Below are positions 1 through 39,939 of a stretch of 39,939 nt of DNA, one piece after another. The position numbers and the translations under genes were made by a program. The notes beneath the pieces are model-generated. The model worked only from the letters and a program-made list of their open reading frames with translations. It was not told where the DNA came from and did no database searches. The stretch comes from an uncultured Nitrospiraceae bacterium (lineage in GTDB: Bacteria; Nitrospirota; Thermodesulfovibrionia; Thermodesulfovibrionales; Thermodesulfovibrionaceae), in contig CAKZQH010000113.1 in NCBI GenBank assembly GCA_937139565.1, positions 1-39,939 of the forward strand, in the 5' to 3' direction. Position 1 is the stretch's first letter, and each line of letters begins with the position of its first letter.

Positions 1-98
1 ATTAACGAAAGACATGGTTCTAATGAGATTGGTAAAGGATAGAGAGAGCTATGAGGGAGAGAATAAAGGCAGGAAGGAGTCTCTTACTCCCCCACATG

Positions 99-444
99 TC
101 ACTGCGAGGCCACGAAGTAGCCGTGGCAGTCTCAAAGACCAACGGAATGAGATTGCTTCGCTTCGCTCGCAATGACAGAAAAGAGGAGCTCGCAATGACG
201 CTTCCCTTTGTCACTGCGAGGCCAGGAAGTGGCCGTGGCAGTCTCCACCTTCCCCATATGTCACTGCGAGGGGCTTGATGCCCCGAAGCAGTCTCTATGT
301 AAAGCCTGCAAAGAGACAACGACGAGATCCCTTCGCTACGCTCGCAATGACTCCTCCTCTACTGTCATTCCGAACGTAGTGAGGAATCTCATTTCGTCCA
401 AGTAGGAGGAACTACGAGATTGCTTCGCTGACGCTCGCAATGAC
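99..444. repeat. Cluster of REP-like inverted palindromes in copy A
   Basis: Units of 27-35 bases start with TCACTGCGAG, TCATTGCGAG or TCATTCCGAA, end with GCAATCTC, GCAGTCTC or GGAATCTC, and have a self-complementary centre. Forward units are at 99-133, 211-245, 261-295 and 364-390. Inverted units are at 149-176, 324-351 and 416-444. A half unit sits near 190-199. This palindrome style is a widespread intergenic repeat in many unrelated bacteria (established knowledge). Units alternate in strand and are unevenly spaced, which rules out a CRISPR array. Confidence 0.85.
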
Positions 445-457
445 AGAAAGGGAGAGA

Positions 458-589
458 GGTTCTAATTGCAAAATTAGAGCGGAACGTAGATAGATGACCA
501 GATTTGCAAATGAGATAACAAGGCAGGAGGAAAATATAGACATTTAGAGGAAAATCGGATGGTTTAAAAATAGCTTAGAGGGCATGTAG
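458..589 (+). pseudogene. Degraded 44-codon coding fragment, copy A
   Basis: Read in one frame, this stretch gives a peptide containing RAER and FANEITRQEENID, with stop codons inside it. The same stretch in copy B (37461-37592) has exactly the same length and is open except for its last codon. Compared with copy B, copy A has a one-base gain and a one-base loss near 545-556 plus an internal TAG. It looks like the decayed end of a protein gene carried within the repeat. The family is not recognised. Confidence 0.35.
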
Positions 590-687
590 ACTAATTTGTA
601 GATGAGAAATCATTGATTTACAGTGGGTTTTAAGTTCTTAGTGATGAAGTTGGGTTTAAAATTCTTATGACTTTGATTTTAGAAGCT

Positions 688-716
688 TTTACTCTTATAA
701 CTTTTTGAGATATAAT
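688..716 (+). promoter_or_regulatory. Sigma-70 type promoter for the exonuclease-xerD pair
   Basis: A -35 like TTTACT (688-693) is followed after 17 bases by a perfect -10 TATAAT (711-716). The expected start of transcription, six to seven bases after the -10, falls on the ATG at 723. The mRNA may therefore have no leader. A TTG at 705 overlaps the promoter and cannot be the start if this promoter is used. Confidence 0.55.
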
Positions 717-722
717 AAGGTT

Positions 723-1529
723 ATGATTAGAAATACTTTTTTATTACTTGATGGAATTGGCGAAAAAAGAGAGAAGAGATTATGGAGAGAGGGAATACTT
801 ACTTGGGATGACTTTTTTGGATGTAACAAAGTTTTAGACATAGACTGCGATAAAAAAAGATATTATGATGATTTTTTGCACCATGCCTTTAATGCTCTTT
901 GTTCAAAAAATAGCCTTTTTTTCTCAACTAATCTAAAAAAAAGAGAACACTGGAGGCTCTTTGAGGAGTTTTTAGATGATTCTTTATGTCTTGATATAGA
1001 AACAAACGGCTTTACTCCCGATAAAGGAGGATATATTACAGTTGTAGGATTATATTCTGTAAAAGGTTATCAAGCACTAATAAAAGGCGAAACTTTATCA
1101 GAAAAAGCGCTTCAAGAAGTTTTAAATGAATATAAGTATTTGATTACTTTTTATGGAAGCATATTTGACATACCCTTCATAAAAAAAGAATTTCCCAATT
1201 TACAGATTGACCACCTTCCACATTTTGACATCTTTTTTGCAGGAAAGAGACTTGGAATACAGGGTGGTCTTAAAAAACTTGAATCATTGTTTTTGATTGA
1301 GAGAGAAGATGAGCTTAAAGGTTTAAATGGATATGATGCGGTAAGACTCTGGAAATCTTATCAAAATGGAAGTTTTAGTAGCCTTGAGCTTTTAGTTTCT
1401 TACAACAAAGCTGACACGGAGAATCTGTTTAAACTTGGAAGAATTTTTTATGATATGCTTCGTTCTCATGTTGGAATAGAAGAGTATATGGGAAATGGAA
1501 CCAAAAGAGTTTCTCAAAAGGTTTCTTAA
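723..1529 (+). CDS. RNase H-like DEDDy exonuclease (YprB type)
   Basis: The 268-residue protein has a short N-terminal segment with a helix-hairpin-helix look (LLDGIGEKREKRL) and then a 3'-5' exonuclease fold of the RNase_H_2/YprB family. Visible active-site motifs are DIETNG (first D and E), FDIPFIKKEF (third acidic residue) and YNKAD (Y-x3-D), which make a complete DEDDy set. Such proteins probably trim DNA or RNA; the exact substrate is unknown. The ATG at 723 is chosen because the -10 box occupies 711-716. There is no usable Shine-Dalgarno sequence, consistent with a leaderless start. The end overlaps xerD by 35 bases, so the two are likely co-transcribed. Confidence 0.75.
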   Translation: MIRNTFLLLDGIGEKREKRLWREGILTWDDFFGCNKVLDIDCDKKRYYDDFLHHAFNALCSKNSLFFSTNLKKREHWRLFEEFLDDSLCLDIETNGFTPDKGGYITVVGLYSVKGYQALIKGETLSEKALQEVLNEYKYLITFYGSIFDIPFIKKEFPNLQIDHLPHFDIFFAGKRLGIQGGLKKLESLFLIEREDELKGLNGYDAVRLWKSYQNGSFSSLELLVSYNKADTENLFKLGRIFYDMLRSHVGIEEYMGNGTKRVSQKVS

Positions 1530-2379
1530 TTACTGTCTCACAGAAAAAGGGCTTTCTCTAAATTCGGTAAAATCCTATGAAAACGATCTTAAGGGCTTTT
1601 TGAGATATTTAGAAGAGGAAAAAGCTTCGCTTTTTCACTGTGAGAAAAAGGATATTTTGCAATATCTTCTTAATCTTAAAGAGAAAGGCTACAGTAATTC
1701 ATCCCTTGCAAGGATTCTCTCATCCCTTAAGCAGTTTTTTAGATTTTTAGTTTTTGAATTCAAAATAGACCGTGACCCAACAGAGGGAATTAAATCACCC
1801 AAGCTTTGGGTAAGACTTCCAAAGGCACTTAATATTGAAGATGTGAAAAAACTTCTTTCAGTCATTCTTGAAAGTAAATATTTTCTACGAGATATAACTA
1901 TGCTTGAGTTAATGTATGCCTCTGGTCTTAGAGTAAGTGAGCTTGTTGGATTAAAAATAAGGGATATAAATTTCGAGGCAGGATTTGTGAGAGTTAAAGG
2001 AAAAGGAGAGAAGGAAAGAGTCGTTCCTATTGCACGGAGAAGTCTTGAGAGAATTAAAAGATACATGACCGAATTGAGGCCAAAGCTTCTTAAGAATAAA
2101 GCCTCAGACTATCTTTTCCTGAATAACAGAGGAGAGCCTCTTACAAGACAAAGATTCTGGCAGAATTTGAAGAAAATGGGTGCTTTAGCAGGAGTGAGTG
2201 TTTCGCCACACATGATTAGACACTCCTTTGCAACCCATCTTCTTGAAGGTGGAGCAGATTTGAGGTCTCTTCAAAAGATGCTAGGTCACAGTGATATATC
2301 GACCACTCAGATTTACACCAAAGTTTCAATGGATAGACTTAGAAGAGAGTATTTGAAACATCATCCAAGAGCAAAGTAG
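1495..2379 (+). CDS. xerD: Tyrosine recombinase XerD/XerC
   Basis: The 294-residue protein has the usual length for chromosome dimer-resolving recombinases. An N-terminal SAM-like DNA-binding domain (about 5-90) precedes the catalytic domain. All catalytic residues are seen: R146 (SGLRVSEL), K170 (GKGEKERVVP), H239 and R242 (HMIRHSFATH), H265 (LGHSDIST) and the nucleophile Y274 (TTQIYTKVS). The last motif is typical of XerC/XerD rather than phage integrases. It starts inside the preceding gene. No dif-like site was identified. Its stop codon directly abuts the stop of the convergent mscS gene. XerC and XerD cannot be separated with certainty by eye. Confidence 0.88.
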   Translation: MEPKEFLKRFLNYCLTEKGLSLNSVKSYENDLKGFLRYLEEEKASLFHCEKKDILQYLLNLKEKGYSNSSLARILSSLKQFFRFLVFEFKIDRDPTEGIKSPKLWVRLPKALNIEDVKKLLSVILESKYFLRDITMLELMYASGLRVSELVGLKIRDINFEAGFVRVKGKGEKERVVPIARRSLERIKRYMTELRPKLLKNKASDYLFLNNRGEPLTRQRFWQNLKKMGALAGVSVSPHMIRHSFATHLLEGGADLRSLQKMLGHSDISTTQIYTKVSMDRLRREYLKHHPRAK

Positions 2380-3405
2380 TTACAATGTATTTTTAAGCCA
2401 TACCACCCTTTGAGGAAAGGGTATATCAATACCTTCTTCTTTAAATCTCTGTAAAATTCTTTTTCTTAATTCATGCTGCACAGGATATTGGTCAACAAAT
2501 TCTCTTATATGACATATAAGGGTAAATTCAAGAGAGTTCTCACCAAAGCCTGGAATCAGTCTTACCGTTGGTTCAGGTTCTAGAAGTAATAAAGGTAATT
2601 CTTCGGCTAATTTTTTTACCTCTTCAATCAATATTCTTTCTACTTTTTCTGGTTCTGTCGAGTAGCTTACACTAATAGGAATTTGAATGGACATTCTTTT
2701 TTCTGGAAGAAAATAGTTTGTAACAACGCTTTGGGCTAGCTTACTATTCGGTATAATTATCATATTATTAGGAATCATTCTTATTCGTGTGGTTCTCCAG
2801 GAAATATCCTCCACATAACCTTCTTGCCCTGTTTCAAGCCTTATAAAATCTCCAACCCTAATTGTTTTTTCGGTCATTATGTGGATTCCTGCAAAAAGAT
2901 TTTCAAGGGTATCTCTAAGTGCAAGGCCTATGGCAAGTCCACCTATACCAAGTGCAGTTATAAGAGGAGCAATGGAAACGCCGAAAATATTTAGCACTAT
3001 TATAAAACCTATTACATAAATAGCAATTTTAATGATTGCATTAAGAAGTCCTGTAGATTGAACTGATACGGCCTTTCTTTCCACATAGTTAATAAACAAA
3101 CGGGTAATTAGATTTGCACAGGCTATAGTTAAAGAAAGAATGATTATTAATTGTATTGCCTTCATTAGATAATTAGAATATTTCGAGGGGATTTCAGAGG
3201 TTTCTAATCCTATATATAATCCTACACCAATACATAAAAGTAAAGAGGGAATTTTTAGGGTTCCTATTATTATGTTATCGAGTGTATTTTTTGTCTTTTC
3301 TGCCCATCTATGGGTAAGCCTAAATAGAACAGCTCTTATGATTAAGAGAATTCCTGTTACAACTATGAAATGAAGAAAAAATAAGAGAGCCCTTTCCAAG
3401 CTCAT
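2380..3405 (-). CDS. MscS-family small-conductance mechanosensitive channel
   Basis: The 341-residue membrane protein has three N-terminal hydrophobic segments (about 6-28, 52-68 and 83-105). These are followed by the Gly/Ala-rich pore helix (about 140-160, LGIGGLAIGLALRDTLENL), the MscS signature. A beta domain (GQEGYVEDISWRTTRIR) and an alpha/beta C-terminal domain follow. The channel opens under membrane tension to release solutes after osmotic downshift. It starts six bases after the stop of the upstream oxidoreductase gene, so the two probably share a transcript. The C-terminus ends with zero bases between its stop and the xerD stop. Confidence 0.88.
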   Translation of the reverse strand: MSLERALLFFLHFIVVTGILLIIRAVLFRLTHRWAEKTKNTLDNIIIGTLKIPSLLLCIGVGLYIGLETSEIPSKYSNYLMKAIQLIIILSLTIACANLITRLFINYVERKAVSVQSTGLLNAIIKIAIYVIGFIIVLNIFGVSIAPLITALGIGGLAIGLALRDTLENLFAGIHIMTEKTIRVGDFIRLETGQEGYVEDISWRTTRIRMIPNNMIIIPNSKLAQSVVTNYFLPEKRMSIQIPISVSYSTEPEKVERILIEEVKKLAEELPLLLLEPEPTVRLIPGFGENSLEFTLICHIREFVDQYPVQHELRKRILQRFKEEGIDIPFPQRVVWLKNTL

Positions 3406-3411
3406 ATTTTG

Positions 3412-4485
3412 CTAAACTTTTACAATAACTTTTTCAGCAAAACAGTATTTTGATAGAGCCTCATATACTTCTTCTGGTGTTACAATACATCCTCCAGGTC
3501 TTCCATATAAGTGGACTTCTGCCATTCCATTTACAGCAAGCCTTACATCTTCAACCATCTGTCCTGCATTAAACTCAACAACAACAAATCTATCAATTTC
3601 CTGCGCAAGCTCTCTTAAAGGTGTCTCTGGAAATGGATATAATGTTATAGCCCTTAGAAGACCGACTTTTAATCCTTCCTGTCTAAGTTTTCTTATTGCT
3701 GATAAGGCAATTCTTGCTGCTGAACCAAAAGAAACAATCACAATTTCAGCATCATCGATGAAGTAGGTTTCATACCTTGCTTCTTTTTCCTTCCACTTTG
3801 CATATTTTTCCTGCAATTTCCAGTTGTGCTTTTCCAATTCTCCCTCAGCCATGAGAAGAGTTCTTATAAATCTTGAAGGTCGATCTTTTGCTCCTGTTAA
3901 AGCCCATGAGGATTTGTCAAAGGTTTTAAGCTGGGGAACTTGCGGGACAATCGGTTCCATCATCTGGGCTATAATGCCATCACCAAGAATCATTACGGGA
4001 TTTCTCCATTCGTCCGCTTTCTCAAATGCAAGGATAGTGTAATCCCATAGCTCTTGTACACTAAAAGGCGCATAGACTAAAAAACGATAATCACCATGTC
4101 CTCCACCTTTTACAGCCTGAAAGTAGTCTGCCTGGCTTCCTGAAATATTTCCAAGTCCAGGTCCACCACGCATCATATTTACAATGACTGCAGGAAGCTC
4201 GGCTGATGCCATATATGAGAGAGCCTCCTGTTTGAGGCTAAGTCCTGGTGAGCTTGAAGAGGTCATTACTCTTGCTCCACAGGCCGAGGCCCCATATATC
4301 ATGTTTATTGCCGCGATTTCGCTTTCTGCTTGAATGAAAACGCCTCCTACGGCTGGAAGTCTTTTTGATAGATATTCTGGAATCTCGTTTTGTGGAGTTA
4401 TAGGATAACCAGCATAAAAATTTAATCCTGCTCGAATAGCTGCTTCTGCAACTGCTTCATTTCCTTTCATAAGAACTTTATCCAT
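3412..4485 (-). CDS. vorB: 2-oxoacid:ferredoxin oxidoreductase alpha subunit (VorB/KorA type)
   Basis: The 357-residue protein belongs to the alpha-subunit family of pyruvate/2-oxoisovalerate/2-oxoglutarate:ferredoxin oxidoreductases. GYPITPQNEIPEY, the acidic FIQAESEIAA stretch and GDGIIAQMMEP are characteristic, the last closest to VorB/KorA. It helps form the TPP-dependent enzyme that interconverts 2-oxoacids plus CoA with acyl-CoA, CO2 and reduced ferredoxin. An ATG exists four codons upstream, but GGAGG lies between it and the ATG at 4485, so the inner start is preferred. The beta, gamma and ferredoxin subunits normally encoded alongside are absent here; the next gene is mscS. Substrate specificity cannot be told from this subunit. 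Confidence 0.82.
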   Translation of the reverse strand: MDKVLMKGNEAVAEAAIRAGLNFYAGYPITPQNEIPEYLSKRLPAVGGVFIQAESEIAAINMIYGASACGARVMTSSSSPGLSLKQEALSYMASAELPAVIVNMMRGGPGLGNISGSQADYFQAVKGGGHGDYRFLVYAPFSVQELWDYTILAFEKADEWRNPVMILGDGIIAQMMEPIVPQVPQLKTFDKSSWALTGAKDRPSRFIRTLLMAEGELEKHNWKLQEKYAKWKEKEARYETYFIDDAEIVIVSFGSAARIALSAIRKLRQEGLKVGLLRAITLYPFPETPLRELAQEIDRFVVVEFNAGQMVEDVRLAVNGMAEVHLYGRPGGCIVTPEEVYEALSKYCFAEKVIVKV

Positions 4486-4504
4486 TTTTGCCTCCATTAA
4501 TGCT

Positions 4505-4510
4505 TTTATA
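4505..4510 (-). promoter_or_regulatory. Possible -10 box for the vorB-mscS pair
   Basis: TATAAA on the minus strand predicts a transcript start near 4498, about 13 bases before the preferred ATG. That leaves room for the GGAGG. No convincing -35 is seen. Confidence 0.3.
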
Positions 4511-4535
4511 GGTTTTTTTATTTTAACATAACTGA

Positions 4536-4541
4536 TATAAT
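4536..4541 (+). promoter_or_regulatory. -10 box for the slp-mutL pair, leaderless geometry
   Basis: A perfect TATAAT is followed by exactly six bases and then the ATG of the lipoprotein gene, the same spacing as at 711-723. Upstream, T-rich sequence at 4513-4518 is only a weak -35. No Shine-Dalgarno can exist on such a transcript. Confidence 0.45.
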
Positions 4542-4547
4542 TAGTTT

Positions 4548-5072
4548 ATGAAACCTCTCATATTCATATTGCCCGTTTGTTTTTTTCTCTTTATGCTGGG
4601 ATGTGCTACCTTACCAAAGCCCCTTCAGAATATTCCTGTGTCAAAGGATGTTTCTCTTTCTCAGGTAAAGAACAATCCTCAGCGATACCTGGATTGGTCG
4701 TTACTTTGGGGAGGACAAATTACCAACTGCACTAATGTAGCTGATGGAACTTTAATAGAAGTCCTTTACCTTCCCCTTGACAGAGAAGGCTTTCCCTCTT
4801 GGCAAGATTACTCTGAGGGCAGATTTATCGTTAAGTCTAAAAACTTTCTCGACTGTGCTATATATTCAAAGGGAAGGTATATTACTGTAGCAGGATATTT
4901 TAGAGGGATGAAAGATGGTGTAATAGATGAGATGCCCTATAGTTTTCCCTTTTTAGAGGCCCGGTCAGTTTACCTCTGGAAAAAGAGGCATTCTTATCCT
5001 TATTATCCCAGACCTAATATATGGCTTTGGTATGGTTCTCCACGCTGGTGGTTTGAATACGGTCCTTGGTAG
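4548..5072 (+). CDS. slp: Slp-family outer membrane lipoprotein
   Basis: The 174-residue protein begins with a lipoprotein signal: hydrophobic residues 3-17 and the lipobox FMLGC, with lipidated cysteine about residue 19. The body (about 35-150) resembles the Slp/YeaY family: SQVKNNPQRYLDWSLLWGGQI, then a GRYITVAGYF strand. The tail is rich in Tyr, Trp and Pro. Slp-type proteins sit on the inner face of the outer membrane and are linked to stationary phase or starvation in enterobacteria; the role here is not known. It lies divergently from vorB and is followed after three bases by mutL. Confidence 0.75.
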   Translation: MKPLIFILPVCFFLFMLGCATLPKPLQNIPVSKDVSLSQVKNNPQRYLDWSLLWGGQITNCTNVADGTLIEVLYLPLDREGFPSWQDYSEGRFIVKSKNFLDCAIYSKGRYITVAGYFRGMKDGVIDEMPYSFPFLEARSVYLWKKRHSYPYYPRPNIWLWYGSPRWWFEYGPW

Positions 5073-5075
5073 TAG

Positions 5076-6710
5076 ATGGGTAAAATAAGAAAAATTCCTC
5101 AATCTCTAATTGGAAAAATAGCTGCAGGAGAAGTCATCGAAAGACCTGCTTCTGCCCTAAAGGAGCTCATAGAAAATTCAATAGATGCGGGTGCAACATC
5201 TTTGTTGATTTACATTAAAGAATATGGACTTGCAGAAATAAAAGTTGTTGACAACGGAGAAGGAATCTCTTCAGAAGATATAGAGATAGCCTTTGAAAGA
5301 CATGCTACGAGTAAGTTAGAAAAGGATGAAGACCTTTTCAATATTAATACACTTGGCTTTAGGGGTGAAGCCCTATATTCAATAGCACAGGTAAGTAAGA
5401 TTAGAATATTAACTCAGCATAGAGAGGAAAGTATAGGAAGTGAAGTTTATATTATTGGGGGAGAAATAGTCGAAAAAACTAAGAGAGGGACTATTGGAAC
5501 AACCATAAAGATAGAAGACCTTTTCTTTAATGCTCCTGTAAGAAAAAAATTTCTTAAATCTTCCTTTACAGAAAGAGCTCACATTATAGAAACAGTGCAG
5601 AATTATGCTCTTTCCTTTCCACAAATCTCTTTCTATTTGAACATAGATGGTGAGGAAATTTTTAATCTCCCTTCCTCTAATTCGGTGGAAGAGAGAATTT
5701 CACAATTATTTGGCATAGATTTTCTGGAGAAAGTTAATAAAAGAGAACAATCAAAAGATGGATATAAAATTACCCTTTTTTGGGGTTCCGATGAATTAAA
5801 AAGAAAAGTAAGGACCAGACAGTTAATTTTTGTTAATAAAAGACCGGTTAGGGACCCTTTAATTATAAGTACTCTATATAAAGCCTTTGAGATAAAGGAA
5901 GGGCATCCTCAGTTTATTCTTTTCCTTCAAGTTCCTAATGAAAAGGTTGATTTCAATGTTCATCCTGCAAAAAAGGAAGTGCGATTCCGTGACTTTAATA
6001 AAATAAGTGAGCTAATTTTTAGGTTAATCGAAAGGCAAAAAGTCTCATTTGTGGCAGAGAGGGAGGTTGAGTGGAAAAAAGATTTTCCAAGTTTATCCTC
6101 TCCCTCTCAATCCACCATATTTGATGAAGAGCTAAAGATTAATAAATATGAGTCCTTAGAATTTTTAAGTCTTGGAGATGCTATAGTTGCCATAAAGGAA
6201 GAAGATGGAATTCTTTTCATTGATGTTCATGCAGTCCATGAGAGGATAAATTATGAAAAACTTCTTAATTCTATGTCACCTAATACTTACAGACTTGTTT
6301 TCCCTGAAATCATAAATCTAAATCCTTCAGAATACAGTGTAATCAAAGAAAATTTAACCCTTCTAAGTGAATTAGGTATAGAAGCTGAAGATTTTGGGAA
6401 AAATGCTATTATCATAAGAGGAGTTCCTGAGATTCTTAAAGATGCTGATATTGCCCAAATAATTGAAAGCATAGCTTTTGCAATTAAAGAAGAATCAGGA
6501 AGAATAGATTTGTCTGATATAAAAAAGAAAGTTGCATCTACCATTGCCTGTCATTCTTCTTTAAGGGCTAACGATAGAATAACTGAATGGGCATTAAGAA
6601 AATTGCTTTCTGAACTTGAAAAAACCTTAGATAGTGAACACTGTCCTCATGGACGTCCTTTAAAAAAATTTATTCCTTTTAGTGAGATTAAACGCTGGTT
6701 TTTAAGATAG
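5076..6710 (+). CDS. mutL: DNA mismatch repair protein MutL
   Basis: The 544-residue protein carries the GHKL ATPase: KIAAGEVIERP, ELIENSIDAGA (catalytic Glu), DNGEGI and TLGFRGEAL. The transducer region has VDFNVHPAKKEVRF. The C-terminal domain contains DVHAVHERINYE near residue 382, which matches the DQHAxxERxxYE endonuclease motif apart from Q to V, plus ACHSSLRA and CPHGRP. This points to a nicking MutL, as in bacteria lacking MutH, rather than the Escherichia coli form. The protein is shorter than most because the linker is short. It is co-oriented with slp after a three-base gap. MutS is not in the window. Confidence 0.93.
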   Translation: MGKIRKIPQSLIGKIAAGEVIERPASALKELIENSIDAGATSLLIYIKEYGLAEIKVVDNGEGISSEDIEIAFERHATSKLEKDEDLFNINTLGFRGEALYSIAQVSKIRILTQHREESIGSEVYIIGGEIVEKTKRGTIGTTIKIEDLFFNAPVRKKFLKSSFTERAHIIETVQNYALSFPQISFYLNIDGEEIFNLPSSNSVEERISQLFGIDFLEKVNKREQSKDGYKITLFWGSDELKRKVRTRQLIFVNKRPVRDPLIISTLYKAFEIKEGHPQFILFLQVPNEKVDFNVHPAKKEVRFRDFNKISELIFRLIERQKVSFVAEREVEWKKDFPSLSSPSQSTIFDEELKINKYESLEFLSLGDAIVAIKEEDGILFIDVHAVHERINYEKLLNSMSPNTYRLVFPEIINLNPSEYSVIKENLTLLSELGIEAEDFGKNAIIIRGVPEILKDADIAQIIESIAFAIKEESGRIDLSDIKKKVASTIACHSSLRANDRITEWALRKLLSELEKTLDSEHCPHGRPLKKFIPFSEIKRWFLR

Positions 6711-6711
6711 A

Positions 6712-6762
6712 ATGTCAAATCATTGTGCTAAAGATGTCAAAATTATAACACTTGTGTGATAA
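6712..6762. promoter_or_regulatory. Candidate regulator sites upstream of fliL
   Basis: ATGTCAAA occurs at 6712-6719 and again at 6734-6741, 22 bases apart, about two helical turns. Next to it, 6743-6762 is an imperfect palindrome, TTATAACAC/GTGTGATAA, matching its reverse complement at 16 of 20 positions. They lie about 160-210 bases upstream of the sigma-54 type promoter, a distance usual for enhancer sites of NtrC-family activators. Which protein binds is unknown. Confidence 0.3.
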
Positions 6763-6793
6763 AATTAAATTAGAAAAAATATTTAATAATTCA

Positions 6794-6805
6794 GGCATTT
6801 ATGCC
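6794..6805. promoter_or_regulatory. 12-base perfect palindrome upstream of fliL
   Basis: GGCATTTATGCC-like inverted repeat with GGCAT and ATGCC arms around TT. It lies about 120 bases upstream of the -24 element. It could be an activator site. It is too short and lacks a T-run to be a terminator for mutL. Confidence 0.25.
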
Positions 6806-6921
6806 GCAAATATACAGATTGTTGCTTAAAATTATAAGCAAAAAAATATATGCCAAGCTCAGAATTAAATTTAAGATCTCACAACTTTCAAAGATAATTA
6901 TTCCTGGATTTACATAAAATT

Positions 6922-6938
6922 TTGGCATAAAATGTGCT
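6922..6938 (+). promoter_or_regulatory. Sigma-54 (-24/-12) promoter for the fliL operon
   Basis: TTGGCATAAAATGTGCT carries the invariant GG (6924-6925) and GC (6935-6936) exactly ten bases apart, with the TGGCAT form of the -24 element. Transcription would start near 6948, about 35 bases before the fliL ATG. A strong AGGAGGAGG lies in between. The flgF promoter at 25243 has the same design. Confidence 0.7.
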
Positions 6939-6982
6939 AAATATTTTAAATTTTAGAAAAACCTTTAAAAGGAGGAGGTCAA

Positions 6983-7489
6983 ATGCCAAAGGAGAAAAAT
7001 ACTAAGGTAGAAGAAGGCGAGGGACAAAAGGCTGCAGAGGCTCCTAAGAAAAAGGGGGGAAAATTTCTTATTATTATCATTGCTGTTGTAGTCCTGTTAG
7101 GAGGAGCTGCAGGTGCTTATTTTTTTCTTTTAGATAAGGGTGCTGAGAAAGATAAAGGAACTACCGCTAAGGAATCAAAGGAAGCGCAAGGAGTAAATTT
7201 TCCTCTCGAACCATTTGTAGTTAATTTAATGGATCAGGGTGGGTCGAAATACCTAAAAGTAACGGTGCAGCTTGAATTAGCAAATCCAAAAGTAATGGAT
7301 GTTGCTAAGGCAAAATCTCCTCAAATAAGAGACGCTGTAATAACTTTACTTACTAATAAAACCTCTGAAGAATTAATTACTCCCGAGGGTAAGCTTATGC
7401 TGAAGGATGAAATCAAACAAAGAGCAAATCAGATTCTCGGTGAAGGTAATGTTATAAACGTATATCTTACAGATTTTGTGATGCAATAA
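6983..7489 (+). CDS. fliL: Flagellar basal body-associated protein FliL
   Basis: The 168-residue protein has a charged cytoplasmic N-terminus, one membrane helix (about 28-50, KFLIIIIAVVVLLGGAAGAY) and a periplasmic FliL domain. The domain shows FPLEPFVVNL, YLKVTVQLEL and a C-terminal VYLTDFVMQ typical of the family. FliL surrounds the stator and supports torque generation. A near-perfect Shine-Dalgarno (AGGAGGAGG) precedes the ATG. It is the first gene after the sigma-54 type promoter and heads the run to about 25152. Confidence 0.92.
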   Translation: MPKEKNTKVEEGEGQKAAEAPKKKGGKFLIIIIAVVVLLGGAAGAYFFLLDKGAEKDKGTTAKESKEAQGVNFPLEPFVVNLMDQGGSKYLKVTVQLELANPKVMDVAKAKSPQIRDAVITLLTNKTSEELITPEGKLMLKDEIKQRANQILGEGNVINVYLTDFVMQ

Positions 7490-7492
7490 GCC

Positions 7493-8458
7493 ATGACAGA
7501 CGAAATTCTCTCACAGGATGAAATTGATGCGCTGCTCAAGGGAATTGCTGGAGGAGAAGTCGAAACAGAGGCGCCAGAGATTCCCTCTGGTATTAGACCT
7601 TACGATTTTACTTCTCAAGAGAAGATTGTTCGTGGGAAGATGCCTTCTCTTGATATTATCAATGAGAGACTTGCAAGAAGCTTTAGAGTCAGCCTTGCCT
7701 CTGATATCAGGAAAATAGTAGATGTAGTAAATGTTAATGTTAATATCACCAAATTTTACGATTTTTTGCGTTCAGTTCCTTTTCCATCAAGCCTGAATAT
7801 TATCAAGCTTGAACCTTTAAGAGGCTTTAGTCTGGTTGTATTCGATGCACCAATGATTTTTACTCTCATTGAATTTTATTTTGGAGGATCTGGAAAGGGA
7901 TATTACAAACCCGAGGGAAGAGAGTTTACACCTATTGAACAGAGGATTATTCACAAGGTGGTAATGATGTTTCTTGAGAGCATGGAAGAAGCGTGGAAAC
8001 CTGTGTTTCCAATTAAAACTCAATACATAAGAAGTGAGATGAATCCACAGTTTGTCACCATAGTTACACCTGTAGATGTGGTTATTGAAACTGAGTTTAC
8101 TCTTGAGATTGAAACACGAGAATGTAAAGTAATGGTTTGCATACCCTATTCTTCTGTTGAACCGATAAAGGATAAGCTCTATAGCGCCTTTCTTGCAGAC
8201 AGAGATGAGATGGACATGAAGTGGATAGGAAGGCTTAAGGCACAGATAAAAAATGCACCAGTTCAGATAGAGGCTGTTCTGGGAAAAGTAAAAATAGATT
8301 TTAAAACACTCATTGACCTGAAAGAGGGGGATGTTCTTACCCTTTCAAGAAGAATTGATGAAGACTTAGAGATTCTTGTAGAGGGAATTCCAAAATTTAA
8401 GGGGAAATTTGGAACCTTTAAGGGAAATTATGCAATAAAAATAACAGGGGAGGTATAA
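7493..8458 (+). CDS. fliM: Flagellar motor switch protein FliM
   Basis: The 321-residue C-ring protein starts with the CheY-P binding segment ILSQDEIDALLKG. The middle CheC-like domain (about 50-230) and the C-terminal SpoA domain (about 250-320) follow in normal order. It receives phosphorylated CheY and switches motor direction. It follows fliL after three bases and has no own strong Shine-Dalgarno, so translation is probably coupled. The conserved N-terminus fits the presence of cheY and a CheZ domain downstream. Confidence 0.95.
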   Translation: MTDEILSQDEIDALLKGIAGGEVETEAPEIPSGIRPYDFTSQEKIVRGKMPSLDIINERLARSFRVSLASDIRKIVDVVNVNVNITKFYDFLRSVPFPSSLNIIKLEPLRGFSLVVFDAPMIFTLIEFYFGGSGKGYYKPEGREFTPIEQRIIHKVVMMFLESMEEAWKPVFPIKTQYIRSEMNPQFVTIVTPVDVVIETEFTLEIETRECKVMVCIPYSSVEPIKDKLYSAFLADRDEMDMKWIGRLKAQIKNAPVQIEAVLGKVKIDFKTLIDLKEGDVLTLSRRIDEDLEILVEGIPKFKGKFGTFKGNYAIKITGEV

Positions 8459-8459
8459 A

Positions 8460-8882
8460 ATGGAGGAAAAGGAAATTCAAGAAGGTCAGGCCCCGCAAGA
8501 AGAATTAGAAGAAGAGCTTGATATGGCAAAGGCTCTTGAGATGGAAAAAGCCATGAAGGCAGCTGAGGAGGTACATGCTCCTCAAATTGATGAATTTACA
8601 CCCTCACAGGAAAAGCCTAAAATGCGAGATATAGATTTCATTCTTGATATCCCTCTTGATTTGGTTGTAATTATTGGGAGAACAAGAATACTTGTGCAAG
8701 AACTTCTTCAGCTTACTCAGGGCTCTGTGGTTGCCCTTGAGAAACTTGCTGGTGAGCCTATGGAGGTGTATGTAAACGGTAAACTTATTGGAAGAGGAGA
8801 GGTTGTTGTGGTGAATGAGAAATTCGGGATAAGAATAACAGACATAATTAGTCCTCAGGAAAGGGTAAGACAACTGGGATAG
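8460..8882 (+). CDS. fliN: Flagellar motor switch protein FliN
   Basis: The 140-residue protein has an acidic, Glu-rich N-terminal extension of about 60 residues. A C-terminal SpoA domain follows (FILDIPLDLVVIIGRTRI, then GEPMEVYVNGKLIGRGEVVV). FliN tetramers form the base of the C-ring and help dock the export ATPase complex. The gene starts one base after the fliM stop with GGGGAGGT just upstream, as in the usual fliM-fliN order. Confidence 0.94.
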   Translation: MEEKEIQEGQAPQEELEEELDMAKALEMEKAMKAAEEVHAPQIDEFTPSQEKPKMRDIDFILDIPLDLVVIIGRTRILVQELLQLTQGSVVALEKLAGEPMEVYVNGKLIGRGEVVVVNEKFGIRITDIISPQERVRQLG

Positions 8883-8889
8883 GTGCTAA

Positions 8890-9897
8890 ATGGAATATCT
8901 GAAGGTCATATTATCGCTACTTTTTGTTATCGCAGCTTTGTATTTTGTTCTTCGAATAATGAAGAATAAGATCAATCCTGGCAGAGGATTTATTCAGATT
9001 ATTTATTATCAACCAATCGGATATAAAAAGGGGATTGGAGTAATAAAGGCCTTTGACGAATACCTTCTTGTGGGTATTTCAGAAAATTCCATAAATTTAA
9101 TTACAAAGCTTGATTCTGAAAAAATCGAGGCTATATTTGAAAAACCCGCTGAAGAGAAAATATCGAAAATTCATAGAATATTAAAGGGAGGTATTTGGAG
9201 TCTTCTAATTTTAATTCCATCTCTTGCCTATGGCGCTCCACAGCCCGCAGGAAGTGGAGGGCTTTTTGGTTTTTCATCGGTAGTGGATTTGCTTGTTTTT
9301 ATTACCCTTCTAAGCTTTCTTCCTGCTGTTCTTATAATGATGACATCCTTTACAAGAATAGTTATAGTGCTTTCTCTTCTTAGACAGGCTCTTGGAACAC
9401 CATCAGTTCCGCCAAATCAGGTAATCATTGGACTGGCTTTATTTTTGACTCTTTTTATAATGTCTCCCACTGTGGATAGGGTTTACAATGAGGCTTATGT
9501 GCCTTTGTCAAAAAAGGAGATAAGCCTTGAGGAAGCAATCACAAGGGCTTCAGTTCCTTTTAAAGAATTTATGCTAAAGCAGACAAGGGAAAAGGATTTA
9601 GCTCTTTTTCTTAAGCTTTCAAAAAGCGAAGTTAAGCCAGCAACTCCAATGGACCTTCCAATGAAAATAGTGGTGCCTGCCTTTGCTCTTGGAGAACTTA
9701 AAAGAGCCTTCGAGATAGGATTTCTCATTTTTTTGCCTTTTCTTGTAATTGATATAGTTGTGGCAAGTATATTGCTATCAATGGGAATGTTTATGGTGCC
9801 ACCAATTATGATTTCAATGCCTTTTAAACTTTTACTTTTTGTTCTTGTTGATGGGTGGCAGCTTATAATTGGCTCACTTGCAGGAGGGTTTAAATGA
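8890..9897 (+). CDS. fliP: FliO-FliP fusion, flagellar export gate
   Basis: This 335-residue reading frame joins two proteins that are normally separate. Residues 1-95 look like FliO: a membrane helix at 3-21, then a small cytoplasmic domain (IIYYQPIGYKKGIGVIKAF, EYLLVGISENSINLI). Residues 100-335 are FliP: membrane helices, LLRQALGTPSVPPNQVIIGL, and the conserved C-terminus with SMGMFMVPP. Between them, KGGIWSLLILIPSLAYGA (99-116) looks like the cleavable signal peptide that begins ordinary FliP, with a likely cut after G115. An AGGGAGGT at 9185-9192 sits at the junction, but no usable in-frame start codon follows. Mature FliP would be 220 residues, the normal size. Confidence 0.9.
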   Translation: MEYLKVILSLLFVIAALYFVLRIMKNKINPGRGFIQIIYYQPIGYKKGIGVIKAFDEYLLVGISENSINLITKLDSEKIEAIFEKPAEEKISKIHRILKGGIWSLLILIPSLAYGAPQPAGSGGLFGFSSVVDLLVFITLLSFLPAVLIMMTSFTRIVIVLSLLRQALGTPSVPPNQVIIGLALFLTLFIMSPTVDRVYNEAYVPLSKKEISLEEAITRASVPFKEFMLKQTREKDLALFLKLSKSEVKPATPMDLPMKIVVPAFALGELKRAFEIGFLIFLPFLVIDIVVASILLSMGMFMVPPIMISMPFKLLLFVLVDGWQLIIGSLAGGFK

Positions 9898-10163
9898 CAG
9901 TTGAGTTTTTAAACTATATTTCAAAGCAGACCTTTGAAACTATTCTTCTTGTTGGTGGCCCTGTTCTTCTTGTAAGTTTGCTTGTGGGACTTCTGATTGG
10001 TCTGTTTCAAGCAATTACCCAGTTACAGGAAATGACCATAAGCTTTGTGCCAAAGGTAATTGCTGTTTTCTTAACACTTCTTCTTACAATTCCATGGATG
10101 GTCAATATTATGACGAAGTTTACACGGGGAATTTTTGAGAATCTTCCCATGTATGTAAAATGA
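9894..10163 (+). CDS. fliQ: Flagellar export gate protein FliQ
   Basis: The 89-residue protein has two membrane helices (about 16-40 and 52-76). They are joined by the conserved LFQAITQLQEMTISFVPK. FliQ sits with FliP and FliR in the helical export gate. Its ATG overlaps the fliP stop by four bases, a sign of coupled translation. Length is normal. Confidence 0.94.
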   Translation: MTVEFLNYISKQTFETILLVGGPVLLVSLLVGLLIGLFQAITQLQEMTISFVPKVIAVFLTLLLTIPWMVNIMTKFTRGIFENLPMYVK

Positions 10164-10891
10164 ATTACCTTGAACTTTTGACACTTAATTTCTATAAATT
10201 TATTCCTGTTTTTACGAGGATTTCTATCATTTTATTTTTTCTTCCATATATTGGAAGTAGAACAGTCCCTCTATCATTTAGATTTTTCTTTGCTCTTTCC
10301 CTATCCTTAGCCATAATGCCTCTTTTACCTGAAAGGGAAGAGAACTTTTTACTTTCCCTTTTTAATTCTGTGCTCTTTGGACTTTGTATCGGACTTATGG
10401 TAAGGGTCATAATTGCTGCAGTCGAGATTGCATCTCACTGGATGAGTCTCCAGATAGGTTTTGCTGTGGCAAATGTATTTAATCCCCAGTTTGGAGAATT
10501 AATGGGTCCCCTTACTCTTTTTTATGAGATGTTCACAATCGCTCTTTTTTTCTCCTTAGACCTTCATCTTACATTCGCAGAGTTAACCTTTTATAGCTTT
10601 CAGTTCTCCCTTAATCCCTCATTTGCATCAGCTATAATTGAATTTTCATACCTAATGTTTCCACTTGCTCTTAAACTTGCAGCACCTGTTCTGCTTGTGC
10701 AGGTTCTCATGAACCTTGGATTAGGATTTTTGTCAAAAATTATGCCCCAGGCAAATGTATTTTTCGTTGGATTTCCATTGTTACTTGCCACAGGAATTGC
10801 AGTAATGTGGCTAAGCATACCTATTTTTACCATGGTCCTTTCAAAGGCTTTTATAAATCTTAAAGATACTCTATTTGGACTTTTGAGGTAA
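10160..10891 (+). CDS. fliR: Flagellar export gate protein FliR
   Basis: The 243-residue protein has about six hydrophobic stretches and the family motif around IASHWMSLQIGFAVANVFNP (residues 90-109). FliR is the single-copy member of the FliPQR gate. It overlaps fliQ by four bases (ATGA). The C-terminal KLAAPVLLVQVLMNLGLGFL is characteristic. A fused FliR-FlhB, known elsewhere, is not present: flhB is a separate gene three bases downstream. Confidence 0.94.
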   Translation: MNYLELLTLNFYKFIPVFTRISIILFFLPYIGSRTVPLSFRFFFALSLSLAIMPLLPEREENFLLSLFNSVLFGLCIGLMVRVIIAAVEIASHWMSLQIGFAVANVFNPQFGELMGPLTLFYEMFTIALFFSLDLHLTFAELTFYSFQFSLNPSFASAIIEFSYLMFPLALKLAAPVLLVQVLMNLGLGFLSKIMPQANVFFVGFPLLLATGIAVMWLSIPIFTMVLSKAFINLKDTLFGLLR

Positions 10892-10894
10892 AAA

Positions 10895-11956
10895 ATGCCT
10901 GAGGAACTTCAAGAACGAACTGAACAGGCAACTCCGCGAAGACGGGAAAAGGCAAGACAAAAAGGGGAGGTACCCCGAAGTAGAGAGCTTACTTCGATTG
11001 TAGGAAGCTGGATGGTCTTTCTCTATCTTGTTTTTTCAGGAGGTTTTTTTATCTCAATGATGAATCATATGAAAGAGTCCTTTCAAAGGATTAAAAATCC
11101 TGACTTTGTATCTGGAGCCATAATTACTGCTACAAAAGCGGAGATTTTATGGTTTTTCTCCCAGTTTATACCAATAGGAGCAATTCTTCTTTTTGGTGTG
11201 GTTCTTGTTCATTTCATCCAGACCGGATTTCTATTTACAGGTGCTCCACTTGTGCCTGATCTTTCTAAGATAAGCCCTCTTAAAGGAATAAAAAGACTTT
11301 TTTCCTTAAATGCTCTTTTTGAAACACTTAAGGGAATTTTAAAGTTAATTGCCCTCGGATTAATTATATATCTTCTTCTTAAGAAGGATGTGGCCATACT
11401 ACCACTTCTCATTGATATGGATGTAAGGGCAATAGCTGGAGTCTCCTTTCAGAAAATATATCAGCTTGTGCTTGCATGTCTTATAATGCTTACCTTTTTT
11501 GCAGGCATGGATTTTGCATATCAGAGATGGCAATACGAGAGAAATCTAAGAATGACCAAACAGGAGATAAAAGAGGAGTTTAAAGAAACCGAAGGTTCTC
11601 CAATGGTTAGAGCAAGACTTAGAAGCTTACAAAGGGAGATGGCGAGAAAGAGAATGATGCAGGAAGTGCCTAAAGCAGATGTGGTAATAACCAATCCTAC
11701 CCATATTGCCGTATGTATAAAATATGACTCTAAAAAAATGAATGCTCCAGAGATTGTTGCTAAAGGAGCTAACTTACTTGCGGAAAGAATTAAAGAAATA
11801 GCAAGAGCTGCAGGTGTTCCTATTTATGAAAACAAACCTCTTGCAAGAGCTCTCTACAGGATTCCTTTGGGAGGTGAAGTTCCTGAGGTTTTATATAAAG
11901 CTGTGGCTGAAATTCTTGCCCAGGTCTATAAACTTAAGGGAAGGAAGATTGCATGA
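10895..11956 (+). CDS. flhB: Flagellar export switch protein FlhB
   Basis: The 353-residue protein begins with the conserved QERTEQATPRRREKARQKGE, has four membrane helices up to about residue 210, and a cytoplasmic domain with the self-cleavage motif N267-P-T-H. Cleavage after the Asn switches export from rod/hook to filament substrates. No Asn or Pro change is seen, so autocleavage should be intact. It follows fliR after three bases and overlaps flhA by four. Confidence 0.95.
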   Translation: MPEELQERTEQATPRRREKARQKGEVPRSRELTSIVGSWMVFLYLVFSGGFFISMMNHMKESFQRIKNPDFVSGAIITATKAEILWFFSQFIPIGAILLFGVVLVHFIQTGFLFTGAPLVPDLSKISPLKGIKRLFSLNALFETLKGILKLIALGLIIYLLLKKDVAILPLLIDMDVRAIAGVSFQKIYQLVLACLIMLTFFAGMDFAYQRWQYERNLRMTKQEIKEEFKETEGSPMVRARLRSLQREMARKRMMQEVPKADVVITNPTHIAVCIKYDSKKMNAPEIVAKGANLLAERIKEIARAAGVPIYENKPLARALYRIPLGGEVPEVLYKAVAEILAQVYKLKGRKIA

Positions 11957-14004
11957 ACTTTTTAAATTACATAAGAAGTGATGTACTTGTGGCTGTTGGA
12001 ATTATATTAATACTTATTTTTATGATTGTTCCTCTTCCTCCCTTTCTACTTGACCTTTCGCTTACAATAAGCATTAGTCTTTCAATTCTCATTATACTAG
12101 TTGCCTCTTATGTAAGAAAACCTTTGGATTTTTCTGTTTTTCCCTCTGTTCTTCTTATAGCAACACTTATGAGACTTTCTTTAAATATTGCATCAACAAG
12201 ACTGATTCTTACCAGAGGCGAATTGGGTACAGAGGCTGCGGGAAAGGTTATTAAAGCCTTTGGAGAGTTTGTTGTAAGTGGAAACTTCGTGGTTGGACTC
12301 ATTGTTTTTCTTATACTCGTAATTATTAATTTTATCGTAATTACAAAGGGTGCAGGAAGAATTGCGGAGGTATCAGCCCGTTTTACTCTTGATGCAATGC
12401 CAGGCAAACAAATGAGCATTGATGCAGACCTGAATGCAGGGCTTATTGATGAAAGAGAGGCAAGAAGACGAAGAGAAGAGATAAGCAGAGAGGCAGATTT
12501 TTATGGAGCAATGGATGGTGCAAGCAAATTTATAAGAGGCGATGCCATTGCTGCAATTATTATTATGATTATAAACATAATAGGCGGAATACTTATTGGT
12601 GTTTTACAAAAAGGATTGTCTTTTTCTGATGCCGTTCAAACCTATGTGATTCTTACCATAGGTGATGGCCTTGCTGCTCAGATACCAGCCCTTATAACAT
12701 CTACAGCAGCAGGTATTGTGGTAAGCAGAGCTGCCACAGAGTCAAATCTTGGACAGGATATTCTACAGCAACTCTTTAAGAATCCAAAAACTCTTGCAAC
12801 TGCTGCAGGAGTCCTATTACTTCTTGGTCTTATTCCAGGACTTCCTCATCTTCCTTTTATACTGATTGCAATAGTTTCGGGAGCAATAGCCTATCTTTTA
12901 ATGACAAAGGAGAAAAAGAAAGAACATGCCTTAGAGGCTCCTCCACCAGAAGAAAAACCCTTAACAATGCAGGAGCAACTTGAAAGCCTTCTTAAAGTTG
13001 ATCCCATATCCCTTGAAATTGGCTATAACCTCATTCCTCTTGTAGAGGGAGAGAGTTCCTTAGTGGACCGAATTAGGTCTCTTAGAAAGCAGATTGCTAT
13101 TGAAATGGGCTATATTGTGCCATCTATTCACATAAAGGATAATCTTATGCTTAAGCCCTCTCAGTATAGCATTCTCATTAAGGGAGTAGAGATTGCTACA
13201 GCTGAGATAATACCGGGAAGATATCTTGCCATCGGTGCTCGACCTGGCAAAGATTTGGAAGGAATTCCAGCCAAAGATCCTGCCTTTGGAGTTGATGCTC
13301 TTTGGATAGAGGAAAGGGATGTTTCAAGGGCACAGATGCTTGGATATACTGTTGTTGATGCACCATCAGTCATAGTTACCCATCTGAGGGAAATTCTTAA
13401 AAACTATGGTTATGAGCTTCTTGGAAGACAGGAAACTCAAAGACTTCTTGATAATTTATCAAAGACACATCCAAGAGTTGTAGATGATCTGGTGCCTAAT
13501 CTTCTTACTCTTTCTCAAGTGCAGAAGGTTTTGCAGAATTTGCTTCGTGAGCGTGTTTCCATAAAGGACTTACAAACTATTCTCGAAACTCTATCAGAAT
13601 ATGCAAGCGTAACAAAAGATCCTGATATACTTACTGAATATGTTCGGGTTGCCCTGTCAAGGCAGATAACAAAGAGTGTTCAAAATTCTGACGGTTCAAT
13701 TACAGCAATTCTGCTTGAACCTTCAACAGAAAGGACACTTATTGAGTCTTTACAAACAACTCCACAGGGCATAAATTTTGCTCCTGATCCTTTTTTAATG
13801 GAAAAAATCTTAGAGAAAGTAAGAAAAATAGCAGATGAAGCAACAATTAAAGGTTATCAGCCAATTTTAGTCTGCTCACAGGCAATAAGAAGATTTATAA
13901 AGAGGGCCATAGAGAGAGTTAGTCCTTCACTGCCTGTTATTTCACCTCAGGAGATAGCTGGAGGAGTAAAAGTATTAATGCTTGCAACTGTAAAACCTGA
14001 TTAA
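11953..14004 (+). CDS. flhA: Flagellar export protein FlhA
   Basis: The 683-residue protein has the N-terminal membrane half (about 1-320, eight helices) and the C-terminal cytoplasmic half that docks chaperone-substrate complexes. The FHIPEP-family signature lies around KGAGRIAEVSARFTLDAMPG, followed by KQMSIDADLNAGLI. FlhA forms the nonameric ring below the export gate and uses proton motive force. The start overlaps flhB by four bases. Length and domain order are normal. Confidence 0.95.
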   Translation: MNFLNYIRSDVLVAVGIILILIFMIVPLPPFLLDLSLTISISLSILIILVASYVRKPLDFSVFPSVLLIATLMRLSLNIASTRLILTRGELGTEAAGKVIKAFGEFVVSGNFVVGLIVFLILVIINFIVITKGAGRIAEVSARFTLDAMPGKQMSIDADLNAGLIDEREARRRREEISREADFYGAMDGASKFIRGDAIAAIIIMIINIIGGILIGVLQKGLSFSDAVQTYVILTIGDGLAAQIPALITSTAAGIVVSRAATESNLGQDILQQLFKNPKTLATAAGVLLLLGLIPGLPHLPFILIAIVSGAIAYLLMTKEKKKEHALEAPPPEEKPLTMQEQLESLLKVDPISLEIGYNLIPLVEGESSLVDRIRSLRKQIAIEMGYIVPSIHIKDNLMLKPSQYSILIKGVEIATAEIIPGRYLAIGARPGKDLEGIPAKDPAFGVDALWIEERDVSRAQMLGYTVVDAPSVIVTHLREILKNYGYELLGRQETQRLLDNLSKTHPRVVDDLVPNLLTLSQVQKVLQNLLRERVSIKDLQTILETLSEYASVTKDPDILTEYVRVALSRQITKSVQNSDGSITAILLEPSTERTLIESLQTTPQGINFAPDPFLMEKILEKVRKIADEATIKGYQPILVCSQAIRRFIKRAIERVSPSLPVISPQEIAGGVKVLMLATVKPD

Positions 14005-14018
14005 AAGGGAGGTAAGGG

Positions 14019-15038
14019 ATGAGAATTAAAAAATTTCATGGAAAAAGTTTTAAAGAAGTTTTGGAGACAGTTAAGCAGGATTTAGGTCCAGATGCTGTTA
14101 TTCTCTCGAGTAACTCAAGAAAAGATAACTTTTCAGGAGAAACACTTATAGAGATAACTGCTGCAATTGATGAAAAGGAGAGCCTTTCTATAAATACTCT
14201 TAACCTCGAAAGTCCTGATGGAGAACTTCTTAAAGAGTTAGAGAAGCTAAAAATCGAGGTTAGTCTTTTAAGAGAGAGCGTTTCTAAGCTTTTCCCATCC
14301 CTTAATGATAAATCTTTAAGTAGTCTGTATAATTTTTTAATAAAAAATAACATAGAGCCACACTTAGCATTGATACTAATTGAAAAAGCTAAAGACCTAA
14401 ATGAGTTAAGAGAGGTAATTAAGGGTGAAATAAGAATTTCAGAGAAACCTTTCAGTGAAGAAAAGGGTTTTATTTTTTACGGTCTTCCTGGTGTGGGAAA
14501 AACAACAACTGTTTATAAGATGATTCGAAGCTTAAGGGAAAAAAATGAAAAGATAATGGTTCTCTCTCTTGATGATCGAATTAGCGCAGTGGCTGCCCTA
14601 AAAGAGATGGCTTTAAAGTTAAAATGTGAAACTCGAATAGTCAGAGAGCCTAAAGAATTGTATAGAATAATTCATAAGGAAATTGGTAAAAGGAAGATAT
14701 TAATTGATACTCCAGGAGATGGTAATATAAGCTTTGCTGCAGAGTTAAAAAGTATTTTAAAGGATGTGCCTATAAGAAAGTGTTTAGTGGTTGATGCAAC
14801 CATATCAAAGCAAACAGCCTTTAGTGCTCTTAAATCATTGGATTCAACCTCAATTGATTGCATCGGATTTTCAAAAATTGACCTGTCTTCAAGTTATGGT
14901 AATCTCTATAATATCTCTGTTCTTTCTGGAAAGCCGGTGAGCTTTTTATCCTTAGGTGCTTATGGTGAAACAAGTAGTAGAGTAATGCCTCCTGATTCAA
15001 TAAAAAATCTCGTTGTAGGAGGTGTTTGTGCAAACTAA
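14019..15038 (+). CDS. flhF: SRP-type GTPase FlhF
   Basis: The 339-residue protein has an N-terminal variable region beginning IKKFHGKSFKEVLETVKQDLG, typical of FlhF, an N-domain and a G-domain of the SRP GTPase family. Visible GTP motifs are GLPGVGKTTT (G1, about 150), LIDTPGDG (G3) and SKID (G4). FlhF fixes the cell position of flagellum assembly, commonly the pole, and recruits early basal body parts. The start has the Shine-Dalgarno GGGAGGTAAGG. Its end overlaps flhG. Confidence 0.93.
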   Translation: MRIKKFHGKSFKEVLETVKQDLGPDAVILSSNSRKDNFSGETLIEITAAIDEKESLSINTLNLESPDGELLKELEKLKIEVSLLRESVSKLFPSLNDKSLSSLYNFLIKNNIEPHLALILIEKAKDLNELREVIKGEIRISEKPFSEEKGFIFYGLPGVGKTTTVYKMIRSLREKNEKIMVLSLDDRISAVAALKEMALKLKCETRIVREPKELYRIIHKEIGKRKILIDTPGDGNISFAAELKSILKDVPIRKCLVVDATISKQTAFSALKSLDSTSIDCIGFSKIDLSSSYGNLYNISVLSGKPVSFLSLGAYGETSSRVMPPDSIKNLVVGGVCAN

Positions 15039-15834
15039 TATCCCAAGAATTATGGCTGTATCAAGTGGAAAAGGAGGAGTTGGTAAAACAAATTTTGTAA
15101 CAAATATTGCACTTGTTTTTAGAAGTCTTCAAAAAAGGGTATTAGTAATGGATGCAGATGTGGGATTAAGCAACATTGATATAATGTTTGGAATAGCACC
15201 TAAATACAATATTAAACATCTCCTTGCAGGCGAAAAATCAATAAAGGATATAATTGCGCATACAAAGGAAGGAATTGACATCATACCTGCAAGCTCGGGA
15301 ATAAGGGAAATGACTCAACTTTCACTGAATCATAAAATGAAAATTGTGGAAGAACTGGACCGATTAGATGCTAATTACGATATTTTTATAATTGATACAG
15401 GAGCTGGTATATCGGATAATGTAACATTCTTTTGTTCTGCTGCCCATGATGTGATAGTAATTGTTACCCCTGAGCCAACATCAATTGCCGATGCCTATGC
15501 GCTTATAAAGGTGCTTTATAGAGAACAGGGAGAACAGAATTTTCGCATAGTAGTCAATAATACGAGAAATATTACAGAAGCAAGAGCTACATTCAAAAAA
15601 ATTTCTATGGTTGCAGAGAGATTCCTCGGCATTACACTTGATTGGTTAGGTTTTCTTCCCTATGATGAAAAAGTAAAAGAGGCTATTCTTGCCCAAAAAC
15701 CCTATATTAATCTTTATCCCACCTCTGATTTTTCAAAAAAACTTAACGAAATTGCGAGACAATTTCTAAAAAAAGAAGTAAACTTATTAAAAGGAGGTAT
15801 GCAATTTTTCCTTAAAAAAGCAATGAGTCAATAG
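15028..15834 (+). CDS. flhG: MinD-like ATPase FlhG (FleN/YlxH)
   Basis: The protein of about 268 residues has a deviant Walker A motif, SSGKGGVGKTNF, then DADVGLSNIDIMFG and DTGAGISDNV. FlhG stimulates FlhF GTPase activity and limits flagellar number. GTG at 15028 is chosen over GTG at 15022 because AGGAGGT (15017-15023) ends five bases before it, the best spacing. The start lies inside flhF. A start at the later ATG (15052) would remove the residues leading into the P-loop strand and lacks such a site. Confidence 0.9.
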   Translation: MQTNIPRIMAVSSGKGGVGKTNFVTNIALVFRSLQKRVLVMDADVGLSNIDIMFGIAPKYNIKHLLAGEKSIKDIIAHTKEGIDIIPASSGIREMTQLSLNHKMKIVEELDRLDANYDIFIIDTGAGISDNVTFFCSAAHDVIVIVTPEPTSIADAYALIKVLYREQGEQNFRIVVNNTRNITEARATFKKISMVAERFLGITLDWLGFLPYDEKVKEAILAQKPYINLYPTSDFSKKLNEIARQFLKKEVNLLKGGMQFFLKKAMSQ

Positions 15835-15839
15835 AAAAT

Positions 15840-16544
15840 ATGTATTATTCGGAAAAGGAAAAGGAAAAGCTTATTGAGCAGTTTTTACCTAAAATAAAGC
15901 ATTATGCTTTAAAATACTACTATTCTGTTCAGAACTTTTTGGAATTAGAGGATCTTATCTCTGCGGGGATTCGGGGATTACTTGAGTCTTTAAATAGATA
16001 TGATGCTTCATTGAATGTTCCCCTTTCATCTTTTATTGACCATCGAATAAAAGGAGCAATTATTGATGAAATTCGTTCCTGCGATATTTTTTCAAAGGAA
16101 TTCAGAAAAAAAGTGGAGGATGTTAAAAGAGCCTACAGTGAGCTTAAAAAAGCAGGAACAGAGCCATCTGATTTAGAACTTGCCTCTTTTCTTAATATTA
16201 GCGAAAAGGAACTACAAGAGGTTTATCAAAGCCTTAGAGCTTCCGATGTAATCAGCCTTGATGAATATATAGAAGGTGAAGGTGGAGATAAGCTTAGTCT
16301 GATAAATATAATTTCTGATGATAGCAATATTCTTGAAGAGGTAAAGTTTAAACAACTAAAGGAAAAGCTTGCTAAAGCCATAGATAAACTATCCCATATG
16401 GAAAAACTAATAATTTCTCTCTATTATTTTGAAGAGTTAAATATGAAGGAAATTTCTCAAGTTTTAGGAGTTTCTGTCTCGAGGATAAGCCAATTACACG
16501 GTAAGATTTTATTAAAATTAAAAAAAATACTCGAAAATAATTAA
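15840..16544 (+). CDS. fliA: Flagellar sigma factor FliA (sigma-28)
   Basis: The 234-residue sigma-70 family protein has region 2 (EDLISAGIRGLLESLNRYD), region 3 (KKAGTEPSDLELASFLNI) and region 4 (LSHMEKLIISLYYFEELNMK, then VLGVSVSRISQLHGKIL), with no region 1.1. It should direct late flagellar and chemotaxis genes and is held by FlgM (30162). The ATG has no Shine-Dalgarno in front and lies five bases after the flhG stop, so it may depend on coupled translation and be made at a low level. No clear sigma-28 promoter was found in the window. Confidence 0.92.
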   Translation: MYYSEKEKEKLIEQFLPKIKHYALKYYYSVQNFLELEDLISAGIRGLLESLNRYDASLNVPLSSFIDHRIKGAIIDEIRSCDIFSKEFRKKVEDVKRAYSELKKAGTEPSDLELASFLNISEKELQEVYQSLRASDVISLDEYIEGEGGDKLSLINIISDDSNILEEVKFKQLKEKLAKAIDKLSHMEKLIISLYYFEELNMKEISQVLGVSVSRISQLHGKILLKLKKILENN

Positions 16545-16569
16545 AAATTTAATAATTTTTCTGTATAAT
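16541..16569 (+). promoter_or_regulatory. Possible internal sigma-70 promoter before the HEAT gene
   Basis: TTAAAA (16541-16546) and TATAAT (16564-16569) are 17 bases apart. They lie in the only gap of note (52 bases) between fliA and the chemotaxis genes. A start near 16576 leaves about 20 bases before the ATG, with GGAGGT included. The AT-rich context makes chance matches likely. Confidence 0.35.
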
Positions 16570-16596
16570 AATACTAATCTCAGTGGAGGTCATTCT

Positions 16597-18486
16597 ATGA
16601 AAAAGAATATAAAAAAGCTATCCTTTATTCTACTAAATGACCCAGACCCTTCTGAAAGAAGAAAAGCAGCAGAAGAATTGGCATTTTCAGATGAAAGAGC
16701 AATTTATCCCTTAATTAAAGCACTCAGTGATAGTAGTCCAGCAGTACAGGAAGCCTCAACGCAGTCATTAATCACATTGGGTAGTTCTGACAAAAATAAT
16801 TTTCTTATAAATCCTGGTGAGTTAGTAACTTATATGGTTATCCCTCTTTTAAGAGAAGAAGAAGCCTATTTGAGAAACACTGCTCTTTTGATTATAAAAG
16901 AGATAGGACATAATGCCCCTAATCTTCTCTATCAACTTCTTAAAGACAAAGACCCAGATGTAAGAAAATTTGCTCTTGATCTAATAGCAGATATTAAGTA
17001 CGGTTTTGATGCATCATTTATTGTTCCGCTTCTCAAGGATCCAAATGGAAATGTAAGAGCTGCAGCAGCAAGGGCAATAGGAGAGATGGGATACAAGGAG
17101 GCTATCCCCGCACTAATTGAATGTCTTAATGATGAAGAATGGGTGGTTTTTTATGTTCTGCAGGCACTAGCAGCCTTAGATGCTGAAGAAGCAGTAGATC
17201 CAATAGGTGAGTTACTTCTTAACACTGATTCTTTACTTATAAAATCAGAGGCAATAGAAACTTTAGGTAAAATCGGAAATGAAAAAGTTACAGCTCCTCT
17301 TCTTAAATATTTTCCCTTGGCAACTCGAGATGAAAAAAAGGAAATAATAAAAGCTTTAATAAGAGTTGGAATTATTCCCTCTGGTACTGATATTAAGGAA
17401 GAAATAATTAATATTCTTAAGGAACAGGATTGGGACGAAAAAGTCTTAGCTATTGAAGGAATAAAGTTGATAAATTTGACAGAGGCAATTCCTTATATAG
17501 TTGAAGAAGCAGGAGCGCTTGATCCTTCTTGTTTTGATTATGATGAAAAGATATCTTTACTTCAAAATGCTCTCCTTTATCTTGATTCGGAAGATGAATT
17601 AATAGGGCTAATTGAAAGGGACAAACTTAAATACAGAGCAAAAGCCTTTGTTATTAATACCCTTGGACGAATGGGAAGCAAAAAAGCAGTACCCTTACTT
17701 ATAAAACTCCTTGAAGATATAAAGAGAGACATTAGAATAGCTTCAGCAAGAGCACTTGGAGAGATTGCAGATACCCAATCAGTTCAAAAACTTGTCCTAA
17801 CAAGCATTAATGATCCTGATGCCAATGTTCGCAAAGCAGCAATTGAGTCTTTGGGAATTATTAGAGATAAAAGAGCTTACGAACCGCTTTTTTCTTTGAT
17901 TGAAAAAGAAGTATATCCTGATATTTTAGAATCAATTGTTACAGCCCTTATATTAATTGACCAGGATAGATTTTTAGCAGGTTTAAAATCATATGGAAGC
18001 GATGTAAAACGAATTCTTGCGCAAATTACCTATTCAATGGATATTTTAAATATGCTTCTTGAATGTGAAGATATAGAGGTAAGAAAAGCTGCCATAGATG
18101 CCCTGGGAAGAGTAGGAACCAATGAGGCAATCTCAAAGCTTATTGAATTTATATCTGGAGAAAATAAAGAGCTTAAAAAGGCAGCAATAGCAGCTCTTGG
18201 AGATGCCCAGTTCTGCTCTGATATTCTTTTTGAATGTTTGAAAGATGAAGACCCATGGATAAGATATTATGCGGTAAAGGCTATGAATAAAGGATGCGAC
18301 CCTGAGGTTTTAATAGAAAAACTATCTCCACTTCTTGATGATCCTTTCCCTCCTGTGGTTATAGCAGTAATTGAGATATTGGGAGAAATAGGAGGTGGTG
18401 AAGTTTATGAATTACTCTCAAGCAGGAAAGAGCATCCTAATAGAGAAATAAGAGAAAAAATAGAGGAGGTTTTAAATAAAATATGA
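16597..18486 (+). CDS. HEAT-repeat protein in the chemotaxis gene run
   Basis: The 629-residue protein has no signal peptide and no membrane segment, so it is probably cytoplasmic. It is built almost wholly of HEAT/PBS-lyase-like repeats of about 31 residues, such as DPNGNVRAAAARAIGEMG, DIRIASARALGEIAD and DPDANVRKAAIESLG. No enzymatic domain is visible. HEAT solenoids serve as protein-binding scaffolds. It sits between fliA and cheR, overlaps cheR by four bases (ATGA), and has a good Shine-Dalgarno, so it is expressed with the chemotaxis genes. A role as scaffold or regulator of chemotaxis or motility is inference from position only. Confidence 0.8.
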   Translation: MKKNIKKLSFILLNDPDPSERRKAAEELAFSDERAIYPLIKALSDSSPAVQEASTQSLITLGSSDKNNFLINPGELVTYMVIPLLREEEAYLRNTALLIIKEIGHNAPNLLYQLLKDKDPDVRKFALDLIADIKYGFDASFIVPLLKDPNGNVRAAAARAIGEMGYKEAIPALIECLNDEEWVVFYVLQALAALDAEEAVDPIGELLLNTDSLLIKSEAIETLGKIGNEKVTAPLLKYFPLATRDEKKEIIKALIRVGIIPSGTDIKEEIINILKEQDWDEKVLAIEGIKLINLTEAIPYIVEEAGALDPSCFDYDEKISLLQNALLYLDSEDELIGLIERDKLKYRAKAFVINTLGRMGSKKAVPLLIKLLEDIKRDIRIASARALGEIADTQSVQKLVLTSINDPDANVRKAAIESLGIIRDKRAYEPLFSLIEKEVYPDILESIVTALILIDQDRFLAGLKSYGSDVKRILAQITYSMDILNMLLECEDIEVRKAAIDALGRVGTNEAISKLIEFISGENKELKKAAIAALGDAQFCSDILFECLKDEDPWIRYYAVKAMNKGCDPEVLIEKLSPLLDDPFPPVVIAVIEILGEIGGGEVYELLSSRKEHPNREIREKIEEVLNKI

Positions 18487-19334
18487 TGACTACAGTAGCA
18501 ACCTCTTCAATAGCAATGAATGATGAAATATTCAGACAGTTGAGAGATTTCATATACGAAAAAACCGGAATTTTTGTGCCAGACAATAAGAAATACTTTC
18601 TTGAGAATAGACTTAGCAGAATAATTAAAGAGCGAAATTTTCGTAATTATGAGGACTATCTCTATTTTCTAAAATACAATGCAACTAAGACTGATATAGC
18701 AAAACTTTTTGACGCAATAACAACAAATGAAACTTTCTTTTTTCGGGAGCCGCAGCAATTTGAAGTTTTTTCAAATAATTTGATTCCTCAGATAATTAAG
18801 GAAAATGCTCAGATGGGCAGAAAGGACTTAAAAATCTGGTCTGCTGCTTGTTCAAGTGGGGAAGAGCCCTATACAATTGCCATGATTTTGCTTGAAAAAC
18901 CAGAGCTTGTCTCTATTAGAAAGGAGATTTACGCTTCTGATATCAGTGAGTCTGTTCTTATGTCAGCAAGAAGAGGGATTTATGGAAATTATGCAGTAAG
19001 AAATATACCTCCTGCTTATATAGCTAAGTATTTTAAAGATTCAGGTGGTTTGTATAATCTTTCAGAATCGGTAAAATCAATGGTAAAATTTTTAAATATA
19101 AATCTCATAGATGAGAAAGAGGTTAAGCAATTTAAGGGTATTGATGTGGTATTTTGTAGGAATGTTCTCATCTATTTTGATGATAAGGCAAAAAAGAAAG
19201 TTGTTTCCTTAATTTATGATGTTCTTCGTCCAAAGGGATATTTATTTGTTGGTACCTCTGAGAGTTTGCATAATATTACAAGAGCCTTTCGACCAGTAGT
19301 TATTAATAAAGTGGTAGTCTATCAAAAACTGTAA
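18483..19334 (+). CDS. cheR: Chemotaxis receptor methyltransferase CheR
   Basis: The 283-residue protein has the N-terminal all-alpha CheR domain (about 12-70, IYEKTGIFVPDNKKYFLENR) and the SAM-dependent methyltransferase domain. The latter shows TTNETFFFREPQQF, WSAACSSGEEPYTIAM and VVFCRNVLIYFDD. It methylates glutamates on chemoreceptors, opposing CheB (23073). Two ATG codons are adjacent at 18483 and 18486; either could be used. It overlaps the HEAT gene by four bases. Confidence 0.94.
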   Translation: MMTTVATSSIAMNDEIFRQLRDFIYEKTGIFVPDNKKYFLENRLSRIIKERNFRNYEDYLYFLKYNATKTDIAKLFDAITTNETFFFREPQQFEVFSNNLIPQIIKENAQMGRKDLKIWSAACSSGEEPYTIAMILLEKPELVSIRKEIYASDISESVLMSARRGIYGNYAVRNIPPAYIAKYFKDSGGLYNLSESVKSMVKFLNINLIDEKEVKQFKGIDVVFCRNVLIYFDDKAKKKVVSLIYDVLRPKGYLFVGTSESLHNITRAFRPVVINKVVVYQKL

Positions 19335-19347
19335 CGGAGGTTTCTTT

Positions 19348-19728
19348 ATGAAGATTTTAGTTGTTGATGATGATAAAACAACAAGAAAAATGATCTCTCT
19401 TATTTTAAAGAGTAAGGGATATGATGTGGTTACAGCAGAAAATGGAATGGAAGGCCTTCAAAAATTGGGACTTGAACAGATAAATCTAATTCTTACTGAT
19501 ATGAATATGCCCTACATGGATGGAATAGAGTTTACAAAGCAGGTAAAATCCCTTCCTGATTTTGCCAATATTCCGATTGTGATGATAACAACAGAAGCGG
19601 ATGAAGAAGAGAAAAAAAGAGCTTTTGCTGCTGGAGTTGACGATTACCTTGTGAAACCAACCTCTGCAGATCAGATCATAGATTCTATGAAAAAAATTAT
19701 GAGAAAAATTTTTGGGAAAAAAGATTAG
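19348..19728 (+). CDS. CheY-like single-domain response regulator 1
   Basis: The 126-residue receiver domain has the acidic pair in VVDDDKTTRKM, the phospho-acceptor Asp in LILTDMNMPYMDG, the Thr in MITTEADEEE and the Lys in VKPTS, so it should be phosphorylatable. It is a standalone receiver with no output domain. Its sequence is further from enterobacterial CheY than the next gene. It could be a phosphate sink or serve a separate output. ACGGAGGT precedes the ATG. Confidence 0.88.
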   Translation: MKILVVDDDKTTRKMISLILKSKGYDVVTAENGMEGLQKLGLEQINLILTDMNMPYMDGIEFTKQVKSLPDFANIPIVMITTEADEEEKKRAFAAGVDDYLVKPTSADQIIDSMKKIMRKIFGKKD

Positions 19729-19741
19729 GGAGGTAACACAA

Positions 19742-20146
19742 ATGTTCAATTTTAAGATAAGGGTTTTGGTAGTAGATGATTTTCCTACAATGAGAAGAAT
19801 TGTAAAAAATTTGTTAAAGCAACTCGGATTTGAAAACATAGATGAAGCTGAAAATGGAGAGGATGCTCTCCGCAAGCTAAAAAGTACTGAATATGGCCTT
19901 GTTGTCTCTGACTGGAATATGCCTGTGATGGAAGGTATAGAACTGCTTAAAAATGTTAGGAGCGATCCCCAACTTAAGGACATAGCTTTTCTAATGGTCA
20001 CAGCAGAGGCTGAAAAAGAGAAAGTTATTGAGGCAATCAAGGCTGGAGTTGATAACTATATTGTAAAGCCTTTTACAGGAGAAGTTTTAAAGGAAAAATT
20101 GGAGAAGATTGCCCAGAAAAGGCCTGCTATTAAAGGAGGACAATAA
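19742..20146 (+). CDS. cheY: Chemotaxis response regulator CheY
   Basis: This 134-residue receiver closely resembles enterobacterial CheY: VLVVDDFPTMRRIVKNLLKQ, VVSDWNMPVMEG with the phospho-acceptor Asp, MVTAEAEKE and YIVKPF. Such CheY binds the N-terminus of FliM and is dephosphorylated by CheZ; both partners are in this window. ATG 19742 is preferred because GGGAGGT lies at 19728-19734. A TTG further upstream would run back into the previous gene. The stop shares one base with the cheA start (TAATG). Confidence 0.92.
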   Translation: MFNFKIRVLVVDDFPTMRRIVKNLLKQLGFENIDEAENGEDALRKLKSTEYGLVVSDWNMPVMEGIELLKNVRSDPQLKDIAFLMVTAEAEKEKVIEAIKAGVDNYIVKPFTGEVLKEKLEKIAQKRPAIKGGQ

Positions 20147-21852
20147 TGGCTGATGAGATGGATGAGATAATAAATGAATTTATAGTTGAGGCTGAAGAAA
20201 TACTAGAGCAACTTGATCCCCTTTTTGTTGAACTTGAGCAAAGAGGGGAAGACCCTGAGATAATAAACGAAATCTTCAGGGGAATGCATACCTTAAAGGG
20301 AGCAGCAGGTTTTTTGGGCTTTCAAAATATTGTTGATGTTGCCCATCGAGCAGAGGCTATTCTTAAAAAGCTAAGAGAAGGTGATGCTACTATCAATCCT
20401 CAGATTACGGATGCAATTCTTAAGGCTACTGATGTTCTAAGGCTTTTAATCTCCCATATAAAAGCAAAAGAGGAGTTTAAAGAGGATCTGTCTCCAGTGC
20501 TAACACTTTTGGATCAAGTTCTTTCAGAGTCTTCTACTGAACAGCCGCGGGAAGAAACGAAAAACTTACAACAAGAAGCAGAGGAGACTTATTCTTTAAA
20601 GCAAGAACAGGAAGAAAAACCATCAAAAACCGAAGAGACGGTAGCTCAAGCTACAAAAGAAAAAGAAGTATCTACTCTTAGAGTGGATGTGGTAAGAATA
20701 GACAAGGTAATGGATCTTGCGGGTGAAATTGTGCTTGCCCGCAATAGACTTCTAAATCTTGCAAGCAAGTTAGAGGCAAAATACTCTGGAGATGAAAATG
20801 TAGAAAGCCTGATTGAAACAACCTCTTTTCTTGACAGGGTGACTTCAGATTTACAACTGGCTGTTATGAAAATGAGAATGCAGCCCCTGCAAAAGGTTTT
20901 TGTAAAGTTCCCGAGAATGGTTCGAGACTTAGCAAGGACACTTGGAAAAGAAATAGAGCTCGAGATAATTGGTGAAGATACAGAAGTTGACAAATCAGTA
21001 ATTGAACATATCGGAGACCCCCTTGTTCACATAATAAGAAACTCCATAGATCATGGAATAGAGTCTACAGAAGAGAGAATAAAGAAAGGAAAACCTGCAA
21101 AGGGTAAAATAGTTATCAATGCTTATCAAAAGGGCACACAAATAGTTATTGATATAACTGATGATGGTAAAGGCATTGATGTGGAAGCTGTAAAAGCAAA
21201 GGCTATAATGAAAGGCTTAGTTACCTTAGAAGAAGCAGAAAAAATGTCTGAAGATGCCATAATAAACCTCATATTTATGCCAGGTTTTTCAACAAAGGAA
21301 GTCTCTACTGAAGTAAGTGGAAGAGGTGTGGGAATGGATGTGGTTAAATCCAATGTGGCGAAATTAAACGGTTATGTGGAGATATTTACAGAAAAAGATA
21401 AAGGAACCACCTTTAGAATAAGCATACCTCTTACCCTTGCAATAATCCAGACAATGATGGTTCAAGTTGGAGATGAAATATATGCAGTGCCTCAATCAAT
21501 GATTGAAGAAACTTTAAGGGTTAGCATAGATGAAATTAAGGAGGTTACAGGGCAAAAGGTTCTTACAGTGCGAGATAAAGTGTTGCCAATGTTCATGCTA
21601 AATCAAATTCTTGGAACCTTTGATAGCAATGAAGGAGACAGAAAATATATTCTTGTTGCCTCTGTAGGTGATAGACGTTTTTGTATATCTGTTGATGCAG
21701 TTTTAGGTCAAGAAGAAATTGTAATAAAATCCATAAACGGAATAAACTCTGAAGAATGCGGCATTATGGGAGCAACCATAACTGGAGATGGTAAAGTGGT
21801 ATTGATACTTGATCTTGCTGTTATTTCAAGAAAGGTTTTGAATGTAAAATAA
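20146..21852 (+). CDS. cheA: Chemotaxis histidine kinase CheA, lacking P2
   Basis: The 568-residue kinase has P1 (1-125) with phospho-accepting H48 in GMHTLKGAAGFLGF, then a charged linker (about 126-174). The dimerisation domain P3 follows (about 175-240, VVRIDKVMDLAGEIVLARNR). The GHKL kinase domain has HIIRNSIDHGIES, DDGKGID and GRGVGMDVV, and a CheW-like P5 ends the protein. The P2 domain that binds CheY and CheB is missing: the linker is only about 50 Glu/Gln/Lys-rich residues. The gene follows cheY with a one-base overlap and TAAAGGAGG as ribosome site. Confidence 0.94.
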   Translation: MADEMDEIINEFIVEAEEILEQLDPLFVELEQRGEDPEIINEIFRGMHTLKGAAGFLGFQNIVDVAHRAEAILKKLREGDATINPQITDAILKATDVLRLLISHIKAKEEFKEDLSPVLTLLDQVLSESSTEQPREETKNLQQEAEETYSLKQEQEEKPSKTEETVAQATKEKEVSTLRVDVVRIDKVMDLAGEIVLARNRLLNLASKLEAKYSGDENVESLIETTSFLDRVTSDLQLAVMKMRMQPLQKVFVKFPRMVRDLARTLGKEIELEIIGEDTEVDKSVIEHIGDPLVHIIRNSIDHGIESTEERIKKGKPAKGKIVINAYQKGTQIVIDITDDGKGIDVEAVKAKAIMKGLVTLEEAEKMSEDAIINLIFMPGFSTKEVSTEVSGRGVGMDVVKSNVAKLNGYVEIFTEKDKGTTFRISIPLTLAIIQTMMVQVGDEIYAVPQSMIEETLRVSIDEIKEVTGQKVLTVRDKVLPMFMLNQILGTFDSNEGDRKYILVASVGDRRFCISVDAVLGQEEIVIKSINGINSEECGIMGATITGDGKVVLILDLAVISRKVLNVK

Positions 21853-21875
21853 AAAACTTTTGAGGAGTAATCAAA

Positions 21876-23060
21876 ATGAAACAGTACATAGGTTTTATTT
21901 TGGAAAAAAGTGAGTATTCTATTCCAATTCTTAAAGTTCAGGAGATAATCAAGTTACCGCAGATTACTAAAATTCCAGGTGTGCCCTATTATGTGGAAGG
22001 AATCACTAATCTGCGTGGTAGAGTTATTCCTATTGTAAATTTAAAGAGAATTCTTGGTGTGCCTGAAGAAGTAGAAGGTAGTAAAGTAATTGTAATTTCA
22101 TCGGGTAAAATCACCTTTGGTGCTCTTGTGGATGATATAACTGGAGTTGTAAACATAGATGAAAAAACCATAGAACCAGCAGAAGAATTTATGCAACAGG
22201 AGCAGAATCAGATTGAGGGAGTTGCTCGGCTTAATGATAGATTAATGGTTCTTCTGGATACAAAAAAGCTAATTCCTGCAGAGGATCAAGGTCTTTTTGA
22301 GGAGGAAATCGTAGAGGTAATTGAAGAGGGAGATAAGGTTGAGGTTATAAAAAAGGTTGCTGGAATTGGTGGGGAAATGACTGTGAAAGAATTTATAGAC
22401 CCAAAGCGACTATATGAGGAAAAGGGAATTTCAAAGGATGACCCGAAGTATCTTTTATTAGAAGAGATTAAAAGCTTTATGGATGCGGTTTCCTTAGGTG
22501 ATTTTGAAAATGCTGATAAAATAATGAACAGCATAATTCAAAAAAGTCAGAGCGATCTTTTCAAAGAGGTTGGTAAAGTTGCGAGAAAACTTCACGATTC
22601 CCTTAAGAGTTTCAGGGAAGCCCTTGATCCTAAGCTTAAAGAACTTGCAACTGAGCATATGCCAAGGGCAGTGGATCAGCTACAAATGGTCATTGATAAA
22701 ACAGAGGAAGCAGCAAATAAAACAATGGAAATAGTTGAAAAATATATTCTTCAGATGGATGATCTATCAAGTCATATCAGAGAATTGCAGGGACCTGAAG
22801 CATCTGTTCAATTTGTCAGAAATTTCAAGAATTCCCTTGAGGATGATCTTACAGAAATTTTGACTACCCAATCTTTTCAGGACTTAACTGGTCAGGTTTT
22901 AAAAAAGGTAATCTCTCTTGTTGGTGACCTTGAGGTAGAGCTCATAAGATTAATAGCTACCTTTGGATTAAAAATTGAAGATAAAGAGCCAATTAAGAAA
23001 GAAGTTGAGAAGGTTACACAGGAAGATGTGGACGATTTACTCAAAGAATTCGGATTTTAA
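21876..23060 (+). CDS. cheW-cheZ: CheW-CheZ fusion: coupling protein plus CheY-P phosphatase
   Basis: The 394-residue protein joins two chemotaxis proteins. Residues 1-140 are a CheW domain (YSIPILKVQEIIKLPQI, YYVEGITNLRGRVIPIVNL). Residues 140-190 form an acidic linker. Residues 190-394 are a long helical CheZ domain with FQDLTGQVLKKVI, where D336 and Q340 align with the phosphatase residues D143 and Q147 of Escherichia coli CheZ. The C-terminus, VDDLLKEFGF, matches the CheY-binding tail (VDDLLDSLGF in E. coli). CheW links CheA to receptors; the fusion would place the phosphatase in the array. GAGGAG lies before the ATG. Confidence 0.93.
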   Translation: MKQYIGFILEKSEYSIPILKVQEIIKLPQITKIPGVPYYVEGITNLRGRVIPIVNLKRILGVPEEVEGSKVIVISSGKITFGALVDDITGVVNIDEKTIEPAEEFMQQEQNQIEGVARLNDRLMVLLDTKKLIPAEDQGLFEEEIVEVIEEGDKVEVIKKVAGIGGEMTVKEFIDPKRLYEEKGISKDDPKYLLLEEIKSFMDAVSLGDFENADKIMNSIIQKSQSDLFKEVGKVARKLHDSLKSFREALDPKLKELATEHMPRAVDQLQMVIDKTEEAANKTMEIVEKYILQMDDLSSHIRELQGPEASVQFVRNFKNSLEDDLTEILTTQSFQDLTGQVLKKVISLVGDLEVELIRLIATFGLKIEDKEPIKKEVEKVTQEDVDDLLKEFGF

Positions 23061-23072
23061 GGAGAAAAGCGT

Positions 23073-24116
23073 ATGATAAAGGTGCTTGTTGTAGATGATT
23101 CTGCTTTTATGAGAAAAGCTCTTTCATCTATGCTTCAAGAGGATCCTGAAATTAAGGTTGTAGGAACAGCAAGAGATGGCATGGAAGCAATCCAGATGAT
23201 TAGGGATTTAAAACCTGATGTGGTAACAATGGATGTTGAAATGCCTCGAATGGATGGAATCACAGCACTTAAAGAGATAATGAGTAAAAATCCAGTGCCA
23301 GTGATAATGGTAAGCTCTCTTACTACAGAAGGTGCAAAGGTTACACTGGAAGCATTAGAATTAGGTGCTATTGATTTTATTCCTAAAAATTTGGCGGAAC
23401 TTTCTGTAAACATAGTAAAGATAAAAGGCATGTTAGTTGAAAAGATTAAAACCATCGGGAAGCGAGGAGTTGTAAAAAGAAAGGTAGTACCTCGACCTGC
23501 TGAAGTTCCTAAGATTGAACCTCCAAAAGTAAGGGTTACTACTGAAAGAAAGGTTGGACTTGTATCCATTGGTACTTCTACCGGAGGGCCAAAGGCCTTA
23601 CAAGAGATTATTCCTAAGCTACCTAAGGATTTTCCAGTTCCCATAGTTATTGCGCAGCACATGCCGCCTAATTTTACCAGACCCTTTGCAGAAAGGCTTG
23701 ACCAACTAAGTCAGCTTTCTGTAAAGGAAGCTGAAGAGGGAGAGACCATAAAGCCAGGTATAGTTTATATTGCACCTGGTCGAGGTCATATGAGACTTAA
23801 AAGAAGAGGCATTGAAACTTACATATCCATCTCCGAAGATAGGGAAGAGTTCATTTACAGACCCAGTGTGGATGCTCTTATGATTTCAGTGGCAGAATGT
23901 TTTCCTGGAAGAAGTCTTGGTGTTATACTTACAGGAATGGGAAATGATGGAGCCCATGGTTGTAAGAAGATAAAAGAATCAGGTGGTAGAGTATTTGCAC
24001 AAAATGAAGAAACCTGTGTAGTATATGGAATGCCCCGTGCAGTTGTTGAACTTGGTGTGGCAGATAAGGTAGTTCCTCTTGAAGAAATGGCGGGAGAAAT
24101 AATTAATGCTGTGTAA
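23073..24116 (+). CDS. cheB: Chemotaxis protein-glutamate methylesterase CheB
   Basis: The 347-residue protein has a receiver domain (1-120; VVDDSAFMRKALSSML, phospho-acceptor Asp in VVTMDVEMPRMDG), a linker, and the methylesterase domain (about 160-347). The catalytic triad is seen as Ser in SIGTSTGGPKAL, His in IAQHMPPNFT and Asp in TGMGNDGAHG. It removes methyl groups from, and may deamidate, chemoreceptors. AAGGAG precedes the ATG. No cheD is nearby. Confidence 0.94.
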   Translation: MIKVLVVDDSAFMRKALSSMLQEDPEIKVVGTARDGMEAIQMIRDLKPDVVTMDVEMPRMDGITALKEIMSKNPVPVIMVSSLTTEGAKVTLEALELGAIDFIPKNLAELSVNIVKIKGMLVEKIKTIGKRGVVKRKVVPRPAEVPKIEPPKVRVTTERKVGLVSIGTSTGGPKALQEIIPKLPKDFPVPIVIAQHMPPNFTRPFAERLDQLSQLSVKEAEEGETIKPGIVYIAPGRGHMRLKRRGIETYISISEDREEFIYRPSVDALMISVAECFPGRSLGVILTGMGNDGAHGCKKIKESGGRVFAQNEETCVVYGMPRAVVELGVADKVVPLEEMAGEIINAV

Positions 24117-24125
24117 GGAGGCAAC

Positions 24126-24965
24126 TTGCAAGAAGAAATTATAGAAAGAATAATACTTAAAACAGTAGATATTCCTCCACTGCCTTCAGTAGCTTTAAAG
24201 GTAATGGGGCTTATAAATGATGATCATGCATCAATTACTGCTCTTGAGGATATAATCTCTCGAGATCAGGGCTTTGCCACCAGGCTTCTTAGAATAGCAA
24301 ACTCACCCTATTATGGTAGAGATAGAAAAATAGAAAACATCTCACAGGCTATTCTTCTAATAGGTTTTGAGACTCTTAAATCTCTTGTTATTGCCACATC
24401 ATTGAGGGATTTACATAGAAGGTTTGGAGTTTTTGAACAGAGATTGTGGGAACACAGCCTCGGTGTAGCTCTATGTGCAAGTTTATTAGCTATGGTAACT
24501 CGTGTTGTAACTCCTGATGAGGCACTTGTATGTGGATTGATCCATGATGTTGGGAAAACGGTTATTAACAACGTTATGCCAGAGGTTTATATAAAGGTAT
24601 ATGAAAAAATGTATGAAGAAAAAAGACCTGTAATAGAAATTGAAAACGAAGTGCTTGGTTTTAACCATACAATTATTGGAAATCTAATTGCGAAAAAATG
24701 GAAGCTTCCTGAGAAAATGGAGATGGCTATCACCTATCATCACGAATATCCTTATCCTTCCCATGAAGACCCTGCATTTGCAGATACTTGTAATATTGTA
24801 CGTGTTGCAGATCAGATATGCCTTAGTCTAGGCATAGGATTAAAGGTGCCCTTTGAGGTAAATATTGACTACGAATCAATAGGCATGAACGAGGAAGGAA
24901 TTAAAGAACTTATTGGGTTGTTTAAGATTAAATTTGAACAGCAAAAAGAGTTTTTACTTAGTTAG
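24126..24965 (+). CDS. HDOD-domain protein
   Basis: The 279-residue protein begins with a TTG codon placed seven bases after AAGGAGG; no ATG is nearby in frame. It carries an HDOD domain (about 10-210): IPPLPSVALKVMGLI, QGFATRLLRIANSPYYG, LIGFETLKSLVIA. The inner segment keeps an HD-type GLIHDVGKTV and a later ITYHHEYP. HDOD proteins occur beside signalling and motility genes; in most no enzyme activity is proven. Position right after cheB suggests a role in motility control, which is inference. Confidence 0.82.
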   Translation: MQEEIIERIILKTVDIPPLPSVALKVMGLINDDHASITALEDIISRDQGFATRLLRIANSPYYGRDRKIENISQAILLIGFETLKSLVIATSLRDLHRRFGVFEQRLWEHSLGVALCASLLAMVTRVVTPDEALVCGLIHDVGKTVINNVMPEVYIKVYEKMYEEKRPVIEIENEVLGFNHTIIGNLIAKKWKLPEKMEMAITYHHEYPYPSHEDPAFADTCNIVRVADQICLSLGIGLKVPFEVNIDYESIGMNEEGIKELIGLFKIKFEQQKEFLLS

Positions 24966-24966
24966 T

Positions 24967-25152
24967 ATGTCTCCTGAAGAAAAAATAGACCCTTTAAGTC
25001 CTTACAGAGGCATTAGACCTTTAAGGGAAGGTTCTGTATTTTCCAAATATAGAGTTAAAAAAAAGACTCCCAAAAAAAGAGAAACCAGCGAAGAGGAGAT
25101 GGCTCCAGAGGAAAAAAAAGAGTCTCAACATCGAGTGGATATTGAAGCATAA
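24967..25152 (+). CDS. Small 61-residue charged protein of unknown function
   Basis: The gene starts one base after the HDOD stop, with ATG at 24967. The product is 61 residues, rich in Lys, Glu and Arg, with an N-terminal PLSPYRGIRPLREGSVFSKY and a Lys/Glu-rich tail ending HRVDIEA. It has no signal peptide or membrane helix. The family is not recognised. It lies at the end of the first operon, just before the sigma-54 type promoter of flgF. Tight linkage makes a real gene likely; charge and likely disorder fit a binding partner, but this is not shown. Confidence 0.6.
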   Translation: MSPEEKIDPLSPYRGIRPLREGSVFSKYRVKKKTPKKRETSEEEMAPEEKKESQHRVDIEA

Positions 25153-25189
25153 ATTTCCATATTAGGTAAAAATTTCCTACCTTTTAGAT

Positions 25190-25206
25190 TTTTTAAGTCT
25201 TAAAAA
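25190..25206. terminator. AT-rich inverted repeat after the first operon
   Basis: TTTTTAAG and CTTAAAAA form a perfect eight-base inverted repeat around one T, between the 61-codon gene and the flgF promoter. It could act as a weak terminator, but the stem has only one G-C pair. A second short inverted repeat (AGGTA...TACCT, then TTTT) lies just upstream near 25164-25182. Confidence 0.25.
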
Positions 25207-25242
25207 TTCCCTCAGAAAAAGAAAGATTCTATTATTCAAATG

Positions 25243-25258
25243 TGGCATAGCCATTGCA
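25243..25258 (+). promoter_or_regulatory. Sigma-54 (-24/-12) promoter for the flgF operon
   Basis: TGGCATAGCCATTGCA has GG (25244-25245) and GC (25256-25257) ten bases apart and fits the TGGCAC-N5-TTGCA consensus very well. The expected transcript start near 25269 is downstream of the TTG at 25265 and 14 bases before the ATG at 25283. It therefore fixes the flgF start. Confidence 0.8.
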
Positions 25259-25282
25259 TTACCTTTGGTAGGAGGTGAGAAG

Positions 25283-26002
25283 ATGTATAAAGGAATTTAC
25301 ATATCAATGACAGGAATGGCAATGAGGGAAAATGAACTCTCTGCTGTTTCAAATAATCTCGCAAACATGAACACCACAGGATATAAAAGACAAAGTTTTG
25401 CAAGTAGGCTTTATCCACTACTTTCAGGAAAACCTTTTGAGTCAAGAGCTATTTATCATGAAGCAAGAAACCAGACTTTTTTTGGTACTCAATACATTGA
25501 TACCTCTCAGGGAGTATTAAGAAAGACCGGAAATCCCTTCGATGTGGCTATACAAGGCGAAGGGTTTTTCGCAGTGCAGAAGGGCCAAAGGATTTTTTAC
25601 TCAAGGGAGGGTTCTTTTACAAGGGATAATGAGAATTTCCTTGTTACTCAAGCAGGGCTAAGGGTTCTTGATGAGAATAATAATGCCATAGTAATCGAAG
25701 GTGACAAAATAGAAATAGGTCAGGATGGAAATGTTTATGTGGATGGTAATGTAGTAGCAAAGCTCAAATTAGTAAATCTACAGAATCTGAGACATGCAGG
25801 ACTTTCTCTATATGAAGGCACAGAAGCAGGACAGGCAACAGGTCAGATACTTCAGGGTTGGATTGAAAGTTCTAATGTAAATCCTATGAATGAAATGGTG
25901 CAGATGATACAGGCAATAAGAAATTTCGAATTTGCTCAAAGAGTTACTGCGAATTTTGACCAGTTAGCTCAAAGAGCAGTTAGTGAAATAGCAAGAGTCT
26001 AA
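25283..26002 (+). CDS. flgF: Flagellar proximal rod protein FlgF
   Basis: The 239-residue rod/hook family protein has the N-terminal motif NELSAVSNNLANMNTTGYKR and the C-terminal SSNVNPMNEMVQMIQAIRNF. The weaker match to FlgG plus its place before flgG identify it as FlgF, a proximal rod subunit. ATG 25283 is chosen because GGAGGTGAG stands right before it and the promoter places the transcript start after the alternative TTG. It is the first gene of the second flagellar operon. Confidence 0.9.
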   Translation: MYKGIYISMTGMAMRENELSAVSNNLANMNTTGYKRQSFASRLYPLLSGKPFESRAIYHEARNQTFFGTQYIDTSQGVLRKTGNPFDVAIQGEGFFAVQKGQRIFYSREGSFTRDNENFLVTQAGLRVLDENNNAIVIEGDKIEIGQDGNVYVDGNVVAKLKLVNLQNLRHAGLSLYEGTEAGQATGQILQGWIESSNVNPMNEMVQMIQAIRNFEFAQRVTANFDQLAQRAVSEIARV

Positions 26003-26015
26003 AAGGAGGTATTTA

Positions 26016-26804
26016 ATGTTAAGGTCTCTATTTACAGCTGCAACTGGAATGTATGCACAGCAATTAAATGTAGATGTTATATCCCATAACCTTGCCAATG
26101 TTAATACTACAGGCTTTAAAAAGGGTAGAGCAGAGTTTCAAGATTTACTATACCAGACCATAATCACACCTGGTGCACCATCCGATGATGGAACTCAATA
26201 TCCCTCAGGCATTCAGGTGGGGCTTGGAGTAAGACCGGTAGCAGTAGCAAAGTTTTTTACCACGGGTGATTTAATAAATACAGGAAATGCCCTTGACCTT
26301 GCCATTGATGGTGAAGGATTTTTTCAGATAACCCTTCCTGATGGAACCATTGCCTATACAAGAGCAGGTAATTTTCGTCTTGATAAAGATGGAAGAATTG
26401 TAACAAATGATGGTTATCCAATAGAGCCCGGGATTACAGTACCTGCGGACGCTACTCAAATAACTGTGGGAGGAGATGGAAGGGTTACAGTTCTTCAGCC
26501 AGGGACAGTAACTCCGGTTGAAATAGGAACAATAGAGCTTGCAAGGTTCATAAATCCAGGTGGATTAAAATCTATCGGGAAAAATCTCTTTCTTGAGACC
26601 GATGCTTCTGGAGCTCCTACAACAGGTACTCCTGGAACAGAGGGTAGAGGAACAATTGTGCAGGCGTTTCTTGAAATGTCTAATGTAAATATAGTCGAGG
26701 AGCTTGCGAATCTGATAATTGCGCAGAGAGCCTTTGACATTAACTCTAAATCAGTTCAAACTTCTGACGAAATGTTACAAACTACGGTAGCACTAAAGAG
26801 ATAA
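26016..26804 (+). CDS. flgG: Flagellar distal rod protein FlgG
   Basis: The 262-residue protein begins MLRSLFTAATGMYAQQLNVD, the FlgG pattern, with VISHNLANVNTTGFKKGRAE. It ends with SNVNIVEELANLIIAQRAFD and SVQTSDEMLQTTVALKR, closely as in other FlgG proteins. It forms the distal rod crossing the peptidoglycan and outer membrane. Length is that of the E. coli protein. AAGGAGGT precedes the ATG. Confidence 0.95.
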   Translation: MLRSLFTAATGMYAQQLNVDVISHNLANVNTTGFKKGRAEFQDLLYQTIITPGAPSDDGTQYPSGIQVGLGVRPVAVAKFFTTGDLINTGNALDLAIDGEGFFQITLPDGTIAYTRAGNFRLDKDGRIVTNDGYPIEPGITVPADATQITVGGDGRVTVLQPGTVTPVEIGTIELARFINPGGLKSIGKNLFLETDASGAPTTGTPGTEGRGTIVQAFLEMSNVNIVEELANLIIAQRAFDINSKSVQTSDEMLQTTVALKR

Positions 26805-26807
26805 AAA

Positions 26808-27491
26808 ATGAAAGGAAAGTTTTGTAATTTTCTATGTTTGTTTGTGCTTATTTTAACTGTTTCTATTGCTACAAGTGTTTTTGGTTTTGACATGAATGCT
26901 CTTGGGAATCTTCTCAGAGAAGAAATGAAGAAAACTTTTGGCAATAAGGATTTTGTTATAAGGGACATTAAATTTATAGGATTTGCACCAAAGGAGGATT
27001 GTATTCCCGAAAGGATACAGATAAGGGAACTAAAGAGGCCAAGCTCTGTAGAGTTTACCTTTTACTGTAAAAATAGGCAGTATCGAGCAATAGGAAATTA
27101 TGAGGTTTTTTTATCTTTGTATATATCCCAGAGACCTTTGAAAAAAGGAGACATGATAAAGGCTGAAGACATCGCAGAAATAAAGCTTCCAGTTCAAAGA
27201 ATTCCTGTTACTGCTGTAACAGACAAAGAAGAACTTATAGGCAGAATAATCAAAAGAACCATTGCCCAGGGAATAATAATTAAGGAAGAACATCTTTATT
27301 CTGGCATACCAGTTAAAAAGGGAAGTAAGGTGAATGTACTTATTACCGCAGGTAAGGTCACAGTAATGACAGAAGGTGTCTTAAAATCTGACGCTATAGT
27401 GGGTGAAATGGCTAAAGTTCAATGTATACAAACTGGCAAGGAAATTGTTGGTAGGTTGATTGAAAAAGATAAAGTGAGGGTGTCAATATGA
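26808..27491 (+). CDS. flgA: P-ring assembly chaperone FlgA
   Basis: The 227-residue protein has an N-terminal signal peptide (about 1-26, ending SVFGF). Its C-terminal SAF/FlgA domain shows PLKKGDMIKAEDIAEIKLPV, GRIIKRTIAQGIIIKEEHL and KGSKVNVLITAGKVTVMTEG. FlgA works in the periplasm to help FlgI polymerise into the P ring. The start is three bases after the flgG stop, and its end overlaps flgH by four bases. Confidence 0.9.
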   Translation: MKGKFCNFLCLFVLILTVSIATSVFGFDMNALGNLLREEMKKTFGNKDFVIRDIKFIGFAPKEDCIPERIQIRELKRPSSVEFTFYCKNRQYRAIGNYEVFLSLYISQRPLKKGDMIKAEDIAEIKLPVQRIPVTAVTDKEELIGRIIKRTIAQGIIIKEEHLYSGIPVKKGSKVNVLITAGKVTVMTEGVLKSDAIVGEMAKVQCIQTGKEIVGRLIEKDKVRVSI

Positions 27492-28222
27492 AAAAATATA
27501 ATTTAATTAGTCCCTTTATTTTAGGATTCATCGTTCTTTTACTTGCAGGATGTTCTGAATTAAAAGAGGTAAGAGACATTAAGGATGCAGGTATGCCACC
27601 GAAATACTACTATAAGGAAACGCCGACAGCTACTGTAGAAGGCGAAGGATCCCTTTGGAAAAACAGAGCATCTCTATTTGAGGACAAGAAAGCAAAAAGA
27701 GTAAATGACCTTGTTACAATCATAATAAATGAATCTACATCAGCTCAGAAAAAAGCAACCACCTCTGCATCAAGAGATTCCTCCTCTAATTATGGTCTTG
27801 ATTCATTTTTTGGTATGAACACAGATTTTAATATCCATAACCTTCCATTAATCAACGGATTTTATAAAGCAGGCAATATTTTCTCTCCTTCTGTTAAGGG
27901 TTCAGCGCAAAGTGAATTCTCAGGGCAAGGAGACACTTCAAGAACAGGAAGAATTACAGGAACAATCACAGCAAAAGTCGTAGAGGTGCTACCAAATGGA
28001 AATCTTGTTATTGAATCACGGAAAGAGATATTTGTAAACAACGAAAAAGAAATTTTGGTCCTAAGAGGAATAATAAGGCCTGATGACATAACTCAGAGTA
28101 ATACCATACTTAGTCAGTATGTAGCTGATGCCCAGATATTTCTCGTAGGAGAAGGCACCTTAGGTGACAAGCAATCTCAAGGTTGGCTTGTAAGATTTCT
28201 TGACAAAATATGGCCCTTTTAG
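27488..28222 (+). CDS. flgH: L-ring lipoprotein FlgH
   Basis: The 244-residue protein has a lipoprotein signal with lipobox LLAGC (Cys about residue 22). It also has the FlgH features SLFEDKKAKRVNDLVTIIINE, then NGNLVIESRKEIFVNNEKEI and GIIRPDDI. It forms the outer-membrane L ring and so indicates a diderm cell. It overlaps flgA by four bases. Confidence 0.94.
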   Translation: MKKYNLISPFILGFIVLLLAGCSELKEVRDIKDAGMPPKYYYKETPTATVEGEGSLWKNRASLFEDKKAKRVNDLVTIIINESTSAQKKATTSASRDSSSNYGLDSFFGMNTDFNIHNLPLINGFYKAGNIFSPSVKGSAQSEFSGQGDTSRTGRITGTITAKVVEVLPNGNLVIESRKEIFVNNEKEILVLRGIIRPDDITQSNTILSQYVADAQIFLVGEGTLGDKQSQGWLVRFLDKIWPF

Positions 28223-28234
28223 AGGAGGGATGAA

Positions 28235-29371
28235 ATGGTTTGTGTGAAAAATCTGATTAATACTAAAAAGCTTACAAGCATAGTTTTCTTGATTTCTTTT
28301 CTTTTTTATTTTTCAATTGAAAATTCCTCTGGAGAAAGAATCAAAGATATAGCAAACTGGGCTGGAATAAGAGATAATCAACTAATTGGTTATGGTCTTG
28401 TTGTTGGTTTAAATGGCACAGGTGACAAAGATGGAACCTATCTTTATCAACCTATTGCAAATATGTTAAGTCGAATGGGTGTGACAGTAAATGTAAAAGA
28501 CTTAAAGGGTAAAGTAAAAAATGTAGCAGCAGTAATGGTTACAGCAAAATTACCAACTAATTTAAAACCAGGTGCGCAGATTGATGTTCAGGTTTCATCG
28601 ATAGGAGATGCTAAATCTCTTCAGGGTGGCACTCTCTTGCTTACACCACTTACAGGTCCAGATGGTGAGGTCTATGCTCTTGCTCAGGGTCCAATTTCAA
28701 TAGGAGGATTTATTGCAGCAGGAAGAGCTGCCCAGGCAGTTAAAAATCATCAAAATGTGGGATATATCCCCCAGGGAGCAGTGGTAGAGAAAACTGTTCC
28801 AGTGCAACTTAATGGAAAAAATGAACTTCAACTTCTACTTCAATTTCCAGATATTACCACAGCCTCTAATATAGCCGAAAGAATAAACGAAAGGTTTAAA
28901 ACATCTATTGCAAAAGCAAACGATCCCTCGACAGTGTTTATTTCAGTTCCGCAAAACTTTAGAGGTAATGTATTAGATTTTATGGCAGAAGTGGAAAAGA
29001 TAGAGGTAAAAACCGATTTGCCAGCAAGAGTTGTTATAAATGAAAGAACAGGAACTATTGTAATAGGTTCCAATGTAAAAATTGCTTCTACTGCTTTAGC
29101 TCATGGAGGATTAACCATAACAATAAAAGAGACTCCAGAGGTTATTCAGCCACCGCCATTTGCTCCTCGAGGAGCCCAGACAGAAATAGTTCCAAGAACT
29201 GACCTAAAGGTTGAGGAAAAACAAGCATCTTTAGTGGAGGTTCAGGGTTCAACCGTTGGAGAGCTTGTGAAAGCACTAAATACCTTAGGTGTTACCCCAA
29301 AAGATTTGATTTCCATATTGCAAGCCCTTAAAACATCGGGTGCATTAAAGGCTGATTTGGTAATAATGTGA
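28235..29371 (+). CDS. flgI: P-ring protein FlgI
   Basis: The 378-residue protein has a long N-terminal signal peptide (about 1-33). Mature features are RIKDIANWAGIRDNQLIGYG, LVVGLNGTGDKDG, and a C-terminal LVKALNTLGVTPKDLISILQ. It builds the periplasmic P ring around the rod with help from FlgA. GAGGAGGG lies before the ATG at 28235. An out-of-frame ATG overlaps the ribosome site and is not used. Confidence 0.95.
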   Translation: MVCVKNLINTKKLTSIVFLISFLFYFSIENSSGERIKDIANWAGIRDNQLIGYGLVVGLNGTGDKDGTYLYQPIANMLSRMGVTVNVKDLKGKVKNVAAVMVTAKLPTNLKPGAQIDVQVSSIGDAKSLQGGTLLLTPLTGPDGEVYALAQGPISIGGFIAAGRAAQAVKNHQNVGYIPQGAVVEKTVPVQLNGKNELQLLLQFPDITTASNIAERINERFKTSIAKANDPSTVFISVPQNFRGNVLDFMAEVEKIEVKTDLPARVVINERTGTIVIGSNVKIASTALAHGGLTITIKETPEVIQPPPFAPRGAQTEIVPRTDLKVEEKQASLVEVQGSTVGELVKALNTLGVTPKDLISILQALKTSGALKADLVIM

Positions 29372-29378
29372 GGATAAA

Positions 29379-30131
29379 ATGTCAATAACAAATTCCATAG
29401 AAAGCACTAAAAATATCGGCCAGAATACCTCTCAAGCTCAACTTAAGGAAATATCGAAAAAAATAGAGACACTTTTTTTAAGTGAACTGCTCAAAATAAT
29501 GTTTGCAAACACTTCCTTTAACAAGGATAGAACAACATCTACCTATATGACTGCAGTTATCCCAGAGATAGCCCAGATGATGGCTGAAAGAGAAATGGGA
29601 ATAGGCAGATTTTTCATGGAAAATCAGGCTTTAGAGCGAAGCATCTCTATTAATAAAAAGATTGATTTAAAACCTTTTCCAACTGAAAAAAGAGATGAAA
29701 AGCAAGCACTTTCAGCGCTTCCCCAAAAGATAACCCTTCCTGTTCCCGGAAAATTAACCTCCTCCTTTGGTATGCGTATTGATCCAATTGATGGAAAATA
29801 CAGACATCATAACGGTATTGATATAGCTGTCCCGGAGGGAACACCTGTTAGAGCAGCAATGTCTGGAAAGGTTATTTATTCAGGTTATAGCAAAGGATAT
29901 GGGAATTGCGTAATTATTGAGCATGAAAACGGTCTTCAGACCGTTTACGGTCATAATTCAAAAAATTTAGTAAAAGTAGGAGATAGAGTTACGCAAGAAA
30001 CTGTGGTTGCTCTTTCCGGCTCTACAGGAAGGGTAACGGGTCCACATTTACACTTCGAAGTGAGAAAAGACGGAAAGCCAGTAAATCCCATAGCATTGCT
30101 AAATGATTCTGAAAAAACGACGATTATATAA
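29379..30131 (+). CDS. flgJ: FlgJ rod-binding domain fused to an M23 (LytM) peptidase
   Basis: The 250-residue protein has the FlgJ/rod-binding domain at 20-90 (IETLFLSELLKIMFANT, YMTAVIPEIAQMMAEREMGI). The C-terminal M23 metallopeptidase domain is at about 115-240. Zinc and catalytic residues are in place: H144-x3-D148 (HNGID), H192 (VYGH) and H223-x-H225 (GPHLHFE). E. coli FlgJ instead carries a glucosaminidase. The domain should cut peptide cross-links so the rod can pass. There is no signal peptide, as for FlgJ, which leaves by the flagellar export route. Confidence 0.9.
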   Translation: MSITNSIESTKNIGQNTSQAQLKEISKKIETLFLSELLKIMFANTSFNKDRTTSTYMTAVIPEIAQMMAEREMGIGRFFMENQALERSISINKKIDLKPFPTEKRDEKQALSALPQKITLPVPGKLTSSFGMRIDPIDGKYRHHNGIDIAVPEGTPVRAAMSGKVIYSGYSKGYGNCVIIEHENGLQTVYGHNSKNLVKVGDRVTQETVVALSGSTGRVTGPHLHFEVRKDGKPVNPIALLNDSEKTTII

Positions 30132-30161
30132 ATATAAAGATTAAAGAAGGAGGTGTTATAA

Positions 30162-30461
30162 ATGATAGGAGGACCAATAAAAATAGACGGAGTTGCACCA
30201 ACTACAGGGCTTCATGCAGAAAAATCATTGGGTAAAGCTCCTGAAAGAAGTGAGGAGGTTATCACAAAAGATCAAGTTACTGTCTCTGAAGCAGCAAAGA
30301 ATATTTCAAGGTTAATGGTTGAGGTAAGTAACATTCCAGATATAAGGGCAGATAAAGTCGAAGAACTTAAAAACGCTATAAATGCAGGAACCTACGAGGT
30401 AAAGGGAAGTGAAATTGCAGGAAAGATAATAAAGGAGGCTTTAGTTGACAAGCTTGTATGA
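30162..30461 (+). CDS. flgM: Anti-sigma-28 factor FlgM
   Basis: The 99-residue protein has a flexible N-terminus and a C-terminal FlgM domain (DQVTVSEAAKNISRLMVEVS, then ADKVEELKNAINAGTYEVKG, SEIAGKIIKEAL). FlgM holds FliA until the hook is complete and is then exported. The Shine-Dalgarno AAGGAGGTG is strong. A 30-base gap separates it from flgJ; no sigma-28 promoter is evident there. Confidence 0.93.
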   Translation: MIGGPIKIDGVAPTTGLHAEKSLGKAPERSEEVITKDQVTVSEAAKNISRLMVEVSNIPDIRADKVEELKNAINAGTYEVKGSEIAGKIIKEALVDKLV

Positions 30462-30894
30462 AGAAATAATTAAAATTCTCAAAGAAGAGGAAGTACTTCT
30501 TACAAGTTTATATCAAATTGTTTCTGAGGAAAGGGATGCAATAATCGGATTAAAATCCTCAGAGTTAGAAAAAGTTTTACTTAAGAAAGAGGAAACCCTT
30601 ATGAAACTATCTCTTTGGGAAGTTGAAAGAGAGAAAACCATTGAAAGAAACAACCTAAAAGGAATTACTCTAAATGAGCTTATTAGTTATTTTGAGGAAC
30701 AAGATAAATCACGGGATATATCTGAACTTAAGGGTTTATTCGATAAAATGAAAACTCTTCTTTCATCTATTAGGGAAATACAGAAAATAAATGAGCAGTT
30801 AATTGATCGTTCCCTTATCCATTTAGGAACAGCCCTTAAATTTCTTGAAAACTTTGGAATAAAGCCAAAGCAAAGCCTTTCGAGGGAGGCATAG
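30445..30894 (+). CDS. flgN: FlgN-type chaperone for hook-filament junction proteins
   Basis: The 149-residue, highly helical protein is of FlgN length and lies between flgM and flgK, its usual place. The N-terminus LYEEIIKILKEEEVLLTSLY fits the family. FlgN escorts FlgK and FlgL to the export gate. It starts at TTG 30445, six bases after AAAGGAGG, and overlaps flgM by 17 bases. FlgN sequences diverge greatly, so the call rests partly on position. Confidence 0.82.
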   Translation: MTSLYEEIIKILKEEEVLLTSLYQIVSEERDAIIGLKSSELEKVLLKKEETLMKLSLWEVEREKTIERNNLKGITLNELISYFEEQDKSRDISELKGLFDKMKTLLSSIREIQKINEQLIDRSLIHLGTALKFLENFGIKPKQSLSREA

Positions 30895-32535
30895 ATGTCT
30901 CTTTCAGCTCTCTTTGATATTGGGAAAACAGGCGTTCTTAACTATCAGAAGGCACTTGAGGTAGTATCCCATAACATAGCAAATAGTGCCACTGAAGGAT
31001 ACACAAGGCAGGATGTTATCTTTCAAAATATGCCTTCAGGTACTCTTAGTGTTAGAGGAGTTACGGGAAGAGGAGTAAAGCTTCAGGATATTCGTAGAAT
31101 GTATGATTCCTTCATAGAGTTACAGCTTAAAACAGAAAGCTCGAATCTTGGTTACTGGGATGTAGTCTATAATGGAATGTTAAGGCTTGAAAGCATATTT
31201 AATGACTCCTCTGATACAGCCCTAAGCAAAAGCATAAACGATTTTTTTAATGCATGGCAGGAAATAAGTCAGAATCCCTCAGGAACTGCTGAAAGAACCC
31301 TTCTTCTTGATAAAGCAAATTATTTAGCAAAAAGAGTAAATCTCTCCTATAAATCACTAATTGATGAAAGAGCAGAGCTTTATACTGATACAAAAAATCT
31401 TATTGATCAAATAAACAAATACTTGGATCAGATAAATGAACTAAATGAAAAAATTGCCTCAAGTCCAGGTTCGCTTGATGCTTTGGATCAAAGAGAAAAT
31501 CTTGTAAAACAGTTAAATGACATTGTTCAGATAAATTATTTTGAGGACAATGCTGGAAGATACTCTATTCTGCTTGGTGGAATGCCTATGGTTGATGGTG
31601 GTAAGGTTTATCATTTAAGTGTGAATCTTGATGTTAATCAAAATATGCAATTTAATCTTGAAACAGGCTCAGGAACAATTAATGTTACCCAATTAATTCA
31701 AGGTGGAAAATTAAAAGCTGAGATAGATTTAAGAGATGAAGTTATTCCTGAATATATGAACAAGTTAAACATGTTTGTCTTCGATTTTACAGAGGCAATA
31801 AATGGACTGCATAGGAGAGGATATGGTTTAGACGGCTCCACAGGAAGTAATTTTTTCACGCAACTTTATGATTTAAATACTACTTCTGGTTCCTTTGGAG
31901 ATATCCAATTTAAAATTAATCAAGTTAATGCAAATACCTACGATAGTTTTTCTGTTCAGTTTGATGGAACAAATTGGACAGTCACGAATAATACAACTGG
32001 TTTACCAATAACACCTGTGGTATCCTCCTGGGTTGATGGAACGGATACTTATTACAAATTAAGCTTTAATGATATGGAAGTTACTTTTAAAAATCCGACC
32101 AATAACCTTGATCTGGATTATCAAATCAAATCAAATACAGCCTTTCTATTTAGTTTGAATATCAACAATATAAATAAGATAGCTGCTGCAAAGGCAGATC
32201 CTACTTCTCCAACAAGTGGAGATATGGACAATGAAAATGCAAGAGCTATTTATGCCTTAGTTGACAGTAAAATCATCGGTAGTTCAACAGCAACTGATTA
32301 TTATCGATCTATAGTATCTCAAATAGGTGTCTATACTGCAAGTGCTAATACTCAAAAGAGCTTTCAGTCATCTCTTGTTGATGAATTACAAAAACGAAGA
32401 CAAGACATCTCTGGTGTCAGCCTTGATGAGGAAGCGGTGAACTTAGTTAAATACCAAAAAATGTATGAAGCATCAGCCCGTGTAATAAGGGTAGCTGATG
32501 AAATACTTGCCACCCTTTTTGATATGGTGAGGTAA
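30895..32535 (+). CDS. flgK: Hook-filament junction protein FlgK (HAP1)
   Basis: The 546-residue protein shows the N-terminal YQKALEVVSHNIANSATEGY and the C-terminal SLDEEAVNLVKYQKMYEASA, with IRVADEILATLFDMVR at the end. These are the coiled-coil parts shared by axial proteins. The middle is the variable surface region. It joins hook to filament. It starts directly after the flgN stop with GAGGGAGG upstream. Confidence 0.95.
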   Translation: MSLSALFDIGKTGVLNYQKALEVVSHNIANSATEGYTRQDVIFQNMPSGTLSVRGVTGRGVKLQDIRRMYDSFIELQLKTESSNLGYWDVVYNGMLRLESIFNDSSDTALSKSINDFFNAWQEISQNPSGTAERTLLLDKANYLAKRVNLSYKSLIDERAELYTDTKNLIDQINKYLDQINELNEKIASSPGSLDALDQRENLVKQLNDIVQINYFEDNAGRYSILLGGMPMVDGGKVYHLSVNLDVNQNMQFNLETGSGTINVTQLIQGGKLKAEIDLRDEVIPEYMNKLNMFVFDFTEAINGLHRRGYGLDGSTGSNFFTQLYDLNTTSGSFGDIQFKINQVNANTYDSFSVQFDGTNWTVTNNTTGLPITPVVSSWVDGTDTYYKLSFNDMEVTFKNPTNNLDLDYQIKSNTAFLFSLNINNINKIAAAKADPTSPTSGDMDNENARAIYALVDSKIIGSSTATDYYRSIVSQIGVYTASANTQKSFQSSLVDELQKRRQDISGVSLDEEAVNLVKYQKMYEASARVIRVADEILATLFDMVR

Positions 32536-32538
32536 GAT

Positions 32539-33936
32539 ATGAAAGTAACAACATCGTTCATTTATCAGAGTTTTTTAAAAGATTTTAATTCCCAGTTAGA
32601 GGAAATATTCAGGGCTCAGAAACAGCTCTCTACAGGTAAAAGAGTTTTATCTCCAAGTGATGATCCTGTTGCAATGTCTCGAATTGTGAAGTATAGATCA
32701 GAACTCTCTGCCCTTGAGGAGTACTCAAGGGTAATTGACACCGCTGATATTTATAACTCTGCAATTGAAACAGCCATCAATGATCTTAAAAATATGGTAA
32801 TAAAGGCAAAAACCTATGCTGTTAATGGGTCAACAGATACACTATCAGCTACAGATAGACTTGCTTTAGCCCAGGAGGTTGATTCAATACTTCAAAGAAG
32901 TATAGAGGCAATAAACACAAAGGTATCAAGTAGATACATATTTGGTGGTTATAAAACAGATATTGCACCAGTTAACGTAGCTACAGGCATCTATCAATCA
33001 GATACAAATCTTCAGTATGTGGATATAAGCTTCTTTCTTGATGTAGCTGTAAATATTCCTGCTACTGACTTCTTTACTTATCAGATAGATCCAACTGATC
33101 CTGATAGAAATCTAAAGGTTTTAACACCTTATAATTACAATTTCACAGGAGATCCAAATGGAGTATACGACGCAGATCCTCTCTCTGCACTATTAATGGC
33201 CCAGCCTTCAGGTGGAGCAATAACTTATCCAACAGCATCTTTTTCTGCCAGTGGAGGCACTCTTAATATTATCCTTGAAGACCTTGGCTCAGCCTCAGTA
33301 AATATTAATCCTGGGGCCTCTCTTGAGGATATAAGGGATGCTATAAACTCACAAGCAGGAAGCATTGTTAAGGCTTGGGTAGTCAACACCGGAACATCAA
33401 CTTCGCCTGATTACAGACTTGTTATCGGTAGTGTGCCAAATGGAAAATCTGATATGGTTAAGATTTCAGTGACAGCACTATCAGGAGATAATCTTAATCT
33501 TTTAGGAAACATGAGCCTCGAGGAAAATATAAATGGCTATAATTACATAACAGATCCTACGGATCCTAATTATTATAGCTTCAATAACAACTATCTGAAT
33601 GAGAACTACTACTTAAGGGCTCTTCATTTCTTGAAGGTTGCCCTTGAAAACAATGATCAGGGACGAATTCAAAAAGCAGTTGGATATCTTGATAAGATTG
33701 CTGATAAACTATACAGACAACAGTCGATTATTGGAGCAAGGCTAAATAAAGTGGAAAGCACAACAGACTACAATTTAGAGGTAAAGACAAACACTAAACA
33801 AAGTCTTTCCAATGATCAGGATGCCGATGCACTTCAAGTAATTTCCGAATTGCAAAGGAGAATGACTGTACTGCAGGCATTGAGGGTTACTCTTTCAGAC
33901 TTTTTCAGAAGCAATCTCTTTGATTTTCTGAGGTAA
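32539..33936 (+). CDS. flgL: Hook-filament junction protein FlgL (HAP3), long form
   Basis: The 465-residue protein has the flagellin-like N-terminus EEIFRAQKQLSTGKRVLSPS, with DDPVAMSRIVKYRSEL, and a C-terminus DADALQVISELQRRMTVLQA. At 465 residues it is much longer than the E. coli protein (317). The extra middle part includes a segment around 235-320 resembling the flagellin IN motif (GGTLNIILEDLGSASVNI, LEDIRDAINSQAGSIVKAWV). It caps FlgK and binds the first flagellin. It follows flgK after three bases. Confidence 0.92.
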   Translation: MKVTTSFIYQSFLKDFNSQLEEIFRAQKQLSTGKRVLSPSDDPVAMSRIVKYRSELSALEEYSRVIDTADIYNSAIETAINDLKNMVIKAKTYAVNGSTDTLSATDRLALAQEVDSILQRSIEAINTKVSSRYIFGGYKTDIAPVNVATGIYQSDTNLQYVDISFFLDVAVNIPATDFFTYQIDPTDPDRNLKVLTPYNYNFTGDPNGVYDADPLSALLMAQPSGGAITYPTASFSASGGTLNIILEDLGSASVNINPGASLEDIRDAINSQAGSIVKAWVVNTGTSTSPDYRLVIGSVPNGKSDMVKISVTALSGDNLNLLGNMSLEENINGYNYITDPTDPNYYSFNNNYLNENYYLRALHFLKVALENNDQGRIQKAVGYLDKIADKLYRQQSIIGARLNKVESTTDYNLEVKTNTKQSLSNDQDADALQVISELQRRMTVLQALRVTLSDFFRSNLFDFLR

Positions 33937-33938
33937 AT

Positions 33939-34238
33939 TTGCTCATTCTTACAAGAAAAGAAGGGCAATCTATTCGGATCGGAGAGAATATCGTCATAAA
34001 GATAGTTGCTATTGATGGTGGTCAGGTAAAAATTGGAATTGATGCGCCGAAAGGTGTTGCTATTTTCAGAGAAGAACTTTACGAAAAACTTAAAGAAAGC
34101 AATATCGAAGCCTTAAAAACATCAAAAGAAGTAAGTTTTGAAGAATTAATCTCTAAGATTCCAAAAGATGACGAAAAGACAGACTTTGAAAAAACAAAGA
34201 AAGATAAAAGAATTTTCAAAGAGGAGAAAAAAGAATGA
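33939..34238 (+). CDS. csrA: Carbon storage regulator CsrA, with C-terminal extension
   Basis: The 99-residue protein begins at TTG 33939, two bases after the flgL stop, with the invariant MLILTRKEGQSIRIGENIVI and the RNA-binding GVAIFREELYEKL. It represses translation by binding GGA sites near ribosome sites. The core is about 60 residues, but 35-40 Lys/Glu-rich residues follow, longer than most CsrA proteins. It overlaps fliW by four bases (ATGA). Confidence 0.93.
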   Translation: MLILTRKEGQSIRIGENIVIKIVAIDGGQVKIGIDAPKGVAIFREELYEKLKESNIEALKTSKEVSFEELISKIPKDDEKTDFEKTKKDKRIFKEEKKE

Positions 34239-34645
34239 TTTCCATCAAGTCTCAAAGATTTGGTGAACTTCAAATTGAGGAAGAGGAAATAATAGAGTTT
34301 CCTCTTGGAATTCCTGGTATTCCCTTTAATCGATTTATTATTAAAGAGCTTATTGATCCAGTAAAATGGTTTATTGCCGTAGAAGACTCAGATATAGCAA
34401 TGCTTATTGTTTCGCCTTTTAAATTTTTCCCTACCTATGGATTTGAAATAAGCGATGAGATTGTAGAAACCTTAGAAGCTGAAACTGAAGATGAACTTGA
34501 GGTTTATGTGTCTTTGCTTAAATACAACGATGGTGTTGCTGCAAATCTTAAATCACCCTTTGTGATAAACAAAAGAAAAAAAATAGGTGTTCAGATTATT
34601 CTTGAAGATGAAAGATATAAATTCAGAGAGCCCATAAAAAAATAA
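34235..34645 (+). CDS. fliW: Flagellar assembly factor FliW, CsrA antagonist
   Basis: The 136-residue protein shows the FliW pattern EEEIIEFPLGIPGIPFNRFI, then VKWFIAVEDSDIAMLIVSPF and NLKSPFVINKRKKIGVQIIL. FliW binds CsrA and flagellin alternately. Exported flagellin frees FliW to inhibit CsrA, so flagellin synthesis matches secretion. Its pairing with csrA by a four-base overlap, after flgK-flgL, is the classic arrangement. Confidence 0.95.
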   Translation: MISIKSQRFGELQIEEEEIIEFPLGIPGIPFNRFIIKELIDPVKWFIAVEDSDIAMLIVSPFKFFPTYGFEISDEIVETLEAETEDELEVYVSLLKYNDGVAANLKSPFVINKRKKIGVQIILEDERYKFREPIKK

Positions 34646-34664
34646 TATCTCTGAGAGGCAAAAG

Positions 34665-36803
34665 ATGAAAGTATATAAGTCGAAGGGAAAAACCGATATA
34701 TTATTTAATGGCTACACCTTTAAAATAAAACCAGGTGATAAATTTCTATTCGCAGATGATGTTTTTAACCTTCTTCCAGAGCCTTTAAAATCTCTTTTCG
34801 AGCAATCTTATAGTGTGCTTCCTCCCTTTTACAAAGGTCAATCCTTAGATGGAAAAACTCTTCTTTTCATAGCTCAAGCAGCAATTGGTGATGCTCTTTG
34901 TATGACTCCTGCACTTAGAGAAATAAAGAAGAAGTATCCCACTATGACTCTCAATGTCTCTATTTCAGGTAAAGCAAGACCTGTTCTTGAGGGGCTATCC
35001 TATATTGATAATCTTCTTCCAATGCCAATTCCTTTCAAAGAAGTTGCAAAGGCAGACTATATTGTAAAGGCTATTGAAATGGTTGGTACTCCCCAGTTCG
35101 ATAGTCTGAGTCTTGTTGAATACTACCTCTTGAAATTGAACATTCCAAAGGCAGAAAAAGAGACGCCTGATGTTATTTTAGACAATGCTATATTAGCTGA
35201 AATGCAAGAGATTTTCAGCAAAATAAAGGAATCATCAGGTGGTAAAAAAATACTACTTTTTCATTATCTATCCTCTTCAGTTCACAGAACCCTTCCTCCG
35301 AAACTTTTAAAAGAAATAGAGGATTTAATATGGGATGAATATGTTCCTGTAATATGTTCCATGCCCAATGAGGATATAACTGTTGAAACTGCTCTGGATA
35401 TTTATGGCATTAGAGCAGCGAATCTTTCAGTGTTTATGAAAAATATTAAATATCTTATTGCTGCTGTAGCTCTTTCTGATGCAGTTATAACAGCAGATAC
35501 AGTAACTGTTCACATAGCAGGAGGATTAGAAAAACCAGGAGTTCTAATTACAGGACCTATTGATGGTCAGTTAAGAGTTGGAAATTATCCTACTATAATA
35601 TCTGTTTCTTATCCCTACAAAGGTCAAACCTGTATTGCTCCATGTATGCAACATGCTCTTAAAACTCCTTGTGCTGAGGCTCAGATTAAGAGACAATTTT
35701 ATAGCCCCTGCATTGAGAGCATCCCTCCGAAGGTAATCTACTTGGCTCTCAAAGATGCTGAGATTCTCTCATGCAGTGAATATGAAAGACCGAAGAAATG
35801 TATACTCTGTGAGTTCATGGGAGAGATTCCGCTTTTTGAAGTAATAAACAGCCATCGGATTTTTGAATGTCCTTCCTGTGGATTACATTTTGTCTATCCG
35901 ATGGGAACAATGGATTATGAAAAAGCCTATGAAAAAAAACACGGAGATCTTCTTGACTTTTCTTTAAATTTGGCTTATGATTCCTATCAAAACGTGGAAG
36001 ATGAAAATAGCGAGATAGAGAGGTGGAGTAATCTTCCGAGATTTAAAGTAATATTGCCTATATTATCTGAAATTCCAAAGGGTAAGCTTCTTGACATCGG
36101 CTGTTCAACAGGCTTTTTTATGCTTATTGCTAAAAGATTAGGTTTTGAAGTTTACGGTATAGAGGCTTCTGAGCAGGCGGTTAATATAGCAAAGGACAAA
36201 TTTAAGCTAAGTGTAGCAAAAGCTCATTCCCTTGATGAAATACCAGATAGCTTTCCTGAATCATACGATATTATAACCGCCTTTGAAGTTTTAGAGCATT
36301 TAGAAGAGCCTTTTAAATTTTTACAGGATATTTATTCGTTACTAAATGAAAAGGGAATACTTATACTTAGTATTCCTCCTTTTTATAAATTTGAAAATGT
36401 AGCATTGGGCTACAGAAAATACAAATGGTGGAATAATGACTATCCGCCTCACCATGTTACTCGTTGGAAACCCTGGACTCTCCATTACGCATTAAAAAAA
36501 GCTCAATTTAACCAAATTCATCTTTTCACTGAACCTCTAATTCCTGGAACAGTTAGCGAAGGAATTAATATAAAAGCCTTTGAATTTGCTACAGAGCAAG
36601 GTTCTAAGGTAACAATTCCTAATAATGTCACAGCAAGTATTCTTTTTGAATTATTAAAGCCTCTATTTTTAAATTCAAAAAATCTCGGTAATTTTCAATA
36701 TGCAATTGCGGTAAAGGGCAAATCTCCACTCAATCTGGAGGGACTAATTCTTCGGGCAATAAGATTTTCAGCGGTCGAGATAATTTGGGGCAATGATAGA
36801 TAA
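34665..36803 (+). CDS. GT9-like glycosyltransferase / zinc-ribbon / SAM methyltransferase protein
   Basis: The 712-residue protein appears to have four parts. Residues 1-60 are a small unknown domain. Residues about 62-365 resemble GT9 heptosyltransferase-type enzymes (FIAQAAIGDALCMTPALREI; ADTVTVHIAGGLEKPGVLIT). At about 382-412, CILC and CPSC form a zinc-ribbon. Residues about 413-640 form a class I methyltransferase (LLDIGCSTGFFMLIAKRLGF; ITAFEVLEHLEEP; ILILSIPPF). No membrane helix or signal is seen, so it is probably cytoplasmic. It lies 19 bases after fliW in the flagellar run with GAGAGGC upstream, so flagellin or surface sugar modification is plausible, but unproven. Confidence 0.75.
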   Translation: MKVYKSKGKTDILFNGYTFKIKPGDKFLFADDVFNLLPEPLKSLFEQSYSVLPPFYKGQSLDGKTLLFIAQAAIGDALCMTPALREIKKKYPTMTLNVSISGKARPVLEGLSYIDNLLPMPIPFKEVAKADYIVKAIEMVGTPQFDSLSLVEYYLLKLNIPKAEKETPDVILDNAILAEMQEIFSKIKESSGGKKILLFHYLSSSVHRTLPPKLLKEIEDLIWDEYVPVICSMPNEDITVETALDIYGIRAANLSVFMKNIKYLIAAVALSDAVITADTVTVHIAGGLEKPGVLITGPIDGQLRVGNYPTIISVSYPYKGQTCIAPCMQHALKTPCAEAQIKRQFYSPCIESIPPKVIYLALKDAEILSCSEYERPKKCILCEFMGEIPLFEVINSHRIFECPSCGLHFVYPMGTMDYEKAYEKKHGDLLDFSLNLAYDSYQNVEDENSEIERWSNLPRFKVILPILSEIPKGKLLDIGCSTGFFMLIAKRLGFEVYGIEASEQAVNIAKDKFKLSVAKAHSLDEIPDSFPESYDIITAFEVLEHLEEPFKFLQDIYSLLNEKGILILSIPPFYKFENVALGYRKYKWWNNDYPPHHVTRWKPWTLHYALKKAQFNQIHLFTEPLIPGTVSEGINIKAFEFATEQGSKVTIPNNVTASILFELLKPLFLNSKNLGNFQYAIAVKGKSPLNLEGLILRAIRFSAVEIIWGNDR

Positions 36804-37070
36804 ATTTAAATAAGACCCGACTTCATCAATTAAGGGTATATTTTATTTAAAAAAAACTAAATATTTCAGAAACTCATCTTTTCCTTTCCCACTTAATGTA
36901 GTCTAATGTCTTTTACTCCTCTTAAAGCCAATTTCTCTCTTGCTTCGTTTACTAATATCAAAAATCTTTACCTGCAAAACTTGAATCAAAAGATGAATAC
37001 TATCTCCGTTGATTTCTGGTTTTAATCCATTGCATTCTACACATAATCCTTATGCTATTAAGGTATCACG
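36804..37070. other. Gene-free AT-rich stretch before repeat copy B
   Basis: No terminator hairpin is obvious after 36803. A minus-strand frame (37049 down to 36903) encodes 48 codons without an ATG, giving CVECNGLKPEINGD and ending in a Lys/Arg-rich tail. It could be the tail of a decayed gene. A plus-strand frame from 37009 runs into repeat B. The rest holds nothing recognised. Confidence 0.4.
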
Positions 37071-37168
37071 ATTAACGAAAGACATGGTTCTAATGAGATT
37101 TGTAAAGGATAGAGAGAGCTATAAGGGAGAGAATAAAGGCAGGAAGGAGTCTCTTACTCCCCCTCATG

Positions 37169-37400
37169 TCACTGCGAGGCCACGAAGTGGCCGTGGCAGT
37201 CTCTTTCTGTCACTGCGAGGAACTCGATGTCCCGAAGGGGTCTCTAAGTAAAGTTTACGAAAAGACAACTACGAGATCCCTTCGCTGACGCTCGCAATGA
37301 CTCCTCCTCCATCGTCATTCCGAACGAAGTGAGGAATCTCATTTCGTCCAAGTAGGAGGAACGACGAGATTGCTTCGTCGCTTGCGCTCCTCGCAATGAC
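37169..37400. repeat. Cluster of REP-like inverted palindromes in copy B
   Basis: Forward units are at 37169-37203, 37210-37244 and 37314-37340; inverted units are at 37273-37301 and 37366-37400. Half units (CTCGCAATGAC, CTTGCAATGA) follow near 37413 and 37436. The kinds of unit and their order partly match copy A, but two units present in A are missing, so the palindromes appear to move or delete independently of the repeat body. Confidence 0.85.
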
Positions 37401-37460
37401 AGAAAAGAATAGTCTCGCAATGACTGAAGAGGGAGCTTGCAATGAAAGAAAGGGGTGAGG

Positions 37461-37592
37461 GGTTCTAATTGCAAGCATAGAGCGGAACGTAAAGATATGA
37501 TCAGACTCGCAAATGAGATAACAAGGCAGGAGGAAAATATAGACATTAGAGGAAAAATAGGATGGTTTAAAAATGGCTTAGAAGGCATGTAG
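37461..37592 (+). pseudogene. 44-codon coding fragment, copy B
   Basis: One frame is open from 37461 to the TAG at 37590-37592 and gives a peptide with RAERKDMIRLANEITRQEEN, then IDIRGKIGWFKNGLEGM. Copy A has the same stretch with stops. A coding-like stretch also begins the repeat (37072 to about 37150, LTKDMVLMRFVKDRESYKGE). The palindrome cluster lies between the two in a different frame, as if it had split an older gene. The family is not recognised. Confidence 0.35.
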
Positions 37593-37662
37593 ACTAATTT
37601 GTAGATGATAACTCATTGATTTACAGTGGTTTTTATGTTCCTTGTGATGAAGTTGGGTAAGA

Positions 37663-38313
37663 TTATCTTTTTACTCGTATCTCTGAGTTTTTATTAAAAA
37701 TGGTCTCGCTAATTTTGGCATCTCTAAAATCTGTTGCCATTAATACACAGGCAAATATCTCACAGCCTGTTAGTATGGCATCTTTGAATGTGGCAGCAGA
37801 CAGATCGGACATATAAAATGAGCAACCCGTAATAGAGGCACCTGTAAAATTAGCTCCAATAAAGCTTGCCTGTTTAAGGTTTGAGTTCATAAGGAAGGCT
37901 TCTATAAAAATTGCCATTGAAGAGTCTGTCATCTGAAGATTTGCCTCAGTAAGATTTGCCTTTTCAAAATTAGCACCGGTAAGTTTAGAATTAAGAAAAT
38001 TTGCATTTTTTAGACTCGCCTCATTAAAATTAGCCATTGTAAGAATTGAAAAATTAAAATCAACCCTTTCAAGATTTGCCCTTGAAAAATTGGCTCCTGT
38101 AAAATTAGAACTATCTAATTTGGCATCTGTAAGATCAGCATCTTCAAAATTACAAAGAGAAAAATTAGCACTGCTTAAATTGGCATTTCTAAGATTAGCT
38201 CCCCTGAAAGAGACGCCTACAAGATCTATTCCGCTAAGGTTTATGCCTTTTAGGTCTTTTTTAGAAAAATCCTCATCTTTTTTAGCAATTAAAATTATTT
38301 CTTCTCTTTTCAT
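37663..38313 (-). CDS. Pentapeptide-repeat protein
   Basis: The 216-residue protein is nearly all A(N/D)LXX repeats: FRGANLRNANLSSANFSLCN, FTGANFSRANLERVDFNFSI and LTGANFEKANLTEANLQMTD. These form a right-handed quadrilateral beta helix. There is no signal peptide or membrane segment. Such proteins can bind partners or, in the Qnr/MfpA group, mimic DNA; nothing here shows which. AAGGA lies about ten bases before the ATG. It follows the sensor kinase gene by 16 bases on the same strand, so the two may share a transcript. Confidence 0.85.
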   Translation of the reverse strand: MKREEIILIAKKDEDFSKKDLKGINLSGIDLVGVSFRGANLRNANLSSANFSLCNFEDADLTDAKLDSSNFTGANFSRANLERVDFNFSILTMANFNEASLKNANFLNSKLTGANFEKANLTEANLQMTDSSMAIFIEAFLMNSNLKQASFIGANFTGASITGCSFYMSDLSAATFKDAILTGCEIFACVLMATDFRDAKISETIFNKNSEIRVKR

Positions 38314-38329
38314 TGTTTACAATCCTTTT

Positions 38330-39939
38330 TTAAGAGTTTAAAATTTCATTAATTTTCTTAATAAGTTCCTGCTGCGTGAAAGGCTTATTGAGTATGTGCA
38401 TTCCCTTTTTTAGGATATGATTTACATGAACCACATTGTCAGTGTATCCGGTTAGGAATAAAACCTTCAAATCAGGTTTAATCTCACTCAGTATTTCATA
38501 AAGGGAAAAGCCACTTAATTGTGGCATTATTACATCTAAAAGGCACAACTCTATTTCGTCTTTTTTGGACTTAAATAGCTCAATAGCTTCTGTGCTATCA
38601 CTTGTAGCATAGACGGTTAGATTTAAGTTTTCAAGAAGTTCTTTAACCAGTATGAGAACTTCCATGTTATCCTCTACGAGAAGAACTTTTTTACCCGAAA
38701 GATTGAGATCTTTAACAGAAACTGTAGATTCTTCAGGGAAATGTTCGGTTGAAATGGGGAGATGGATTTTAAAGGTTGTTCCTTTTTTTAATTCACTGTA
38801 AACGGTTACAAAGCCTCCGTGCTGACTTACAATACCGTGAACAACCGACAGTCCAAGCCCTGTTCCTCTTTCTTTTGTTGTAAAGAAAGGATCGAATATT
38901 TTGGTGAGCATCTCATTTGGAATTCCTACTCCTGTATCTGAAAATTTTATTACTCCAAAGATTCCTTCCTTTGCATTAGGGTGAAACTTTACATAATAGG
39001 AGTCAATTTTTTTAATATCTGTTTCTATTCTTATTTTTCCTCCATTTGGCATAGCATCTATTGCATTTGTGGTTAGATTTAGCAAAATCTGAGTTAGCTG
39101 AGTTTTATCAAATTTTACTGGACAGGGCTTGTCAATTAAATTCAACTCTAACTCTATATCATCTCTAATTGATGCTTTTAGTAATTTTACGTCTTCCAGA
39201 ATAGCCTCATTTAGGTCATAAACCTTCAACTCTAAAATCTGTTTTTTTGAAAAAGCAAGAAGGCTTTTAATAAAGTCTTTTCCTTTGTTGACAGCTTTCA
39301 TTATTGACTCAACATATTTTTTAATATCTTCGTTATTTCCGTATTTCATGTTTAATAGTTGAGCATTTCCATATATAACAGTGAGGAGATTATTAAAATC
39401 ATGGGCAACACCACCTGTAAGTCTTCCAATACTTTCCATTTTTTGGGCTAAAAATATCTGGTCCATAAGCTTTTTCTTTTCAGTTAGATCGAAAAGAATT
39501 ATGAGATAACTTTCTAAATTTTCATCTTTATCCTTAAGAGCTGTAGAAGTAAAGAGCACATTTAAGATGTCTCCATTGGAGCTTTTAATTTCAATTTCTT
39601 CGTCTTTCAAATAATCGGATTTTGCCATTTCAGTTTGCATTTTCTTAACATACTCAGAATCTATGAAAAGACTGAAGAGGTTAAGCCCTTGATTTTTAAT
39701 TTCCTCTTCTTTAAACCCAAGGAAGTCATGGAAAGCAGGGTTTGCATCCAATATTTCACCGGTTGGCTTTATGAGACATATTGGAGTTTTTGATTCGCTA
39801 AAAAGTTTTTTAAATCTATATTCTCTATCCTTTACTTCTTTACTCATATTTTTGAGGCTTTCAAATATTTCAGCCATTTCTTCAAAACTATCCTTTGGTA
39901 CCTTTACGCTGTAATCTCCTTTTTTTATCATTTCTATAT
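38330..39939 (-). CDS. Hybrid sensor histidine kinase, N-terminus outside window
   Basis: The gene is cut by the window end. The ATG at 39931 is internal: the frame stays open upstream, and the first residues (IKKGDYSVKV) look like the end of a HAMP domain, so a membrane sensor part lies outside. Then follow a PAS domain (about 40-150), a HisKA domain with phospho-accepting His near residue 179 (GGVAHDFNNLL), and a GHKL ATPase (NLTTNAIDAMPNGG, DTGVGIP, GTGLGLSVVHGIV). A C-terminal receiver domain has its Asp in LCLLDVIMPQLSG and Lys in LNKPF. The signal sensed is unknown. Confidence 0.9.
   Translation of the reverse strand, partial: IEMIKKGDYSVKVPKDSFEEMAEIFESLKNMSKEVKDREYRFKKLFSESKTPICLIKPTGEILDANPAFHDFLGFKEEEIKNQGLNLFSLFIDSEYVKKMQTEMAKSDYLKDEEIEIKSSNGDILNVLFTSTALKDKDENLESYLIILFDLTEKKKLMDQIFLAQKMESIGRLTGGVAHDFNNLLTVIYGNAQLLNMKYGNNEDIKKYVESIMKAVNKGKDFIKSLLAFSKKQILELKVYDLNEAILEDVKLLKASIRDDIELELNLIDKPCPVKFDKTQLTQILLNLTTNAIDAMPNGGKIRIETDIKKIDSYYVKFHPNAKEGIFGVIKFSDTGVGIPNEMLTKIFDPFFTTKERGTGLGLSVVHGIVSQHGGFVTVYSELKKGTTFKIHLPISTEHFPEESTVSVKDLNLSGKKVLLVEDNMEVLILVKELLENLNLTVYATSDSTEAIELFKSKKDEIELCLLDVIMPQLSGFSLYEILSEIKPDLKVLFLTGYTDNVVHVNHILKKGMHILNKPFTQQELIKKINEILNS

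Follow-up and report, generated by a model that had tools for sequence, protein, structure and literature searches.

A CheW-CheZ fusion protein in a class of Nitrospirota is a probable array-anchored CheY-P phosphatase

Introduction

In Escherichia coli (E. coli), the phosphatase CheZ is a dimer formed through a helical hairpin, and it belongs to a four-helix-bundle family. CheZ of this species reaches the chemosensory array through the short form of CheA, and two aromatic residues at the apical loop of the hairpin make most of the contact (PMC7750401). According to modelling of E. coli, the CheY-P gradient across the cell becomes flatter when CheZ is bound to the array (PMC1447658). The CheZ proteins of alpha- and delta-proteobacteria do not have the CheA-short-binding sequences (PMC7750401), and the placement of a CheZ that lacks the docking tip for CheA-short is a question in many bacteria. 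In the coupling protein CheW, the pair Glu38/Arg62 keeps the receptor and kinase sites in register (PMC3828127). CheW domains are also found fused to other domains. A study of the Treponema denticola protein CheWS reports that this fusion shares ring positions with classical CheW in the array (PMC10653840). The same study counts, from Pfam, 30 unstudied architectures that contain a CheW domain (Fig. S10); its main text makes no mention of CheZ, and a CheW-CheZ arrangement may be among these 30. Here, we analysed a stretch of 39,939 nucleotides, hereafter the window, in which a single gene encodes both a CheW and a CheZ domain. The open literature searched, outside which most subscription papers fall, contained no description of a CheW-CheZ fusion or of a Thermodesulfovibrio CheZ. 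The combination appears to be new, and both domains belong to known families.

Results

The cheW-cheZ fusion gene (21876-23060, + strand) is an open reading frame of 394 amino acids with no internal stop, assigned by translation, Pfam matches and full-length conservation. The encoded protein can be divided into three segments. The CheW-like adaptor domain, residues 3-134 (21882-22277, +), which includes E23 and R47, matches PF01584 with E=2.5e-35 and 121.5 bits, against a curated cut-off of 23.5, and covers positions 1-135 of the 138 in the profile. A linker with extra N-terminal helices, residues 135-226 (22278-22553, +), is placed by the gap between the Pfam matches and by weak structure models. 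The CheZ phosphatase domain, residues 227-394 (22554-23057, +), matches PF04344 with E=2.1e-32 and 113.1 bits, against a curated cut-off of 30.7. This match comes as two stretches, located at 22554-22790 and 22815-23057 by the genome profile search, and skips profile positions 78-106; in the alignment, the hairpin is 21 residues shorter than that of E. coli. A preliminary description of this DNA had read a complete CheW followed by a CheZ in one protein and had called for a CheZ profile match in the C-terminal half; both are borne out by these profiles in an uninterrupted frame.

The catalytic motif DLTGQ (22881-22895, +) contains D336 and Q340, which align with D143 and Q147 in the DLTGQ of E. 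coli. The C-terminal CheY-P-binding peptide VDDLLKEFGF (23028-23057, +) corresponds to VDDLLDSLGF in E. coli, and the two elements lie at the sites first described for them. The D and Q of DxxxQ are invariant in the sequences of the genus and in the alignment of fusions with CheZ, and nearly all aligned fusions have both the motif and the C-terminal peptide. When compared with sequences in the PDB, the first half of the fusion finds its best match in E. coli CheW, and the second half matches E. coli CheZ (1kmi). Pfam gave no Response_reg match in the fusion protein, which thus does not have the layout of CheV, a CheW domain followed by a receiver. AlphaFold models from two runs with 8 close sequences had mean pLDDT values of 47.5 and 50.8, at which the helix pattern alone is usable; because of this low confidence, the dimerisation and placement of the fusion rest on homology.

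The fusion gene belongs to a che operon in a flagellar region. In the window, flhB, flhA, flhF, flhG and fliA are followed by a gene for a HEAT-repeat protein and by cheR, after which come the two single-domain response regulators, cheA, the fusion gene and cheB. Behind cheB, a gene for an HDOD protein precedes flgF/flgG-like rod genes and flgK. Pfam identifies cheR (18483-19334, +) and cheA (20146-21852, +), whose product of 568 amino acids comprises P1, P3, P4 and P5. No P2 domain was found in this CheA by Pfam, and more than half of CheA homologues are without P2 (PMC10782961). The gene cheB (23073-24116, +) was assigned from Pfam and NCBIfam-type matches. The first response regulator of the pair ahead of cheA (19348-19728, +) was assigned by Pfam and a check of its active-site residues. 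The second (19712-20146, +) is the closest to E. coli CheY, matches the NCBIfam CheY model with E=1.5e-50 and retains the equivalents of D12, D13, D57, N59, T87, E89, Y106 and K109; by its sequence, it is the likely CheY-P substrate of the fusion. Both members of the pair (19348-20146, +) have full active-site residues, and the pair is kept in nearly all operons that contain the HEAT gene. The HEAT-repeat protein itself, of 629 amino acids (16597-18486, +), is encoded between fliA and cheR, and almost every related che operon that was read has a relative of it next to cheR (loci L006-L011, L085-L090 and L094-L097); we know of no role for it in chemotaxis. Across families, this order is repeated from the HEAT gene to cheA and the fusion with slight variations, in that the fusion is found before cheA in L090 and L097, and after cheB in L089. 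Scans of the che region for promoters and terminators gave no more than chance. After the flagellar genes, the window also encodes a protein of 712 amino acids (34665-36803, +) with a methyltransferase domain at residues 470-619.

The tip of the CheZ hairpin in E. coli, counted on the sequence, consists of W94, W97 and F98. The segment from the helix that precedes the tip to the catalytic motif spans 68 residues in E. coli, 47 in the genus, and 47, 56, 58 or 64 in other fusions. In the alignment, the aromatic tip is absent from the fusions of the genus, which are accordingly not of the enteric type that docks on CheA-short, and the stand-alone CheZ proteins of other Nitrospirota likewise have no tip aromatics. 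Since these stand-alone proteins, as well as the proteobacterial ones cited above, also lack the tip, its loss need not come from the fusion, and the short hairpin may be older than the fusion. Judged from the sequence, the enteric docking route through CheA-short appears closed to the fusion protein, and the CheW domain would offer an alternative. A family profile search of the genome found no CheZ besides the fusion, and family searches found no CheC or CheX matches.

Other CheW proteins are present in the genome, which is 99.97% complete. The profile search found five CheW domains, two in CheA proteins, one in the fusion and two in stand-alone genes. One of the latter, on contig C95, is a canonical CheW of 172 amino acids (147 bits) and is located apart from other che genes, while the other, on C106, is part of a second chemosensory cluster, which also encodes a hybrid CheA and an MCP. 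In this second cluster (locus L013, 7700-10343, genome G000), the CheW is short and covers profile positions 2-86 only, and the hybrid CheA has a receiver domain. The absence of a separate cheW or cheZ from the locus, as first described, therefore holds within the window but does not extend to the genome, which has stand-alone cheW genes elsewhere. The suggestion that the fusion is both the sole phosphatase and the sole coupling protein stands for its first part to the extent that family searches show, as the only CheZ and with CheC and CheX not found, and was rejected for its second by these genome searches. The supposition that every CheW copy would carry a phosphatase is likewise not supported.

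In related genomes, a survey of which had also been proposed, the fusion is widespread, and at least one stand-alone CheW match occurs in all 31 fusion genomes examined, the better match in one of them (G067) being a fragment in a frame of 85 amino acids. Fusion and stand-alone CheW share an operon in several other families (L085, L086, L087, L088, L090 and L097). The orphan CheW of Thermodesulfovibrio clusters with those operon-encoded proteins in the first of two CheW trees and is therefore most likely the corresponding CheW of the flagellar array, moved out of the operon. Two members of the genus, G093 (C29:5266-6696) and G052 (C1:107012-108439), encode proteins of about 500 amino acids with three tandem CheW domains (L057 and L058), near an additional large CheA-like protein.

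The fusion is full length in all 11 genomes of the genus Thermodesulfovibrio that were examined. The whole fusion, with no internal stops, is also encoded at 76-83% identity by seven public loci, whose labels read Thermodesulfovibrio, Nitrospiraceae or uncultured. The fusion profile was matched at a threshold of E below 1e-40 by 108 of the 200 genomes in a sample of the class, and the matching genomes represent 53 of 108 genera. These matches are mostly whole-length with both domains; a few are split, partial or truncated by the end of a contig, and a stop occurs in one. Since the fusion is full length in many independent genomes, it is not an artefact, and an assembly error or a frameshift as its source, including the stop or frameshift between the domains considered earlier, is ruled out by the seven loci and by roughly 100 genomes of the class with an intact frame. 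In a sample of the phylum, fusions were also found outside the class in families f22 and f25, and many genomes of family f29 have a CheZ reading frame of about 200-275 amino acids. Some genomes (G158, G290, G417 and G401) encode two full-length CheW-CheZ fusions each.

In a first tree of CheW domains, some fusions fell among the stand-alone CheWs; a long CheA row was misplaced in it, and further branches were long too. In a second tree, from which the long CheA row and the other long-branch rows were left out, 43 of the 45 fusion CheW domains fall together in a single group (support 99/96). The other two, from family f22, join weakly (74/10), so that a second origin there is possible, and the fusion may have arisen separately in this family. 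The two divergent f22 fusions lie at L092 6445-7842 and L093 8223-9797. E23 and R47 are the equivalents of Glu38 and Arg62 of E. coli CheW, and both are invariant in the 45 fusion domains and in 20 stand-alone CheWs. The equivalents of Gly57, Gly99 and Val108 are also invariant in the fusions. The fusion clade has I, M or V at E. coli position 40, where the stand-alone CheWs have N, and the two groups also differ at position 120.

Discussion

The fusion is probably an auxiliary CheW-type adaptor, comparable to CheV, that anchors a CheY-P phosphatase in the chemosensory array. Its CheW domain would take a CheW position, either in the CheA P5/CheW rings or in CheW-only rings, beside the stand-alone CheW. 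The CheZ part would dimerise through the helical hairpin as in E. coli, the C-terminal peptide would catch CheY-P, and D336 and Q340 would dephosphorylate it. The covalent CheW head would replace the contact between the hairpin tip and CheA-short, and would bring the kinase and the phosphatase side by side in the array. Co-localisation of the fusion CheZ with the array is, from the sequence, a reasonable inference. With a CheZ part that dimerises as in E. coli, each fusion unit would carry two CheW heads. These heads might cross-link neighbouring rings or core units and make the phosphatase a structural element of the array, a proposal that we hold tentatively and consider rather doubtful. If it were true, the amount of CheZ and the geometry of the array would be coupled, with an off-enzyme built into the arrays across this class of Nitrospirota.

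Other explanations of the fusion were also weighed. In one of these, its CheW domain would no longer couple receptors to the kinase; with no ring position, it would dock CheZ to a receptor or to CheA P5, or inhibit CheZ until bound. Binding to P5 and to receptors is a property of CheW domains, the sequence of a tethered regulator would be no different, and the stand-alone CheW could fill the rings alone; however, the equivalents of Glu38/Arg62, Gly57, Gly99 and Val108 are invariant, as expected with both binding faces under selection, and we regard this possibility as unlikely. In another, the fusion would do most or all of the coupling in the flagellar pathway, every CheW in the array having a phosphatase and the stand-alone CheW serving something else. 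It retains the coupling residues, and in the genus no other CheW gene is found in the flagellar che operon, where the fusion comes immediately after cheA. Yet the canonical stand-alone CheW has the higher Pfam score (147 versus 124 bits), a stand-alone CheW accompanies the fusion in all 31 genomes, once as a fragment, and other families have it within the operon of the fusion, the orphan of the genus grouping with these operon-encoded proteins. This makes such a role very unlikely.

A division of labour among receptors is conceivable as well, in which the fusion mainly serves a subset of them and the phosphatase damps their signalling locally. CheV has been proposed to act on a receptor subset in enterobacteria (PMC4742279), and the fusion clade does differ from stand-alone CheWs at several positions, such as 40 and 120. 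In this genome, however, a near-identical signalling tip (21 letters, then (E/D)QGRGFAVVADEVR) recurs in six of the nine MCP matches, so that there are no obvious two groups of receptors for two adaptors and such a CheV-like role becomes less likely; moreover, as the only CheZ, the fusion must serve the whole pathway. We consider this division quite improbable. The phosphatase could also be only partly array-bound, if an internal translation start yielded free CheZ in addition. All 8 sequences of the genus have the ATG of M202, preceded by purine-rich DNA, but this DNA codes for residues that are themselves conserved, lies at a long spacing and shows no strong ribosome-binding site; M168 is variable. 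A conserved internal start was not retained as a candidate, and we hold free CheZ from this source to be highly improbable.

When compared with the CheZ/CheA-short pair of E. coli, the fusion has the same CheZ family, the same catalytic D and Q, a C-terminal CheY-P-binding peptide and, as we infer for the fusion, a phosphatase at the array. It differs by the covalent link to CheW, by the absence of the aromatic tip and by the shorter hairpin. CheV resembles it as an extra CheW-type adaptor with a second domain that affects CheY-P, present beside an ordinary CheW (PMC4742279), but the partner domain of CheV is a receiver, or phosphate sink, and that of the fusion is a CheZ phosphatase. CheWS of Treponema denticola is likewise a CheW fused to a domain of a Che family, in this case CheR-like; this domain of CheWS is a SAM sensor (PMC10653840), while that of the fusion is apparently an active phosphatase. 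In this way, the CheW position would serve repeatedly for the entry of different enzymes into arrays. The CheZ proteins of Azorhizobium caulinodans and other alpha-proteobacteria are, like the fusion, without a CheA-short-binding sequence (PMC7750401). In A. caulinodans, CheZ localises by its own N-terminal region, independently of CheA (PMC7750401), whereas the fusion has a CheW domain instead. Here, the gene itself points to a CheW-domain tether for a CheZ that lacks the docking tip, and a natural and widespread CheW-CheZ would allow a direct test, through separation of its domains, of what is gained by co-localising kinase and phosphatase.
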